64,000 nt of DNA from Chloroflexota bacterium. Its GTDB lineage: Bacteria; Chloroflexota; Anaerolineae; JAAEKA01. Position numbers and translations under genes: made by a program. Under the pieces are notes generated by a model. The model was not told where the DNA came from. It did not search any database and was given only the letters and a program-made list of their open reading frames with translations. The stretch is taken from positions 1 to 64,000 of the forward strand of contig JAYELL010000051.1 in assembly GCA_034717495.1 (NCBI GenBank), written 5' to 3'. Shown here in pieces: positions 1-64,000 of the stretch. The number at the start of each line of letters is the position of its first letter. Positions within the stretch are counted from its first letter, which is position 1.

Positions 1-160
1 TCGTGCGCACAGAACCTTCGACCGCCTCCTGGCCCACTTCTCCGTCGATTGCTACGGCTGTCGCCGGACCGCTGTGGTCATTACCGTTTGTATGAATCGT
101 CGGCTGGAAATCCTGTTTCAAGAGATCGTAGGAAGTTCCATTGATATTTAGAATAGACAT
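1..160 (-). CDS. Unknown protein, N-terminal 53 residues only
   Basis: The start ATG lies at 160-158, preceded on its strand by an AGAAAGG ribosome-binding site, and the frame stays open to the window edge. The protein begins MSILNINGTSYDLLKQ and continues with a polar, glycine- and valine-containing stretch without Cys motifs or a signal peptide. The opening loosely recalls the ferredoxin-like start of (2Fe-2S) oxidoreductase subunits (xxLNINGxxY), but the following residues do not fit that family, so I do not assign a function. It is transcribed divergently from folB across about 260 bp. In that gap I see no convincing promoter with correct spacing, only scattered AT-rich hexamers. Confidence 0.55.
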   Translation of the reverse strand, partial: MSILNINGTSYDLLKQDFQPTIHTNGNDHSGPATAVAIDGEVGQEAVEGSVRT

Positions 161-421
161 ATTCGAACCTTTCTTTTTCGTTGATGCCAGGGCGTACCTT
201 GTTTCCCTGTTCCCGGTCACCTTTTCCGGCTTGCACATGAAAAACATCTTCATGGTCGAGCACACCTGTATAGTTTCATATTTTGCAAAGCTTTTTTCTA
301 TGATCAGGTCCTATGATAGCAGCAAATATGTGCAAGACCCGTCAGCTTCACTCCATTTCATAAATTAGACGCGCTGGCACCAACAAATGTTACCATTATT
401 CGCAGTATATGGAGGGTTCAA

Positions 422-796
422 ATGGCAATTGACCAAATCCAGGTCCACGACCTGCTCGTCCGCTGTATTGTCGGAATTAACCCCGAGGAGCGAATCAAGA
501 AGCAGGATGTGATCATCAATCTGACGCTGTTCGCCGACATGCGAACGGCAGGAGAAAGTGATGACATCGAGGATGCCGTCAACTACAAATCATTGACCAA
601 GGCCATCATCGGACACGTGGAAGACTCGCAATACTTTTTGGTGGAAAAGCTGGCTCACAAAATCGCCGAAATCGCTGTCGTGGATTTTGGTGTGGAGCGC
701 GCCCAGGTCATGGTGGAGAAACCGGGCGCGCTGCGGTTCGCCCGGTCGGTAGGTGTCACAGTGGAACGCAGCGCGGAGGACTTCCAGGCATCATGA
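422..796 (+). CDS. folB: Dihydroneopterin aldolase
   Basis: This 124-residue protein is full length for FolB, which cleaves 7,8-dihydroneopterin to 6-hydroxymethyl-dihydropterin and glycolaldehyde in cytosolic folate synthesis. The start DQIQVHDLLVRCIVG, the middle NYKSLTKAI and the C-terminal VMVEKPGALRFA, with the conserved lysine of the active site, are all typical. A GGAGGG ribosome-binding site lies 5-7 bp before the ATG. The last codons overlap the start of folK by four bases (ATGA), so the two consecutive pathway steps are translationally coupled. No folP or folE is nearby. Function is inferred from family similarity; confidence is high. Confidence 0.93.
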   Translation: MAIDQIQVHDLLVRCIVGINPEERIKKQDVIINLTLFADMRTAGESDDIEDAVNYKSLTKAIIGHVEDSQYFLVEKLAHKIAEIAVVDFGVERAQVMVEKPGALRFARSVGVTVERSAEDFQAS

Positions 797-1320
797 ACGT
801 TGCCTATCTGTCGCTGGGATCGAACATCGACAAGGAAGACAATCTCGTCGATGCGGTAGATTTGCTGGCAAAACATGGCCGGTTGCTGGCGGTTTCTCCT
901 GTATACGAGACAGAAGCGGTGGGCAATCCCGATGATCCCACCTTTTTCAACGCGGCTGTCATGTTGCTGACTCCTTTGTCTGCCGCTCAGTTGAAGGAAA
1001 CCGTGCTACGCAAGATAGAAGCCCAGCTCGGCAGACGTCGTCACGACGACCCAAATGCGCCGCGCACTATCGATCTGGACATTTCCCTTTTCAACAACGA
1101 GGTACTGACACTGGGGAAACGGCAGATACCTGATCCTGAAATCCTGCTCTATCCCCACGTTGTTGTGCCGCTCGCCGATGTCGCCCCGGATTATGTCCAC
1201 CCACAAACGGGCGAAAGGCTGCAAGATATCGCCTGTCGGGTCCTGCGCAACTCCAGGCAGTTCCTGATTCGCCAGGAAGAAATCGATCTGGCCCCGGCCA
1301 TTTGGCCAGTCCTGGATTGA
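793..1320 (+). CDS. folK: 2-amino-4-hydroxy-6-hydroxymethyldihydropteridine pyrophosphokinase
   Basis: FolK transfers pyrophosphate from ATP to the pterin made by FolB. The 175-residue protein has the family N-terminus AYLSLGSNIDKEDNL and the nucleotide/metal-binding signature RRRHDDPNAPRTIDLDI at about residues 79-95, with the paired Asp that bind magnesium. Length is normal. Its ATG overlaps the folB stop by four bases, so it has no ribosome-binding site of its own outside folB. It ends 14 bp before the convergent stop of the polyol-dehydrogenase gene, and I see no clear hairpin terminator in that short gap. Confidence 0.93.
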   Translation: MNVAYLSLGSNIDKEDNLVDAVDLLAKHGRLLAVSPVYETEAVGNPDDPTFFNAAVMLLTPLSAAQLKETVLRKIEAQLGRRRHDDPNAPRTIDLDISLFNNEVLTLGKRQIPDPEILLYPHVVVPLADVAPDYVHPQTGERLQDIACRVLRNSRQFLIRQEEIDLAPAIWPVLD

Positions 1321-1334
1321 CGGAAATGAATTCG

Positions 1335-2657
1335 TCAATCCAGTTCGTAACGATCCCAGAGAGACTCCAGGTCAGGGAACCCTTCAGCTATCCAGTGGGC
1401 CAGAATCGGCCTTACTGCCTCAATCTGTTCGATCACAGCAGTCTGATCTTCTGCCACGGCGCCGGCCTTTTGCCACAAGGGCAGCAACCACTCTGACGCC
1501 GGAAGAGATGTAGCAAGAGCAGCCTCGTCAAGGGTGATCAATGCTGCAGCTGCGCCCAGGGCATACCGCCTGGCCTCCAACCCCTGTGCCATGGCAAGCC
1601 GGATTGTGCCGATCAGACGATCGTCCCAGCCCAGCTTTCGCTGTGGATCGCGACCCACCCGCGCTACCCGGTCCTGCAAGTAGGGGTTGGCCATCCGGGT
1701 CAAAAGGTCCTCAGCATAATGGCGATAGCCCTCGACAGTAAAGAGCGGATCCACGCCACGGTATTTACGGATCAAGGCGGCACCCGACTCCTGCAAAAAG
1801 GCGGACCTCAGGAAAGGCATTACGCCGGGTACCCCTTGTAGATCGGCAATGGCCTCGACGCCTCTCACCGCCCCCAGGTAGGCAGCCAGCGCATGGGTAG
1901 CATTATGTCCATAGAGCTTGGCCTCCTCAAAAGGAAGCAGGTCCCCTTTCTCCTCGAAAACCTGGATGCCGCGGGAGAAGGACTCATCATCAAACGATAT
2001 CCGGGAGATCAGAATGCGATTGAACGCCTCGACCAGAAAGGCGCGCCCGTGGCCGGGCGTGATCGGCGCCAACGCCTGCATTTCGATCTGCCGGGGATCG
2101 TCAACCACGCCACTCATCTTGCCGATGACGGTATTCACGAACTGAACTCGTTCGTTGACGGCCTGCCGTTCCTGCGCTGGAATCTGCGAAAACAAGGCAC
2201 CCTGAAGGATCTCGGCCGCTTCGTTGTGGTTTTCTGCAGCGTAAACAACCGCACGAGGCCCACCACGTTTTGCCTTCAATCGCAAACCATCGGCCAGACT
2301 GCGGTGCAGACTGGCCCGATCGGGCGTACGGTAATAGGCAACACTGGGAATGGCCGTGGCGATCTCGTGGGCCTGCGCCAACGCCTCGACCAATCGCTCC
2401 CGGTCCTGTTCCTGCCCAGGGTCGAGCAACGTGACCGGTCCAACCTGCGCCCGTTCGATCCCATCGTCGTGGGCGATGTTGACGCGATACTGCCCGCCGT
2501 TCGAGCGAACAGCAGCAACCACGTCGGGCAAAACCTCGGCAACGACCATACGGGAAAAGTTGCCTGCCCGTTGTGCCTCATAGAGAAACAGGCCCGCCTG
2601 AATAGCGCCAAAACCAAAACCGACAAAGCTACAGTCGCCCTGCATCATCCCGGTCAT
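1335..2657 (-). CDS. Mannitol/polyol dehydrogenase family protein
   Basis: The 440-residue protein starts with an NAD(P)-binding glycine motif, FVGFGFGAIQAGLFLYEA (about residues 11-28), and contains AENHNEAAEIL and VVDDPRQIEMQ blocks seen in mannitol-1-phosphate 5-dehydrogenases and other long-chain polyol dehydrogenases. C-terminal sequence YGHNATHALAAYLGA matches the substrate-binding domain, including the conserved HN(A)xH segment. It would oxidise a sugar alcohol or its phosphate with NAD in the cytosol. It lies 33 bp downstream of a UroD-family gene on the same strand, so the two are probably co-transcribed. The exact polyol cannot be told from sequence; no PTS or polyol transporter is adjacent. 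Confidence 0.75.
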   Translation of the reverse strand: MTGMMQGDCSFVGFGFGAIQAGLFLYEAQRAGNFSRMVVAEVLPDVVAAVRSNGGQYRVNIAHDDGIERAQVGPVTLLDPGQEQDRERLVEALAQAHEIATAIPSVAYYRTPDRASLHRSLADGLRLKAKRGGPRAVVYAAENHNEAAEILQGALFSQIPAQERQAVNERVQFVNTVIGKMSGVVDDPRQIEMQALAPITPGHGRAFLVEAFNRILISRISFDDESFSRGIQVFEEKGDLLPFEEAKLYGHNATHALAAYLGAVRGVEAIADLQGVPGVMPFLRSAFLQESGAALIRKYRGVDPLFTVEGYRHYAEDLLTRMANPYLQDRVARVGRDPQRKLGWDDRLIGTIRLAMAQGLEARRYALGAAAALITLDEAALATSLPASEWLLPLWQKAGAVAEDQTAVIEQIEAVRPILAHWIAEGFPDLESLWDRYELD

Positions 2658-2690
2658 CGCGATTATCCCCTTGACAGCAGCTGGCTGATC

Positions 2691-3830
2691 TCATTCATGG
2701 TTCACAGTTGGTGTCTCCAACCCGGCCAGCGACCTGACCTCTTCGATATATGCCACGATGTTCTCCATGGGGGTGTCCCAGAGAACCTGATGGCTGGTCT
2801 GAAGAATGTAGCCACCGCCTGTTGTCATGGTTTCGTTGCGCTCCCGGATTTCGGCGCGCACTTCCTCGGGCGTGCCAAAGGGCATGGTATGCTCCACATC
2901 GATTCCGCCGTAGAAGGTGATCTTATCCCCGTAGCGTTGCTTCATCTCGACCGGATTCATCACCGATGGCTCCAGGGGATTGAATATATCCAGGCCGATC
3001 TCAACCAGATCGGGGAAGATGGCTTGAATCTTGCCATCGGAATGCAATCCGACGTAGACGCCGCGGTTGTGGCAATGATCGAAAATGGTTTTCAGTCGCG
3101 GCCGGATGAATTTTCGCCACATCCCCGGACTGAACATCATGTTGGACGATGTGCCCCAATCGTCGGAGAAATAGAATCCATCCACGCCGATATCGATTTG
3201 CTGGTCGATGACAGGCAAGTCCCATTCGGTCACAATGCGATCTAACAGGTCGTGCACGAACTGGGGACGCTCCACCATGTCCATCATCAATTCAGTCAAT
3301 CCCCGAATACTCCAGGCGCGCTCGAAGAGGGCCATACCAAGCTTTCCAAAGAGGAAGGCCCTGTCCCGCCAGCGGTCCGCCAGAGCCTGGGCTTTGTCAA
3401 AGCGACCTTCCCGAAAGGGATCGGGCATCTGATAGCTGTCGAACAACCGCCAATCCTCCGACAGCGGATAGGCAACCGGATGGGGCATGCCCGATGTGCG
3501 ATCCCAGACGCAGCCAAATTCATCCTCGTGGAGAGCGCCGCTGGCATCCAGGTTCGTATGTACCGGCCCACCACTGGGTGTCAGATCCAGGTCCTTCACC
3601 TCCTCTGCCCACGGATTGTAGTTGAAATCGGTGCCGATCTTGACCACATGATTGCCGATGAAGTCTGCCACCTCTTCGCTGCTCGCCAGGCCATAATAGT
3701 CCATGATCTTGTGATATACCATGGGAATGGCATGGAAGTTGTAGGGTACATAGTCGGTTTCCTGGTGTTGAACTGCCTTGAGCACGCGCTCCCGGCGATC
3801 GGTTGGGGTACCGTAGGAAAACAAGTCCAT
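2691..3830 (-). CDS. Uroporphyrinogen decarboxylase-family protein
   Basis: The 379-residue protein belongs to the URO-D superfamily, a TIM barrel shared by haem-pathway HemE and corrinoid-dependent methyltransferases. Visible blocks are RRERVLKAVQHQETDYVPYN at the N-terminus, a GxDGFYFSDDWG region mid-protein, VGLHSDGKIQAIFPDLVEIG, and a C-terminal GGGYILQTSHQV. It lacks the N-terminal substrate signature of true HemE, so it is more likely a catabolic or methyl-transfer member. I prefer the ATG at 3830, with GGAG nine bases upstream, over a TTG at 3845. The pairing with the downstream polyol dehydrogenase suggests a shared catabolic role, which is inference. Confidence 0.75.
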   Translation of the reverse strand: MDLFSYGTPTDRRERVLKAVQHQETDYVPYNFHAIPMVYHKIMDYYGLASSEEVADFIGNHVVKIGTDFNYNPWAEEVKDLDLTPSGGPVHTNLDASGALHEDEFGCVWDRTSGMPHPVAYPLSEDWRLFDSYQMPDPFREGRFDKAQALADRWRDRAFLFGKLGMALFERAWSIRGLTELMMDMVERPQFVHDLLDRIVTEWDLPVIDQQIDIGVDGFYFSDDWGTSSNMMFSPGMWRKFIRPRLKTIFDHCHNRGVYVGLHSDGKIQAIFPDLVEIGLDIFNPLEPSVMNPVEMKQRYGDKITFYGGIDVEHTMPFGTPEEVRAEIRERNETMTTGGGYILQTSHQVLWDTPMENIVAYIEEVRSLAGLETPTVNHE

Positions 3831-3926
3831 AGGTTTTCGCTCCAATTAACAAACTGATTGAAAGGTTTTCGGTTCAGGTCGAATGCTGACACCGGGATTC
3901 GGGATTATAGCATACTTCCGGCTTGA

Positions 3927-4394
3927 TCAACGGGCGATATCGCCCAGTTGCCCGCCGGTGATCCTCAGAAAATCTGCTGGCGCCAACACCAATTGCATCC
4001 CTCGCTCGCCGGCGCTCACGGCGACCCGGGGCCACAGTTCGACCGTTTCATCGAAAAAGACCGGAAACGCCCGCCTGGCAGCCAGTACTGTGACGGCGCC
4101 GCGCACGTAACCCGTCAGTTTCTGAACATCGCGCAACGGTACCAGCCTGAGGCGCTTCTGGCCCGACAGAGAAGCCAGCGCCTTAAGATCCAATTCCGTA
4201 TTTGCCGGAATAACCGCGAAAAGATGACGCTCTTGATCGCCGCCGGTAATCAGCGTTTTGAAGACAGTCTCAGGCGCCATGTCGATGGCATCCGCTACCT
4301 GTTCGGCGGAAAGATGCTGCTCGCCCACCGGAAAATGACGCACCCCGAAAGGAATTGCGGCCTGTTCCAACACCCGCATGGCGTTGGTCGTCAT
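3927..4394 (-). CDS. ybaK: YbaK/EbsC-type aminoacyl-tRNA deacylase
   Basis: The 155-residue protein fits the YbaK (Cys-tRNA(Pro) deacylase) family, which hydrolyses mischarged tRNA in trans. Family features are MRVLEQAAIPFGVRHF at the start, the VFKTLITGG block with the conserved lysine of the active site, FAVIPANTELDLKALA, and the C-terminal GERGMQLVLAPADFL. The ATG at 4394 is chosen because a GGAG lies about ten bases upstream; an upstream TTG at 4421 would add nine residues with no family similarity. It stands alone between the UroD gene and the oppositely oriented DinB-fold gene. Confidence 0.85.
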   Translation of the reverse strand: MTTNAMRVLEQAAIPFGVRHFPVGEQHLSAEQVADAIDMAPETVFKTLITGGDQERHLFAVIPANTELDLKALASLSGQKRLRLVPLRDVQKLTGYVRGAVTVLAARRAFPVFFDETVELWPRVAVSAGERGMQLVLAPADFLRITGGQLGDIAR

Positions 4395-4564
4395 GCTTTC
4401 TTGCTCCGGGCAGTTGATCAAAAACGAAAAGCGGCTACGTCGCCATTATCCCCCAATGCAGCAAAGCTGGCAAGAAGGATGAAGCCTTGCGGGAAGAAAA
4501 AACCACTGCGCCTCATTATCCGACCCTTGCGGGATGTGGTAAAATCTGCAAGGAGACAATAAAC

Positions 4565-5068
4565 ATGACAGAAAAAACCACTTCCAAGGATCAACTCTTG
4601 GCACGCTACGCAGCCGGCTATGGTCAGTTATCGGAGCTTCTCGAGGGGTTGAGCGAGAGCGATCTGAATCGAGCCGTTGCGGCCGATCAGTGGCCGATTC
4701 GCAAGATCGTGCACCACCTGGCGGACGGCGAACCGGTTTACGGCTTGCTCATAAAGATCGCCGTGGGCACGCCTGGAAGCAAGGTGCGACTGGGTGACTA
4801 CCCCGGCAACGAGCCCTGGTCCGAGGCACTCCACTGGGCCAATCGTGCCATCGAGCCGGCAGTGGCGCTGTTCAAGGCCCAGCGCGAGGACACGACAGCA
4901 CTGCTTCGACAAAGGCCCGACGCCTGGGATCAGCAGATCCGCTTCGAGATGCCCCAAGAGCAGGATGAGATCTCGATGACGGTGACGCAGATGATCCAGG
5001 TCCTGGTTGATCACCTTGACGAGCATGCGGCGGAGATCGAGGATATCCGCAAGAAACACAATCTCTAG
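4565..5068 (+). CDS. DinB/YfiT-superfamily protein
   Basis: The 167-residue protein has the four-helix-bundle DinB pattern: an opening amphipathic helix with YGQLSELLEGLSESDLNR, a first metal-ligand motif KIVHHLADGE at about residues 50-59, and a final LVDHLDEHAAEIEDI in which two histidines three to four residues apart complete the usual metal triad. These proteins act as metal-dependent, often thiol-linked transferases or remain uncharacterised. An AAGGAG ribosome-binding site lies ten bases before the ATG at 4565. It is 71 bp upstream of manA on the same strand, which may mean co-transcription, but the biochemical role is unknown. Confidence 0.8.
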   Translation: MTEKTTSKDQLLARYAAGYGQLSELLEGLSESDLNRAVAADQWPIRKIVHHLADGEPVYGLLIKIAVGTPGSKVRLGDYPGNEPWSEALHWANRAIEPAVALFKAQREDTTALLRQRPDAWDQQIRFEMPQEQDEISMTVTQMIQVLVDHLDEHAAEIEDIRKKHNL

Positions 5069-5139
5069 CTTTCGGACTTCAGCGACCAACCCCGGTTTGA
5101 CCGGAATCGCGCCATTGGACCTGGACGGAGAGCAAGCTG

Positions 5140-6135
5140 ATGGCAGAACAGCCATTGTATCCGATGACTTTCGATCCGGCATTTAAGGCCTATATCTGGG
5201 GCGGGCGCAACCTGGAAACCCTGGGGCGCACCCTGCCGCCAGAGACGATCATCGCTGAAAGCTGGGAGATCGCCGGCCACGAGGATGGCACCTCGACGGT
5301 CAACAACGGCCCTTATGCAGGCCAGCTGTTGACCGAGGTACACGCCAACCTGGGTCTCGATCTGATCGGCCACAACAATGCCTGGGCCCAGGAACGCCAC
5401 AAGTTTCCTCTTTTGGTCAAACTGTTGGATGCCAACCGCCCCCTTTCTGTCCAGGTGCATCCCGACGATGACTACGCCCTGGCCCATGAAGGCAACGAGC
5501 TGGGCAAGACCGAAATGTGGGTCGTGCTGCACGCCGAACCTGGCGCTGAACTGATACTCGGCGTCACCCGGGGAACCACACCGGAAGCGTTCGAAAAAGC
5601 CATTGCCGAAAATCGGCTGGAGCCCTTCCTGCATCGCATCCAGGTCAAGGCGGGTGACCACGTGTGCGTGCCTGCCGGCACCCTGCATGCGATCATGGGC
5701 GGCTTGATCATCGCCGAGATCCAGCAAAACTCCAACACCACCTACCGGGTCTACGATTGGGGGCGCCTGGACGCCAGCGGACATCCCCGTCCTCTGCACA
5801 TCGACAAGGCCATGGATGTCATCAACTTCGACCAGGTCGAAACGCAGCTCCTTCCCCCAAAGCCGATCGAAACACGCGATGGCGTGCGGCGCTCGCTTCT
5901 CTGTAGCAACCGCTATTTTGTCACCGAGAGAGTGGCGTTTGAAAGGGGAGCCTCGTTCGAAGGCGAGTGCAACGGGAATACCCTGGAAATTTGGGGGATC
6001 GTAAACGGCACCGCCGAAATAGAAAGTGTTTCGCTGGAAGCTGTGGAATTTGCCCTGCTGCCCGCAGCCATGGGGGCATTTTCGGTGCACGCACGTTCCG
6101 ATGTGATCGCTCTGCGCTGCTATTGTCCCGGCTAA
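5140..6135 (+). CDS. manA: Mannose-6-phosphate isomerase, class I
   Basis: ManA interconverts fructose-6-phosphate and mannose-6-phosphate, feeding GDP-mannose or mannose use. The 331-residue protein is the short bacterial form. It shows the cupin metal site: SVQVHPDDDYA (Gln and His ligands), GKTEMWVVL (Glu ligand) and VPAGTLHAI (His ligand), plus the IQQNSNTTYRVYDWGR signature that precedes the active-site Arg. The N-terminal FDPAFKAYIWGGRNL is typical. Folded cytosolic enzyme with no signal peptide. It could serve the polysaccharide genes at 48603-56281, but that link is only functional inference. Confidence 0.93.
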   Translation: MAEQPLYPMTFDPAFKAYIWGGRNLETLGRTLPPETIIAESWEIAGHEDGTSTVNNGPYAGQLLTEVHANLGLDLIGHNNAWAQERHKFPLLVKLLDANRPLSVQVHPDDDYALAHEGNELGKTEMWVVLHAEPGAELILGVTRGTTPEAFEKAIAENRLEPFLHRIQVKAGDHVCVPAGTLHAIMGGLIIAEIQQNSNTTYRVYDWGRLDASGHPRPLHIDKAMDVINFDQVETQLLPPKPIETRDGVRRSLLCSNRYFVTERVAFERGASFEGECNGNTLEIWGIVNGTAEIESVSLEAVEFALLPAAMGAFSVHARSDVIALRCYCPG

Positions 6136-6149
6136 ATCAGTACAGTCTC

Positions 6150-6200
6150 CATACACTTCGACTACGCTCAGTACAGGCTTGCGCCGGCCTATCTGCTCGT
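6150..6200. repeat. Possible dispersed intergenic repeat
   Basis: The stretch around CACTTCGACTACGCTCAGTA looks like the short 'cacttcgac..gctcagt' intergenic repeat common in several environmental bacterial genomes. A degraded related segment, inverted, sits at about 44595-44640 (CTGAGCGGTG and CCGAAGTGT). It separates manA from the sigma factor gene and makes any coding extension of the sigma gene into this area unlikely. Confidence 0.35.
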
Positions 6201-6363
6201 ATGGGTCCGATTGTTCCTGGACCAGGCCAATACAACACTTCGACGGACGCAATCATCAGTGAGGGGTATTCCTGTTCTGCACTCTCAACAGCGCACTACA
6301 CCCACTGGCTCCAGTTTTCCCAATCGGCCCAGCCGTATCTGTTTGGCAGATTTCCCGTTGGTT

Positions 6364-6954
6364 ATGATGAGCATGGCCATGCACCGAGCGATCACCGATC
6401 AAGAGATCACAACATTGGTCCTCCGCTGCCAGCGAGGCGAGGTGGACGCGGTCGAGACATTGTACGAGTTGTACGCCGACCGACTTTACCGCTACCTGCT
6501 GGCGCGTACCGGCGAACCGGATGTGGCCACAGATCTGACAACAGAGTTGTTCGTGCGAGTGATCGATCGCATCAGCAGATTCAAGCTCAACAGACGCCGG
6601 CCAGCAGCCTCCGTCAGCGCCTGGCTCTACCGAATCGCCGCCAACATGGTTACAGACCACTATCGAGAGCAGCAACGCCTGCCGCAGGTAAGTCTGAACG
6701 AACAATGGCCGCTACCGGCAACCAGGGGCAACCCGGAAAAAGTAACGGAGAAGCAAGAGGAATTTGAACTGCTGTCCCAGGCCATGACAGCACTGAGCGA
6801 GGATCAACGGCTAGTGATTATCGGCAAATTCGGTGAAGATATGAGCAACGCAGAGGTGGCGGCCTGGCTGGGCAAGACGGAAGGCGCTGTCAAGTCCTTG
6901 CAACATCGGGCGCTACGAGCAATGGCACGATTTCTGAAAAGAGAAGAGCTGTAA
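6364..6954 (+). CDS. ECF-type RNA polymerase sigma factor
   Basis: The protein (196 residues from the first ATG of a cluster at 6364, 6367, 6373 and 6379) has sigma region 2 (LYELYADRLYRYLLAR and the helix around VATDLTTELFVRVIDRI) and region 4 (LSEDQRLVIIGKFGEDMSNA with the recognition helix KTEGAVKSLQHRALRAM). It would direct RNA polymerase to a dedicated promoter set. No good ribosome-binding site distinguishes the ATGs; the upstream frame runs into repeat-like DNA, so I exclude it. The stop is one base from the next ATG, so expression is tightly linked to the membrane protein downstream, its likely anti-sigma factor. Confidence 0.85.
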   Translation: MMSMAMHRAITDQEITTLVLRCQRGEVDAVETLYELYADRLYRYLLARTGEPDVATDLTTELFVRVIDRISRFKLNRRRPAASVSAWLYRIAANMVTDHYREQQRLPQVSLNEQWPLPATRGNPEKVTEKQEEFELLSQAMTALSEDQRLVIIGKFGEDMSNAEVAAWLGKTEGAVKSLQHRALRAMARFLKREEL

Positions 6955-6955
6955 A

Positions 6956-8113
6956 ATGGACCTGGCGACGATACTGGACGATTGCTTGCACCAGCTGAAA
7001 ACCGGGGAAACCCTGGCCGATTGCCTGGCGCGATATCCCGGCCATGCGGCAGAACTGGCGCCCATGCTGGATGCTGCCATGCAAGTCCGGGTTTTAGGCC
7101 AGCAACGACTGAGCGATGGCCAGCGCCTGCGCGGCAAGGTCATGCTCCGGGAGGCGCTGGCCAATCAATCAGCCAGACGCTCCTGGCTGGCCACGCTCAG
7201 TGGCTCCCGCCCCATGCGCGGCCTTGTTACAGCTGCTGTTGTCCTGCTGTTTGTTATCCTGACGGGTTCCGGTGTGGTCGCTGCCAGCCGGCCAGGCGAC
7301 CCGGCTTATCCAGTGCGAGTCATGCTGGAACGGGTGCCCGTGCTGTTACAAATAACCTCCGAAGGGCGGGCGCAGGCAGAATTGCATGCCGTTGGCCGCA
7401 GGTTGATGGATCTGCAAACCTATCTGGAAGAGAGCGGTCAGGTGAGCAATGAAGCCCTGGATGCCCTGCTGATAGGCTATGGTGCTGCTGCTGCCCACGG
7501 TGCCCACCTGCCGGATGAACAGCGCTTCCAGATTGCCAACCGGTTACAGGAACATGCACAGATCATGACCCACCTGTCGTCGCGCGAGCCTCAGCCGCAC
7601 GCAGTCCACAGACTACGAAGTGCCGCCCAACAAGTCAACGCCATCGCTGAACGACTGCGACCGGGAGGATCTCACCCCGCAGATCCATCCACCTCCACCC
7701 CACCTGATCCCCAAGCAGGGGATGAGCGACCCGGTGGCGGCCCATTCAACACACCCACACGGACGCCCCGAGCCGGCCAACCAACTATCAGGCCACCGGA
7801 TTCAAGGCCCGATGGCAGGACCAGACCAGCGCCGGGCACCCCAACGCCCGGCCAGCAACCGGTGGAGCCTTCTCGACCGCCGGGAGAAAGGCCAACCGAA
7901 ATGCGGCCCGTAGCTCCCGGACCATCGCGAACGCGTGTGAGGCCCAGCGCCGATCCTGGGGAGACGCCCACAGCGACGATAGAAGCCGAAACCGTCGCTC
8001 CGGCGCCCACCCCAACCGCCGAGGCCACGCGTCCCGGTCCCCGGGGCACGCGCCCACCAGACCCTCAACACACGCCGCCCGGTAACAGTCAACCGTCCAG
8101 GCCGCGCTCGTAA
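6956..8113 (+). CDS. DUF5667-type membrane protein, probable anti-sigma factor
   Basis: The 385-residue protein has a soluble N-terminal region of about 85 residues with GETLADCLARYPGHAAEL, one membrane helix at about 89-111 (VTAAVVLLFVILTGSGVVAA), and an outside region opening with the DUF5667 signature RPGDPAYPVRVMLERV and an AELHAVGRRLMDLQTYL helix. The last 150 residues are a Pro/Thr/Arg-rich low-complexity tail. The topology, with a cytosolic head, one helix and an extracytoplasmic tail, and the one-base gap to the sigma factor gene suggest that it binds the sigma factor and senses an envelope cue. No zinc-binding anti-sigma HxxxCxxC motif is visible, so the mode of inhibition is unknown. 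Confidence 0.75.
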   Translation: MDLATILDDCLHQLKTGETLADCLARYPGHAAELAPMLDAAMQVRVLGQQRLSDGQRLRGKVMLREALANQSARRSWLATLSGSRPMRGLVTAAVVLLFVILTGSGVVAASRPGDPAYPVRVMLERVPVLLQITSEGRAQAELHAVGRRLMDLQTYLEESGQVSNEALDALLIGYGAAAAHGAHLPDEQRFQIANRLQEHAQIMTHLSSREPQPHAVHRLRSAAQQVNAIAERLRPGGSHPADPSTSTPPDPQAGDERPGGGPFNTPTRTPRAGQPTIRPPDSRPDGRTRPAPGTPTPGQQPVEPSRPPGERPTEMRPVAPGPSRTRVRPSADPGETPTATIEAETVAPAPTPTAEATRPGPRGTRPPDPQHTPPGNSQPSRPRS

Positions 8114-8187
8114 AGGAGGCATGACAATATTGATTGACCCGCTATGCTGATTTAATGAACTCAACCCTATTCCCGGAGGTATTTCAG

Positions 8188-8343
8188 ATGAAGAAACGAA
8201 TTATGAGTCTGTTGCTTATCGTTGCATTCCTGGTTGCTGTGGCATCCCCAACTTTCGCTGGCGGCGGTCAAAACCAGGGCCAAGTTGGCCAGGGATCGGT
8301 AAATCAACACCAGGTACAAGATCCACCGCCGTTCCAACCCTGA
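8188..8343 (+). CDS. Small secreted Gly/Gln-rich peptide
   Basis: This 51-residue product starts MKKRIMSLLLIVAFLVAVAS, a clean signal peptide, with a likely signal peptidase I cut after SPTFA. The mature part is only about 27 residues: GGGQNQGQVGQGSVNQ followed by HQVQDPPPFQP. A GGAGGT ribosome-binding site sits seven bases before the ATG. It lies 74 bp after the anti-sigma candidate and directly before a strong hairpin, so it is the last gene of that transcript or a sigma-controlled gene of its own. I do not recognise a family. A role as an exported signal, matrix component or sensor ligand is speculation. Confidence 0.7.
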   Translation: MKKRIMSLLLIVAFLVAVASPTFAGGGQNQGQVGQGSVNQHQVQDPPPFQP

Positions 8344-8380
8344 CCTTAACGGCTTTCAACAGTCAAACACGAATAGCTTT

Positions 8381-8420
8381 GATGAACCAGACAGCCTCAA
8401 TTAAGGCTGTCTGGTTCATC
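8381..8420. terminator. Perfect 17-bp hairpin between convergent genes
   Basis: Arms 8381-8397 (GATGAACCAGACAGCCT) and 8404-8420 are exact reverse complements around a six-base loop. There is no long T run on either side. It sits between the secreted peptide gene and the convergent hydrolase gene and probably stops transcription in both directions. Confidence 0.8.
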
Positions 8421-8553
8421 TCCTCAATCAACTATCGGTTTCAGGATGAGGGTATAGTAGAGAAAATCGCCCGGGCCAGGGTGTGGTGGACAACGACGAA
8501 GTCCATCTCCACGAAGATGGTTTTTACCACGCGACGCAGCAACGAGAGAATGG

Positions 8554-9585
8554 TCATGTCCGGGAAAGATTCCTTTCGAAGAATGCCATCTGGTCGGCAA
8601 CGCTGGCCTCGAAGTTTTCGCCCATGTAGACATCAAAGTGCCCAATGGGATAGCGTTGGAGTTCGGCCAGATCACCCAGGATCATGGCTGTCTCTTCGAC
8701 AGCACCGGCAGGCAACAGATCATCCTTCTCACAGATCTGCAGCAGGGTCGGGCAGCGAATTTCGTGGGCCTGTTTGATAGGCCTGTATTTGTCGCCGCGG
8801 ATGGCGGTTCGCGCACAGGCCTCGTTTATGTAACCGGGTGGGATGAACTGTTCAAAAGCATCCATTGCATCTGGCGTCGTCATCAGGGCGACGTTTCCCG
8901 GCTTGCCCACAACCGGTATCTTATGGGGCAACAGGCCAAGCCAGGATCGCGCCAGGTCCCGCTGGGCATGAACGGCGATACGAAGATCAACTCCAGCCCG
9001 TGAATAGGTTTTCTTCGCGGATACCAATCCATCTAATCCCGGGCACTGGGCGGCCATGCAGGCGATTCGATGATCCTGGGCCGCCGTCACGACCACGTGA
9101 CCGCCGCTCATCGACGTTCCCCAAAGGGCAATCCTTTCCGGATCGATCTCCCCGCGGCTTCGAGCGTACCGAACTGCAGCCGCGTAGTCTTCCAGTTGGT
9201 GTGGAATCCAGATCAACCCCCGCGGTTCACCGGCGCTCTCACCCCAGAAACGGTAATCAAATGCCAGAACGGCGAAACCGGCAGCCTGAAAGCGGGTTTC
9301 GTAGCGGTCGAGACCCATCGCCTTGGTCCCGCCCAGGCCATGCGCCATCACGATGCACGGCACCGGGGCTGTGATCCGTGGATGATTCCGTTCGATCAGG
9401 CTCCGCTTGGCCTCAATCGAATCGGGTAGCTTTTTTTTCAGCCACTCCAACTCCATCTTAAGCCGGCCGATCTGGTCGTACAGTTCCGATTGCAGTGCTT
9501 CTTGCTCTCGCTCTCGACGAGCTCCGTTCTGGTTGATGAATAGATTGCTTCCTCCTGCTATCAGCTGTCGCTTCCAGGCGCTCAC
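8554..9585 (-). pseudogene. IS3 transposase fragment fused in frame to alpha/beta hydrolase
   Basis: The 343-residue frame is a chimera. Residues 1-70 are an IS3-family OrfA/OrfB junction (VSAWKRQLIAGG in the upstream frame, SELYDQIGRLKMELEWLKKK, then SIEAKRSLIERNHPR), including an A8 run at 9438-9431 where such elements shift frame. From residue 72 on it is an alpha/beta hydrolase: CIVMAHGLGGTKAMG (oxyanion loop), LAFDYRFWGES, nucleophile GTSMSGG, a late Asp in CEKDDLLPAG and His in PIGHFDVYMG. Family members normally carry about 25-30 more residues of beta-strand before this loop, which appear to have been replaced by the IS sequence. The hydrolase core is complete, so a hybrid protein is possible, but without its own start or promoter it may be inactive. 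Confidence 0.75.
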
Positions 9586-9626
9586 CTGGTTCGGATGGAT
9601 ATCGTATCGACTAGCTCACGCACCGC

Positions 9627-9785
9627 CTAGCTCTCGCATCGTCTGCTGACGTGCTGGCGTAGCTCTCGCATCGTCTGCTGACGTGCTGGCGCAGCTAACT
9701 CGCTAACAGTCGCTATTCCCTTCGCAGCCTCTAGCGCCACCTGGAACTTGAACTCGGCGCTGTGCTGTCGACGTTTCTTGGACAT
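9627..9785 (-). pseudogene. IS3 OrfA N-terminal fragment, disrupted
   Basis: The frame starts MSKKRRQHSAEFKFQVALEA and continues KGIATVSELA, the usual helix-turn-helix start of IS3 OrfA, then reads into a duplicated 32-bp segment and stops after 52 residues. The expected continuation (YDIHPNQVSAWKRQL) is present just downstream in another frame. The gene is therefore broken by a small duplication plus frameshift and cannot supply OrfA. Confidence 0.7.
9629..9692. repeat. 32-bp tandem duplication inside IS3 orfA
   Basis: Two adjacent 32-base copies (9629-9660 and 9661-9692), each beginning AGCTCTCGCATCGTCTGCTG, differ only at their last base. A third degenerate start, AGCTCACGCACCG, lies just before them. 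The duplication shifts the orfA frame. Confidence 0.85.
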
Positions 9786-9865
9786 GAGATTGGCACCTCC
9801 ACGTGCTGATTATACTCGGTTTTCACACCTTAGCACGTGGTCCAGTTTTCGGGGCCAATTATAGG

Positions 9866-11017
9866 GTTAGGCGCAGTTATTATTTCTCCATTTATGGTTT
9901 TTCAGCCTCAACAATACAGTAAAACGGTTCAATATCAAGTTTCTCACCAAATTGAGTGTATTCTGTCATTTTCAATCCGCATTCTTTTAGGAATGATTCA
10001 ACTGCCGCTTTAGGATCATCTGACATATCTATACCAAATTTCGCAGGCTCTCCCATACTTTCTATCAAACTCATGTTTCTTTTAGCAATAAATGAATATT
10101 CACCTAAACTGTATGCTTTGGAATAAAAGTCTTGAGCAATGACACTTCCGTCTACACATAAATCAGCCATATCCTTTAGTGTTTCTTTGACAATATCAGC
10201 TTCTAAATACAAAGAAACGCTTTGCCAAAAGAACAAAGTCTTTTTTGTTTTGTCAAAACCAGTTTCTAAAAGTTTATCAGCCCAAGATTCGTTTGCATAA
10301 TCGACTGGGATATAGGTGATCCAATCATGCTTTATACCTGCTTTTTTCAATGTTTCAACTTTCACATTTAGTGTATTAACCTGGTCGAGTTCAAAAACCT
10401 TTACTTTTTTTCCTTTTGTAACTTTCAAGGCTATTAGATCAAAGCCAGCTCCAGGAAGGACAATCTGCTCCATTTCATCAACATATTTTTCCATTATCTT
10501 GTCAAACGTGACCACCCGGCTACCCGAAGTGGCAGCTAAGTTCGCCTCATCTGGTTCAGCAACTTTTGAAAGCCTGGTTTTAAAGCCAAATAACCGCTGG
10601 GAAATGATAAGCGCTCCCATAGTCGTCCACAAACCAAAATGTGATTCACATGGAAATTTTTTTGTAAATGCAACAGAAAGGGGATCCAGCCTGGTCTCAA
10701 GATAATGCATGAACCACCTAAATTGAAGCGCTTGACCTGCGGAGAAGGAGACACCCAGTTTCTTGCTATTTACCATTTCTTTGTACATTCCATCTACTAG
10801 TCCAACAATAAAAAAAGGAATGAAGATTATTTGAATCGGTATATAAAGAATGATTTGAAAAAGCTTAATTATGAAACGTAATATTCCGGGAAGCTGTTTT
10901 TTTTTGTTTTTATCTGTCATAAGATTCTTCTACACATGGACTTTCAAAGCTTTTTCGTGCCATAGAAGGCAAAAAAAACCGTCATCGACAAAATTCAGCA
11001 TAGCTATTGCGCCTAAC
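9866..11017 (-). mobile_element. Integron-type gene cassette candidate
   Basis: On the minus strand the segment begins with GTTAGGCGCA (11017-11008) and ends with TGCGCCTAAC (9875-9866), exact 10-bp reverse complements matching the integron core rule GTTRRRY...RYYYAAC. It holds one AT-rich gene in the proper orientation. The cassette model predicts that the 5' end of a cassette (TTRRRY) pairs with its own RYYYAA box, and it does over ten bases. The cassette's own attC is cut short by the IS3 end nine bases further on. A simple element with 10-bp inverted ends is the alternative. No integron integrase is in the window. Confidence 0.5.
9892..10920 (-). CDS. Leucine carboxyl methyltransferase-family (PPM) methyltransferase
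   Basis: The 342-residue protein fits the LCM/PPM S-adenosylmethionine methyltransferase family. It has VLPGAGFDLIALKV with the AdoMet glycine motif, VFELDQVNTLNVKVETL with the acidic ribose-binding residue, and LFFWQSVSLYLEADIV. Residues about 12-45 form a hydrophobic stretch (LFQIILYIPIQIIFIPFFIV), so it is probably membrane-tethered. Base composition is clearly AT-richer than all neighbours, a sign of recent transfer. It sits inside the integron-like cassette. The start is MTDKNKKKQ; only a weak AGAAG lies upstream. Its substrate is unknown; relatives methylate carboxyl or hydroxyl groups of small molecules or lipids. Confidence 0.8.
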   Translation of the reverse strand: MTDKNKKKQLPGILRFIIKLFQIILYIPIQIIFIPFFIVGLVDGMYKEMVNSKKLGVSFSAGQALQFRWFMHYLETRLDPLSVAFTKKFPCESHFGLWTTMGALIISQRLFGFKTRLSKVAEPDEANLAATSGSRVVTFDKIMEKYVDEMEQIVLPGAGFDLIALKVTKGKKVKVFELDQVNTLNVKVETLKKAGIKHDWITYIPVDYANESWADKLLETGFDKTKKTLFFWQSVSLYLEADIVKETLKDMADLCVDGSVIAQDFYSKAYSLGEYSFIAKRNMSLIESMGEPAKFGIDMSDDPKAAVESFLKECGLKMTEYTQFGEKLDIEPFYCIVEAEKP

Positions 11018-11074
11018 GGGAAAAGAGTTTCATGTGGCACAGGGCACACAAAGCGACAATCGACATCGTTAGGT
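11011..11074 (-). other. attC-like recombination site
   Basis: Read on the minus strand, the 64 bases open with ACCTAAC and close with GTTAGGC, fitting RYYYAAC and GTTRRRY. The outer boxes pair over seven bases (CCTAACG/CGTTAGG), and an inner imperfect stem forms between GCTTTGTGTG and CACATGAAAC around a short loop. Size and layout match short attC sites. This would be the attC of a cassette that preceded the methyltransferase cassette; no gene of that earlier cassette is recognisable. Confidence 0.45.
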
Positions 11075-11261
11075 CAGTGTTGGCTGCGGCTGTAGAGCCA
11101 TCGGGCCGGGAGCCGCCACATAAACTTTGGTTGAACTAAGCCGGGTTATGCGGCTGAGAACCGCTATTTGGACCTACGGCATACGAACCCGTTGGCAGGG
11201 GTCCGGTGACCTCTGGTGGCCACATTGAAATTATTGTAGCATCTGAGATGGCAGATGTCAA
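11075..11261 (-). promoter_or_regulatory. Strong promoter followed by a structured non-coding leader
   Basis: TTGACA at 11261-11256 and TACAAT at 11238-11233 are separated by exactly 17 bases. The spacer holds a short palindrome (CATCTG-N6-CAGATG), a possible operator. The roughly 150 bases downstream carry no convincing frame but several self-complementary pieces: GGACC/GGTCC, GCGG/CCGC and ACGGGTT/AACCCGG. The transcript would run into the attC-like site and the methyltransferase gene. I could not match the leader to a known riboswitch, SRP, RNase P or tmRNA signature. Confidence 0.5.
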
Positions 11262-11421
11262 CGCAAAGTTGGCGATCCGATTGATGTCATGAACCATGAA
11301 AGCCCTCTTTGCCAGAGAGTGTCAAGGTTCCCTGCTAGAGGAAATGATCGACAGACAGGACGAACCACAGGTCCTGGCTCAAGCAGTCAGCACCTGGCAA
11401 CAAATGGCGGTCAGAACAAGG

Positions 11422-11592
11422 TCATGAAAGCATGTTCCCAGGAGGACAGCGATAGACATGACCACCGAGAGTCTCTGTGCGACACTGCTCGATATTGCGC
11501 ATCGCTGCAAGGTGGCTGGGCAGCATGCGGTCACCGTACTTCTGGCGATAGGTGGATCCATGCTGGCGAAAGATCTCAGCCAGCTCTACCAT
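11422..11592 (-). pseudogene. IS91-family transposase, N-terminal fragment
   Basis: The 56-residue frame starts MVELAEIFRQHGSTYRQKYG and continues DRMLPSHLAAMRNIEQCRTE and TLGGHVYRC, the characteristic start of the IS91-type zinc-binding transposase. It ends before the CxxC cluster, and the HUH catalytic domain is absent. The ATG overlaps the stop of the tyrosine recombinase remnant, as in IS91-like elements that encode both proteins. Confidence 0.65.
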
Positions 11593-12030
11593 GACAGCCC
11601 ATCCATCACCCGCTCAATGGCTTCCATGGCCAAATCTTCCGATTTACGGGTCAGATGGGTGTAACGAGCAGTGGCCTTGATGGAGCTATGACCCAACCAA
11701 ATCTGGATCAGGCGCAGGTTGACCCCAGCTTCCAGCATATGTGTGGCCCAGGAGCCCTAAAGGAGGCTTCGCACTGACGCAACGTGTGGACGGTGGCGTG
11801 CTTTTGCATGCCGCTGGCCTGGACGGCCGCCCGGAGCGCCTTTTGCACGCTGCTCTCATGCACCGGTGCTTCAGCAGCGGACAAAGGCTGACCATGTCGC
11901 GGCGTTGTGGGAAAAAGCCATACCGCATGACGATACAGGGCCCAAAAGGACCGCAGCATTGACAAAGCGGGTTGCGGCAAGGGCACGTAGCGGTCTTTGT
12001 TTCCCTTTCCTTGTAAGATTGCAGCGGTAT
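11586..12030 (-). pseudogene. Tyrosine recombinase C-terminal fragment, frameshifted
   Basis: Two frames together restore a recombinase catalytic domain. The first gives KGNKDRYVPLPQPALSMLR and SGMQKHATVHTLR; after a frameshift near 11745-11765 the second gives THMLEAGVNLRLIQIWLGH and SSIKATARYTHLTRKSEDL, with the C-terminal His and the Tyr nucleophile. The N-terminal core-binding domain is missing and similarity begins abruptly near 12030. It was the partner of the IS91 transposase fragment that follows immediately. The protein cannot be functional as it stands. Confidence 0.7.
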
Positions 12031-12389
12031 TCTGTCAAGAAAAAAAAGACGGGAGGGGAGCAGAAATTCTCCGAAGAATCCCCAAGTTTCTTGCAGTACA
12101 AATGATCCCGAACAACGAGGATCACGGAGCACTCAATATGCCGCTCTTGACCCACCCCCCGGCCCCCTCCCAATCTGGGAGGGGGAGCGGTTGAGGTCTG
12201 CAGAGTAGCGTCATCCCGACTCCCCTCCCCGGTTCGGGGAGCCCTTCGCTGTCGCTCTGGGGGCTGCGCACGGGCTGGGGGAGGGGTCATAAGGGTCGCC
12301 CAACAGCTGCTTGTATGTGAGCTATCGCATCACCGTTGGCTGACTCTCCAGGAGCTCACAGCCAACATTGGCGCACACCGTCGCCTTGA
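12031..12389. repeat. Gene-free stretch with GC-rich palindromes
   Basis: No gene is seen. Between about 12150 and 12290 there are two perfect hairpins: CCCCCTCCC-AATCT-GGGAGGGGG (12163-12185) and CTCCCCG-GTT-CGGGGAG (12225-12241), followed by a GC-rich tail ending GGGGGAGGGGT. The pattern resembles dispersed palindromic intergenic repeats found near mobile elements. Confidence 0.6.
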
Positions 12390-13769
12390 CTAGCCGGCAG
12401 CGCCCCCTACCACTGGCACCCGGGCGAAATGGGCGGCGATAGTGACGCTGGCGGCGACCCATGCCGGCCCCGTTTCAATCTCCACCTGCCACCAGCTGGC
12501 ATCCTCGTTACGCCCCAGAATCGGCAGACTCTCATTGGACTCCATGCGACCAACAACCTCAAAGCCGATCCCAGGTCCACTGCGCACGTTGACCGGACCG
12601 CCACCCGAAAACACGGTCGGTTGATCGGTGTCAGCCCACGCGATGGGTGCGTCCAGCACCTTGTCGAAGAACTGCAGCGACCTGGCCATGGCTGCAGCGA
12701 AATTCCCGGAGATATTATGGTTATCGCCAGCGTAGGTGAACAACTCCACCGGCATGCCGGCTTCCTGGCCCTGCTCATATAGATGCTCTGAGAATTCAAC
12801 CGGCACTGACTTGTCCCCGCGCGCGTGATGCAACTGGATTGGTCCCGAGAGATCATCCAGGAAATGGTTGGCAGAGATCGCCTGCCAGAATTCGGGATTG
12901 CTCTGCGGTGAACCGTAGGGCCCTAACCAGCGAAAACGGGATCGCCCGCGCAGGCTGTTGGGATCGATGGTCGGCGTTGGCCCCCGTCGCCAACTCAGCA
13001 GCAGGTCCTCGTAGGCGCCTACCACCCCACCCCATATCACTCCTGCTTTGATGTCGTCCGTGGTGACCATGGAGCGAAGAGTGATCCAGCCGCCCATGGA
13101 ATGTCCCCACATGCCGATGCGCTGCCGATCCGCGTCAGGGAACTGCTTGAGTGACGCCACCGCGTTCAGGACATCAATCACATACGCCGGAGAATTGTAA
13201 GCACCGGAAGGCCGCCCCTCCGACCGATCATGTCCCCGGTAGTCTGGTCGAAAGACGATATAGCCGTTGCTGGCAAAACCATCGACGTAGGCCACGTAAC
13301 GTTCCGTAGTGCGATATTTACTTGGGGCAATGTAGCCATGGTTGAAAACGATCACGGGCCAACCGTTTTCCGGTTTCTGGCCGCGCGGTACCGTCAACAG
13401 CCCATACTGTTTCAACCTCTCTGAAGCATAGGAGGCAATATACCGATCGTAATTGCTGCCCGGCGCCAGTGTCTCCTCGATCACCAACCGGCTGCCCGGG
13501 TAGCTCTGTTGCCGCAGATATTCGATCGAGAGGGGATGAATCGGCGTCGGGGTTGGGCTGGGCGTATCGGTTGGCGTGGGCGAAACCGTTGGCGTCGACC
13601 TCCGCGTCGCCGTCGGGCTCGGTGTAGGCGCCGCCGCGGGGATCGATGTGGCGGTGGGTGCCAACACTGCCGTCCCGGTTGCCCAAGGGGTAGCAGAAGG
13701 CTGCTGCCGACCACCACACCCGACCAGGGCCACCACGAATCCAATCAACAATAAAATGCGACGCATCAA
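12390..13769 (-). CDS. Lipoprotein alpha/beta hydrolase with C-terminal SH3 domain
   Basis: The 459-residue protein has a lipoprotein signal (MMRRILLLIGFVVALVGC, lipid-accepting Cys at 18), then a Thr/Pro-rich tether to about residue 75. The hydrolase domain shows VIVFNHGYIAPSKY (oxyanion region), RPDYRGHDRSEG, nucleophile elbow GMWGHSMGGW, an acidic residue in HHARGDKSVPV and a late His in AGDNHNISG. Residues about 385-450 (NVRSGPGIGFEVVGRMESN and SWWQVEIETGPAWV) are a bacterial SH3 domain, likely to bind cell-wall or surface polymer. It is probably a surface esterase or peptidase of the dienelactone hydrolase/S9 type; the substrate is unknown. It follows the two-component genes on the same strand after a 100-bp repeat-filled gap. 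Confidence 0.82.
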   Translation of the reverse strand: MMRRILLLIGFVVALVGCGGRQQPSATPWATGTAVLAPTATSIPAAAPTPSPTATRRSTPTVSPTPTDTPSPTPTPIHPLSIEYLRQQSYPGSRLVIEETLAPGSNYDRYIASYASERLKQYGLLTVPRGQKPENGWPVIVFNHGYIAPSKYRTTERYVAYVDGFASNGYIVFRPDYRGHDRSEGRPSGAYNSPAYVIDVLNAVASLKQFPDADRQRIGMWGHSMGGWITLRSMVTTDDIKAGVIWGGVVGAYEDLLLSWRRGPTPTIDPNSLRGRSRFRWLGPYGSPQSNPEFWQAISANHFLDDLSGPIQLHHARGDKSVPVEFSEHLYEQGQEAGMPVELFTYAGDNHNISGNFAAAMARSLQFFDKVLDAPIAWADTDQPTVFSGGGPVNVRSGPGIGFEVVGRMESNESLPILGRNEDASWWQVEIETGPAWVAASVTIAAHFARVPVVGGAAG

Positions 13770-13796
13770 TCATCTACTCCGTCATGCCGACATGAT

Positions 13797-13869
13797 GTCA
13801 AGACGCAGAATTCTGACATTCTGACATTCCGACATTCTGATATTCTGACAAGCTGACATTCTGACATAG
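13797..13869. repeat. TGACATTC microsatellite
   Basis: About seven imperfect units of an 8-base motif (TCTGACAT) fill the gap between the histidine kinase stop and the hydrolase start. A similar ATGTCA-rich stretch lies at 32894-32941. Such a tract can vary in length and change spacing. Confidence 0.8.
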
Positions 13870-13871
13870 TG

Positions 13872-15224
13872 TCAGCCTGTATCCGCGGTCGGCAGCACAA
13901 TGCTAAACCGGGCTCCCGCACCAGGCACATTTTCCGCCAGAATGCTGCCTCCGTGGGCCTCGACAATCGATTTGGCAATAGCCAGACCAAGGCCCGACTC
14001 GCCGTTTCCCGTACGGGCCTCGTCGGCACGGTAGAAGCGTTTGAAGATATTAGGAAGGTGTTCCGGCTCAATACCGCTTCCGCTGTCCTGAACCGAAAGG
14101 ATCACGTTGTCGCCGCTGACCGAGCCAGACAGCAGGACCGTACCACCTTGCGCTGTATGACGCAGCGCATTGCTGACAAGGTTGCCCAACACCTGCGCCA
14201 TGCGGTCGGGATCCACGTCGATCAACGCCATATCCTGCGCCGCGCCAACCTGAAGCGTGATGCCATCGGCCGCAGCGTGCCCCCCGTAGGCCACCGCCGT
14301 ACGCTCCAATAGATCGACCGGCGCCGTAGGCCGTCGATGCAACGGCAGTTCCCCGGCATCGGCAAGAGAAAGGATCCGCAGATCATCGATCAGATGGCCC
14401 AACAGCCGCACCTCGCCGTGCATGGCATCGTACATCTCTGGCGAGCCATGCAGCTTGCCATCGGACAAGGCTTCCGTATAACCCATGATAACGCTGAGAG
14501 GAGTGCGCAGTTCGTGGGCAATGTCAGCGCTCATCTGGCGCCGTAACTGGCTGGCTCTGGCCAGATCCTGACTCATCTGATTGAAGGACTCGGCCAATTC
14601 ACCCAGTTCATCCTGGGTGCGCACCTGGACCTGATGGCCAAGTTCCCCCTGCGCGATCACTTTCGTCGCCGCTGTTAACTCTCGCACAGGCCCGGATATG
14701 CTGCGGGCCAGAATAATGCCAAGAATAAGAGCGATCAAAGCAGCTCCCATTGCACCGAAAATAACTGCCTCCCTTAACCGCCTGATAAAGTCAGCTTCCG
14801 GCGAACCTCGTGAAGCAAGTCGCGACGGGCCGTGATCCAGAAACAGAACCAAACCAATGACTTCGCCGTTATGCTTGATCGGGATTGACCTGGACGCCAT
14901 CTCCTGCCGCAGTTCGTGTCCCAGCATAGTGCGCGAAGCCGCCCACCGCACGACCCGGTTGGCATCGGCCAGGACAACGGGCCTGGTCGGTAACCGTAGC
15001 ACCGAGTTTCCGACCCCCTGCCAACTTCCATTCCGCTCGAAATAGTTTCCCAGGCGCTCAACCAAATCGACCTGATAGCGGTCCAGGACAAAGAGATCAA
15101 ACGCCTGTTGTGTGCGCAGTCCGACAAACGACGCGACCAGAACCGCGCCGGTCAGACCGACGATCAGAAAGGCCAGAGTGAGTTTGAAGGTCAGGGAACG
15201 CATGGTTGATTCAAGTAGCTTCAT
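13872..15224 (-). CDS. Sensor histidine kinase with HAMP domain
   Basis: The 450-residue protein has two membrane helices (about 12-34 and 153-173) flanking an extracytoplasmic sensor of about 115 residues, a HAMP linker (to about 225), and a kinase core. The phospho-acceptor is His237 in SADIAHELRTPLSVI; the ATP-binding domain shows VLGNLVSNALRHT (N box), DSGSGIEPEHLPNIFKRFYR (G1/F) and GESGLGLAI (G2). The layout is that of classical EnvZ/PhoR-type kinases. Its start overlaps the stop of the response regulator by four bases, so the two are a cognate pair. The signal is unknown; the adjacent secreted hydrolase and secreted repeat protein suggest an envelope cue. Confidence 0.92.
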   Translation of the reverse strand: MKLLESTMRSLTFKLTLAFLIVGLTGAVLVASFVGLRTQQAFDLFVLDRYQVDLVERLGNYFERNGSWQGVGNSVLRLPTRPVVLADANRVVRWAASRTMLGHELRQEMASRSIPIKHNGEVIGLVLFLDHGPSRLASRGSPEADFIRRLREAVIFGAMGAALIALILGIILARSISGPVRELTAATKVIAQGELGHQVQVRTQDELGELAESFNQMSQDLARASQLRRQMSADIAHELRTPLSVIMGYTEALSDGKLHGSPEMYDAMHGEVRLLGHLIDDLRILSLADAGELPLHRRPTAPVDLLERTAVAYGGHAAADGITLQVGAAQDMALIDVDPDRMAQVLGNLVSNALRHTAQGGTVLLSGSVSGDNVILSVQDSGSGIEPEHLPNIFKRFYRADEARTGNGESGLGLAIAKSIVEAHGGSILAENVPGAGARFSIVLPTADTG

Positions 15225-15904
15225 TCCGCCACAAAGCGATACCCAACCCCGTAGATTGTTTCGATATAACGAGGTTCACCGGGATTGGCTTCAATCTTGG
15301 ACCGCAGATTGCGTATATGAACATCGATCGTACGTTCGAATCCCTCATAATCGTCACCCTGCAACCGGTCGAGAAGATCACTGCGGGAAAATGCCCGGCC
15401 GGGAGCCGTCATGAAAACCGCCAGCAATTCGAACTCCGATGGGGTCAGTTCAACGCGACGGTCGTCCACGGTGACAAACCGGGTTTCCCGATCGAGCGTG
15501 ATATCTGCTGAGCGGAGGAGGTCACTCCGTAGCGATTGCCTGTCAACACGCCTGAATACAGCACGAATTCGAGCGGTCAGTTCGCGCATGCTGAAGGGTT
15601 TGCAAACATAATCGTCGGCACCAAGCTCGAGGCCCAGAACCTTATCACTTTCGGTAAGCTTTGCCGTCAGCATGATGACCGGCACATCCGCCTCCCGGCG
15701 ATAGGCCCGCATGAAATCAAATCCTCCCATTTCTGGCATCATCAGATCCAAAACAATGAGATCGGGTTTCTCATGGCGAGCCACAAACAGCGCCTCCTTG
15801 CCTGTCGCCGCCGTGACCACCCGGAAACTCTCCTGTTCCAGGTAAGCCTTCAGCATAACCCGCAGTTCTTTTTTGTCGTCGACGATCAGAATGGTCTTTA
15901 CCAT
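15221..15904 (-). CDS. OmpR/PhoB-family response regulator
   Basis: The 227-residue regulator has a receiver domain with phospho-acceptor Asp53 in IVLDLMMPEMGG, the acidic pocket IVDDKKE near the N-terminus, the conserved Thr in IMLTAKLTESD and Lys in CKPFSMRE. The C-terminal winged helix (RVELTPSEFELLAVF, ERTIDVHIRNLRSKI, ETIYGVGYRF) binds DNA. It overlaps the kinase gene by ATGA. Upstream, at 15919-15960, lies a copy of a GACGGCGG-type repeat seen elsewhere in the window; I see no clear promoter between it and the start. Confidence 0.94.
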   Translation of the reverse strand: MVKTILIVDDKKELRVMLKAYLEQESFRVVTAATGKEALFVARHEKPDLIVLDLMMPEMGGFDFMRAYRREADVPVIMLTAKLTESDKVLGLELGADDYVCKPFSMRELTARIRAVFRRVDRQSLRSDLLRSADITLDRETRFVTVDDRRVELTPSEFELLAVFMTAPGRAFSRSDLLDRLQGDDYEGFERTIDVHIRNLRSKIEANPGEPRYIETIYGVGYRFVAE

Positions 15905-16043
15905 GGCTAACTTCCAGAAGACGGCGGACGACAGACCGCAGACGGCGGTCAGCGGTCACCAGACATGCGTAACATCAGCTCCATAAGTCTACTGGTTGCG
16001 TGCCTGATGTCAAGTCGGGGCGCTTCCAGACACATGAACGCGA

Positions 16044-16076
16044 CCTGAAGCGTGGCAGACATTGCCACGCTTCAGG
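16044..16076. terminator. Perfect 14-bp hairpin after the secreted repeat protein
   Basis: Arms 16044-16057 (CCTGAAGCGTGGCA) and 16063-16076 pair exactly around GACAT. It lies 25 bp beyond the stop codon at 16102 of the minus-strand gene and before the response regulator gene, so it should separate the two transcripts. Confidence 0.75.
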
Positions 16077-16101
16077 CCATTGTTTCGGGGCCGACTGCTA
16101 C

Positions 16102-16869
16102 TTACAGGCTCAGCGAACCGGGAAGAGCGGGTCTGGCGGGTCTCCTGAAGTTGCGCTGGAAGGGAGTGAAGTCACCACTGCCACCTCCCCGGAATGTGTC
16201 GAACCGGTGCCCACCTTTCGGTGCAAAGCCTCGCATGACAGGACCATTGCTTAGAATAGAATCCGCCTGTTCCTGGGTAATGACCCCGGCGGCCACCGCC
16301 TGCTGCAAAGCGTTTTCATAGGCTTGCCGCATACTTTCGCCAAAGTTAATGTCGTCCATGTACTCTCTCAGGTCCTGACGGGCCTGCATCAGGTCCGCCT
16401 GTTCCTGGGTGATGCGACCATCTTCGACAGCCTGGGCAAGCCTGGCTGCCGCGGCCGCGTCCCTGGCGTTTTCGAGTTCGGCGACGCTGATTCCCAGCGC
16501 TTCTGCCAAAAGTGCCTGCGGGTCAATGGTCTCGCCGAAGAAACCGCGATGATCCTTGAAAACCCGGACGGAAGCAGCCTTGCGCTCCAGAAGAACATCG
16601 GCCTGCGCTTCCGTAATCAGGCCCTCGTCCAGTGCCTGCTGAATAGCGGCCTCACGGGCTGCTTCCTGGGCAGCATCCAGCGCCTCTACCGGAATGCCCA
16701 ACGCCTCAGCCAGGTACTCATGATTGTTGGGTCCACCAGCGACCGGACCCCGGTGATCGACCGGTGCGGCATCCACACCGGAGGCTGCTGCTGGAAGTGC
16801 TACCATGGCCAGTATCATCACTGCCAGGCCCACACCCGCTATACTTGTCCACTTCTTGATACGTTTCAT
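16102..16869 (-). CDS. Secreted three-repeat helical protein
   Basis: The 255-residue protein has an N-terminal signal peptide (basic MKRIKKW, hydrophobic stretch, cleavage near PAAASG). It then carries three repeats of one helical unit: AEALGIPVEALDAAQ...GLITEAQADV, AEALGISVAELENAR...GRITQEQADL and YENALQQAVAAGVITQEQAD. This 'xxALxIxVxxLxxA...GxITxEQAD' pattern resembles DUF2680-type secreted proteins. The C-terminus is Gly/Arg/Pro-rich. AAGGAG lies about 12 bases before the ATG. Its upstream region has a small palindrome (CAGATCG-N7-CGATCTG, about 16901-16921). Position beside a two-component system suggests it may be a target, but no binding site is proven. Function is unknown. Confidence 0.7.
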   Translation of the reverse strand: MKRIKKWTSIAGVGLAVMILAMVALPAAASGVDAAPVDHRGPVAGGPNNHEYLAEALGIPVEALDAAQEAAREAAIQQALDEGLITEAQADVLLERKAASVRVFKDHRGFFGETIDPQALLAEALGISVAELENARDAAAAARLAQAVEDGRITQEQADLMQARQDLREYMDDINFGESMRQAYENALQQAVAAGVITQEQADSILSNGPVMRGFAPKGGHRFDTFRGGGSGDFTPFQRNFRRPARPALPGSLSL

Positions 16870-17133
16870 CTGTTAATTTGCTCCTTGTCTCGTTTCAGTT
16901 GACCAGATCGATTGAACCGATCTGATCTCAGGATACATCAAACCTGTAAAGGAAATATGAAGAAAGCATTTGAAATCCGTTAATGGCTGTTTTCCCAAAA
17001 TGGAGCAACCGGCCTATACTATTGGAACTTCCAGGAAGCTGGGAGTTTCCCGGAAGCTGATTGTCTCTTCCAGGTTGACGATAAATGAATCGGCAACATC
17101 GCTGCATATCCCCGTGTTGAATCCGGAGGTCTC

Positions 17134-18921
17134 GTGGAGTCGTTGAAGCGACTGGGGCCCTTCATGCGCCCCTACTGGCACATCATCCTCTTGTTAGTGA
17201 TCACCGTCATTCTGCCTGTGGCCATGGAACTCGTCGTGCCACGCCAGTTGCGGGTGATCATCGATGATGGCATTCGCCAGGGTGACATGAACGTTATCGT
17301 TCAAAGTTCACTACTGATGCTGCTTGCCGCCTTTTTCGGCGCACTGGCAGCCCTGGGCCAGGGAGTCTGCCGGGCCCTGTTGTCCCAGGGTCTGGCATTC
17401 GACATGCGTGAAGCGCTTTTCGGACATGTCCAATCCCTTTCCTTTGCCAATCTTGACCGCATGCAAACGGGTGAGCTTATAACACGACTTGCCGGCGATG
17501 TGGACATCATCCGCGCCTTCATGAGCCATGGCCTTGCCCTCTTACTGCGCGCTTTGCTCATGATCGCCGGCAGCGTCCTGTTCATGTTCATCATCGACTG
17601 GCAACTGGCGCTGATCATGCTCGTTCTTCTTCCCCTGGCAGGCCTGCTCATCTGGACGGTGATGCACCTGGCGCAACCCATGTTTTTGGTAGTTCAGGAG
17701 AAACTGTCCCTGCTCAACACCGTCGTTCAGGAAAACCTGGCCGGAGTACAGGTGATCAAGGCCTTCGTACGAGAACGCTTCGAGATCGGCCGCTTCGCCG
17801 TTGTCAATGAAGCCTATATGAACGAACATATCCGCGTTGGCCGACTGCTTGCCATCGCGCTGCCAGTGCTTGGAATTCTCACCAATCTGGGCATCGTCGC
17901 TGTTCTCTGGTTTGGCGGCCTGAGCGTTATCGGCGAAAGATTGTCGATCGGCCAGTTGGTGGCCTTTACCAGCTATCTCATGATTGGCATGGCACCCCTG
18001 CTGCTTCTGGGCAATATATTGACCATGGTCTCACGCGCTCAGGCCTCCACCGAACGGGTTTTTGAAGTCATGGACGTGCAGGCTGCAATTCGAGTCCCGG
18101 AGCCGGCCCACACGGCGCCAGTCGTCCAGGGCCGCGTCATCTTCGACGATATCTCCTTCGGTTACCAGGGGAACAACAACGGTGCAAGCACAGAAAAGGT
18201 GCTCGATCACCTCAGCCTGGTTGTGGAGCCAGGCCAACAGATCGCCCTGTTGGGTGCCACTGGCTCCGGAAAGAGTACCCTTGTCAATTTGATTCCCCGT
18301 TTCTACGATGTAGGCGGGGGCCAACTTCTGGTAGACGGCATCGATGTACGGGATTGGGATCCGAAGGTGCTCCGGTCGCGAATTGGCGTGGTTCTTCAGC
18401 AGACGACCTTGTTTAGCGGTACAGTACGAGAGAACATCGCCTACGGCAGGCCGGACGCGCCCCTGGAAGAGGTTATAGCCGCTGCAGAAGCTGCCCAGGC
18501 CCACGATTTTATTTTGGCAATGCCCGAGGCCTACGACAGTCTGGTCGAGGAACGAGGCGCCAATCTGTCGGGCGGCCAGAAGCAGCGCATCGCCATTGCG
18601 CGCGCCCTGCTGATATCCCCAAGAATATTGATCCTGGACGATAGTACGAGTGCTGTCGATCTGGAAACCGAGGCCAACATCCAGCGGGCTCTGGACAATT
18701 TGATCGACGGGGCGACCACCTTTGTCGTGGCCCAACGAATCAACAGTGTTCTCAACGCTGACCAGATTTTGGTGCTCGACGCCGGTCAGATTGCCGCCAG
18801 GGGCACCCACCGGGAATTGCTGGAGAGCAGCCCGATCTACCAGGAGATCTTCCGATCACAACTTGGCCATGATCAACTGCCACTTGATAGCCAATCGACC
18901 ATGGATCAGCAGCCACAATGA
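17134..18921 (+). CDS. ABC exporter half-transporter with degenerate ATPase site
   Basis: The 595-residue protein has six membrane helices (about 15-300) and an ATPase domain with Walker A GATGSGKST, signature LSGGQKQRIAIARA and Walker B ILILDDSTSAVD. The residue after the Walker B Asp is Asp instead of the catalytic Glu, as in the TM287/BmrC-type subunit of heterodimeric exporters. The GTG start is preceded by GGAGG. It overlaps the partner gene by four bases, giving 1:1 expression. A plausible promoter (TATACT at 17015-17020 with a weak -35) precedes it. It probably exports lipids or drugs; the substrate is unknown. Confidence 0.9.
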   Translation: MESLKRLGPFMRPYWHIILLLVITVILPVAMELVVPRQLRVIIDDGIRQGDMNVIVQSSLLMLLAAFFGALAALGQGVCRALLSQGLAFDMREALFGHVQSLSFANLDRMQTGELITRLAGDVDIIRAFMSHGLALLLRALLMIAGSVLFMFIIDWQLALIMLVLLPLAGLLIWTVMHLAQPMFLVVQEKLSLLNTVVQENLAGVQVIKAFVRERFEIGRFAVVNEAYMNEHIRVGRLLAIALPVLGILTNLGIVAVLWFGGLSVIGERLSIGQLVAFTSYLMIGMAPLLLLGNILTMVSRAQASTERVFEVMDVQAAIRVPEPAHTAPVVQGRVIFDDISFGYQGNNNGASTEKVLDHLSLVVEPGQQIALLGATGSGKSTLVNLIPRFYDVGGGQLLVDGIDVRDWDPKVLRSRIGVVLQQTTLFSGTVRENIAYGRPDAPLEEVIAAAEAAQAHDFILAMPEAYDSLVEERGANLSGGQKQRIAIARALLISPRILILDDSTSAVDLETEANIQRALDNLIDGATTFVVAQRINSVLNADQILVLDAGQIAARGTHRELLESSPIYQEIFRSQLGHDQLPLDSQSTMDQQPQ

Positions 18922-20735
18922 CAGCCCACCAGCCAGGTAAACAGCAACCACAACGTGTTCGTCTTGGCATCGGAGGCGGTCGGCCCTCCGGTGAAAGTGC
19001 GCTGGACAGCCGCTCAGCTGTGCGGCGCCTGTTCAGCTATGCACGCCCCTATCGCGGGCGACTCATCCTTGTCGCCCTGCTGGTAGCAGGTAATACGGCA
19101 GCAATGCTGGCCGGTCCAATTCTCCTGGGCAAGGCCATCGACAACTACGTGATCCCCGCTGATGTGGCAGGCCTTTTGCGCATTTGTTTGATCATGCTGG
19201 CCTTTTATCTGGTTGGGGGGGTTGCCGCGATTGTTTATGGCGTTATGATGGTCGATATCGCCCAGGAGCTGATGGCCGACATCCGCCTGCAACTCTTCGC
19301 TCACATCCAGCGTCTTTCCATGGCCTACCACGACCGCCACAGGGTTGGCGACCTGATGAGCCGCATCACCAATGACACTGAGGCCATCAACCGCGTCCTG
19401 AGCAATGGCCTTGTCCAGTTCATCACCAATGTCTTGATGTTGGGTGGCATCATGGTGGCCATGTTTTTGCTTAGCTGGCAACTGGCCATGGGCACGCTGA
19501 TTATCCTGCCCTTCATGCTTTATCTGACCAGCCTGGTCACCCGGCGCAGTCGATTGGCCTTTCGGGATGTTCAACGCAGTCTGGGCGTGCTCAATGCCAT
19601 CATGGAGGAAAATATCGCTGGAATTCGTGTCGTGCAGGCCTTTGCCCGCTCATCGGAAACCGAAGCGCAGTTTCGGGAGGTCAACTGGGCCAATCGGCAA
19701 GCTGGTGTTCGGGCGGATGTCATCAGCGCCGCGTTGGGGCCCATGTTCACCACCATGAGCACGATCACCATTGCTGCCACTGCTCTTCTGGGCGGCTGGT
19801 TGGCTATCCAGGGCGTCGTGACGGTGGGCGTCCTGGCAACCTTCGTTGTCTACATCATGATTTTCTTCCGTCCCATGCGCTCTATCGCCATGCTTTACAA
19901 CAATCTGCAGTCCGCTCTTGCAGGGGCAGAGCGCATTTTCGAGGTATTGGATGCCCAACCGTCGGTGCAGGATAAGCCAGATGCCCAGCCGCTGGCAAGG
20001 TTAGAGGGTTCTGTCAGTTTTGAGGATGTCACCTTTGCCTATGATCCAGGAAAACCGGTGCTGCATCACGTCAACTTCCATGCGACGCCGGGACAGACTA
20101 TCGCGCTGGTGGGGCCCACCGGCGGTGGAAAAACCACGATTATCAACCTGCTGAGCCGGTTTTACGACGTGGCTGAGGGAGCCATCACGATCGATGGACA
20201 GGACATCCGGGATCTCCGGCAGGCTGCGCTTCGGCAACACCTGGGGATCGTCCTGCAGGACACATTTCTGTTCTCCGGCACGGTGATGGACAATATTCGC
20301 TACGGGCGACTGAAAGCCAGCGACGAGGAGGTCGTGGCTGCAGCCAGGCTGGCTAACGCCGACTGGTTCATCCGCCGTCTTCCCGGAGGCTATCAGACCC
20401 AGGTCTCGGAGCAAGGGCACAACTTCAGCGAGGGACAACGCCAGTTGCTGGCCATAGCCCGGGCCGTGCTGGCCGATCCCAGTATCCTGATATTGGACGA
20501 GGCAACCAGCAGTGTGGATTCCCGCACCGAACAACAGATTCAGGAAGCGCTGCTGCGCCTGATGGAAGGCAGGACCTCCTTTGTGATTGCCCACCGGCTC
20601 AGCACGGTACGCGATGCGGACAGGATACTGGTCGTCAACGGTGGAGAGATCATCGAAGAGGGAACCCACGAGGAATTGTTGGATCAGGGCGGCTTTTACC
20701 ACAACCTCTACATGAGCCAGTTCAGAGATCAGTAG
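18918..20735 (+). CDS. ABC exporter half-transporter, catalytic partner
   Basis: The 605-residue protein has six membrane helices after a polar 50-residue N-terminus, then Walker A GPTGGGKTT, a deviant signature FSEGQRQLLAIARA, and Walker B ILILDEATSSVD with the catalytic Glu retained. In heterodimeric exporters one site pairs the degenerate Walker B of one subunit with the deviant signature of the other, exactly the combination seen here, so this and the preceding gene form one asymmetric transporter. The start overlaps its partner's stop (ATGA). The 165 bp after the stop hold no gene; a weak inverted repeat (ATGCAGT/ACTGCAT, about 20829-20878) might stop transcription. Confidence 0.9.
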   Translation: MTAHQPGKQQPQRVRLGIGGGRPSGESALDSRSAVRRLFSYARPYRGRLILVALLVAGNTAAMLAGPILLGKAIDNYVIPADVAGLLRICLIMLAFYLVGGVAAIVYGVMMVDIAQELMADIRLQLFAHIQRLSMAYHDRHRVGDLMSRITNDTEAINRVLSNGLVQFITNVLMLGGIMVAMFLLSWQLAMGTLIILPFMLYLTSLVTRRSRLAFRDVQRSLGVLNAIMEENIAGIRVVQAFARSSETEAQFREVNWANRQAGVRADVISAALGPMFTTMSTITIAATALLGGWLAIQGVVTVGVLATFVVYIMIFFRPMRSIAMLYNNLQSALAGAERIFEVLDAQPSVQDKPDAQPLARLEGSVSFEDVTFAYDPGKPVLHHVNFHATPGQTIALVGPTGGGKTTIINLLSRFYDVAEGAITIDGQDIRDLRQAALRQHLGIVLQDTFLFSGTVMDNIRYGRLKASDEEVVAAARLANADWFIRRLPGGYQTQVSEQGHNFSEGQRQLLAIARAVLADPSILILDEATSSVDSRTEQQIQEALLRLMEGRTSFVIAHRLSTVRDADRILVVNGGEIIEEGTHEELLDQGGFYHNLYMSQFRDQ

Positions 20736-20900
20736 AGCTTTCACCCGGAGCCTGGCGGATATGGAACTCGTGCTCGCGGAGGTGCACCATTTGAGGTAGT
20801 GACCTAGTACTCTGCGGGCTAAATAACTATGCAGTAACCAAGGTCCTTCACCAGAAGTAGGGACGGTCTTTAACTGCATACTTATCTACGCCAAGCTGCA

Positions 20901-21554
20901 CTAGGCACCCGACGTAGCAGCCGACCCATCCTTCACCCGATCGACCAGTTGCATTCGCCAGCTGACCACTTTGTGCCGAACGACCGGGATGCGCAGGATC
21001 AGGAGCAGCGCTACAATGCCACCCCAGATCAACGGTTCGCGGATGTCCGACTTGACTACCCAGGTGTAATGCACAACGACCAGGATTCCTGCCGCGTAGA
21101 CGAAGCGATGCAGGCGTTTCCAGCCCTTCTTGAGGCGGCGCTGCCAGCCCCTGGTAGATGTGATCGCCAACGGTACCAGGATCAGGAAGGCTGCAAAGCC
21201 GACCAACACATAGCGTTTTTCGGCTAACTCCAGTCCGACCAGGTTCAGGTCAAACCCGTAGTCAATACCGAAGTAGATGGTGAAGTGAATTGCGGCGTAA
21301 AAGAAGGCATAAAGCCCCAACGCCCTGCGTACCTTGATCGCCTGCCGGAAACCAAAGACTGTATTGACCGGCGTAGCAGCCAGGGAAAGCACCAACAGCA
21401 CCAGGGCGGTTTTTCCGGTGCGCAGCGTGGCCTTCTGGATGGGATTGGCCGTCAGGTTACCCTGGGTGGCGTCCCAGATCAGCAGCGCGAGCGGGATCAG
21501 CGCCGCAACGTGAACGGCTATCTGGAATTTTGTGAGTTTTGGTCGGGTTAGCAT
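20901..21554 (-). CDS. msrQ: MsrQ, haem-binding membrane subunit of the methionine sulfoxide reductase
   Basis: MsrQ passes electrons through b-type haems to periplasmic/exported MsrP. The 217-residue protein has about six membrane helices, with FFYAAIHFTIYFGIDYG and KRLHRFVYAAGILVVVHY carrying the haem-ligand histidines, and WQRRLKKGWKRLHR between helices. I start at the ATG at 21554; upstream in-frame sequence is a TTTAC-rich simple repeat (GTAAATA units at 21583-21616) and not protein-like. It follows msrP by about 110 bp. Identity rests on both sequence and the msrP neighbour. Confidence 0.88.
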   Translation of the reverse strand: MLTRPKLTKFQIAVHVAALIPLALLIWDATQGNLTANPIQKATLRTGKTALVLLVLSLAATPVNTVFGFRQAIKVRRALGLYAFFYAAIHFTIYFGIDYGFDLNLVGLELAEKRYVLVGFAAFLILVPLAITSTRGWQRRLKKGWKRLHRFVYAAGILVVVHYTWVVKSDIREPLIWGGIVALLLILRIPVVRHKVVSWRMQLVDRVKDGSAATSGA

Positions 21555-21663
21555 GGTGATTTTGTCGGTTGGGAGGGAGTGAGTAGGTAAATAGATGGGT
21601 AAATAAGTAAACAAGGAGATTGGTTGCTTCCATGTCTACTTGTTTTCCTAGCACCCACTTTCC

Positions 21664-22638
21664 CTAATAATACACGCTCAGATCCATCCCGTCATACAGA
21701 TGAGCCACCTGATCGGCGTAGCCATTGAAGGGCAACGTGGCCCGACGCTTAGTCTCGCCGATGCGCCGCTCCGTGCGCTGCGACCACCGTGGGTGCGGCA
21801 CATCAGGGTTGACGTTGGCATAGAAACCATACTCATTGGGCGCGGCCGCCATCCAGAGCGACGTGGGCTGCTCGGCAACCAAATCGATCTTGACGATAGA
21901 CTTGATACTCTTGAAACCGTACTTCCAGGGCACCACCAGTCGAACAGGTGCGCCGCTCTGGGGCAATAATTCCTCGCCGTACAGCCCTGTCGACAGAAGC
22001 GCCAGGTCATTCATGGCCTCGTCCAATCGCAAGCCTTCCACATAGGGCCACTCGTACCACGGGCTGCGCATGCCTGGCATACGCTCGGGATCGTTTACCG
22101 TTTCAAAGCGTACATATTTGGCGTCAGAGGTGGGCTGCACATCTTTCAGCAGTTTCGCCAGCGAAAAACCGAGCCAGGGAATCACCATGGACCAGCCCTC
22201 AACGCAGCGCATCCGGTAGATCCGTTCCTCCTGGTCGTAGGTTTTGAGCAACTCCTCGATATCATAGGTCTTTGGATTGCGCACCAGGCCGCCTACCTCG
22301 ACGGCCCAGGGGCGATTGGGATAGCCTTCCGCCAGCCTGGCGACTTTCTCCTTGTCGGTTGTGAACTCGTAGAAGTTATTGAAGTTGGTAATGGCCTCAA
22401 ACGAAGTTGCTTCGCCGGCAACTTCGCCATTGAGTTGGGCAACGCCGGGTGTCGCTGCCGCGGAATCGGCCGCCGAACCACCGGCCGGCGAAACAATCCC
22501 GGTCTCGGGAGAATCGCCTCGTCCGCAGGCAGCCAGCACCATTGCGCCCAGCGCCAGGGTGCCAGTTGTCTTCATGAACTTGCGTCGATCCCGATAAATA
22601 TGTTGGGGGGTAATCTCTGAACTTTTGATTTCGGTCAT
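21664..22638 (-). CDS. msrP: MsrP, molybdopterin-dependent protein-methionine-sulfoxide reductase
   Basis: MsrP repairs oxidised methionines in exported proteins. The 324-residue protein starts with a Tat signal ([19 protein letters not shown]) ending in LAAC, so it may be a Tat-exported lipoprotein. The molybdenum ligand is Cys145 in [45 protein letters not shown] and [15 protein letters not shown] are family blocks. A lipobox and an extra Ala/Ser-rich linker (about 40-75) distinguish it from the proteobacterial enzyme. GTGGAG precedes the ATG. It is transcribed ahead of msrQ and divergently from the sugar-phosphate ABC operon. Confidence 0.92.
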
Positions 22639-22970
22639 GCTGTCTCCACGGAAAATGCGCTGAAAGTCGAACAGTTGCTTATCTACAATGCCCAGAATAA
22701 CGGGTCTTTATGAAGCCTTGCTTAACACCATATTACGAAAAGATTACAGAGAGTCTGTACCTTCCCTTACCAGACCATGGCTTGGCCATTATAGCCCACT
22801 TCTCGAAAAACGGCTCCCTGGCCGTTCAGGTTTCTGGCCGATGGCGCCCGATAACCAGGTTTGGTCGCAGGCCAGCCCAGTCTGCCTGGAAGCTCCTGGC
22901 AACCGCTGGATGGGTAATTTAGAACAAAGCACATCTCCAGTTTGACCGACAGAGACATCTGTTGTACAAT
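22639..22970 (+). promoter_or_regulatory. Divergent intergenic region with promoter of the ABC import operon
   Basis: TTGACC (22942-22947) and TACAAT (22965-22970) are separated by 17 bases, a near-consensus housekeeping promoter, giving a leader of about 50 bases before the first permease gene at 23027. The rest of the gap (22639-22941) holds no gene and no clear msrP promoter or operator that I can support. Confidence 0.7.
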
Positions 22971-23026
22971 CCAGCGTCCCCGATCATCGACCCTGACAAG
23001 ATTTCCACGGAGCGAAAACCCACATC

Positions 23027-23971
23027 ATGGGCCAGGCGACTACCACAGAGGTTCATGCCACTGGCGTGACCGCAACCCGCAAGAAGCGTTGGAACAGGAC
23101 AAAATCCACAGCGGAGGCATACCTGTATCTTGCGCCAACACTGATCGCCCTGGCTGTATTTGTCTTCATTCCTGTCTTTTCCTCGTTCCGTCTCAGCTTG
23201 CATCGTGTCGCGCCCTTTGGTGGAAGAGAGATATTCATTGGTCTGGAGCACTACTCACGGCTGTTGACCGATCCAGACTATTGGAACAGTGTCAAGGTCA
23301 CCTTCCTGTTCATGTTGGGCGTCGTGCCTGTCGGGTTGTTTCTGGCCGTTCTGCTGGCGGTGGCTCTCTCCTATCCGCTTCGCCATCTTTCGGGCTTGCA
23401 CCGGCTACTCATCTTTGTGCCCGTCGTGATCAGCAGCGCAGTGGCAGGCGTACTCTTCAAATGGCTCTACCATCCCGTGGTTGGCTATATCAACTATTGG
23501 CTCAGCCTGATCGGCATCCAAGGACCAAATTGGTTGGCCGACAAGGATTGGGCACTGATCGCCATCATTCTGGCCACGATCTGGAAGGAGTTTGGCTTTA
23601 ACGTCATCATCGCGCTTGCGGGCGTGCAGGCCATCGACGATACCTTGTACGACGCAGCCAAGGTAGATGGTGCCAACTTCTGGCAGCGCCTGTTCCAGAT
23701 TACGATACCGCTGCTTACGCCCACGCTCTTCTTCCTGCTGATTATCAACATCATCCACACCTTCGAGGCCTTCGGCCAAATCCACGTCCTGACCGAAGGG
23801 GGCCCCGGTCAGGCAACCAACACCATGGTCTATTCCATTTTCTATGATGCGTTTGTGGGTACACCCCAGCGCGGTATTGCCTCGGCACAAGCCTATCTGT
23901 TGGCACTCATGGTTATCGCCATGTCATTCGCCCAGTTCTTCGGGCTTGAACGAAAGGTGCACTATCAATGA
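23027..23971 (+). CDS. ABC transporter permease, MalF/UgpA-type
   Basis: The 314-residue inner-membrane protein has six predicted helices and the permease EAA loop DDTLYDAAKVDGANFWQRLF, which docks the ATPase. The N-terminus carries about 30 polar residues before LYLAPTLIALAVFVFIPVF. It is the first gene of a cluster with a second permease (four-base overlap), a binding protein and a glycerophosphodiesterase. That context fits import of glycerol-3-phosphate or glycerophosphodiesters (Ugp type) over ordinary sugar. No ATPase gene is present; it may be supplied by a shared MsmK/UgpC-type subunit elsewhere. GGAG lies somewhat far (14 bases) from the ATG. Confidence 0.87.
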   Translation: MGQATTTEVHATGVTATRKKRWNRTKSTAEAYLYLAPTLIALAVFVFIPVFSSFRLSLHRVAPFGGREIFIGLEHYSRLLTDPDYWNSVKVTFLFMLGVVPVGLFLAVLLAVALSYPLRHLSGLHRLLIFVPVVISSAVAGVLFKWLYHPVVGYINYWLSLIGIQGPNWLADKDWALIAIILATIWKEFGFNVIIALAGVQAIDDTLYDAAKVDGANFWQRLFQITIPLLTPTLFFLLIINIIHTFEAFGQIHVLTEGGPGQATNTMVYSIFYDAFVGTPQRGIASAQAYLLALMVIAMSFAQFFGLERKVHYQ

Positions 23972-24834
23972 GCTCCACCAACACTTCCCCGTCACCTCGC
24001 GGGAGACGCCGTCTGGATATGGGTGAACTGGCCATGCAGATTTTCCTTTTCAGCGTGGGGTTAGCTATTTCCCTTCCCATTATCATTGCGGCGTTTACCA
24101 GCTTCAAAGCGCCACAGGAGGTAATCACCTACCCACCGAAGTTCTTTCCTTCGGAGTGGACGCTAAGGAACTACGAGGTGGCTTTCAGCGCCGTTCCCTT
24201 CGCCCGTTTTCTGCTGAATAGCTTTATCCAAAGTTCGTTGATAACCGTGGGACAGGTCCTCTTCAGCGTTCTTGCTGCCTTCGCCCTGGCCACTCTGGAT
24301 TTCCCGGGTCGCGAGGCCATCTTCTTCATTATCATCGGCAGCCTGATGATCCCTTTCGAGCTGACCTTTATTCCCAACTTCCAGTTCGTGACCGGGCTGG
24401 GTTGGGCCAACGCCTATTCGGGGTTGACAATCCCGTTCCTGGCCAGTGCATTTGGTGTATTCCTGCTGCGCCAGTTTTTCCTCAGTATCCCGCGAGACCT
24501 GCACGATGCCTCGCTGATCGATGGCGCCAGCAATTGGCGCTACCTGTGGACTATCGTCGTCCCCCTGAGCAAGGGTGCCATCGGCGCTTTTGCTATCTTC
24601 GCTTTTTTGAGCGCCTGGAATCAGTATCTTTGGCCCCTGGTCATCACTGATACCGTCGAAATGCGCACGATCCAGATCGGTATCCGCTTCTTCATGACCA
24701 ACATCGAGCGGGGTGCCGATTGGGGTGCTGTGATGGCCGGCTCAATCATTGCATTGCTGCCGACCCTGGCGGCTTTTTTGGTTGCCCAAAAGCAATTGGT
24801 CAAGGGCATCGCCATGACCGGTTTGAAGGGCTAA
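23968..24834 (+). CDS. ABC transporter permease, MalG/UgpE-type
   Basis: The 288-residue partner permease has six helices and its own EAA loop, IPRDLHDASLIDGASNWRYL. The extracellular loop KAPQEVITYPPKFFPSEWTL is typical of this half. Its ATG overlaps the stop of the first permease by four bases, consistent with equimolar synthesis. It ends 270 bp before the binding-protein gene; a hairpin at 24843-24867 directly follows the stop and could lower or stabilise the downstream transcript. Confidence 0.88.
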   Translation: MSSTNTSPSPRGRRRLDMGELAMQIFLFSVGLAISLPIIIAAFTSFKAPQEVITYPPKFFPSEWTLRNYEVAFSAVPFARFLLNSFIQSSLITVGQVLFSVLAAFALATLDFPGREAIFFIIIGSLMIPFELTFIPNFQFVTGLGWANAYSGLTIPFLASAFGVFLLRQFFLSIPRDLHDASLIDGASNWRYLWTIVVPLSKGAIGAFAIFAFLSAWNQYLWPLVITDTVEMRTIQIGIRFFMTNIERGADWGAVMAGSIIALLPTLAAFLVAQKQLVKGIAMTGLKG

Positions 24835-24842
24835 CCCGTGAA

Positions 24843-24867
24843 GCAGCGAGCCTTTCTTCCTCGCTGC
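24843..24867. terminator. Short hairpin between permease and binding-protein genes
   Basis: GCAGCGAG (24843-24850) pairs with CTCGCTGC (24860-24867) around nine bases, six bases after the permease stop. No T run follows, so it could be a weak terminator or an mRNA-processing/stabilising element that sets the permease:binding-protein ratio. The rest of the 270-bp gap holds no gene. Confidence 0.5.
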
Positions 24868-25104
24868 ATGTTCAATCAGATCCAACGTTGCTCCGAGAGG
24901 ACAAGTCGCGCAGAAGCTCCAGGTTTGGCCTGGTAGGAAAGCCTGGCCCTTACTCGAGTGCGACTCTGTGGACAAAGGGAATTTCCACAAGTGCGAACCA
25001 TCCATTGTCCGCCCTGGGCAAGATTGGATCTGATCTGTCGGCTGTCGATCTACCGTTCCGATTCACCCTGTTTCTTTATCAAACCTTAATGGAGGATCTA
25101 CCTG

Positions 25105-26520
25105 ATGAACCGTATCTACACACTGACCGCCTTGCTTGTCCTGCTGGCGCTGCTGGTTACCGCCTGCGCTGCGCCAGCTGCGCCGGTTCCTGTCCCTGAA
25201 AAGCCCGCTACCGAAGAAGAAGCGGCTGCAGAGCCCGCTACCGAAGAAGAAGCGGCAGAGCCCGCCGGAGAGGCTATCGCCCTGAATTTCTGGCATGCCA
25301 TGGGTGGCAATCTGGGAGAAACGGTCAACGAACTGACCGAGCGCTTCAACAACAGCCAGGACGAAATCGTCGTTACCGCCACATACCAGGGTAGCTACGA
25401 CGACACCTACAACGCCTTGCTGGCTGCCTTCGAGACCGGCGGCGAGCCCAACATTACCCAAAACTTCGACCTGGCTTCCCAGACCATGTTCGACACCGGT
25501 CGTCTGATTCCTGCCTGGCAGCTGGGCGAGGCCGAGGGCTACGACTTCGACATCTTCGTGCCGGCCGTCCGTGACTACTACTCCGACGAGAACGGCATGG
25601 TCGCCATGGCCTTCAACAGCAGCACACCGCTGCTCTACTACAACGCCGACATGTTCGAGGCCGCCGGGGTAGAGATGCCCGAGGGCAGCATGGCCTTTAG
25701 CGAGTTCAAGGCCCTGTGCGACGACCTGATGGCGGCCGAGGTGGCCCCCTATTGCTTCACCTTTGGTCAGGTGGGCTGGTATTTCGAGCAGATCCTGGCC
25801 AACAGTGGTGGGCTCTACTTCAACGAGGACAACGGCCGGACCGGCCGGCCCACCGAGGTCATGTTCAACGAGGGCCAGGGCGTCGAGGTCTTCACCTTCT
25901 TGACCGACCTGATCAACGAGGGATATGCCCCCAATCTGGGCAAGACCTGGACCGATACCGACAGCACGTTCACAACCCAGCAAGCCGCTATCCAGATCGA
26001 CTCCACGTCCGATGTGTCGATCATCACAAACAGCGAGCACGAGGTAGGCACCGCCTTTATTCCCCACAGCGACAGCAGCGACCGTAACGGCGTCATCATC
26101 GGTGGCGCAGCCCTGTGGCTGATAGACGCGGATGACGCTGCGGCGAACGACGCGGCCTGGCAGTTCATGAAGTTCATGGCCGAGCCGGAGCAGCAGGTCA
26201 CCTGGCATACCAACTCCGGCTACTTCCCGGTGCGCACTGACGTGGCGGACAACGAGGAAGTACAGGCATTCTGGGCCGAGAATCCCAACTTTGTCACCGC
26301 TATCGATCAGCTTGCCACCACACCGACGACTTTGGAGGATGGTTCACCCAACTATGCGGTGCTGGGCGGCCGCGCCGGCCCCTTCCCCGCCATTCGCCAG
26401 ATCATCGTTGAATCCTATAGTCGCGTTCTGGATGATGGCCTGAGCCCTCAGGAAGCCCTGGACGAGGCGGCCAAGAAGGCCAACGAGGAACTGGCCAACT
26501 ACAACCAATTCTTCGAATAG
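25105..26520 (+). CDS. ABC transporter extracellular solute-binding lipoprotein
   Basis: The 471-residue protein starts with a lipoprotein signal (LLVLLALLVTAC, acceptor Cys21), then an acidic linker made of a duplicated block PATEEEA(A), and a family-1 solute-binding domain beginning INFW-like ALNFWHAMGGNLGETVNEL. Typical features are FNNSQDEIVVTATYQGSY, NSSTPLLYYNADMFEAAG and the C-terminal WHTNSGYFPVR and IVESYSRVLDDGLSPQEALD. It captures substrate outside the membrane for the two permeases upstream. WHAMGGNLGE and the neighbouring phosphodiesterase favour a UgpB-like glycerol-phosphate ligand, though sugar remains possible. The ATG is preceded by GGAGG. Confidence 0.87.
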   Translation: MNRIYTLTALLVLLALLVTACAAPAAPVPVPEKPATEEEAAAEPATEEEAAEPAGEAIALNFWHAMGGNLGETVNELTERFNNSQDEIVVTATYQGSYDDTYNALLAAFETGGEPNITQNFDLASQTMFDTGRLIPAWQLGEAEGYDFDIFVPAVRDYYSDENGMVAMAFNSSTPLLYYNADMFEAAGVEMPEGSMAFSEFKALCDDLMAAEVAPYCFTFGQVGWYFEQILANSGGLYFNEDNGRTGRPTEVMFNEGQGVEVFTFLTDLINEGYAPNLGKTWTDTDSTFTTQQAAIQIDSTSDVSIITNSEHEVGTAFIPHSDSSDRNGVIIGGAALWLIDADDAAANDAAWQFMKFMAEPEQQVTWHTNSGYFPVRTDVADNEEVQAFWAENPNFVTAIDQLATTPTTLEDGSPNYAVLGGRAGPFPAIRQIIVESYSRVLDDGLSPQEALDEAAKKANEELANYNQFFE

Positions 26521-26602
26521 GTCACAGCCAGGTGAATCAGGGTTTGAACTCGTGCCGGCCCTTTTTCACTTAACCTGAGTTTCTGTTTTTTCGACAAACC
26601 AT

Positions 26603-26635
26603 GTGGTGCGTAGCAGACCATACGCTACGCACCAC
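26603..26635. terminator. 12-bp hairpin after the binding-protein gene
   Basis: GTGGTGCGTAGC (26603-26614) pairs perfectly with 26624-26635 around nine bases. It lies 80 bp past the binding-protein stop and 17 bp before the phosphodiesterase ATG, so it may terminate or attenuate transcription into that gene. Confidence 0.65.
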
Positions 26636-26652
26636 TTCCCAGCTTTTGCCCT

Positions 26653-27645
26653 ATGAAAATTGTATCGATATTGCTGCTCACCATGTTGTTGGCAGTTGCC
26701 TGTGAGGCCCCTATGGTGACAGATTCGACAGGCCATCAAACCCCGGTTCCCACTGGCCAGAGCATCAGCCTGCCCGATGGTTTTGACATCCAGGGTCATC
26801 GCGGCGCGCGCGGCCTCAAGCCCGAAAACACCTTGCCCGCCTTCGAGACAGCCCTGGATCTGGGTGTCACCACGCTGGAGCTTGATCTCCATTACACCGC
26901 CGATGGTGTTGTTGTGGTGTGGCACGACCCGGACCTGCCGGGCAGCAAGTGCGTTGCGGACGAGAACGGACCAGAGATCGGCTCCCGGATCAGCAACCTG
27001 CCCTTCGAGCAACTGCAGAGGTTTCAATGCGACCGAAACCCGGACAGCAGCGACTTCCCCGAGCAGAATAACGAGCCCACTGCCCTGGCTGGAGACAATT
27101 ACCAGGTGGTTAGCCTCGAACAGCTCTTCGCCTTCGTGGATGACTACACTAACAACCCTGAAAAGACCGCTGATCAGCGCCAGAACGCGGCGCACGTCCA
27201 ATTCAATATCGAGACAAAGCGAAAAGCGGATGATCCCGGCGCCATTGGCGACGATTTCGACGGCGTCAATCCCGGTTCGTTCGAGCGGGCCATCGTCGAG
27301 CTGATCGAAAAGCATGGCCTGCTCCAACGGGTAATCATGCAAAGTTTCGACCATCGCTCTCTATGGGCGGTGCGTCAGTTGAATCCCGATATCCGCCTGG
27401 CCGCGCTGACCAGTCGCGGCCGACCCGATCCAGCCTTGTATGCGCAGCAAGGCGCAACTATCTGGTCGCCCCGCTATCGGGATTTGACCTCCAGTCTGTT
27501 GGAAACAGCCCACGAGGCCGGACTGCTTGTCAACCCATGGACGGTCAACGATCCGGCCGAGATGCAACGGCTTATTGAATTGGGCGTTGACGGATTGATC
27601 ACTGACAGGCCCGATTTGCTTCTTTCGGGGCCCAGTAATCAGTGA
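26653..27645 (+). CDS. Glycerophosphodiester phosphodiesterase lipoprotein
   Basis: The enzyme cleaves glycerophosphodiesters to glycerol-3-phosphate and an alcohol. The 330-residue protein has a short lipoprotein signal (LLLTMLLAVAC, Cys17) and the GDPD active site: HRGARGLKPENTLPAF (general-acid His and substrate Arg), TLELDLHYTADG (metal ligands) and VVVWHDPDL (second catalytic His). The C-terminal VNPWTVNDPAEMQRLIELG and GVDGLITDRPDL are family hallmarks. Surface location and position behind an ABC importer suggest that it feeds glycerol-3-phosphate from lipid debris to that importer. There is a poor ribosome-binding site before the ATG, and the hairpin upstream may reduce expression. Confidence 0.9.
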   Translation: MKIVSILLLTMLLAVACEAPMVTDSTGHQTPVPTGQSISLPDGFDIQGHRGARGLKPENTLPAFETALDLGVTTLELDLHYTADGVVVVWHDPDLPGSKCVADENGPEIGSRISNLPFEQLQRFQCDRNPDSSDFPEQNNEPTALAGDNYQVVSLEQLFAFVDDYTNNPEKTADQRQNAAHVQFNIETKRKADDPGAIGDDFDGVNPGSFERAIVELIEKHGLLQRVIMQSFDHRSLWAVRQLNPDIRLAALTSRGRPDPALYAQQGATIWSPRYRDLTSSLLETAHEAGLLVNPWTVNDPAEMQRLIELGVDGLITDRPDLLLSGPSNQ

Positions 27646-27672
27646 CCGGCAAACAGCTATCGGAGAAACACA

Positions 27673-27726
27673 ATGCCAACCACACCTACTGATCGTTGCT
27701 CACTCCATACCGGCCAGCCATGTTAA
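27673..27726 (+). CDS. Possible 17-codon leader peptide
   Basis: ATG at 27673 has a GGAG seven bases upstream, while the large gene that follows has no ribosome-binding site of its own. The short frame (MPTTPTDRCSLHTGQPC) ends with TAA overlapping the ATG of the big gene (ATGTTAA at 27720-27726). This arrangement could couple translation of the large lipoprotein to the leader. It is an inference from spacing only. Confidence 0.35.
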   Translation: MPTTPTDRCSLHTGQPC

Positions 27727-30700
27727 GACGACTCCTCCCCATCACCTTGTTCCTGGTCCTGGCAGCCTGCGGCGGTGGGTCCGAAACCGTGTCACCAACG
27801 CCCTTACCGCCCGATCCCTACGCCAACCCCCGGATCAACGTCGTAGCCGACGGTTTGCTGGCCCCGATTGGCCTGGCGGTATTGGCCGACGGGAGCCTGC
27901 TGGTAGCTGAGGATGGAACTGGTCAACGAGATGACAGTGCCGGGGTCAGCCTGATCAAACCCGATGGACGTGTGGGGCGTTTGATCTCTGGTCTGCCCAG
28001 CACTCATGACTCGGGAGACCTGGCCGGGTCTCCTCTGGTGGCCCTCTCTCCGGCTGGCGACAAGATCTATCTGGGCGCCTTCGATCAGCATAATCTTTGG
28101 ACGCTGCTGCTGACACCGGAGCAACAAGTCGAGGGCATCGAACTGCCCGCCCAGGCCCTTACAACAGACGACCTTACCCCGGAGATGTTGCCCCTCAACC
28201 AGGTCATGGTAATGAATCCCTTTGATATGACCTTTGATTCAGAAGGCAGGCCGGTGGTCACCGATTCGACGGGCGATGGCGTGGCCAAAGAGACGCCGGA
28301 CGGGAGAACCTACTTCATCCATCGCTTCGCGCCCCATCCTGCGCCAACCAGCGATAAGCCAAAGATGAAGGTGTCGCCAGTGCCCACCGGCATCGAGCGC
28401 ATTGGCGACGAGTACTATGTCACATTGACCGGCGGTTGCCCATTCCCACCCGGTGGAGGCCGCCTGGTGGCCATCGACGAGGAGCGAAATGAACGCGTCG
28501 TGGCAGACAGCCTCAACATGCCCATCGACGTAGCTCAGGGACCAGATGGAACGATCTGGCTGCTGGAGTTCGCGCTGTTTGCGCCCGATGCCGGCTGCTT
28601 CAGTGGCACGGGCTACCGGGAACGCACCGGCACCCTCAGCCGTTTGTTGCCCGATGGCACGCTGGAACCGGTGCTTAGCAATCTAAACACGCCCGGCTCG
28701 GTGCTACCGCTCGATGATGGCAGCCTGCTTTTGACAGAAGTGTTCCCAGGGCGGGTGCTAAGGGTTACCTTTGGCGACGACGTTGAAGCAGAGAAAGAGG
28801 AAACGAAAGAGCGAAACACCGAGAGAACCTACGGACAACGTAACGAGATCAATCCCGACGATTATGATCAACTGCAAAGAGAGGTAATCGAGGCGCACGA
28901 TCTCAAGCCGCAACCGGGAGCCGATCAACGAGAGGGCGACACCCGCCTGGCCGCTCTGGGCCAGGCGCTTTTTTTTGATCCGATTCTATCCGGCGACCAC
29001 AACACCTCCTGTGCAACCTGTCACCATCCGACTCTGGCCGGCGCCGATGGTCTCGCCCTTCCCATCGGTACGGGCGGATTTGGGTTGGGCCCGCAGCGCC
29101 TGTTCCTCGACCAGGTAGTGTTAGGGCCAGAGGCCAGCCAACCACGCCGTCTGGCCGGGTTAACCGATCCGATCACAGGAGAAACGTCGGTTGCCAACCC
29201 CTTCGCCGGACAGTTTGTGCCCCGCAATTCGCCCACGATCATCAACAGCGCTCTGTTTCCAACCCAGTTCTGGGACAGTCGGGTGGAGGCGGGGGCGGAC
29301 GGAGAGTCGGTACGCACTCCGGAGGATGAGATCAACCGCTTGGATTTGACCGATCCGCTGGCGGTTCAAGCGTTGTTTCCTTTAACCAGTCTACACGAGA
29401 TGGCCGGCGGCACGTTGGGTGACCAGGCGCCCCAGGCCATTCGAAGGCAGCTTCTGGACCGGTTGCGCGGCATTCCGGCCTATGAAAGTTGGTTCGCGGA
29501 GGTCTTCGCAACAGACAACGCCGGCGGCACCATTTCACTGAGCCGCCTGGCCGAGGCCATCGCCGCCTTCGAGCGCCGGTTTATCTTCACCGACGCGCCC
29601 TTCGATGGCTATCTGGCCGGCGACACCACGGCACTTAGCGAGCAGCAGAAACGAGGCGCACTGCTGTTTTTCGGGCAGATCATTCCAGAGGTCAACTGTA
29701 GCCTGTGCCACAGTGGCAACCTCTTTTCCGATTTTCGGCATCGCAACCTGCTGGTTCCCCAACTGGGACCGGGCAAGGGTCACGATTACAGCGGCCGCGA
29801 GGATTGGGGGCGCGCCGGCATCAGCTTCGACGCCAGGGACAGGTACACCTTTCGCACGCCCAGCCTACGTAACGTCGAACTGACCGCTCCCTACTTCCAC
29901 GACGGCGCCTATGCCACGCTGGTCGATGTGATCGGCCATCATGCCGATATCTGGGGCAGCGCTGAAAGCTACGATCCGGTTGCCAACGATATTCCACCCG
30001 CACTTTTCAGCAGTTTGCGACCCTTTCAGCCCGATAAACAGGGGGTGAACGCTGCACCGGTATTGCGCAACGGGCTGCCGTTAACAGAGGAGGACAAGGA
30101 AGATCTGGCGGTGTTCCTGCAGAGCCTCACCGATCCAGACGCGCGTGACCTGAGCGAGTTCCTTCCTGAAGGTGTACCCAGCGGCCTGCCGCTTGATCAG
30201 ATATCCTCCTCCCAAACGCTGGCCGATTCCACTCATCGCGATAGCGATGGGCAGATGGCAGCCCGGGGAGATCAGGCAATCAGCGATGCGGAACCCCAAT
30301 CGACCGGCGGCTCCCCGCCCACCATCTCTCCCCTGCCAGGTCTGAGCGATGTTGCGGCGGAGGTTGGTCTGGATTTCCAGCATGGCGCATTTCGCAAAAC
30401 CATTTTCCAGGATCCCGTCGCTGCTATGAGCGGCGGGCTTTGCTGGATCGACTATGACAACGACGGTTGGCTGGACCTCTATCTTGTCAACAGCTATGCC
30501 GAGGATGAAAAGAAATACTGGCAGGACCTCGGCGGTCTGCCCCACAATGCGCTGTATCGCAACAGCAGTGGCACTTTCTCCGATGTCAGTGCCGAGTCGG
30601 GTACGGATCTGGTCATGCGGGGCAATGGTTGTGTTGCGGCCGATTTCGATGGTGATGGTTGGTGGGACCTTTACGTGACCGCCGACGGCCCCAATGCCCT

Positions 30701-31958
30701 GCTATGGAACAATGGCGACGGAACCTTTGCCGAAGGTGCCGCGGCCGCTGGCGTCGATGCACCGGAATGGAATAGCGCTGCGGTGGTCGGCGACGTGAAC
30801 CGTGATAGCCTGCCGGACCTTTTTGTAGCGGCCTTCATTGACCTGGACCACCAGATCCCCAAGCCCATCGGCGCCTTCCCGCAGGACTACTACGGCCTGC
30901 CGGACCGGCTCTATCTGAATCAGGGCGCGGGGTCTCAAACCGGGGCTTCCGAAAAGACTGTCGGGGTTCAGTTTCGCGAGGTTGCTCTGCAGGCTGGTCT
31001 GGAACGGCAGGAACGGGGATTGGGTGCCCTGTTGAGCGACCTGGATCGCGACGGCGAACTGGATCTTTTCATCGCCAACGACGGGCATCCAAACCGGCTG
31101 TATACCAACGAACCCTGGCCTGGCGGCGTGGAGGCCGACCCGCTGGGGTTAGGATTTCGCTTTCGCGACCTGACAGAAACGGCGAACGTGGGCGATTCCG
31201 GCAGTGGCATGGGGGTGGCTGCCGGTGATTACGACGGCGATGGCTGGACCGATCTGTTCACCACCAATTGGGAGCGGGAGCTAAACGCACTCTATCGCAA
31301 TGAGACGGGTGAGCAGGGCAGTCTCACCTTCCAATACAGCACTTTTCGCATCGGCTTGCAGGGTCTGGGCAACAACATGACTGGCTGGGGCACCCACTGG
31401 CTGGATCTCGACCAGGACACCGATCTGGATCTACTGGTCGTCAACGGCAGGGTGCCGGTCACCAGTCTGAAAAGTGATCCTCAGTTGGTTCGTCTTTATG
31501 CTAACAGGATCGCCGATGGCGCCCGTTCCAGACCAGGTCCACCCCGTCTGTTTGTCGATGCCACACAGCAAGCGGGACTGGAGGAGGTCGGTCCATTGCT
31601 GGCGCGGGGCAGCGCCGTTGCCGATTTTGACAACGATGGGGACCTGGACGTCGCCATCAACGTCATCGGCGGCGAGGTTGCTCTTCTGAGGAATGAGGGA
31701 CCCGCCAACAACTGGCTTCAGGTGGCACTCGATGGCTTCTGGCCCGGCGCTGTGGTCGTGGCCGAATTGCCCGACGGGCGCAGGCTGGTGCGCGAGTTGC
31801 ATGTGGGCTCCAGTTACCTGGCTTCCGAGGATCCCCGCCTGCACTTTGGTGTCGGCACCGCCGATCGGATACCGAGACTGGAAGTCAGGCTGCCAGATGG
31901 CCGCTACCTGGAATTCAGCGATGTTCCGGCGAATCAGGTGCTGGCGGTCTCGCCGTAA
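27720..31958 (+). CDS. Lipoprotein fusion: beta-propeller, di-haem peroxidase, FG-GAP/UnbV domain
   Basis: The 1412-residue protein begins with a lipoprotein signal (MLRRLLPITLFLVLAAC, Cys17). Residues about 35-365 resemble ScyD/NHL-type propellers (APIGLAVLADGSLLVAEDG, PIDVAQGPDGTIWLLEF). Residues about 400-810 are a MauG/cytochrome c peroxidase-like domain with two haem sites, CATCHH (Cys431/Cys434/His435) and CSLCH (Cys660/Cys663/His664), and the family block FRTPSLRNVELTAPYFHDG. Residues about 870-1412 carry at least seven FG-GAP calcium loops of DxDxDG type (DYDNDGWLDL, DFDGDGWWDL, DLDRDGELDL, DYDGDGWTDL, DFDNDGDLDV) and an ASPIC/UnbV tail. I prefer the ATG at 27720 over a TTG at 27696. 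It is probably surface-exposed and redox-active. Cytochrome maturation genes are not in the window. Confidence 0.85.
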   Translation: MLRRLLPITLFLVLAACGGGSETVSPTPLPPDPYANPRINVVADGLLAPIGLAVLADGSLLVAEDGTGQRDDSAGVSLIKPDGRVGRLISGLPSTHDSGDLAGSPLVALSPAGDKIYLGAFDQHNLWTLLLTPEQQVEGIELPAQALTTDDLTPEMLPLNQVMVMNPFDMTFDSEGRPVVTDSTGDGVAKETPDGRTYFIHRFAPHPAPTSDKPKMKVSPVPTGIERIGDEYYVTLTGGCPFPPGGGRLVAIDEERNERVVADSLNMPIDVAQGPDGTIWLLEFALFAPDAGCFSGTGYRERTGTLSRLLPDGTLEPVLSNLNTPGSVLPLDDGSLLLTEVFPGRVLRVTFGDDVEAEKEETKERNTERTYGQRNEINPDDYDQLQREVIEAHDLKPQPGADQREGDTRLAALGQALFFDPILSGDHNTSCATCHHPTLAGADGLALPIGTGGFGLGPQRLFLDQVVLGPEASQPRRLAGLTDPITGETSVANPFAGQFVPRNSPTIINSALFPTQFWDSRVEAGADGESVRTPEDEINRLDLTDPLAVQALFPLTSLHEMAGGTLGDQAPQAIRRQLLDRLRGIPAYESWFAEVFATDNAGGTISLSRLAEAIAAFERRFIFTDAPFDGYLAGDTTALSEQQKRGALLFFGQIIPEVNCSLCHSGNLFSDFRHRNLLVPQLGPGKGHDYSGREDWGRAGISFDARDRYTFRTPSLRNVELTAPYFHDGAYATLVDVIGHHADIWGSAESYDPVANDIPPALFSSLRPFQPDKQGVNAAPVLRNGLPLTEEDKEDLAVFLQSLTDPDARDLSEFLPEGVPSGLPLDQISSSQTLADSTHRDSDGQMAARGDQAISDAEPQSTGGSPPTISPLPGLSDVAAEVGLDFQHGAFRKTIFQDPVAAMSGGLCWIDYDNDGWLDLYLVNSYAEDEKKYWQDLGGLPHNALYRNSSGTFSDVSAESGTDLVMRGNGCVAADFDGDGWWDLYVTADGPNALLWNNGDGTFAEGAAAAGVDAPEWNSAAVVGDVNRDSLPDLFVAAFIDLDHQIPKPIGAFPQDYYGLPDRLYLNQGAGSQTGASEKTVGVQFREVALQAGLERQERGLGALLSDLDRDGELDLFIANDGHPNRLYTNEPWPGGVEADPLGLGFRFRDLTETANVGDSGSGMGVAAGDYDGDGWTDLFTTNWERELNALYRNETGEQGSLTFQYSTFRIGLQGLGNNMTGWGTHWLDLDQDTDLDLLVVNGRVPVTSLKSDPQLVRLYANRIADGARSRPGPPRLFVDATQQAGLEEVGPLLARGSAVADFDNDGDLDVAINVIGGEVALLRNEGPANNWLQVALDGFWPGAVVVAELPDGRRLVRELHVGSSYLASEDPRLHFGVGTADRIPRLEVRLPDGRYLEFSDVPANQVLAVSP

Positions 31959-32004
31959 CCACCTTGCGCTACACCGATAGGAAATAACCTCAGGGAATCG
32001 CTGT

Positions 32005-32877
32005 TCAGTTCACGGGCTTGGCCGACGTGCCCATCGACTGGCGCAGCAACGCCCGCAGGGCCTGCCCCTCCTCGGTCAGGTGCCCATCACGGGCCAAACC
32101 CAGTGCAGCCAGGCCTTCCATGTCGCCGTTGAGCAGATGTTTGCCCAGTTGCGACCTGGCCAGCGATCGAAGATCTTCGGTGACCTCGTCACGCACCCGG
32201 TGATCGTCCACGATACGGCCGTCCCGCATGGTGAGTATGCGCCGGGTTTCCCGTGCCACATGGCGATCATGGGTGACCACGATGATGGTGGTACCCTGGT
32301 TGCTGTTCAGCTGCGAAAGCAAACCCATCACCTCCTGCCCCGCCTGGGTATCCAGGCTGCCGGTTGGCTCATCTGCCAACAACAGCGAGGGCTCGTTGGC
32401 CAATGCACGCGCTACTGCCACCCGCTGGCGCTGTCCGCCGCTTAACTGCCCCGGAAGATGGTCCATACGATCGGGAAGGCCCACGATTTCCAGCAGGTGC
32501 CGGGCCCGTTCCCGGTGCTCCCTGGATGAGCCAGGCTGGCCCCGCATGGGCACCTCGACGTTCTCCTGAGCACTAAGCGTGGGCAACAGGTTGTGCAGCT
32601 GAAAGATAAAACCCACGGTGCGGGCACGAAAGCTGTCCAGGTCCTTGACCTCCGTCAGTTCCTGGCCATCCACGAATACCTGCCCGCGGGTAGGACGATC
32701 CAGCGCGCCAAGCATGTTCAGCAAGGTGGACTTGCCACTGCCGCTGGGTCCCATTACGGCCAGATACTCTCCCCGCTTGATCTCGATAGCAACATCGTCC
32801 AGAGCCACGACCTCGGCGCCGTTACCGTAGATTTTGCTCAGGTTTTGGGTCTTGACTAACAGATCGTTTTCGGCCAT
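32005..32877 (-). CDS. ABC transporter ATP-binding protein, MacB/LolD type
   Basis: The 290-residue ATPase has Walker A GPSGSGKSTLLN, the Q-loop FQLHNLLPTLSAQENV, signature LSGGQRQRVAVARA and Walker B LLLADEPTGSLD, the 'DEPTGxLD' form typical of LolD/MacB/FtsE exporters. An extra C-terminal region of about 55 residues (LRSLARSQLGKHLLNGD to the end) goes beyond the usual core. It is the last gene of a minus-strand operon: TrmB regulator, double permease, adaptor, ATPase. It would drive the fused permease, working by mechanotransmission and not classical transport. Confidence 0.9.
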   Translation of the reverse strand: MAENDLLVKTQNLSKIYGNGAEVVALDDVAIEIKRGEYLAVMGPSGSGKSTLLNMLGALDRPTRGQVFVDGQELTEVKDLDSFRARTVGFIFQLHNLLPTLSAQENVEVPMRGQPGSSREHRERARHLLEIVGLPDRMDHLPGQLSGGQRQRVAVARALANEPSLLLADEPTGSLDTQAGQEVMGLLSQLNSNQGTTIIVVTHDRHVARETRRILTMRDGRIVDDHRVRDEVTEDLRSLARSQLGKHLLNGDMEGLAALGLARDGHLTEEGQALRALLRQSMGTSAKPVN

Positions 32878-32893
32878 ACAACCATCCTGAAGT

Positions 32894-32941
32894 TATGTCA
32901 TGATGTCAATATGTCAATATCCGGATCGTGACATGATGACA
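32894..32941. repeat. ATGTCA microsatellite between adaptor and ATPase genes
   Basis: TGTCATGATGTCA, ATGTCAATATGTCAA and TGACATGATGACA form a repetitive, partly palindromic stretch filling the gap between the two genes. It resembles the TGACATTC tract at 13797-13869. No separate promoter is obvious in it. Confidence 0.7.
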
Positions 32942-34273
32942 TTATTTCGTTTCAATATTGACGAAGGCGGTCATGCCCCAACGCAAGGTCGGGTCCAGCT
33001 CATTCAGCTCGATGATAGCGGTATAATTGACGCTTCCTTGCTCCTGTGTGGACATTGGGGCGATTCGCGTGACGACTCCCGTGAACACCTGGTTGGGCAA
33101 GGCATCGAAGGTAACCTCGACTTCCTGGCCAATCTCAACACGAGACACATCGGTCTCGCGCAGGTCGGTGGTTTCAATCCGCAGGCTATCAAGCTGCCCA
33201 ATGGCCAGCACCTCCTGGGCAGGCGACACCACCTCGCCAGGGCGACTCCAGACCGCTGCCACCGTGCCATCGAATGGCGCTTGCAGTTGTGTCTTGGAGA
33301 GAGCAGCCTGGGCCGCTTCAAACGCTGCTCCTGCCTGGGCCACGGCAGCCTGCGCCACGGCCACATCCTCGTCACGCGCGCCAGCCTTTAGCAGATCGAG
33401 CTGCGCCTGGGCTTGCAGTATCGCTGCCTCTGCGCTGGCAATCTGAGCCTGTACATTGCCCACCTCGGTCTCAGCCACACCCACCTGCGATTGCGCTGCG
33501 CCAACTTGATTGAGCGCTATCGTCAATTCCTCCGGTGTGGCTCCCCGGACGGCCGCGCTGTACTCGGCCTGGGCAGCCTTGAATGCTGCGGTTGCCTGCT
33601 GCAATGTCACCGACTGAGGCATCATGCCGATGTTGGGATTACCGCTGACCTGATCATAGGCGGCCTGGGCTTGATCCCGCACCGATTGGGCCTGGTCCAG
33701 CCGTTCCTTCGCCGCGGCAACCACCTCAGAGCGAGTGCCAGCTCGGACCTGGTCATAGCTTGCCTGGGCGACGCTCACCTCCGATTTCACCGCATCCACC
33801 CGGGATTTGGCCGTCGCCAATGCGGCGTTGGCCGATTCCAACTGGGCACGGGCTGCCTGCACAGCGGCCTCTGCCGAGGCGATCTGCTCCGGTCGGGAAG
33901 GAGCCTGGACCCTGGCCAGCTCAGATTGCGAGGCATTCAGGGCTGCCTGAGCCTGCGTGACAGCCGCCTCCAATTCGGTGGCATCCACTGTAGCAAGGAG
34001 CTGTCCCTCTGCGGCCTGGTCTCCTTGCCCGACAGCCAGGTCCATCAGACGACCACCCTGTTCAAAACCCAGATAGGCCCATGTTGTCGGCAGCAACTTT
34101 CCTGAGGCCCAGATCACGTCATCCACATCCTGTTGCAGGAGGGATGGCGACTCTTCAACGATATCCCCAGGCGTGTCAGCGTTGGCCTGGATACCGGCAT
34201 AGTAGCTATATCCGGCATAGGCAACGGCGCCCACAGCAACAACTGCCAGTATGATCAGTAAAATGCGTTTCAT
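32942..34273 (-). CDS. HlyD/MacA-family periplasmic adaptor
   Basis: The 443-residue protein has one N-terminal membrane helix (ILLIILAVVAVGAVAYAGYS), a lipoyl-like half (AVGQGDQAAEGQLLATVDATE), a long Ala/Gln-rich coiled-coil of about 220 residues, then the return lipoyl half (LQAPFDGTVAAVWSRPGEVV) and barrel domain (EVTFDALPNQVFTGVVTRIAP). This is the MacA-type adaptor pattern; the coiled-coil is longer than in most MacA. It is positioned between permease and ATPase genes. In an organism of this type an outer-membrane TolC partner is not expected, so it may contact surface polymers or wall instead; that is inference. Confidence 0.88.
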   Translation of the reverse strand: MKRILLIILAVVAVGAVAYAGYSYYAGIQANADTPGDIVEESPSLLQQDVDDVIWASGKLLPTTWAYLGFEQGGRLMDLAVGQGDQAAEGQLLATVDATELEAAVTQAQAALNASQSELARVQAPSRPEQIASAEAAVQAARAQLESANAALATAKSRVDAVKSEVSVAQASYDQVRAGTRSEVVAAAKERLDQAQSVRDQAQAAYDQVSGNPNIGMMPQSVTLQQATAAFKAAQAEYSAAVRGATPEELTIALNQVGAAQSQVGVAETEVGNVQAQIASAEAAILQAQAQLDLLKAGARDEDVAVAQAAVAQAGAAFEAAQAALSKTQLQAPFDGTVAAVWSRPGEVVSPAQEVLAIGQLDSLRIETTDLRETDVSRVEIGQEVEVTFDALPNQVFTGVVTRIAPMSTQEQGSVNYTAIIELNELDPTLRWGMTAFVNIETK

Positions 34274-34294
34274 CGGAAATCACCTCTTCCTTTT

Positions 34295-36547
34295 CTACTC
34301 GTAGCGCAGTGCTTCCACCGGACTCAGGCGGCTGGCTCGCCAGGCGGGGTAGACACCGCCCAACACGCCCAGGAAAACAGCAATCAACATAGTCTCGACG
34401 AAAAGACCGAGACTATATTCGCCCTGTAGTTGGGCTCCCAGTGGCGTCAAGCCGGCCGATTTGGTCAGAAGCATGCCAAGACCAATGCCCACCACGCCTG
34501 CCAGAGCGGAGAGCAAAATCGCCTCCTGTACAACCATGCCGATTATGCGCCGCTTTCGCCACCCGAGCGCCCGCAGCGTACCAATCTCCCGGGTGCGCTC
34601 GTAGACGGTCATCATCATTGTGTTGAGGATAACCACACCGCCGATGAGCAGCGCAAAGAGAACAACCACATCGGTCATGGCTTCCATGCTCTGCATATCA
34701 TTGGTGTTCTGGGCAAACTCACTGCTGAGCGACACCGACACATCGTCGAAGCGATGCTGAATCGCCTCCTGCACGTAGTCAACCTGGGAAGCATCGTGGA
34801 CATCCACCAAAACATAGCTAACTTGCCGGGGCCGGTTGAAGATCAACTGAACTTCCCTCATGCCCATGATGACCCCAGCTTCTTCCCACAGAACGCCCGT
34901 CTCGAAGATTCCGGTGATGCGGTAGACATTGTTACTGACCTGGATGGTGTCACCCACCTCTTTTTTCAATGTGTCCGCCGCGCCGCGGCCCATAATGACC
35001 TCGTTAGGCCGCCGAATCGGCGCGCCCTCAACAATGTCGTAGTGGCGCATGCCGGGACTATTGGGATCAAGTCCCGTCACAACGAAAAAAGGTAGCCCCG
35101 GCAATGTCGTGACACTGAGCATCATCCCCGATACCGACTCCACTTCGGGCATGTTGGAAATGGCCCGAACAACACGCTCATCGATTGCCGAAAGAGACAT
35201 ATCGGGAACATCCTTCTGCATGAGCATCAGATCACCGGTGGCACTGCCGCCGGCAAGGTTGTTGAGCTGGCTGATCATGCCTGCACTGAGGCCATTCAGA
35301 GCCACCAGGGCTGCAACGCCAACGCCGATGCCCAACACGGTTAACACCGTGCGCGTCTTGCGACGACCCAGATCGCGCAGGACCGGGGGCATTCGCAGCC
35401 GGGCTTTCTTCTCTTCCCCATCCTCCTTCGGTTTGCGTCCGGCGGAAGCCCCTCCTTCATAGCGTAACGCCTCGATTGGCGTCAACTTACTTGCCCACCA
35501 TGCGGGATAAATGCCTCCCACCGTGCCCAGCAGCAATGCTGTTGCCATACCCTGAAAAGCCAGCTTCGGCGTAAGAAGGTGACCACCAAAGAAGGAGCCG
35601 TATCCGGGCGCGCTGCCAGCGGCCGCCACCATGGCCATTCCCATCAAAATGCCTAACACCCCGCCGAAAAAGCTGAGCAACAAGGCCTCTCCCAGGATCA
35701 TGCCCATCACCCGGCCCCGACCCCATCCCAGTGCTCTCAACACACCGACCTCGCGGGTTCGCTCGAAGACGGACATCACCATGGTATTCATCATGCCGAG
35801 ACCGCCGATGATGACGGCGATGGCTGCGATTCCCCAGGCCATGCCTTCCACCATACCGGTCCATTCCTCAGCCGTCTCGTTGCCCGATCCCTTCGAGAAG
35901 GAGAGATCGGAAAAACGGGTGCGAAGACGCTCCAGCGCGACATCGATATTCTCTGCGCGGCGCAGTTTGATCTGATAGGCATTGACCTTGCGAGGCTTGC
36001 TGGCGATATCCTGAGCATCTTCCAGGGTAACGACCGCACCCCCTTCTTCCAGGCCCTGGCCGGTTTCATAGATACCAACCACCTGATAGGGCGTCCCGTA
36101 GATGCGAAGTGTGTCGCCTACCCCCTTATTTAAGTCTTCGGCTGCCTGCTTCCCAAGGGCCATCTGGCGCGACGCGCTGACCGGTTTTCCCTCGATGATC
36201 CGGTAGTGCCGTACGGCAAGGGAGTTGGGCTCATAGCCAAAGACCATCAAAAAGGGAGTGGTCTCGCTCTGCACCCAGATAACCACGGCGGGGTCGACAA
36301 CCTCCACATCGGGTACTGCCCGCAATTGTTCGTCAAGATTTTCGTCCAGGGCACTGAAACTGACGTCGATGGCATCCTTTTGCGATACCGTGATGTCTGC
36401 GTTTGGGTTTGATAACACCGACCCATAGCTTTCGATCAAGTTGCCGGCGATGGCACCCATGGCCACAACGGCAGCAACGCCAATAGCGATGCCAATCACA
36501 GTCAGGAATGTTCTGGTTTTTCGCTGCCAAAGGTTTTTCAATAACAC
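34295..36547 (-). CDS. Tandem-fused FtsX/MacB-like permease
   Basis: The 750-residue protein contains two complete MacB-type modules in one chain. Each has a first helix (KTRTFLTVIGIAIGVAAVVA; KTRTVLTVLGIGVGVAALVA), an extracytoplasmic domain of about 200 residues, and three C-terminal helices ending in the same motif (YPAWWASKLTPIEALRYEGG; YPAWRASRLSPVEALRYE). The linker (about 365-390) is charged. MacB normally works as a homodimer of one such module; here the dimer is covalent and the ATPase is separate. The start appears to be GTG at 36547 with no strong ribosome-binding site, 18 bp after the regulator gene, so coupling is likely. The substrate is unknown. Confidence 0.88.
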   Translation of the reverse strand: MLLKNLWQRKTRTFLTVIGIAIGVAAVVAMGAIAGNLIESYGSVLSNPNADITVSQKDAIDVSFSALDENLDEQLRAVPDVEVVDPAVVIWVQSETTPFLMVFGYEPNSLAVRHYRIIEGKPVSASRQMALGKQAAEDLNKGVGDTLRIYGTPYQVVGIYETGQGLEEGGAVVTLEDAQDIASKPRKVNAYQIKLRRAENIDVALERLRTRFSDLSFSKGSGNETAEEWTGMVEGMAWGIAAIAVIIGGLGMMNTMVMSVFERTREVGVLRALGWGRGRVMGMILGEALLLSFFGGVLGILMGMAMVAAAGSAPGYGSFFGGHLLTPKLAFQGMATALLLGTVGGIYPAWWASKLTPIEALRYEGGASAGRKPKEDGEEKKARLRMPPVLRDLGRRKTRTVLTVLGIGVGVAALVALNGLSAGMISQLNNLAGGSATGDLMLMQKDVPDMSLSAIDERVVRAISNMPEVESVSGMMLSVTTLPGLPFFVVTGLDPNSPGMRHYDIVEGAPIRRPNEVIMGRGAADTLKKEVGDTIQVSNNVYRITGIFETGVLWEEAGVIMGMREVQLIFNRPRQVSYVLVDVHDASQVDYVQEAIQHRFDDVSVSLSSEFAQNTNDMQSMEAMTDVVVLFALLIGGVVILNTMMMTVYERTREIGTLRALGWRKRRIIGMVVQEAILLSALAGVVGIGLGMLLTKSAGLTPLGAQLQGEYSLGLFVETMLIAVFLGVLGGVYPAWRASRLSPVEALRYE

Positions 36548-36565
36548 TGCGAAACTCGATTCTTG

Positions 36566-37363
36566 CTAAGGTGTTTCCAGTACGGGTGCAAACACCAGGC
36601 GATCCTGCTCATCCAGCAAATCCAGGGCCTGGTGACCCAGCAGCTCAAACATCCTCGGAATGACTATGTCTGTCCGCATGTGCTGCTCAACCACAAAAGA
36701 GAGCAGGGGATTGGCCGTCCAGGCAGCCTTGGCATCAGCTGAGTCCAGTTGCTGGCTCACCAATGCCTGCGTGCTGTCTACTGTCAGCAGCAACCCCTGG
36801 GTACCCAGCTGCCCTGCATCATCCAGCACCAGCGGGGTCACCATTACCCGGGCGCCAGGGAGAGCGATATCGCTGGTGGTGTTGACAAGGACCTCCAGCC
36901 CGCGGTCGATTGCCTGTTCGAGGCTTGGTTGGAGAGAGGGCACCGTTTCCGGCAGCAACCCTACATGCACCTGTATCTCGGCGTGATCGATCATTTCCCG
37001 GGCTTTGGCCAGAATGTTTTTGCTTCCTTCGATATTCCAGACATATTCCATGGTCTGAGGACTACTGAGCGAGGTCAATTCCTGGTAGGCATTGTCCAGC
37101 CGCATTTCGAATTCATGACGCAATCGATCCAGAAGCTCCTCGGCGGGCGCCGGTGAATAGAGGGTAGTCCGCTCAGCAGGACTGCTCAGGGCAGCGCCCC
37201 GCGCCACAAGTTTATTGAGCACCTCATAGATCATGGAACGAGGCACACCCGATTCCTTGCTGACCAGATAGCCGGTAGCAGGGTTGCTTCGCAGGAGCGC
37301 GACATAGGCTTTCGCCTCATACTCGGAGAAGCCGAGATTTTGCAGTCGATCGATGGCACTCAA
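36566..37363 (-). CDS. TrmB-family transcriptional regulator
   Basis: The protein (265 residues from TTG at 37363) has the TrmB winged helix, LQNLGFSEYEAKAYVALL, with the recognition part ESGVPRSMIYEVLNKLVARG, then a helical linker and an effector-like C-terminal domain (WNIEGSKNILAKAREMI onward). TrmB proteins bind sugars or other effectors and repress or activate transport genes. TTG at 37363 is preferred because GGAGG lies six bases upstream; the TTG at 37369 touches the ribosome-binding site. It is the first gene of the export operon and has a palindrome over its own promoter, so autoregulation is expected. Confidence 0.88.
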   Translation of the reverse strand: MSAIDRLQNLGFSEYEAKAYVALLRSNPATGYLVSKESGVPRSMIYEVLNKLVARGAALSSPAERTTLYSPAPAEELLDRLRHEFEMRLDNAYQELTSLSSPQTMEYVWNIEGSKNILAKAREMIDHAEIQVHVGLLPETVPSLQPSLEQAIDRGLEVLVNTTSDIALPGARVMVTPLVLDDAGQLGTQGLLLTVDSTQALVSQQLDSADAKAAWTANPLLSFVVEQHMRTDIVIPRMFELLGHQALDLLDEQDRLVFAPVLETP

Positions 37364-37388
37364 GGGCAACCTCCGAAGAGTTCTTTCG

Positions 37389-37440
37389 TAGTAGTCGTTA
37401 TAATCACGACTACTATATCATATCGGATACTGAATGTCAA
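37389..37440 (-). promoter_or_regulatory. Promoter and operator of the TrmB-export operon
   Basis: On the minus strand TTGACA (37440-37435) and TATAGT (37417-37412) are 17 bases apart, a near-perfect promoter. A perfect palindrome, TAGTAGTCGT-N7-ACGACTACTA (37389-37415), overlaps the -10 box and the start point. Its position 26-52 bp upstream of the regulator's start codon fits a repressor site for the TrmB protein encoded next. Confidence 0.8.
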
Positions 37441-37556
37441 GGCCCAATGTTCAAAATCACTAAATCGACGGCTGCGCAGTGGCAGTAACCGCAGAAATAT
37501 GGTAGACTTCGAGTAATCTCTTTTGCCAATCCCATTTTTTACACTGAGGTGATGCC

Positions 37557-39323
37557 ATGCGTTTTAACCGCCGACGAACGAAGCCCCTATCGAATGTCGA
37601 TGTGGCATGGTACCAGATGGAAGACCCCACCAATTTGATGATGATTACCGGCGTCATAATGTTTGACGAACCGATGGATTTTGAGCGTTTGAAAAGCACG
37701 CTGGACTATCGCCTTGTCCAACGATTTCGCCGGTTTCGACGGCGCATCGTCGAAACACCCTATCGCATCGGCAGGCCTTACTGGATGGATGACCCCACCT
37801 TTGATCTTGACGCTCACATCCATGAGGTGGCGCTACCGGAACCGGGAGACCAGGATGCGCTGCAGGACATGGTGAGCGACCTGATGAGCGCGCCCCTGGA
37901 TTTCAGCAAACCGCCCTGGCAGTTTCATCTGATCCATGGCTTCGGGGAGGGCTCTGCACTGCTTGCCCGGTTGCACCACAGCATTGGTGATGGCATCGCG
38001 CTGATCAAGGTCATGCTTTCCCTCACCGATACCGAAGCGGACGCCCCATTGCCAACACCGGAACAGAAAAAGCCAAAGGGTTGGGATCCCCTTGCACCCA
38101 TCACCCGTCCGGCCAGGTCGGCCATCAAATTCACCGGTCGAGCCGTCAAGACCACAGTCAAAGTAACCCGATCAGTTGTCCGGGATCCAGAGAATCTGGT
38201 TAATCTGGCCAGGGTTGGTACCGACGCTGCGCTGACCACCGGCCGTCTGCTTCTGATGTCGCCCGATCCCGATACGATCTACAAGGGAAGCCTGGGAGTC
38301 TCGAAGCGAGCTACCTGGTCGGAACCGATTCCGCTGAGCGAAATCAAGCTGATCGGCCGGGGCGTTGGCGGCACAGTCAACGACGTATTGATGTCGGCCG
38401 CCACCGGCGCCATGCGTCGCTACATGATCGGCCGCGACGAGGATGTGGACGACCTGAACTTCAGGTCAGTGATCCCAGTCAATTTACGCCGGGAATCGGA
38501 GGAGTTGTCCCTGGGAAACAAGTTTGGGCTCGTCTTCCTCTCCCTGCCAATCGGCGTTGAAGACCCGGTCGACCGCCTACGGGAACTCAAACGACGGATG
38601 GATGACTTAAAGGGCACTACCGAGCCCCTGGTCGCGTTCGGCATACTTAACATGATGGGCATGATGCCTGACCGGCTGGAGGATGTTGTGGCTGGCATGT
38701 TCGGCACCAAGGCAACCCTGGTGATGACCAATGTTCCCGGCCCAAGGGAACAGCTCTACCTGGCAGGCGCGCCCATCGAGCAGATGGTCTTCTGGGTTCC
38801 GCAATCGGGGCGACTGGGACTTGGTATCAGCATTCTGAGCTACAATGGGCAGGTTACCGTTGGTGTGGCTTCAGACACAGGCCTGGTACCGGATCCGGAG
38901 GTCATCCTCCACGGTTTCAGGGAAGAGCTGCATGCGCTCAAGGACGAAATGCGGGCCCGCCTCATGGAGACTGCCACCGAGTTCGATATCCCCGTAGCCG
39001 GTGAGCCGGTGAGAAGAGACTCCGGTCAGTCCGACCCGGATGACACCGAAACACCCGTGGCCGAACCAACTCAGGCAGACCTGACCCTGGCCAAACCGTC
39101 GGCGCGCCCTGAACACAGCGACCACTTGACCCGCATTGCCGGTATCGGTCAAACCTTTGCCACCAGGCTCTATGAGGCCGGCATCAACACCTTCGAGGAA
39201 TTGGCAGCCTGTACAGAGAAGCAGTTGGCCGCGGTGATCGAAGCGCCCGACTGGCGACGGCCCGACTATCGTAGTTGGATCGAAGAGGCCCGGGCATTGG
39301 CCGGTAGCACCACGCACCCCTGA
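37557..39323 (+). CDS. Wax ester synthase/acyltransferase with C-terminal helix-hairpin-helix domain
   Basis: The 588-residue protein is a WS/DGAT-type acyltransferase: catalytic HHSIGDG (His140-His141...Asp145-Gly146), PPWQFHLIHGF before it, TVNDVLMSAATGAMRRY and TNVPGPREQLYLAGAPI in the C-terminal half. These enzymes esterify acyl-CoA with fatty alcohols or diacylglycerol at membranes. After a Pro/Asp-rich linker (about 475-515), residues about 520-588 form a helix-hairpin-helix unit (LTRIAGIGQTFATRLYEAGI, NTFEELAACTEKQLAAVI) like those in DUF4332 and DNA-binding proteins, which is not part of the normal enzyme. It is monocistronic, overlapping the convergent neighbour by 58 bp. The acyl product is unknown. 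Confidence 0.87.
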   Translation: MRFNRRRTKPLSNVDVAWYQMEDPTNLMMITGVIMFDEPMDFERLKSTLDYRLVQRFRRFRRRIVETPYRIGRPYWMDDPTFDLDAHIHEVALPEPGDQDALQDMVSDLMSAPLDFSKPPWQFHLIHGFGEGSALLARLHHSIGDGIALIKVMLSLTDTEADAPLPTPEQKKPKGWDPLAPITRPARSAIKFTGRAVKTTVKVTRSVVRDPENLVNLARVGTDAALTTGRLLLMSPDPDTIYKGSLGVSKRATWSEPIPLSEIKLIGRGVGGTVNDVLMSAATGAMRRYMIGRDEDVDDLNFRSVIPVNLRRESEELSLGNKFGLVFLSLPIGVEDPVDRLRELKRRMDDLKGTTEPLVAFGILNMMGMMPDRLEDVVAGMFGTKATLVMTNVPGPREQLYLAGAPIEQMVFWVPQSGRLGLGISILSYNGQVTVGVASDTGLVPDPEVILHGFREELHALKDEMRARLMETATEFDIPVAGEPVRRDSGQSDPDDTETPVAEPTQADLTLAKPSARPEHSDHLTRIAGIGQTFATRLYEAGINTFEELAACTEKQLAAVIEAPDWRRPDYRSWIEEARALAGSTTHP

Positions 39324-40447
39324 TCTTTTGACCACCGCTCCCCTTTTCGGGATTGGACCAGGGGATGCACCTGGGCCGGGTTGCTCCATTCCCCGGTCAT
39401 CATCTGCTTGAGCTCTTCGAGTTCCAGCAAAAAAACTTCCTCTTCTGCCAGAAGGCGGCCATCGGCGATGCCTTCGCGCGCTGCTGCCAGCGCCCAGGTG
39501 CGGGAGGCATCCATCACAGTCACCAGCGCCTCCCTGCTGGCGGACAATTGCTCCACCAGGACCTGCAAGGCCTGAAACAGCGGTTCGAACTGGCGTCGCC
39601 GCAAGCGTCCCAAACGGTCCTTAGCCTCGTTTGCGGCCGAGGCTCGAGTCTGTCGGGCGGCCGATGGATCAAGGAGATCGCCAGGATCCCTTGCTGCCGC
39701 CTTGATGACCTCACTTCCCAGTTGATCCCCAAATTGTCGCCAGCGCGGACTGGCACTTTCCAGCGGCAATGGGGCCCAATGCCCGAACGATCTCAGAAAG
39801 CGGGCACCCATCTCATCTGTCAGCGCGTTTTCCGCCGCCGCCTGCTGGAGTTGCTGTAGCGCGTATCGATAGTGCATCTCGCCCAGACCGGAATCCAATC
39901 CCTGATCGAATCCCGCCAATAAGGGCTGCGCTTCCTGGGGCAGCCACTTGCCCAGCATATCGGCCGACTGGTCACGGACAATCACCAATTTGTCACTCAC
40001 CCTAAACCAGGTCTCCAGGGCCAGCTGAGCCCGAGGCTCGATCTCCTCCATGACCTGGAGAATCGTCGCCTGCTGCCATGCCATGCTGCGCACGTTCTGT
40101 GCCCAGCGGTGGATGGACTCGAACGCGGCCTCCGATGAGGCCACACCAGGGTCAACGGTCGGCCCGCGGCCCAACAGCCGCTGGCCCAGGGAGGCTGTGG
40201 TTTGGCTCACCGCCGGAGCGTCACGCTGGATATCAGACAGCGCGTCCTCGTTGACCTGCACACTCCCCTCCTGCCGCTGCCAGAGCGGAGGCCCTGACAA
40301 TTCAAAGCCCCCTTGGGCGCGATGAGATTCCAGCGCCCGTTGCACTGATGGGCCCAGAATCGACCAGCTGAAAAGGGACACTGGCCCTTCGGGAATGGCC
40401 GCGGTCCAAAAAACGGACCGCAACTCGACAGAATTGGATGCCATCAA
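39266..40447 (-). CDS. Stand-alone PEP-synthase-like middle domain protein
   Basis: The 393-residue protein matches the region that in rifampicin phosphotransferases and PEP synthases lies between the ATP-grasp and the swivelling His domains. Clues are VFWTAAIPEGPVSLFSWSIL (compare 'NvGE..PGPVTPLTWS'), FGHWAPLPLESASPRWR, and AAREGIADGRLLAEEEVFLL with ELEELKQMMTGEWSN. Neither the ATP-grasp domain nor the phospho-His domain is encoded next to it, so it cannot perform the family reaction alone. Its last 58 bp overlap the end of the acyltransferase gene. It may be a remnant, or a domain kept for another role. Assignment is by motif memory and moderate. Confidence 0.55.
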   Translation of the reverse strand: MMASNSVELRSVFWTAAIPEGPVSLFSWSILGPSVQRALESHRAQGGFELSGPPLWQRQEGSVQVNEDALSDIQRDAPAVSQTTASLGQRLLGRGPTVDPGVASSEAAFESIHRWAQNVRSMAWQQATILQVMEEIEPRAQLALETWFRVSDKLVIVRDQSADMLGKWLPQEAQPLLAGFDQGLDSGLGEMHYRYALQQLQQAAAENALTDEMGARFLRSFGHWAPLPLESASPRWRQFGDQLGSEVIKAAARDPGDLLDPSAARQTRASAANEAKDRLGRLRRRQFEPLFQALQVLVEQLSASREALVTVMDASRTWALAAAREGIADGRLLAEEEVFLLELEELKQMMTGEWSNPAQVHPLVQSRKGERWSKDQGCVVLPANARASSIQLR

Positions 40448-40596
40448 ATCTCCATGAATCGCGTCACCGGCGGGTCGCCTGGCCCACCGGTGCTGTGGCT
40501 TTTTCCATTGTACCCCACATTGCGACGCGGGATGAAATCAGTTGCGCCATGGCCCTCTGCCGGGGTCAGTCAAAGGATTACATCACCACTCCCAGC

Positions 40597-41769
40597 TTAC
40601 GACTCCGAACCATTCTCTGCCACGGCGTAGATAAGGGTGTCAGGATGCCAGTCCTTCCAGCCAAACCAGAAGGAGTTTGTCGAAGGCAGCCGCTCGAGCG
40701 ACATCCCCGCCAATGAACCTTCGAAGGCCGATCCTGCCCAAGCATTCCAGCGACTGCCCGTCTCCCGGTCAACCAGGATGAAGTTTTCACCATCAGTCTG
40801 GTCCAACTCAAATGTCAGTGTTTTGCCATCCACACTGCTGGAAAAGGCTGAGGCCGTGCCCGTTTCTGCACGATATACCACAACGAGGGAAACCCCTGCC
40901 ACCTGGTCATTGACGACCGGCCTATCACTCAGCTTTCTTAAGGGATAGAATACTGGCGTGTCATTGATCATCATGGCCAGCCCCCGTTCCTTACGTCCCA
41001 AACGAGTATCCTGCAACGTTTCTCCCAGTACGCCAGCACGGCTGTCACTGTAATAGCCGGTGTAGGCATCAAAGGACCCGGAAAATCCCTTGTCCAACGC
41101 CAACGTATCGGGGTGCATTGACTTCCATTGGCCCCATGTTGTCTGCAGCGCTGGCAGCGGTTCCAGTTTGGTGCCCGCCAGTTCCCCCTGCACCCCTTCG
41201 CCCAGGATCTGGCTCCACAGAGTGTCCGTTTCCCGGTCGTACATGACCAGCACATTCATGATCAATTTGCCGCTGACACCGAAGTTGAGCGGGGCTGGCT
41301 GGCCTGCCACATCCCGGGCATACACGATGCCCGTGAAGCAGAGAGGTCACCAGGTGACGGCGATTGGCCGCCCGCCCACCATATCGTTGACGATCTCGTG
41401 TCCGCTGAGGAATGGAATAGAGTAAGCTCGTGCATCGCCGTCCAGTTCCACACCGATGACCAGCTCGCCAGACAGATACTGTTCATCAGCCTCATCACCG
41501 GAGACGAATTCCGGCTCGAACACCGCTGGAATGGCATCTCTTGGTAAAAGTGTGATGATTTCGTAATCTGGCCGGGTGCTCTCCGACTCTGGTATCTGCT
41601 TATCAGAGACAGCCGGTGGATCAACGGCTGCCCCGGACTCGCCCGATTCCTTGACGCGCGGTTCGGTGATAGCCCTGTTGTCGCTGGTGGCCGAGCCGCT
41701 GCTACAGGCCGCCAGGAGAAAAAGGGCTATCAATATCACGACAATACCCAGGTACCGCTTTGAATGCAT
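40597..41769 (-). CDS. DUF3179 lipoprotein, candidate selenoprotein with in-frame UGA
   Basis: Two halves of a DUF3179 protein lie in the same frame, separated only by TGA at 41349-41347 (codon 141). Reading it as selenocysteine gives 390 residues: lipoprotein signal YLGIVVILIALFLLAAC, acidic linker, then ARAYSIPFLSGHEIVNDMVG, RPIAVTW-U-PLCFTGIVYAR, and FGVSGKLIMNVLVMYDRETD. In the family this position is the first Cys of a CPLC motif, so UPLC would be a UxxC redox pair. A SECIS-like hairpin follows. No other frameshift or stop is present. A Cys-to-stop mutation or base error (TGC to TGA) is the alternative. selABCD are not in the window. GAGGTG precedes the ATG. Function of DUF3179 is unknown; an exported redox role is inferred. 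Confidence 0.65.
41315..41333 (-). promoter_or_regulatory. Bacterial SECIS-like hairpin
   Basis: In the mRNA the stem CGGGCAU pairs perfectly with AUGCCCG around the five-base loop CGUGU. Twenty bases separate the UGA from the loop, inside the 16-37 range of the bacterial consensus, and a G is the second loop base. SelB-type factors recognise such elements. The hairpin lies within coding sequence, as bacterial SECIS elements do. Confidence 0.55.
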
Positions 41770-41900
41770 AGCTCACCTCGTTTTATTTGACTCGCACCAC
41801 CATTGTAGAACAGCATCCTCCTTCCTGCATGTAAACCGCCCTACGTTTGACCGGATCGATTTCCACATTGCGGTCGACGTGGGGTATATTGACGCGAATC

Positions 41901-43736
41901 ATGACACGAACCGCTACGCCGCCCCGCAACAGGAACTTCCGGCTCCCGACAACCTTTTTCCGGACCAGGTACCCGGACCTGGGTTTCTGGCTCAGTTTTC
42001 TGTTGCTGAATTTCCTGCTGTTTGCCCCCCTGTACCTGTTGAACCGGGAGATCACAAACTTCCTCCCCCTGCCCAACCTTGCCGATCAGAACCCGCTCCA
42101 GGCAGCCAGGCATGTAGCAGTGTGGCGCAACAACCTGGATATCTTTCGCCTCAATCTGGAATTGCTGCTGCTGGTCTCGCTGGTGGTTGTCCTGACCCGG
42201 GCAGAGCGGGCAGGGCCAAGCAGGTTCTTCCGGATTCTCCTGGTGTTTGTTTACCTTGCTGCGCTCATCTACGCCGTGTATGAGAGTGTCACCCTCTCCC
42301 TCTACCAGGTCGACCCGGTCTTTTTCAACCAGTTCAAACTTGCCATCGACGGCCTTCGATTGGTTTCGCGCCATCTCCATGTATCCCTCGGATTCTATGC
42401 CATTGCTACTGTTGCTGTTGTTGCATTGATATTCCTCGTCGTCAGAACCATAGGTTTCATGCTCAACGAGTCCCGGTTACAGAGCCTGAGCAAATGGTCC
42501 CTTGCCGGGCTGTCGGTCCTGGTTGTGCTGACGGTAGCCTTTGCAGGGCGCTACCGGGCCGATCTGGCCAGCCCCAAAATGGCGATCAACAGTCTGGTCT
42601 CCAAGCTTCAGACCAATATTATCCTCTCGCTGCAGGAGCAGCGGAAGATCGCCGCAATGGATCCATCCACCATCGGGGCCACTTACGACTATTCGGGACA
42701 TGACCTGATCGAAAAGCCCAACATCTACCTGATATTCGTCGAGTCCTACGGCAGCGTGCTCTACAAGCGGGACTGGTTCCGCGACGCCTATCGCGCGTTG
42801 TTGCCTGAGCTGGACAACGAGTTCAAGGATCATGGCTGGCATGTGACCAGTGCCCTGAGCGAGGCACCAACCTGGGGTGGGGGCTCCTGGATGTCATATA
42901 CCAGCGCCCTTTTTGGCCTGCGCATCGAGACCCACCCCCAATACCTGAGCCTGCAGGATCTCTACCAGGACCGCGATTATCCTGATCTGGCGCGGACGCT
43001 GCAGGATCAGGGGTACCGCTACGTCCATGTCTCCTCCATCAGTACCGAACTTCGGGAAGAACAGTGGCAAAAGCACACCAATTTCTACGGCGTGGATGAG
43101 TGGCTTCGCTTTGAGGATATGGACTACGGTGGTGCTACCTATGGCTGGGGTCCGGCGCCTCCCGACCAATACGTGCTGAACCATGCCTATTACAACCTGG
43201 TGCGCAACGCGGTTCAGCCGATCCTTCTCTTCTTTATCACCCAGAACTCCCACTACCCCTGGACGCCCCTGCCCGAGCTGGCCACCGATTGGCGTTCTAT
43301 CGATGATGGCAGCGGGCAGGAACTATCAGCACCCGCACCAGGGTCCGTTCCCTTGCCCGCCTTGCGAAAGCACTATCTACGCAGCATCGAATACGAGCTC
43401 ATATCCCTGACCGATTTCATCCTGGAATCCGGCGACGACCAGGCCATCTACGTCCTGATCGGCGACCATCAGCCGCAGCAGGTGTCGCGGCACAACGACG
43501 GATTCGACACACCTGTACACATCGTCAGCAAGAATCCTGCACTGATCAACGCGTTTGCACGATATGGGTTTGAGCCAGGTTTGACAGTATCGAACCTGAT
43601 GCCTACAATCCGCCACGAGGGTTTTTACTCCATGTTCATGCGAGTTCTGCTGACAGAGTACGGACAGGGCACCCGAAAATTGCCCCCATATCTACCAGAT
43701 GGCCTCATTCTGGAGAACGAGACGAGATTGAACTGA
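41901..43736 (+). CDS. Membrane sulfatase/phosphoglycerol-transferase-like protein
   Basis: Starting at the ATG at 41901 the protein has 611 residues: a basic N-terminus, five membrane helices (to about residue 225) and an extracytoplasmic alkaline-phosphatase-superfamily domain. Metal-site features are NIYLIFVESYGS (Glu ligand), the candidate nucleophile loop EAPTWGGGSWMSYTSALFG, a HTNFYGVDEWLR block and the late VLIGDHQPQQ with Asp-His ligands. The topology is that of LtaS/OpgB-like enzymes that transfer phosphoglycerol or similar groups to surface polymers. Neither the Cys/Ser sulfatase signature nor a clear LtaS Thr motif is present, so the substrate is uncertain. It is divergent from the DUF3179 gene. 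Confidence 0.78.
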   Translation: MTRTATPPRNRNFRLPTTFFRTRYPDLGFWLSFLLLNFLLFAPLYLLNREITNFLPLPNLADQNPLQAARHVAVWRNNLDIFRLNLELLLLVSLVVVLTRAERAGPSRFFRILLVFVYLAALIYAVYESVTLSLYQVDPVFFNQFKLAIDGLRLVSRHLHVSLGFYAIATVAVVALIFLVVRTIGFMLNESRLQSLSKWSLAGLSVLVVLTVAFAGRYRADLASPKMAINSLVSKLQTNIILSLQEQRKIAAMDPSTIGATYDYSGHDLIEKPNIYLIFVESYGSVLYKRDWFRDAYRALLPELDNEFKDHGWHVTSALSEAPTWGGGSWMSYTSALFGLRIETHPQYLSLQDLYQDRDYPDLARTLQDQGYRYVHVSSISTELREEQWQKHTNFYGVDEWLRFEDMDYGGATYGWGPAPPDQYVLNHAYYNLVRNAVQPILLFFITQNSHYPWTPLPELATDWRSIDDGSGQELSAPAPGSVPLPALRKHYLRSIEYELISLTDFILESGDDQAIYVLIGDHQPQQVSRHNDGFDTPVHIVSKNPALINAFARYGFEPGLTVSNLMPTIRHEGFYSMFMRVLLTEYGQGTRKLPPYLPDGLILENETRLN

Positions 43737-43775
43737 CGTACGAAGTTGTAGTGTAGAAACATAGGAGATTTGAAC

Positions 43776-44504
43776 GTGTACCGAGAAATGAACCTGTATC
43801 AGCTGACCCCCCTTGTCGTTGTCTTCGCAATGCTATTTGCAGCTTGTACACCTGCACCGGCATCCGTTACGCCCGCCGATCCAACCGCCACGACCGCCCC
43901 GGCTGCAGAACCAGCCGCCGCGGCTGAACCAGCCAGCGGCATGCGCACCTTTACGGTAGTGCCGGAAGAATCCAAGGCCTCCTATCTGGTAGACGAGCAG
44001 TTCTTGGAAAGTGCCCTTGAGAAACTGGGAATCCAGGCGGGCGATGTGGATGTAGTGGGAAGTACCCAACAGATCGAAGGACAGCTCCAGCTCAACCTGG
44101 AGGAGCTGTCCGCCCCTCTGGGAGAAAATCGTTTTTCAGTGAACCTGACGGGGTTGAGCACAGACCAGCGCCGGCGCGATGGCTGGATACAGGACAAGGG
44201 TCCCCAATTCAGCAAATTCCCATCTGCTGAATTCACGGCAACCGCCATAGAAGGAGCTCCGGACAGTTACCAGGAGGGCCAGGAAGTCACATTCACTTTG
44301 TCCGGTGATCTCACCATTCGGGATATCAGCCAGCCTGTAAGTTTCGACGTCACGGCATCGTTGGATGGCGATACACTCGACGGCATTGCCACCACGCGGC
44401 TCCTGATGTCCGATTTCGGCATCACCCCTCCCAACTTCGCCGGTACCCTGACCGTAGCTGACGAGTTCGGTATCGAAATTCAGCTCACAGCGCGGGAGAA
44501 ATAA
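43776..44504 (+). CDS. YceI-family lipoprotein
   Basis: YceI proteins are lipocalin-like barrels that bind isoprenoid or other hydrophobic molecules. The protein has a lipoprotein signal (LTPLVVVFAMLFAAC), an Ala/Pro/Thr linker of about 35 residues, then YceI blocks: FTVVPEESKASYLVDE, NRFSVNLTGLSTDQRRRDGW, FPSAEFTATAI, LTIRDISQPVSFDV and the C-terminal DFGITPPNFAGTLTV. I favour GTG at 43776, eight bases after AGGAG; TTG 43770 is too close and ATG 43788 is also possible. It sits 40 bp behind the sulfatase-like gene and may be co-transcribed. Followed by a 446-bp repeat-rich gap. Confidence 0.86.
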   Translation: MYREMNLYQLTPLVVVFAMLFAACTPAPASVTPADPTATTAPAAEPAAAAEPASGMRTFTVVPEESKASYLVDEQFLESALEKLGIQAGDVDVVGSTQQIEGQLQLNLEELSAPLGENRFSVNLTGLSTDQRRRDGWIQDKGPQFSKFPSAEFTATAIEGAPDSYQEGQEVTFTLSGDLTIRDISQPVSFDVTASLDGDTLDGIATTRLLMSDFGITPPNFAGTLTVADEFGIEIQLTAREK

Positions 44505-44950
44505 CACCCCGAAAGTCAGCTTCTTGCCCAGTGTGCAAGAAGCTGAGCCACGAACCTGACAGAGATGTACCGCAAATCTGAATGAACCGCAGCACTGTCC
44601 TGAGCGGTGTCCCCAGCGCGTCGAGGGGCGCAACCGAAGTGTGGACGCAGATCAATCCAAGATAGAATCAGCGAGAATCTGCGCCGGAGGTCTGCGTAAA
44701 TCAGCGGTGAAAGGAAAACAACACAACCGCAAGATCAACGCAGATAGACGCTGATCAATCCAAAAAGATCAGAGAGATCAGCGAGAATCTGCGCCGGAGG
44801 TCTGCGTAAATCAGCGGTGAAATCAGAGAAAAATCATAACCGCTGATAAACGCCGATAAACGCTGATCAGATATCAGAAAAGATCAGAGAGAATCTGTGC
44901 CGAAGGTCTGCGTAATCGGCGTTCCTCTGACTTGTCCAGGTCAGGAGCCC
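44505..44950. repeat. Intergenic region with three copies of a 45-bp repeat
   Basis: No gene. A 45-base unit beginning ATCAGCGAGAATCTGCGCCG occurs at 44667-44711 and 44777-44821, identical, and as a decayed copy at about 44883-44920. Between them are shorter pieces of the type GATAAACGCTGATCA in several orders. This is a common style of dispersed intergenic repeat. A relic of another repeat (CTGAGCGGTG...CCGAAGTGT) lies at 44595-44640. Confidence 0.8.
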
Positions 44951-45859
44951 ATGTCAAATAACAATCATTGGACCACAGAGAACATTCCCGATCAGACTGG
45001 CCGCGTCGCCATCGTGACCGGCGCCAACAGCGGTCTTGGCTTTGAGACATCCAAGGCCCTGGCCGCCAAAGGCGCCGCGGTCATCATGGCCTGTCGCAAT
45101 GTAGAAAAAGGCAATGCCGCGGCCGAAAAGATACGTGGGGAGAATCCTTCTGGCAACGTTCAAGTCATGCAACTCGACCTGGCCGATCTGGACTCGATCC
45201 AGCGCTTCGCCGGAGCGTTCCCCGACACTTTCGACCGACTCGACCTGCTGACCAACAACGCCGGCGTGATGGCAATCCCTCAAGCTCAAACCGCCAACGG
45301 CTTTGAGATGCAGTTCGGCACCAACCACCTGGGTCACTTCGCCCTCACCAGTTTGCTGATCGGGCAATTGCTGGAGACATCGCCGAACGGCCGGGTTGTG
45401 ACCGTCAGCAGCAATACTCACCGCATTGGCAACATCGATCTCGCCAACCTCAATGCGGAAAAGTCTTACTCCCGATGGCATGCCTACGGGCTAAGCAAAC
45501 TGGCTAACCTGCTCTTCGCCTACGAGCTTCAAAGGAAACTGCAGGCTGCCGGTAGCTCTGTGATTAGCGTAGCTGCCCACCCGGGCTACTCGTCAACCAA
45601 CCTGCAAGGCAATTCCGGTATCTTCAGTATGCTGAATCCGATCCTGGCCCAGAGTCAGGAGATGGGCGCCCTGCCTTCCCTGTACGCTGCCACGGAACCA
45701 GAAGTGAACGGTGGCGATTACATCGGTCCCAGTGGATTCATGGAGCAGCGCGGCTATCCCAGGAAGGTGAAGTCCAGCGACCGTTCCTACGATGAAGCCA
45801 CCGCTGCCAGGCTGTGGCAGGTCTCGGAGAAACTGACGGGCGCGAACTTCCCTGTTTAG
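44951..45859 (+). CDS. Short-chain dehydrogenase, retinol-dehydrogenase-like
   Basis: The 302-residue SDR has the NADP(H) motif IVTGANSGLGFETSKAL, the ARG-type second strand VIMACRNVEKG, LDLADLDSIQRF, LTNNAGVMAIPQ, and the catalytic pair Tyr/Lys in YGLSKLANLLF with Ser in VVTVSSNTHR. This form resembles RDH/WW-domain-type oxidoreductases that reduce hydrophobic aldehydes or ketones. The ATG at 44951 follows AGGAG with a short three-base spacing; upstream sequence is repeat DNA, so I reject the longer frame. The substrate is unknown. Confidence 0.88.
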   Translation: MSNNNHWTTENIPDQTGRVAIVTGANSGLGFETSKALAAKGAAVIMACRNVEKGNAAAEKIRGENPSGNVQVMQLDLADLDSIQRFAGAFPDTFDRLDLLTNNAGVMAIPQAQTANGFEMQFGTNHLGHFALTSLLIGQLLETSPNGRVVTVSSNTHRIGNIDLANLNAEKSYSRWHAYGLSKLANLLFAYELQRKLQAAGSSVISVAAHPGYSSTNLQGNSGIFSMLNPILAQSQEMGALPSLYAATEPEVNGGDYIGPSGFMEQRGYPRKVKSSDRSYDEATAARLWQVSEKLTGANFPV

Positions 45860-45881
45860 CAGGGAGACCCTGCCCCTACTT

Positions 45882-46229
45882 TCAGCCAGGAGGCCATCCC
45901 ATCTGCCTGCCGCCCAGGATGTGCCCGTGCAGATGGTGGACCGCCATGCCGCCATCCTTGCCGGTATTGAATACCAGGCGAAAGCCAGACTCGGCAATCC
46001 CCTCCGACTGCGCGATCTGGGACACGACGCTCATGAGATGACCGAGGGTCTCCGCGTTTGAGTTGTCGACAGCACCCAGGGAGGAGATATGCTCGTTGGG
46101 CACCAGCAGGACGTGCACCGGGGCCTGAGGATCGATGTCCCGGAATGCGGTAACTTGTTCGTCCTGATAAACAATGTCCGCCGGGATCTCGCCCGTCACG
46201 ATCTTGCAGAAGATACAATCCTGTGTCAT
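45882..46229 (-). CDS. hinT: HIT-family nucleotide-binding hydrolase (HinT type)
   Basis: HinT proteins hydrolyse purine nucleoside phosphoramidates and adenylated intermediates. The 115-residue protein has the zinc-like CIFCKIVTGEIPADIVY start, RDIDPQAPVHVLLVPNEH and the catalytic histidine triad VHHLHGHILGG. Length is exactly that of the family. It lies 27 bp after mtaB on the same strand and is probably its operon partner; the association with a tRNA-modifying gene may be incidental. Confidence 0.93.
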   Translation of the reverse strand: MTQDCIFCKIVTGEIPADIVYQDEQVTAFRDIDPQAPVHVLLVPNEHISSLGAVDNSNAETLGHLMSVVSQIAQSEGIAESGFRLVFNTGKDGGMAVHHLHGHILGGRQMGWPPG

Positions 46230-46256
46230 CGTTTTGTCCTCGTCAAAAGATACTGG

Positions 46257-47558
46257 TTATTTACGGTCCACAAGCCCAGCCTCGATCACCGTCCCGTTCA
46301 CGGCATGGAGCCTGGCCATTTCGATCTTGTTCTCCAGATTCATTCCTGAAGGCGCCACCGTCTCGACCCGCAGGTAGTTGTCGGTGAGCCCGCGCCAGAC
46401 GGGATCGGTGCCCCCGTTGACGAACTCGTGGCTTTCCCACAGGACAGGCCGAACGGTGCCGAGAAAGCTTTCGCGCACAGATTGTGCGGACTGAAGCGCC
46501 AGCGCCTGCATCGACGCTACCCTCCGGCGTCGCTCCGCCACTGGAACCTGGTTGGAGAAGCCGGCCGCGGCCGTGCCCTGCCGGGCCGAGTAGGGAAAAA
46601 CATGGATATGGGCAAACCGCATGTCGGCAGCGAATCGACAGCTTTCCTCGAAATCCGCTTCGGTCTCGCCGGGGAAGCCGACGATCAGATCGGTGGTGAT
46701 GACCAGACCGGGGATGCGAGCGCGGGCCACGTCGACCAGTTGACGAAAGTCCTCGGTTCGGTTGCGGCGGGCCATGCGCTTCAGGGTACGATCACATCCG
46801 GCCTGCAGCGGCAGATGAAGATGGGCGCACAGGCGTCCCCCGCTTTCAGACCAGAGATCGAAAAAGTTGGCCTCCAGGTCCCACAGCTCCAGCGAACTGA
46901 GGCGAAGACGGGGCAGATCGCTGCGGGAGAGGATGGCTCGGGTCAGTTCATGCAAGTTGGTCCCCAGATCCCTGCCATATCCCCCAAGGTGAACCCCAGT
47001 CAACACCGCTTCCTGGTAACCCTCAGCCCCAAGCCGTTGGATATCGGCAACGATATCACCAACCCGGCGGCTGCGTTCCTGGCCTCGAGCCACCGTCACG
47101 ATACAGAAGGTGCAGCTGTTGTTGCAACCATCCTGTACCTTGACAAACGCCCTGGTACGCACCGAAGGTTGAGCGGATGCTTCCGGCGCCAGTCTGCGCC
47201 AGCGCTCGCCATCCAGTTCACCAGACCAGGGCTGCAGCAACTCATCGAGGTTCTCTTTTTGCTGGTTGTCCACCACCAGGTGGACATTGGGCAAGCTCAC
47301 CACGGTCTCCGGAGCGAGAGTCGCGTAACAGCCCGTTACCGCCAGGCGCGCTGATGGGTTGTGTCGGGCCAGTCTGCGGGCCATCTGGCGGGATTTGCGG
47401 GCAGCTTCGGCCGTTACGGTGCAGGTGTTCAGAACACAGACGTCTGCCGCTTCGGGCGTTGCCACCAAAAAATGACCTGCAGCCTGCAATTGGCGGCCCA
47501 GGGTTTCCATTTCGCTGAAGTTGAGGCGGCAGCCCAGTGTATCCAGGTAGATATTCAT
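46257..47558 (-). CDS. mtaB: tRNA (N6-threonylcarbamoyladenosine37-C2) methylthiotransferase
   Basis: MtaB is a radical-SAM enzyme that thiomethylates t6A37 in tRNA. The 433-residue protein shows the N-terminal [4Fe-4S] cysteines (TLGCRLNFSEME, LNTCTVTAEAARK, VTGCYATL), the radical-SAM cluster motif VQDGCNNSCTFCIV, and LTGVHLGGYGRDL, LQAGCDRTLKRMARR and DLIVGFPGETEADF. The C-terminal TRAM-like region ends LHAVNGTVIEAGL. NFSEME and GVHLGGYG favour MtaB (YqeV) over MiaB or RimO. The start is an ATG with little ribosome-binding signal. Confidence 0.9.
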   Translation of the reverse strand: MNIYLDTLGCRLNFSEMETLGRQLQAAGHFLVATPEAADVCVLNTCTVTAEAARKSRQMARRLARHNPSARLAVTGCYATLAPETVVSLPNVHLVVDNQQKENLDELLQPWSGELDGERWRRLAPEASAQPSVRTRAFVKVQDGCNNSCTFCIVTVARGQERSRRVGDIVADIQRLGAEGYQEAVLTGVHLGGYGRDLGTNLHELTRAILSRSDLPRLRLSSLELWDLEANFFDLWSESGGRLCAHLHLPLQAGCDRTLKRMARRNRTEDFRQLVDVARARIPGLVITTDLIVGFPGETEADFEESCRFAADMRFAHIHVFPYSARQGTAAAGFSNQVPVAERRRRVASMQALALQSAQSVRESFLGTVRPVLWESHEFVNGGTDPVWRGLTDNYLRVETVAPSGMNLENKIEMARLHAVNGTVIEAGLVDRK

Positions 47559-47639
47559 CGAAAATCAAGCATACCATGTGCAAAGAGGCGTGTCAAAGTG
47601 CACTTGACGTGATCGGCGTAGTTCCGGTATGATGGCGCC

Positions 47640-48377
47640 ATGGCAAAAAAGCGCGGAGCTGGCCGGTCCAGTTCAAAAGGATCCCAGCAAGCCAGAGAGG
47701 ATGTTTTGCGAAAACTACAGCGATGGCTATTGCTCTCGCTGTTTGTGGTTATTGCCCTTGTCGTATTGATCGTGTGGTTTGGTGGTGATGATGGGAGAAC
47801 TGCCCAGTGGCTTGAGGATTGGCAACGCCGTCCGGCTGATATGATGACTATGCATAAACGTCGAATCGGCATCATTGTCGGCCACATGGACTACGACAGT
47901 GGCGCACTCTGCCCCGACGGGCTGACTGAAGCAGAGACCGTCAATGAAATCGCAGGCCAGGTCGAAAAAAGATTGACCCAGGTTGGCGCTCAAGTAGATA
48001 TCCTGGCTGAATATGACGACGCTCTCAACGGCTACACCGCGGATGCACTGGTATCGATCCACGCCGACTCGTGTCTGGATCGCAGTGGCTTCAAGGTTGC
48101 TCGTTCGGAAACAAGCCTGTCTCCTGATGTGGAAGACCGGCTGGTCTCCTGCCTCATTGATGAGTACCAACAGGCCACAGAATTAGCCTTCGATCCCCAT
48201 ACGATCACCGAAGATATGACCGGCTACCATGCCTTCAACCGGGTGGACGATGAGACGCCGGCAGCCATCATCGAGGTAGGCTTTTTGGGAGGAGACCGGC
48301 AGCTCCTGACCGAGCAACCGGAGATTCCTGCCCAGGGAATCGCCAACGGCATCATTTGTTTTCTGAGGGATCCGTGA
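47640..48377 (+). CDS. Membrane-anchored N-acetylmuramoyl-L-alanine amidase
   Basis: The 245-residue protein has a basic N-terminus, one membrane helix (WLLLSLFVVIALVVLIVWFG, about 29-48) and an Amidase_3 domain outside. Zinc-site features are IIVGHMDYDSGALC (first His), LTEAETVNEIAGQVEKRL (Glu), VSIHADSCLD (second His) and the catalytic Glu in AAIIEVGFLGGDRQLL. It would cut the peptide from muramic acid in peptidoglycan. The family's GHGGxDxGA motif is altered to GHMDYDSGA, so activity is likely but not certain. It is followed directly by a tandem repeat block. Confidence 0.85.
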   Translation: MAKKRGAGRSSSKGSQQAREDVLRKLQRWLLLSLFVVIALVVLIVWFGGDDGRTAQWLEDWQRRPADMMTMHKRRIGIIVGHMDYDSGALCPDGLTEAETVNEIAGQVEKRLTQVGAQVDILAEYDDALNGYTADALVSIHADSCLDRSGFKVARSETSLSPDVEDRLVSCLIDEYQQATELAFDPHTITEDMTGYHAFNRVDDETPAAIIEVGFLGGDRQLLTEQPEIPAQGIANGIICFLRDP

Positions 48378-48389
48378 CTGTCGGCTTCC

Positions 48390-48600
48390 AGAAGAGGGCA
48401 GACGGGGACACGGCGATGGGGCGACACGGCGACTTTGTGACAGGAGGAAAGAGCGACGCGGCGAGGGGGGACACGGAGACACGGCGACTTTGTGACAGGA
48501 GGAAAGAGCGACGCGGCGAGGGGGGACACGGAGACACGGCGACTTTGTGACAGGAGGAAAGAGCGACGCGGCGGTCGGCGGTCCTCGGTCGGCAAACATC
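48390..48600. repeat. 55-bp tandem repeat block
   Basis: Units starting ACACGGCGACTTTGTGACAG begin at 48424, 48479 and 48534, an exact 55-base period, about 2.7 copies, almost identical. The block ends in CGGCGGTCGGCGGTCCTCGG, a piece of the repeat family seen at 15919-15960 and 58509-58755. It is spacer-free, so not a CRISPR. It lies between the amidase and the end of the exopolysaccharide operon. Confidence 0.85.
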
Positions 48601-48602
48601 AT

Positions 48603-49829
48603 TTACTCAGAGAGAATCGTTTCGTAGAAATCCTGCATGGCCGCCACGTGGTGTTCAACATCAAAGCGCCGGGCGGTGAGTCGCCCTGAGGAAGCAAGCT
48701 CTTTACGTCTACGAGAATCGCCCACTAAATCCGCCATAGCATCCGCCAGTGCCTGCGGATCTCCAGGTGGCACCAGCAGCCCATCCACCCCATCGCTTAC
48801 AATCTCGGTCGCGCCGCCCTCTCGACTGGCAATCACCGGCTTGCCTGCTGCCATCCCCTCGATGATGACCCTCCCGAAGGGCTCCGGTTCTACCGAACAG
48901 TGCACCAGCAGGTCGAGTCCCGCCATGACTTGAGGAATATCCGGCCTGAATCCCAGCATGTGTACCCTGTCCCCAATGCCAAGCTTGTCAGCCAGGTCCC
49001 GCACCCTCGCCGCATAGCCAGCCCCTTCCACCTGGCTGCCTTCGCCAACGATCACCCCATGCAGATTGGGAAAACGTTCGGCCAACAAGGCCACCGCTTC
49101 GACGAAGATGTCCTGTCCTTTCCAGGGAACAATTCGTCCCACGACCCCTGCCAGCAAGGAATCGCCATCCGATCCCAATTCCTCGCGCAACCTGTTTCTG
49201 TTGTGCTCCTGTTGGAAAAGGGCTACATCGACCCCATTGGGAATAACCCGATGGCGGGGAGGATTGGAAATCGCAGACAGTTGAGTGTCTGCCACTGCCT
49301 GTGAAATGAACACCAATCCCTGGAGTCTGGGAACAAGCCAGCGGTCGTCATCGCTTGTGGGCGGGACGAATGAGCGAGGGTGGGCAATGACTGGCACGCC
49401 GGACAGCCGGCTGGCGATGATGCCATGGCGCACAAGAGGAACGGCGTCGTTCAGATGAACCAGATCGGGCTGGAAACGATCGATGGCCCGGCGAAGGTCG
49501 CGAGCCACCGGCAGGATATCCCGGGAAAGCCGTCTCAAGCCACCCAGCGTATGCCAAAGACGAGCACGCTGGCCGCCCTCCCTCATGGCCGCACCAACGC
49601 CGCCAGAACGAACCTGCTCGACCATGCTCCCTGAAGAGATCTCCCATTGAGGTGTCCGCACCCGCGCTACCTGAATCCCCGTTTGCTCGAAGAGACCGAA
49701 GTGGTTCTGTTGGGAGAGCACCACACCAGGCTGATAGAGGTTTCGATCCAGATGGGCCACCAGCGCATGCAGGCTCATATTCGAGCCGCCTGGGCTGGGA
49801 CACAGGTCGATATAGAGGACGCGACGCAT
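48603..49829 (-). CDS. Glycosyltransferase family 4 protein
   Basis: The 408-residue enzyme has the GT-B fold: an N-terminal half with LCPSPGGSNMSLHALVAHLD and LVHLNDAVPLVRHG, and a donor-binding half with GVVGRIVPWKGQDIFVEAV, MLGFRPDIPQVMAGLDLLVH and the EX7E signature in EPEPFGRVIIEGMAAGKPVIASREGG. It would add a sugar to an undecaprenyl-linked or surface polysaccharide. It is the last gene of the minus-strand exopolysaccharide cluster, 11 bp after the chain-length gene. Confidence 0.9.
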   Translation of the reverse strand: MRRVLYIDLCPSPGGSNMSLHALVAHLDRNLYQPGVVLSQQNHFGLFEQTGIQVARVRTPQWEISSGSMVEQVRSGGVGAAMREGGQRARLWHTLGGLRRLSRDILPVARDLRRAIDRFQPDLVHLNDAVPLVRHGIIASRLSGVPVIAHPRSFVPPTSDDDRWLVPRLQGLVFISQAVADTQLSAISNPPRHRVIPNGVDVALFQQEHNRNRLREELGSDGDSLLAGVVGRIVPWKGQDIFVEAVALLAERFPNLHGVIVGEGSQVEGAGYAARVRDLADKLGIGDRVHMLGFRPDIPQVMAGLDLLVHCSVEPEPFGRVIIEGMAAGKPVIASREGGATEIVSDGVDGLLVPPGDPQALADAMADLVGDSRRRKELASSGRLTARRFDVEHHVAAMQDFYETILSE

Positions 49830-49840
49830 GGCGGGGGCTA

Positions 49841-51154
49841 CTAACTTCCGACAGATTTGGTGGGATTCATGAATTCCAACAGCAACACAAGCACCAGTCC
49901 AAAGAGCAGGCTGACCAGGGTTGCCAGCAGAACAAGGCGCAGGGTTGTAGAGGAAGCCGGCGCACCCGGCAAGAAGGCTGGTTCAACCACCTGCAAAGAT
50001 CCCACTTCCGAAATCTGCCTTTCCTTGAGGCGAGCCTCGGCCGCCTTGGCTCGCAAGAAGTCATAGTTGGCTTCGGAATTAACCACATCGGAAACCAAGT
50101 CCTGATAGTCACTGCTCAAACTAATGAGCTGAGACAAGTCAGCTGTACGCTGGCTGATAAGGCTGTCTTGTTGAGTCGCCACAGCCCGTTGGGCCGCAGC
50201 ATTGGCCAATTGTGTCTGGGCCGTAGCCTGATGGCCCCGGGCCTGGTTCTGAAGAAAGACAGTCTGCTCCTTCAGCGCATCGATCTCACTGAGCGCCTCT
50301 TGCGACAATGTTTCAGGCGGGACTTCGCCATCCTCGCCTGCCGGCTGCGTCAAGAGCAATTCACCGAGATCTCTCTCTGCCACCTCCAGGTCGGCCAGCG
50401 CAGCATCCGCGAAACCTTGCCACTGAGCCGCCAGTTCCTCGGCGCGATCAGCCTCCACCTGAGCAGCATCCCGCTCAAGTTGCAATCCCCGCAGCAGATC
50501 TTGCACTGCGTTGATCTCCCGGGGCAGATCGCCGACATTGTGCTCCAGTTGAAATTGCAAAAGAGCATTCTGAGCTGCTGTCAACTCTTGGCCCTGGATA
50601 TCCAGTTCGGTGGCGATGAACTTACCGGTGGCAGCCGCTGGCCGGGCGCGCAGGGTGTTCTGGTGTTCGAGCGCATTTTCCACATGCCGTGTCAGGGTCT
50701 CAAAAGCCTCCTCTGAGGAATCCGCCTCATAGACAACCGATACAAACTCACCAGAAGCACTGATTGTGAGGTTGTCGATCAGGTCGGAAGCGCTCATATC
50801 CAGACCCAGGTCATCGATGGTCCGCCAGGCAATCAACGGGCTCTGGAGGACATCGCTGAAGTTGTTCTGGACCAGAAAGATCTGCTCATCAGCGCCCAGA
50901 GTCCCCAGACGGGTATAGAGGGTAACTTCCTGCTGATCCAACGCGAAGGCCTGCAGGCGCAGCGAGGAACGGTAGATCGACGGCGCGCCCAAGGAGGCAA
51001 TCAACGTTACTGCGATCGCACCGGCCATGAGCAAAGCGATGATCCACCATCGACGGCGCAAGATCGCCCAGAAAGAAGATCCGGATGATTCGGTTATCCT
51101 ATCGTTTTTTGCGATTTTTTCGTTTTCCATGGTTCGATTTTCTTTGCCGCTCAC
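49841..51154 (-). CDS. Wzz/GumC-like chain-length determinant protein
   Basis: The 437-residue protein has an N-terminal helix (WWIIALLMAGAIAVTLIASL, about 36-55) and a C-terminal helix (LVLLATLVSLLFGLVLVLLL, about 406-426) flanking a long external region rich in Gln/Ala coiled-coil (about 200-370). This is the polysaccharide co-polymerase pattern without the cytosolic tyrosine kinase domain. It sets chain length of the polymer exported by the neighbouring flippase. The GTG at 51154 overlaps the flippase stop (GTGA); an ATG at 51130 is an alternative. Confidence 0.85.
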   Translation of the reverse strand: MSGKENRTMENEKIAKNDRITESSGSSFWAILRRRWWIIALLMAGAIAVTLIASLGAPSIYRSSLRLQAFALDQQEVTLYTRLGTLGADEQIFLVQNNFSDVLQSPLIAWRTIDDLGLDMSASDLIDNLTISASGEFVSVVYEADSSEEAFETLTRHVENALEHQNTLRARPAAATGKFIATELDIQGQELTAAQNALLQFQLEHNVGDLPREINAVQDLLRGLQLERDAAQVEADRAEELAAQWQGFADAALADLEVAERDLGELLLTQPAGEDGEVPPETLSQEALSEIDALKEQTVFLQNQARGHQATAQTQLANAAAQRAVATQQDSLISQRTADLSQLISLSSDYQDLVSDVVNSEANYDFLRAKAAEARLKERQISEVGSLQVVEPAFLPGAPASSTTLRLVLLATLVSLLFGLVLVLLLEFMNPTKSVGS

Positions 51155-52620
51155 GTCGCATTCAGCGCATCGGCCTGGCGCAGCCGCGCCACAAGTTTTT
51201 GCCCTTCTTGTCGCACTTCACGGTCCCGCCACCAGGTCAGCGCGCCGTAGATCAACACGATCGTCAGGCCACCGGCTGCCAGGGCAAGAACATCCCACAA
51301 TCCGGTGGAAAGAAGCCATTTCTCAATCGCCAGCCCCAGACCGCCGGCGATCAACGCATACACTGCGATTGGTGCCGTCAAACGAAGGTAGGTAATCATG
51401 CGTCCATCGATAATGCGGTTGACAAGATTCGCTGAGATGAAAAAGTCGACGATGGCGACTCCAGTTGACAACCAGCAGACTCCGACCAAGCCACCCAGAC
51501 GAATTGCCGGATAGAGCAATACCGCCATGGTAACCAGACGCCAGGCGGCGATTCCCGTCAACCACTGGGGCTTGCCTCCAGCCTGAAAGATTGTTCCCAT
51601 GTTGGCTGCCACCGAGCGAATCAGGCCATAAATGGCCAGAATTTGGATCGGTACGATAGCCGGTGCCCACTTATCCGTGAGTACGATGTGGACAAAATCG
51701 TGGGCAAACAGGATAGTCGCGATCGCCACCGGAAACGCCAGAAGGGAAACGTAGCGAACCAGGCGAAAGAAGGCATTGCGCATCCGCGCAACGTCACCTC
51801 GGAGCTTGGTGAATGCGGGAAAGGTCACTCGCGTCACCAGTCGCGTGATGTTTGTGGCGGGCAAATTGGATACCTTATAGGCCAGATTGTACTGTCCCAA
51901 CGTTTCCTGTCCGAGCATTCGACCAACAAACAGATCGTCGATATTGGTGATGCCGAAAATGAGGACCTGGCTGGCGGCGATATGTTTGCCGTAACCGAAA
52001 AGTTCCAGAAAGACTTTCCTGTGGAATCCCCACTTGGGGCGCCAGGAGGAAACCCGATATGCCAGCACGGCACTCAACGCCATGCCAAATACCTGCCCCC
52101 AGACCAGGGCCCAAACGCCCCATCCCAAAAGGGCCAGAATCAGGGCCATGAAATTGCCGCCAACCCCTGCTGCGAATTCTGGCATCACCTTCCGCCGGAA
52201 ATCCAATTCCTTGGAGAGCAGCACCAGAGGAACTCGGCTGACACTGCTGATCACAATCGTCAGCGCCAACACACGCAGAACAGGGGTAACCTCGGGGGAT
52301 CGAAAGAAGAGGGCCACCAATGGGGCTGCCAGGAACACAATGCCATACAAGACGAGGCTGCTGGCGATAATCGTCCAATGGGCTGTGGTTGCCGCGGTAT
52401 CCACATCCTCCTCGCGGTAGATCAGGGCCGCGCCAAAGCCCAATTCCTGGAGAAACACCATCGAGTTGATCGCCAGCGTTGCTATGGCAAGCAGGCCAAA
52501 ATCCTCCGGTGCCAGGAGCCGGGCCAGCAAAATCGTAACTGCGAATCCCAGGGTGCGGCCGGCGAGCATGGCACCGCCTTCCCAGAAAATACCGTGGGAC
52601 ACCTTTTTCCGCAATGACAT
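51151..52620 (-). CDS. Polysaccharide flippase (Wzx/MOP family)
   Basis: The 489-residue membrane protein has about 12-14 helices and the MOP/polysaccharide-export pattern, starting SLRKKVSHGIFWEGGAMLAG and LLARLLAPEDFGLLAIATLA, with the charged loop SKELDFRRKVMPEFAAGVGG and FGYGKHIAASQVLIFGITNI. It would flip lipid-linked oligosaccharide. It overlaps the chain-length gene by four bases and follows the methyltransferase gene after 50 bp. The C-terminal 25 residues (WWRDREVRQEGQKLVARLRQ) are cytosolic. Confidence 0.9.
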   Translation of the reverse strand: MSLRKKVSHGIFWEGGAMLAGRTLGFAVTILLARLLAPEDFGLLAIATLAINSMVFLQELGFGAALIYREEDVDTAATTAHWTIIASSLVLYGIVFLAAPLVALFFRSPEVTPVLRVLALTIVISSVSRVPLVLLSKELDFRRKVMPEFAAGVGGNFMALILALLGWGVWALVWGQVFGMALSAVLAYRVSSWRPKWGFHRKVFLELFGYGKHIAASQVLIFGITNIDDLFVGRMLGQETLGQYNLAYKVSNLPATNITRLVTRVTFPAFTKLRGDVARMRNAFFRLVRYVSLLAFPVAIATILFAHDFVHIVLTDKWAPAIVPIQILAIYGLIRSVAANMGTIFQAGGKPQWLTGIAAWRLVTMAVLLYPAIRLGGLVGVCWLSTGVAIVDFFISANLVNRIIDGRMITYLRLTAPIAVYALIAGGLGLAIEKWLLSTGLWDVLALAAGGLTIVLIYGALTWWRDREVRQEGQKLVARLRQADALNAT

Positions 52621-52670
52621 CTAGAAGCCAAAGCCTTTGGCAACAATAGAAAAGGAGTTGAATTCCAACG

Positions 52671-53366
52671 CTACTGTTCTTTCCTTCCGACGATGATCAA
52701 ATCCCTGGCAAACAGGGTTGGCCTGAGACGAGCCAAGCTTTCATACACGCGGGCGGAGGTGTTCCTGCGTAGCCAGTTCGGGTATAAACCCTCTACCCAC
52801 AGGCTCGCGCTGCCACCGACATGTTCAAGGACAACACCTCTTTCTTTCAGCAACGCCCGCAGTTCATGCAGGGTGAAGAATCGCAAATGCAGCCAATCGG
52901 TTGGGGTGTGTTCCACGATCGGGAACCGACCTCGCAGCAACCACCAACGCACGCGCCAATGGGCCGTGTTTGGCACGCACATGATCAACCGGCCGTTTCC
53001 TCCTCTTAACACCCTTACCGATTCGTCCAGATAGTGGGCATAATCGACTCTATGTTCGATTTGAGAGTCTGTGACCACCACGTCAAAAGAGCCATCGGAG
53101 AACGGCAGCGGCCCGCTATCCACATTGACCTGATGGGTCGTTATACCCCGAGCGCGCGATCGCCTGACGGCCTCAGCCGAAAGATCGGTACCTTCCACAT
53201 CAGCGCCCATCTGAACCATGCGGGCAGCCAATACCCCAGGGCCACAGTCCACCTGTAACACCCGATCACCCGCTCCAATGTGCTCAAGAAGAAGTCGCTG
53301 GCGCCGTTTGTCAAAGGTGTCACCCTGGTGCTGCCAATAGTCATCGTAGAAAGCTTCGAAGTCCAT
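52671..53366 (-). CDS. Class I SAM-dependent methyltransferase
   Basis: The 231-residue protein has motif I RVLQVDCGPGVLAARMVQMG, an acidic motif II (ADVEGTDLSAEAV), and LPFSDGSFDVVVTDSQIEHR, the class I (UbiE/BioC-type) pattern. A Cys replaces a Gly in motif I (VDCGPG), which is tolerated. The ATG at 53366 begins MDFEAFYDDYWQHQGDTF; the longer frame upstream overlaps the preceding gene and has no homology. It sits eight bases after the secreted esterase gene and before the flippase, so methylation of a sugar or lipid carrier is likely but unproven. Confidence 0.85.
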   Translation of the reverse strand: MDFEAFYDDYWQHQGDTFDKRRQRLLLEHIGAGDRVLQVDCGPGVLAARMVQMGADVEGTDLSAEAVRRSRARGITTHQVNVDSGPLPFSDGSFDVVVTDSQIEHRVDYAHYLDESVRVLRGGNGRLIMCVPNTAHWRVRWWLLRGRFPIVEHTPTDWLHLRFFTLHELRALLKERGVVLEHVGGSASLWVEGLYPNWLRRNTSARVYESLARLRPTLFARDLIIVGRKEQ

Positions 53367-53374
53367 AGAACACC

Positions 53375-56281
53375 CTACGGAGACTGCGAAAGCAACAACA
53401 TGGGCAGATAGATGGATGGGTAATAATAGTCCCCAAAATCGACCTGGATAACGGACCCGTTGGTTATCCACACATCACGGCTGTTTTCGGTCGAGGACTC
53501 GTATTTGGGTGGATCGATTTCCTTTACAGTGACCTGACGGCCAGGCGTCAGGTCGGCGAACTCGAAATCTCCATCCGCTGTTGTAAAGCGCATCTCCTGT
53601 TGAACATTATTGTACCACAGGCTCACCTCAACACCCTGTAATCCCGGTTCACCAGCTTCACGGTGCCCGTTCCGGTTGCTGTCTTGCCATACCACCCCGG
53701 TGATGCTGCCAAAGCTTGGCGTCGCCGTCGGCGTTGTTGTCGGTGTGATTGTATTGGTCGGGGTCGGCGTATGGGTGAACGTCGCCGTCGCCGTTGCGGT
53801 CGGGGTCGGGGTGTGGGTGAAGGTCGCCGTCGCAGTGGGTGTATTGGTCGGGGTCGGCGATGGCGTATAGGTAGGCGTCGCCGTAGGGGTTGGCGTCCGG
53901 GTCGGCGTATTGGTGGAAGTCGGCGTGGGCGTCGCTAACGGATAGACGAGCAATAGCTTGGGGCGCTTGCTGACAGTGTTATATTCGCTGCTGGCCACAT
54001 CATACTGCACCGCCGGATCGTCCCCTCGTAGGACGAGACCGTAGTTCTCAGCGGGATCGGCCAGCCAGCTGGACACGGCTCCCGTCACATCAAACCCGAG
54101 ACGCAACCCCTCACCTTTGAATAATCGTCCGTCCACCGGCGAAGCTTGCCGATCGTCGGGCACGCCATTGGCTCCAGCCTGACTCCACGATTGGCTTGCC
54201 GAAGCCCTGTACCAGGTAGCCGCCCCTTCATTCCAGGCCCGATTGAGCTGGAAGGCCTCAAAAAAGGATTCGTTGCCATTGCCATCGGCCAGCACATCCA
54301 GGCTGAGTGCAGCACCCCGAACCCCGGTGCTCAGGGCAACCGGTGGCACACTGCTGAGGTCGAAACGTAACAAGCTGTTGAACGTATTGGGGGAACGCAG
54401 TTTGATTCTTGAGTCGGATCCATAGTTGTTTGTCGGCCCCCACAGGCTAAGATACGTGTCGGTCGCGCCGGCATACCCGGCGACCCCCTCCTGCAGGGTA
54501 ACCGTCGCCAGCGGGACCGGCGACTGCCCGGGATAGATAATCAAACGATGGGTACCGGCTCCCAACGAGATGGGCAGCTTACCATCGACCAGATCATAGC
54601 TCTGAGCGCTGAATTCAGCCTCGTCCACCGCCAGGTCCTCGACCACGTATTGTGAATAAGGCGACATCCCCAGCGATACCACGTCCACCTCAAGGTCGAC
54701 TCCATAGCGGTCGACCACGGTCAGGGTGATCCGATTCCCTGAACCGGCAGTGCCCTCAACTTCGCTCCAGCGCTCCTGGTCGCCGTTCTGATTCAGGGTC
54801 ACCCACCAAATGGTCGTCGATGTGTCGGTAATCGCGTCGATCTCGAGAGCAGGTGTGCCCAGTTGAAATTGGCTGAGCCACTGGAGGATGCCCTCGTTTC
54901 CCCCGGGCACCGGGGTTCCGTGATCCCCGACAAAGGTTGTCAACACAACCGGTGCCCCCGGTTCGTGGGAGAGAATAGTGTCCACCATATCCTGGGAATG
55001 GTGGGGCAGAACCGTCGTATCATCGATGCCATGATAGACTCGTAATGGCGTAGAAGCGAGATTACGAGCGAAGGTAACCGGTGAGCGGCGCTCATATTCG
55101 AACCAGGTGTTACTTTCGGGCGGGCCGCCACATTCCTGGCTGATGAGGTTCTGCCGCCAGACCGGCGACTCGTAGTACCAGTCGAACAGGTCGGTCGGGC
55201 CTTTTTCGTCCACCACCGCTGCAAACAGCCCGGGATTCTTGGCAGCCGTGACCAGCGCGATCTGTCCACCCATGGACAAACCGGTCATAGTGATCCGTGT
55301 GGAATCCACATTGTAGTGGTCCTTCATATATTGGATGGTATCCAGAATGTCGTGCTGGCTGGCCCGCGAGGCCAGAGGATGATCGTAGGGGGGCCAGGGA
55401 TAAGGATCCCGCTCGCCGTGCATGTCCGGGGCGGCCAGTAGCCAACCGGCATCGTTGGCCTCCTCGGCGTAATCGGCCAGGGCATCCCAGCGGTCTGCGC
55501 CCCAGCCGTGAACCGCAATCAGCAAGGGGGTTGGCTGCCAGGACTGGTAATCGATCGGGACCTGCAATATTGCCGGTTGTTCGCTGCCATCATAGCTACT
55601 GCTAAAGGTAAAATCGACAATCTCAGTGGCAATCAGGTCTGGCCCCTCGAGAACCAGATGCACATTCGTCATGCCCCATTCATCCAGCAGCCCGCTGGGA
55701 CGTTCACCAGCTTCGATGCGGACTCGATTGGCTCCTCGTCTCAAGATTGAGGGGTCGATCTCCCACTCCTTGGTTGCGCCGGGAAAGGGGGTGCAATAGG
55801 TCCCATTGGTAGCGGCACCATCGATAATGCTCTGCCCGATCAGGACGTCGTTGACATAGATGTCATTGTGCCAGCCAACGTTGAATTCGTCCCCTACCAA
55901 TTTGGCGCTGCTAACACTTCCCTGCCAGACCAAATACAGGTCCGCTTCCGGCTCGTCAACCTCAGGTCCGTAGCCAGCGGACATGCAACCCGACTGTGTG
56001 GAAGATATTTGCGCCAGGGAAGTCATCTCTGGCGAGGAACTCATGGCATAGGCATGGTCAAATGCTGTGCCTCTGCTGTTCACGGCGACAGCCGAAAGCG
56101 CGGCAACAGCAGCGATCACCGATACCATGGCGAAAATCAATCCACCACGGAAACTCATCCTCGTCAGTCCGCTTCTGCGACTGCGCAAGTGATGACTCCT
56201 GGACATCGAACCGGGCGCCAGTGGCGCCCGTTTTTGGCCTGTGCTATTCTCAGCTTTGCGCACAATACCCTTTCTCTTCAC
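53375..56281 (-). CDS. Secreted multidomain esterase (alpha/beta hydrolase, DNRLRE, SdrD_B)
   Basis: The 968-residue protein has a basic N-terminal stretch and one membrane/signal helix ([20 protein letters not shown], about 46-66). A prolyl-oligopeptidase-like esterase domain follows ([16 protein letters not shown]; Ser in [14 protein letters not shown]; Asp in [12 protein letters not shown]; His in [12 protein letters not shown]), then a beta-region, a DNRLRE domain ([20 protein letters not shown]), a TPTPT linker of about 100 residues, an SdrD_B-type domain ([19 protein letters not shown]), and a tail [13 protein letters not shown]. The YLP tail is common in Chloroflexota secreted proteins and may be a sorting signal. 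First gene of the exopolysaccharide operon; the start codon is uncertain (GTG 56281 or 56263). Confidence 0.85.
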
Positions 56282-56343
56282 ACGTATCTCAATCCACGCT
56301 CTGCAAATAACACCAGGTTACCCCTGGTGCACACTGGCTCGTC

Positions 56344-56372
56344 ATTATACTCGAAAGGGATGGCTTAGCCAA
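56344..56372 (-). promoter_or_regulatory. Promoter of the exopolysaccharide operon
   Basis: On the minus strand TTGGCT (56372-56367) and TATAAT (56349-56344) are 17 bases apart. It lies about 63 bp upstream of the esterase start and probably drives all five genes down to 48603. A small hairpin (CACCAGG/CCTGGTG, about 56310-56330) lies in the leader. Confidence 0.65.
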
Positions 56373-56475
56373 TCCCAATCTGCACCAACCCATTCTGTCA
56401 CAGTCAGATGAAGCCTTTATGAAAACCACACCGGAAATCCATGACGAAACTGTCATACTACCCTGACACGAAGAT

Positions 56476-56506
56476 GGGCGCCGGATTCCAATCAGCTCCG
56501 GCGCCC
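56476..56506. terminator. Hairpin downstream of the CBS gene
   Basis: GGGCGCCGGA (56476-56485) pairs with TCCGGCGCCC (56497-56506) around 11 bases. It sits 20 bp after the stop of the minus-strand CBS gene and upstream of the exopolysaccharide promoter. Confidence 0.75.
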
Positions 56507-56525
56507 ACTATTCATAGACGTACGG

Positions 56526-56978
56526 TCAACCCACCGCTTCCTCTCGCCAGAGACGTAATACGAGGCGAAAGATGTCTGTATCGGTGACAATCCCGACCAA
56601 TCGGCGATGGTCGGGCCTGCTTTTGGCCGCCACCACGGGCAGCCCACCGATTTTGTGGGTCAGCATCAGCTCAATCGCGTCTGCCAGGCTGGTGCCCGGT
56701 GTGACCACAACCGGATCGCGCGTCATCGATTCCCAGACGGTTAGCCAGTCCTCATCGGCGTCCGGTGCATAGGGATTAGGAACAGAAGCGGCTTCAACCG
56801 ATGTCGCCTCACGCACATCGCCCCAACTCAGGATCCCTACCAGATTCTCTTCCTCGTCAAGAACCGGCAGCCGTCGCACCTGTTGCTCTTCCATGAGCGA
56901 CTGCGCTTCTTCCAACGATGCCAGGACATCGATGACGACGACTTCTTCTGTCATCACATCGCCAACCGTACGGTGCAT
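56526..56978 (-). CDS. CBS-domain-pair protein
   Basis: The 150-residue protein consists of two CBS motifs (VGDVMTEEVVVIDVLASLEEA with LPVLDEEENLVGILSWGDV, and WESMTRDPVVVTPGTSLADA with LPVVAAKSRPDHRRLVGIV). Such pairs bind adenine nucleotides and report energy state. It has no other domain, so it must act by binding a partner. An ATG at 56978 with GGGAG upstream gives the family start; the longer frame has no similarity. A second CBS pair with similar layout lies at 62213-62635. Confidence 0.88.
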   Translation of the reverse strand: MHRTVGDVMTEEVVVIDVLASLEEAQSLMEEQQVRRLPVLDEEENLVGILSWGDVREATSVEAASVPNPYAPDADEDWLTVWESMTRDPVVVTPGTSLADAIELMLTHKIGGLPVVAAKSRPDHRRLVGIVTDTDIFRLVLRLWREEAVG

Positions 56979-57173
56979 AGAAACTCCCTTTCCAGGGGAA
57001 ATATCCACTGGCAAGCCGCAACCGGCGGCTGTGGAATAGAATGCGCCGGCGCAACGACACATAGTGTATTTTATATGCACCACTGGCAGCCGTCAAGCGG
57101 AATAGGCAGGAGCCCGCAGCCGTCACGCTGATAGCGTGGCCTGCGATCTGTCAGTTAAGCGAAGCCAAACATC

Positions 57174-58415
57174 CTACGCCGGCACCAGGTGCTCCTTCAG
57201 CACGGTTCCCAAGCGCCGGATTCCCTGCTCGATCTGATCAGGCTGGGCATTGGAGAAGTTCAAGCGCATTGTATTGTTGCCCTTGTCACCCGGATCAAAG
57301 GCAGAGCCTGGCACAAAAGCCACACGGTGGCGGCCAACAGCATCCTCTAACAGTTCGGCTGCATCCAGTCCATCAGGCAACTGCACCCACAGGAACAGCC
57401 CACCGTCAGGTTTGGTCCATGTCACCTCCTCAGGAAAGTAACCTTCCATTGCTTCTAACATGACATCCCGCCGAAAGGCATAAACCTCCCGAATCTTGCT
57501 GACGTGCTCATCGAGAAAACCATCCCTGGCCACCTCAAAGGCAATAATCTGATTAAACGTGCTGGTATGCAGATCCATGCCTTGTTTGACCTGAACGCAA
57601 CGTTGGACGACATCGACCGGAGCAACGATCCAACCGAGTCGCAGGCCTGGTGCCAGAGTCTTGCTGAACGTGCTGGTGTAGATGACGTTGCCGGCAAAAA
57701 AGCCCTGACCGTTGACAGCGCGGCCCTCCAGATGATCATAGTCCAGCACCACCAGGGGCGGTATGTGATCTCCGCTGTAACGCAGTTGACCATAAGGGTC
57801 ATCTTCGACGATGGGAATCCCATGATCATCGGCCATTCGGACAAGTTGAAGCCGCCGCTCCAACGCCAGAGTCACACCGCTGGGATTCTGGAAGTTGGGC
57901 AGCACATACATGAACTTCGGGCCGGCACGCAGGGCATCGGCCAACAGATCAGTTCGCATCCCCAATTGGTCCACCGGCACAGTGACATAGCGCGCCTGAT
58001 AACTGCGCCACGCCTGCAGCGCTCCCAAATAGGTCGGGTTCTCGGTAAGTATCTTATCGCCAGGGTTGACAAGCAGCTTGCCAATCAGGTCCAATGCCTG
58101 TTGCGAGCCAGATGTGATGAGAACATTGTCTTCCCTGGCCTTGATGCCATAGCGCGACATCCGATCGACAACAAAACGACGCAGTGGCAAATACCCCTCG
58201 GTAGCGCTGTATTGAAGGGCCTTCGGCCCATGTTCTCGAAGAACCTTGTCGGCAGCCTGCCGAAACCTTTCGACCGGAAACAACTCGGGCGCTGGAAGCC
58301 CGCCGGCGAAGGATATCACATCTGCCAGTTCCGTTAGCTTGAGCAGTTCACGGATGACCGAGCTTCCCATGCCCTCCGTTCGCAGTGCATATCGGTAATT
58401 CCACGGTGTTGTCAT
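57174..58415 (-). CDS. PLP-dependent aminotransferase, 2-aminoadipate/aromatic type
   Basis: The 413-residue enzyme is a fold-type I aminotransferase: SFAGGLPAPELFPVE and LQYSATEGYLPLRRFVVDRM near the start, LITSGSQQALDLIGKLLVNP, YVLPNFQNPSGVTLALERR, VEDDPYGQLRY (Asp for the pyridine N and Tyr) and the Schiff-base Lys in YTSTFSKTLAPGLRLGWIV. This is the LysN/ARO8-like subgroup acting on 2-aminoadipate or branched/aromatic amino acids. The ATG at 58415 has AAGGAG ten bases upstream. It could make 2-oxoacids for the ferredoxin oxidoreductase genes upstream on the same strand; that link is inference. Confidence 0.87.
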   Translation of the reverse strand: MTTPWNYRYALRTEGMGSSVIRELLKLTELADVISFAGGLPAPELFPVERFRQAADKVLREHGPKALQYSATEGYLPLRRFVVDRMSRYGIKAREDNVLITSGSQQALDLIGKLLVNPGDKILTENPTYLGALQAWRSYQARYVTVPVDQLGMRTDLLADALRAGPKFMYVLPNFQNPSGVTLALERRLQLVRMADDHGIPIVEDDPYGQLRYSGDHIPPLVVLDYDHLEGRAVNGQGFFAGNVIYTSTFSKTLAPGLRLGWIVAPVDVVQRCVQVKQGMDLHTSTFNQIIAFEVARDGFLDEHVSKIREVYAFRRDVMLEAMEGYFPEEVTWTKPDGGLFLWVQLPDGLDAAELLEDAVGRHRVAFVPGSAFDPGDKGNNTMRLNFSNAQPDQIEQGIRRLGTVLKEHLVPA

Positions 58416-58764
58416 CGAAGATTCTCTCCTTGGAAGCCCGCCGCATCGCCCTAATACCTTCCCGGCTAACCCAGAAAGGGGGCTGCGCACAGCCTCGACT
58501 ACTTCCTGTCCGTCCGCCGTCTTCTGACCGCCGACCGCCGCCGGAAGGCCACTGTTCACCGACCACTACCAGCGGTCTGTCGTCTTCTGACCACCGACCG
58601 AGGACCGCCGACCGCCGCCGGAAGACCACTGTTCACCGATCACTACCAGCCGTCTGTCGTCTTCTGACCACCGACCGAGGACCGCCGACTGCCGCCGGAA
58701 GACCACCGTTCACCGACCACTACCAGCGGTCCGTCGTCTGCCGTCTGTCGTCCGGTACGATCAG
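58416..58764. repeat. 77-bp tandem repeat block between uspA and the aminotransferase
   Basis: No gene. Units starting TTCACCGACCACTACCAGCG begin at 58555, 58632 and 58709, an exact 77-base period; the third is partial and a truncated unit precedes them from about 58509. The core words GACCGCCGACCGCCGCCGGA recur, in either orientation, at 15919-15960 and 48570-48597. The array is contiguous without unique spacers. Confidence 0.85.
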
Positions 58765-59211
58765 TTACGAAGTATTGCCAACGCGAACCAGCAGCACCGG
58801 GCAGGACGCGCCTTGCAGCACACGATCGGCTACGCTGCCATAGACCCAACGCGAGACACCACCCCGACCGTGGGTAGACATGACGATCAGATCCACATCC
58901 AGCGCCTCCGCATGATCGAGGATTACCTCTGCGACCGGCCCCTCGCTTGTCACGCTGCGCACTCGGTATCCCTCTTCTGCAAGCCTCGTGACAATGCGGT
59001 CAAGGTATTCGCCGGCATGCGCGCGCAGAGCCTCATGGTCTGAATCATAGCTTGCCAATACCATGTCCGGGGCTGCGATCGAGTATGGAGATACCACGAC
59101 CCGCAACAGAACCAGCTCGGAATCAAACTGAGCTGCCATCCGCGTCGCATGGGTCAGGGCTAACTCCGCCCGATCCGATCCGTCCAGGGTTACCAGGATC
59201 CGCCGATACAT
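58765..59211 (-). CDS. Universal stress protein, UspA family
   Basis: The 148-residue protein has the Usp fold with ILVTLDGSDRAELAL at the N-terminus (ATP-contact Asp) and the nucleotide-binding loop VMSTHGRGGVSRWVYGSVA followed by CPVLLVR. It is the ATP-binding subtype. It lies 18 bp after the oxidoreductase gamma subunit gene on the same strand, so it is likely part of that operon and may tune it under energy stress. Confidence 0.92.
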   Translation of the reverse strand: MYRRILVTLDGSDRAELALTHATRMAAQFDSELVLLRVVVSPYSIAAPDMVLASYDSDHEALRAHAGEYLDRIVTRLAEEGYRVRSVTSEGPVAEVILDHAEALDVDLIVMSTHGRGGVSRWVYGSVADRVLQGASCPVLLVRVGNTS

Positions 59212-59229
59212 GCAATTTCCTCCAGAATC

Positions 59230-59805
59230 TCAGGCGATAATCAGTTGTGCCACTTCTGCACCGCGGCACAACGCCCTCTTGTTGGGTTCCAGCCAACGCT
59301 GATGCCTTTGGGGAAGGTGGGATTCAAGCGCCGATTCTATCGCGTCAAGCGACAGCACGCCAGTCGCCTGCACCAGCGCGCCCAGGGTAACTACATTGGC
59401 CAAGCGAATATCGCCCGTCTCGTTTTCCAGGAGAGAGGCAGTCTCCTCGGCAGAGATGTCGTTGGCCGGAACCGGGATGACGCGCAGGTCAGTTCGGTAA
59501 ACGGTCCGGTCGATCAGGGAACTGTTGTAGACCAACAATCCGCCGGGGCGCACCAGACTCTCATATTTCTGCAGCGAAGGCGCGTTCAGAGCAATTGCAG
59601 CCGATGGGTGTCTCACCAGAGGCGAGCCGATCGATTCGTCCGAGATCACGACGGTGCAGTGGGCGGTTCCACCGCGCATTTCCGGACCATAGGAGGGAAT
59701 CCAGGTGACGTGTTTGCCCGAGTCCATCCCTGCATAGGCCAATAATTGTCCTGCAAACAGGGAACCCTGTCCACCAAACCCAGAGATGATGATTTCCTCG
59801 TGCAT
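59230..59805 (-). CDS. 2-oxoacid:ferredoxin oxidoreductase, gamma subunit
   Basis: The 191-residue protein matches the gamma subunit of KorC/PorG type: [20 protein letters not shown], then [18 protein letters not shown] and [16 protein letters not shown]. It completes a four-subunit enzyme that oxidises a 2-oxoacid with CoA and ferredoxin. I choose ATG 59805 (AAGGA nine bases upstream); ATG 59823 overlaps the beta-subunit stop and adds six residues, also possible. Confidence 0.9.
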
Positions 59806-59819
59806 CAAACTATTTCCTT

Positions 59820-60650
59820 TCATTTGCCGTTCCGTCGCGATGAGCGACGCCTGGTCAGGGGAACAACCTGGTCAGCGACGCGATAGTCGCCGATGGGAAA
59901 GACCGGAACCATCTCGTCCTCGATCCAGCGCAACGCATCGGCTGGCTTGAGGCGCCAATTGGTCGGACACGAAGAAAGAACCTCCACAAGGCTCAGCCCC
60001 AGGCCCTCCATTTGAACCTGAAAGGCTGTCTTGATGGCTGCCTTGGTTTTGCGAATATTCGCCACATTGTGAACTGATCGGCGTACGACGTAGGCAGTCC
60101 CGGGTAAGGCAGCGATCAGTTCGGCAACTCGCATTGGTTGCCCGACGGAGGACACATCCCGACCGTAGGGACTCGACGTCGTCACCATGCCGGCCAACGT
60201 TGTCGGAGCCATTTGGCCACCGGTCATTCCGTAGTTGGCATTGTTGACGAAGATCACCGTAAGCTTCTCGCCTCGATTGGCCGCATGGATGATCTCATTG
60301 GTGCCTATGGCCGCCAGGTCGCCGTCACCCTGATAGGTGAATACTATCTTATCTGGCTGGATGCGCTTCAATCCAGTTGCCATGGCAGGCGCTCGACCGT
60401 GAGCCGCTTCGCAGCCATCGACATTGAAATAGGTGTAGGCGAATACAGCACATCCAACTGGCGCGACACACAGGGTGCGTTCGCGAATCTGCAATTCATC
60501 GATTACCTCGGCAATCAGCCGGTGGATCAAACCATGGGTACACCCGGGACAGTAGTGGGTGGGCACATCACTGAGTGCCGCTGGCCGCTCGTAGACCAGG
60601 TCCGCGCCATCTATTCCCGATGCGGCAATTCCATCTGGTAGAAAGGTCAT
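59820..60650 (-). CDS. 2-oxoacid:ferredoxin oxidoreductase, beta (TPP-binding) subunit
   Basis: The 276-residue subunit binds thiamine diphosphate and a [4Fe-4S] cluster: [18 protein letters not shown] (CxxC), [35 protein letters not shown] (the TPP GDGxxxxIG motif) and [17 protein letters not shown]. Together with the alpha, gamma and ferredoxin subunits it decarboxylates a 2-oxoacid (2-oxoglutarate or branched-chain) to acyl-CoA in the cytosol. Its start is one base after the alpha stop, so the genes are tightly coupled. Confidence 0.92.
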
Positions 60651-60651
60651 A

Positions 60652-61806
60652 TTACACCTCAGGTCCTGTAGCTATTTCAGTAACCGGTGCCGCACCATTG
60701 GCGCCTGTCTTGACGGCCGGTGTAACCTGAACGCCATTCCCGGCAGCCATGCTTGCAAGCTTGTCAATCTCCTGGCCAATCTCATCGGGCAACGGCACGA
60801 CACCGCCCAATCGTCCCAAAAAGTGGACCGGTGCGCGACCGGCAACGGCAGCCCGGACGTCCAGCAGCATCTGGCCGGCATTCATTTCGACCACCAGTAC
60901 CTGATCGACCGAGGACGCCAGCGCCTGCAAACGTTCTTCAGGAAAGGGCCAGAGACTGATAGGTCGGAAAAGGCCTGCCTTGAGTCCCTGGTTGCGAGCG
61001 GCCTTTACCACTGTCTTACAGATCCGGCCAACGGTTCCAAATGCGACAATCAGAATGTCGGCATCGTCGGTCATCACCTCTTCCCAGCGCTGCTCCCGTG
61101 CCTCCGCCTCCCGTAATCGTTCTTGTAGCCGCAGGTTGAGCTGCTCCAGCCTCTCGCTGCCCATGTAGAGGGAGCTTAGCACCCGGCGCTCCCTCCCTTT
61201 AGCGCCGCGCAGCGCCCAGGATGGACGGGCCGCTTCCGTCATGACTGGTCGAGGCTCGGGCAGTTCAACAGGCTCCATCATTTGTCCAATAGCACCATCG
61301 GCCAGAATGACCACCACTGTGCGATAGGCCTCCGCCAGAGCAAAAGCCTCGTAGGTGAGATCGACAGCCTCCTGTACGGTGGAGGGCGCCAGGACGATTG
61401 CGTGGTAGTCACCATGCCCCAGAGATTTGGTCATTTGAAAGTAATCACCCTGGCTTGGCTGGATGTTTCCCAGGCCAGGCCCGCCCCGCATGATGTCCAC
61501 CAACACGATAGGCACCTCTGTGCCGGCAATGTAACTCAAACCCTCCATCATCAGGCTTACGCCAGGACTGGACGATGACGTCATGGTTCTGGCACCACCA
61601 CAGGCGGCGCCATAGACCATGTTGATCGCTGCCAACTCGCTCTCTGCCTGTAAAAATACTCTTCCCTCATAGTTGGGTATCTCTCGAGCCATGTATTCCA
61701 GAAGCTCGGTCTGGGGAGTGATAGGATACCCGAAATAGGCTTCAACGCCAGCGCGTAGCGCTGCCTCAGCAATGGCTTCGTTGCCTTTCCAGAGCTCCTT
61801 TGCCAT
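60652..61806 (-). CDS. 2-oxoacid:ferredoxin oxidoreductase, alpha subunit
   Basis: The 384-residue subunit carries the pyrimidine-binding domain: [60 protein letters not shown] and [20 protein letters not shown], followed by a domain II with [20 protein letters not shown]. The GYPITPQTE and SSPGxSLMxE motifs favour the VorB/KorA group. Typing the substrate as 2-oxoglutarate or 2-oxoisovalerate from sequence alone is not safe. The second gene of the operon, after the ferredoxin. Confidence 0.92.
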
Positions 61807-61843
61807 GGGTTGCCTCCTGAATCAAAAACGGCCTCAGAGACCG

Positions 61844-62104
61844 TCAGGCTGCCGCCAAAATCGGCTGGCGAGACGTCTTTGAGACCACTGGAAAACGATA
61901 GACAGTCATGACTGCATCAGGACAGATCATTGCACACAACGCGCAGCCTGTACACTTTCCCGCCGGATCGACCAGTTGAGCCGGGCGGTATCCCCGCGCG
62001 TTGAGGGATTCTGCCATGAGCAAAACATTTTGCGGACACACGGTCGTACACAACTCGCAGCCCTTGCATCCATCTGCGTCGATGACAACAGTTCCTTTAG
62101 CCAT
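61844..62104 (-). CDS. 2[4Fe-4S] ferredoxin subunit of the oxidoreductase
   Basis: The 86-residue protein has two cluster motifs, CKGCELCTTVCP and CTGCALCAMICP, in the arrangement of KorD/VorD delta subunits that pass electrons to free ferredoxin. GGAGG lies seven bases before the ATG at 62104; a longer frame from 62167 is rejected because its extra residues are unlike the family. It is the first gene of the oxidoreductase operon and follows a CBS gene by about 110 bp. Confidence 0.92.
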   Translation of the reverse strand: MAKGTVVIDADGCKGCELCTTVCPQNVLLMAESLNARGYRPAQLVDPAGKCTGCALCAMICPDAVMTVYRFPVVSKTSRQPILAAA

Positions 62105-62212
62105 ACGTATACCTCCACATCGGTGTGGGTTGCGGCAGCCATTGCCGCAAAGGATGTAATTCGCCACCGGGAACGATCGTCCTCGATCCTCTCCGGCGTT
62201 GCCAACCTTTTG

Positions 62213-62635
62213 TTAGTTCTGCGCCTCCTTCTCAAGGAGTACGATTAGAAAATCCAACAGGTTCGTCGTGGTGATGATGCCTACCAACTCGTCACCGTCA
62301 AGCACCGGCATGCCGCCAATCTTCAACTGACGCATCATTCTGGCGGCTACCAGCAAAGATGTGGACGACGTCACCGTTGCAGGATCGGGTGTCATGCAGG
62401 ATTTGACCTTGACCGCATCCAGGATATAGTCGCTGTAACGCTTTTCCCTCAGGACCAGCGGCGAATCCATCGCCTGCCGAAGGTCTCGATCGGTCACAAT
62501 GCCGAGCAGTTGGCCCTCCTGGACCACCGGCAGCCGGCGAAACCCGCCATCGCGTGTGAGAGAAAAAGCCTCGCCGATGGAGGCGTCCGGCGTGATGGAA
62601 ACAGCGGGGCTTGTCATCACGTCACCAACCTGCAT
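62213..62635 (-). CDS. CBS-domain-pair protein
   Basis: The 140-residue protein has two CBS motifs (VGDVMTSPAVSITPDASIGE with LPVVQEGQLLGIVTDRDL, and VKSCMTPDPATVTSSTSLLV with MPVLDGDELVGIITTTNL). It lies directly upstream of the oxidoreductase operon, and its relative at 56526 lies downstream, so both may sense adenylate charge for this region's metabolism. There is no catalytic domain. It has a TAAGGAG-like ribosome-binding site before the ATG. Confidence 0.88.
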   Translation of the reverse strand: MQVGDVMTSPAVSITPDASIGEAFSLTRDGGFRRLPVVQEGQLLGIVTDRDLRQAMDSPLVLREKRYSDYILDAVKVKSCMTPDPATVTSSTSLLVAARMMRQLKIGGMPVLDGDELVGIITTTNLLDFLIVLLEKEAQN

Positions 62636-62839
62636 AGCGATATCCTTAAGGAGTAGCCACGTTCAGTCATCCATTTCACCGATCGCTCTCACCCCATTAT
62701 ACCCCAACATCACCAAAAAATCCATGACAGCGGTCATACAATTACCGCTGCTCCCACAACTATGCTCCAATTGACCATAGTGGGCTGGGGTCACGATAGG
62801 TTACCCGGCGGTTCGACCAAACAAACCTGGTGCAAGTGC

Positions 62840-62871
62840 AATTCTGACTCCATCAAAGGAGTCAGAATTGA
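62840..62871. terminator. Perfect 13-bp hairpin after rex
   Basis: CAATTCTGACTCC (62840-62852) pairs exactly with 62859-62871 around ATCAAA. It is eight bases past the rex stop and separates rex from the CBS gene. No other gene lies in 62636-62879. Confidence 0.75.
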
Positions 62872-62879
62872 CCGGCAGG

Positions 62880-63503
62880 CTAACCCAGGTAATAGGTTTG
62901 ATGCTGGAGATGTACCGCCGGATCGATCTGCTCAACCCGGATGCCGGAGGGCGTCATCAGAGAGATCGGAGCATAGTTGAGAATCGCCTTGATGCCCGCT
63001 TTGATGAGCGTGTTAGCCATCGGCTGCGCCGCGTCCGCTGGCACAGCGATTATAGCCATCTGCCACTCCGCCTTTTCGACCCGCTGCGAAAGATTGGCGA
63101 CATCCTCAACCACCAAATCCTCGGTCAGATTGCTACCGATTTTTTCTGCATCGCTATCGAAAACGGCGACGACAGTGAAGCCGCGACCGGCGAATCCTTT
63201 GTAATTGGCCAGCGCCTGGCCCAGATCACCAGCGCCCACGAGCACCACGTCCCACATCTGATCGGCATGGAGAATCTGCTTGAGGCTGGACTCCAGAAAA
63301 CGAATATCGTACCCCGTCCCCTGCTTGCCAAACTCACCAAAATGGGAAAGGTCTTTGCGGATCTGTGCCGAGCTGATGCCAAGCCGATCGCCCAGCTCTT
63401 GAGACGTTGTGATTTCGCGATTGTCGGCCCTCAAAAAGGTAAGAGCCCTCAGGTAAATGGGCAGACGTCCAACCACGATATCAGGAACCCTCTTTTCTGC
63501 CAT
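62880..63503 (-). CDS. rex: Redox-sensing transcriptional repressor Rex
   Basis: Rex binds DNA when NAD+ is high and releases it when NADH rises. The 207-residue protein has the winged helix ([40 protein letters not shown]) and a Rossmann domain with [16 protein letters not shown], then [20 protein letters not shown] and [11 protein letters not shown], with a C-terminal swap helix. AAGGAGG gives a strong ribosome-binding site. A near-consensus Rex operator lies over its promoter, so it should be autoregulated. It may also control nearby fermentation or ferredoxin genes. Confidence 0.95.
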
Positions 63504-63570
63504 AGCTTGTGAACCTCCTTCTGTTCCGCCTCCATGAAATTGTCCGGGGTTTGTGAAGCACTATTCGTCA

Positions 63571-63631
63571 ATAATAACACGGGTTCAATATTTGTGCAAC
63601 TTTTGACAAAGCCTGTCAACCATGATACAAG
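63571..63631. promoter_or_regulatory. Divergent promoters with Rex operator
   Basis: A Rex-like site, TTGTG-N8-GACAA (63592-63609, one mismatch from TTGTG-N8-CACAA), lies in the centre. The rex promoter on the minus strand has TTGCAC (63599-63594) and TATTAT (63576-63571), 17 bases apart. The plus promoter has TTGACA (63603-63608) and TACAAG (63626-63631), 17 apart. Both -35 boxes overlap the operator, so Rex could repress both directions. Confidence 0.7.
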
Positions 63632-63686
63632 TATGGTGAAATAACTGATCGATCATAAAAAGATTGTCTCACCAGGAGACTCTGCC

Positions 63687-64000
63687 ATGACAGCTAACGA
63701 TGACTATCCTTCCAGCCTGGCTCTACTGCCCGGGATTGTCGACCGCCCCTACCAGACGTTCACCACGATTCTTGAGAGTCCCCGTTTGCGCTGGGTGCTG
63801 CCCGCAATCCTATGCATCATGGCAGCAATCATCTTTGTTGTCGTCGCGGCGCCCTACCTGAGCGAGCAGGCCATACAACAGCAGGAGATTGGTCTTCAGC
63901 AGGTCGAACAGCAGATGGGCGACATGACGGAAAGCCAGCGCGAGCAGATGCGCCAACAGATGGCAACCTTTTCCGATCCGCTGGTTGTGGGTGGCTTAAC
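63687..64000 (+). CDS. YIP1-like membrane protein, N-terminal part
   Basis: The frame runs from ATG 63687 (AGGAG eight bases upstream) to the window end, 104 residues so far. It starts SLALLPGIVDRPYQTFTTIL, an N-terminal pattern of YIP1-family membrane proteins, then one membrane helix (LPAILCIMAAIIFVVVAAPYL) and a Gln/Glu-rich amphipathic stretch (QQMGDMTESQREQMRQQMA). The C-terminal helices lie beyond the window. It shares the divergent Rex-controlled region. The role is unknown. Confidence 0.65.
   Translation, partial: MTANDDYPSSLALLPGIVDRPYQTFTTILESPRLRWVLPAILCIMAAIIFVVVAAPYLSEQAIQQQEIGLQQVEQQMGDMTESQREQMRQQMATFSDPLVVGGL

Follow-up and report, generated by a model that had tools for sequence, protein, structure and literature searches.

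Codon 141 of a DUF3179 gene from an Anaerolineae-like member of the Chloroflexota is a UGA that is almost certainly read as selenocysteine (Sec), which would make the product a true selenoprotein. The gene lies in the window, the stretch of 64,000 nucleotides analysed here. Comparison of sequences supports the Sec reading because UGA occupies a conserved Cys/Sec codon, the hairpin that follows covaries as a SECIS element, and the host genome carries the Sec machinery apart from selD. The product would be an exported lipoprotein, probably with a redox function.

The DUF3179 gene and its in-frame UGA

The gene occupies 40597..41769 on the reverse strand and is preceded by a GAGG ribosome-binding-like site (41776..41779, reverse strand) upstream of the ATG at 41769. 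With TGA translated as U, the frame 41769-40597 encodes 390 residues followed by a TAA stop, and its sole interruption is the TGA at residue 141 (41347..41349, reverse strand). A preliminary description of this DNA had placed a single TGA at 41349-41347, between TW and PLCFTG and with both halves in frame, and retranslation gives the same arrangement, TW-U-PLC-FTG. The putative Sec forms a U-P-L-C motif with its partner Cys144 (41338..41340, reverse strand). Residues 77-378 match the Pfam family DUF3179 (PF11376) along the entire profile (1-292 of 292; E 7.3e-82; 275.5 bits against a gathering score of 27), and NCBIfam gives no match for the protein. The N-terminus comprises a hydrophobic signal and the lipobox L-L-A-A-C22, in which Cys22 (41704..41706, reverse strand) is predicted to follow the signal peptide and carry the lipid anchor; from this motif we infer that the protein is lipidated. 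Cys22 and Cys144 are its only cysteines.

Sec, Cys and other forms among DUF3179 relatives

The host genome (G000) encodes four DUF3179 genes. One, on contig C9, has CPLC at the site, and the other three have TGA at the homologous codon: the window gene (C51), a paralogue with UPLCYTG (C53 69231-69674, locus L089) and a very diverged paralogue with UAACNSG (C98 2510-3385, locus L088), the last with a covarying hairpin of its own. DUF3179 is found in 81 of 400 genomes of the same phylum, where TGA accounts for nearly all stops within the matches listed and TAG for two. An internal TAG in place of TGA is seen in DUF3179 genes of G307 (C42) and G153 (C73), and that of G307 falls on a Tyr codon of relatives, upstream of an intact CPLC.

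A broader scan took one genome per GTDB species and its best 80 matches, which yielded 82 usable genes. Among the matches listed, the Sec codon is TGA in at least 67 genes, Cys in 14 and Arg in one, a Sec share that is biased upward by a query from the Sec clade. The Arg codon (CGT) occurs in L170:4821-5978, within a Cys clade. These results bear out the proposal of the preliminary description that the window protein is a Sec variant of a Cys family, and they supply the other UGA-containing members for which it had called, including the C53 and C98 paralogues. The relatives come from about ten phyla: Chloroflexota, Acidobacteriota, Methylomirabilota, Nitrospinota, Tectomicrobia, Myxococcota-type Deltaproteobacteria, Verrucomicrobia, Marinimicrobia, Poribacteria and Bacillota. 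At the homologous codon, TGA is present in 83 distinct Sec genes and TGC or TGT in the 14 Cys genes of the scan. A tree of the matches listed needs five Sec/Cys changes and places the window gene in an all-Sec set of 16 that includes Anaerolineae records; its closest relative among these matches is a Caldilineales record (58% identity).

In 71 of the 83 Sec sequences the domain contains no Cys or Sec apart from U and the C that partners it. Three relatives (L162, L167 and L175) have UPLA, in which Sec is kept and the partner Cys is replaced by Ala, and two of these contain no further Cys within the domain.

A covarying bacterial SECIS hairpin

Downstream of the UGA, positions 41315..41333 of the reverse strand form a hairpin with seven perfect pairs and a five-nucleotide loop (CGGGCAU-CGUGU-AUGCCCG). 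It starts about 13-14 nt downstream of the UGA; the apical loop, 20 nt downstream, has G at its second position, followed by U. Bacterial SECIS (bSECIS) elements are described as having a loop of 3-9 nt, an upper stem of 4-16 bp, a spacing of 16-37 nt and a G in the first two loop positions (PMC13188914). The window hairpin lies within all of these limits, as the preliminary description had held for its 7-bp stem, CGUGU loop and 20-nt distance. Rfam gives no match in the window.

In a free hairpin search, the window hairpin alone does not differ significantly from a codon-resampled null (p about 0.11), which is conservative in that its codons are largely drawn from Sec genes. Such a search is too weak for a single gene and was replaced by a fixed-register covariation test; the weight of the SECIS case comes from the comparison across genes. 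In the 83 distinct Sec genes, 537 of 581 cells are paired (92.4%), all seven pairs being formed in 60 sequences and six in another 14. A codon-preserving null, in which synonymous codons are shuffled among sequences with an identical residue, yields 472.7 +/- 4.8 paired cells (81%) with a maximum of 492 (85%) in 2000 draws. The control set of 15 non-Sec homologues has 47 of 105 cells paired against 47.0 expected. Slid registers pair 23-69% of cells with 2-26 double-change cells, compared with 54 double-change cells in the true register.

The compensatory changes are found in both Chloroflexota and Acidobacteriota, on branches far apart on the tree, where Arg CGN becomes AGA if Thr is ACT; the resulting stem is CUGG...CCAG, with Thr ACU and Arg AGA. 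Further compensated stems are CGGCCAU...AUGGCCG and CGGGUGU...ACACCCG, and that of the C98 paralogue is GCGGCAU...AUGCCGC. The codon shuffle ignores relatedness, an objection partly answered by the fact that distant branches show identical compensations. A minority of Sec genes, including the C53 paralogue, depart from the simple seven-pair form. Judged by this covariation, the window hairpin is a real bSECIS whose pairing is maintained by compensatory codon changes across Sec genes. Directed by it, SelB with Sec-tRNA(Sec) would decode UGA 141 as Sec.

Sec machinery of the host and its relatives

The host genome is a draft assembly of 5.0 Mb in 120 contigs, 95.6% complete. The preliminary description had called for a search for selA, selB, tRNA-Sec and selD, and the first three are present: selA at 567.5 bits (cut-off 268), selB at 349 bits (cut-off 242) and tRNA-Sec at 71.1 bits (cut-off 47), the last also called by ARAGORN. 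For selD, no match over the cut-off was found in this assembly. Two matches below the cut-off read, from their sequences, as an AIR-synthase-like protein and as a HypE-like gene adjoining a HypD-like gene. Full-length SelD, each with one in-frame TGA, is encoded in the same-family genomes G001, G003 and G004, and SelD was not found in G002 and G005 of that family. Since three genomes of the family have SelD, its absence from the host is judged likelier to be an assembly gap. Use of Sec by the host is confirmed by two FdhA-like genes (L219 and L221, on C38 and C53) with TGA in the contexts HCARLU-HSATV and HQARIU-HSATV, which we take to be the formate dehydrogenase Sec site.

The Sec machinery was also sought in 80 DUF3179-bearing genomes of the phylum. 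Among these, the genomes in which a TGA-type DUF3179 was observed have selA over the cut-off in all cases except G051 (a fragment) and selB in all except G307. tRNA-Sec exceeds its cut-off in every such genome searched except, again, G307 (89% complete), where the best match scores at the level of ordinary tRNAs.

Predicted structure

An AlphaFold2 model of the window protein, built with 53 relatives, has a pLDDT of 89.2 and a pTM of 0.81. The two halves of the protein are homologous (hhalign E 1.6e-36 over 130 columns); the Sec site belongs to the first half only, and its equivalent in the second is Arg298. Residue 141 ends the first of the strands E134-141 and E146-151, which places UPLC in a strand-strand turn, not at a helix N-terminus. 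No thioredoxin-type entry appears among the 50 PDB matches listed by Foldseek, and the predicted fold is not thioredoxin-like. Searched by sequence, the PDB gave no match with the single sequence and only a chance match with a profile.

The best Foldseek matches in the PDB are Rieske-type domains (5bok, 5cxm and 3gce; probability 1.00, E 0.011-0.033), with a TM by target of 0.51-0.62 and a probability of 0.98-1.00 for the first five, and no PDB match was found at E <= 0.001. The C half aligns with Rieske sequences in a collinear but weak fashion (hhalign E 0.0063, probability 6%), and for the N half hhalign found no match to Rieske profiles. The cluster ligands CxH...CxxH are absent from DUF3179, in which UxxC is the only Cys/Sec pair. 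A Rieske-like fold, as predicted from this model, is a lead rather than a result. The idea that UPLC takes the place of a Rieske cluster ligand was dropped, as two hhalign alignments, taken together, place residue 141 in the turn that precedes the first loop of cluster ligands. Outside the PDB, a giant-virus protein (Indivirus; BFVD A0A1V0SD44) matches the model with E 3.5e-8 and a TM by target of 0.56.

Proposed function and genomic neighbourhood

The window protein is probably an extracytoplasmic selenol/thiol redox protein, its redox chemistry and partner being predicted. The product would be exported and anchored through lipidated Cys22, displaying Sec141-Pro-Leu-Cys144 in the turn that links two beta strands in its first domain, the two domains being homologous. 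Sec141 and Cys144 may then form the active site, cycling between a Se-S bonded and a reduced state, and the Cys homologues would do the same kind of job. The UPLA members, which have no partner Cys, and the non-thioredoxin predicted fold count against a redox couple. A wider scheme, in which DUF3179 arose from duplicated Rieske-like folds that lost the cluster and gained a CxxC/UxxC in a beta-turn, is tentative and rather doubtful; the family would then be an exported, lipid-anchored class of selenol redox protein whose scaffold is not that of thioredoxin, and the class would be widespread across the Chloroflexota and further uncultured phyla.

Neighbouring genes offer little guidance. Those in the window encode a wax-ester-synthase-like protein, a weak sulfatase match, a YceI-like protein, a short-chain dehydrogenase, a HIT protein and a radical-SAM UPF0004 protein, and they suggest no operon. 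ORF clustering around about 97 DUF3179 loci found no non-DUF3179 neighbour family with a clear functional link, so that no function can be assigned on the basis of an operon. An ABC-transporter cluster lies near 13 of these loci, and the example of a 31-locus neighbour cluster overlaps a DUF3179 gene on the opposite strand. At locus L079 (G085 C31), two Sec DUF3179 genes lie on opposite strands with their 3' ends almost touching, and in G054 C1 a Sec DUF3179 gene (7808-8713) is found about 5 kb from a tRNA-Sec gene (13851-13945).

The main functional rival to the redox reading is a metal-binding turn, in which Sec141 and Cys144 would act as a CPxC-like knuckle for soft metals (Cu, Hg or Cd, for example) and not as a redox couple, Sec insertion being unaffected. 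CPxC turns are common metal knuckles, and the turn that holds UPLC joins two strands. However, most members offer two soft ligands only and the three UPLA members one fewer, and no conserved metal-related neighbourhood was found around the about 97 loci; metal binding is accordingly considered unlikely.

Other readings of the UGA codon

Several neighbouring genes in the window end in TGA, and UGA is therefore an ordinary stop elsewhere in it. This favours taking UGA 141 for a real stop, or else for a sequencing error, with a pseudogene or a 140-residue fragment as the outcome. Against this, TGA recurs at this codon in independent genomes of about ten phyla, where the frame continues intact beyond it; the downstream hairpin covaries, and a product of 140 residues would be missing the greater part of both domains. 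The independent homologues with TGA likewise make very unlikely the misread TGC that the preliminary description had named as a source of error. A stop or an error at this codon is thus refuted at the comparative level and retains a very small probability. Decoding as another residue, through Trp insertion or near-cognate read-through, is less credible still: the preceding residue is Trp and UGA-C is a leaky context, but UGA terminates other genes in the window, homologues have Cys and not Trp at the codon, and tRNA-Sec and a covarying SECIS are present. Automatic annotation would truncate genes of this kind at their UGA, which makes it easy to mistake the proteins for two fragments.

Relation to known selenoproteins

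The preliminary description had left open whether Sec forms of DUF3179 were already catalogued, and they are: the DUF3179 domain-containing protein (pfam11376) is listed as a selenoprotein family with a UxxC/T motif (PMC9312934, PMC13188914). A 2022 review attributes it to work on an Olavius algarvensis symbiont (Zhang & Gladyshev 2007, NAR; PMC9312934), and in an Idiomarina study DUF3179 is merely a table entry. The window gene is a further member of this known family and, given these reviews, is not new in kind. What is added is the breadth of Sec-containing DUF3179, the occurrence of three Sec paralogues in one genome, the UxxA members and the duplication within the protein. A further addition is the model, which is confident and not thioredoxin-like, and for which the best matches, weak in statistical terms, are of Rieske type. 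The Chloroflexota member and the two further Sec paralogues of its genome now belong firmly to the family. With a large Sec/Cys set and a confident model in hand, DUF3179 is ready for the biochemistry of an exported UxxC on a non-thioredoxin scaffold.

Compared with the catalogued DUF3179 selenoproteins, the window protein shares the Pfam family, the UxxC motif and the replacement of a conserved Cys by Sec. It differs in its source, the genome of an Anaerolineae-like member of the Chloroflexota in which three paralogues have Sec and one has Cys, and in having UxxA members among its relatives besides the UxxC of the catalogued UxxC/T motif. Rieske [2Fe-2S] domains resemble DUF3179 in being its best Foldseek matches and in the weak, collinear alignment of its C half with their profile, whereas DUF3179 is without their C-x-H and C-x-x-H ligands. 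The thioredoxin-like UxxC selenoproteins (Trx, Prx and DsbA-like) have in common with DUF3179 the UxxC spacing, the existence of Cys homologues and a presumed thiol/selenol redox chemistry. Unlike them, DUF3179 yields no thioredoxin-type domain among the fold matches listed, and carries its UPLC in a strand-strand turn within a protein of two homologous beta-rich halves.
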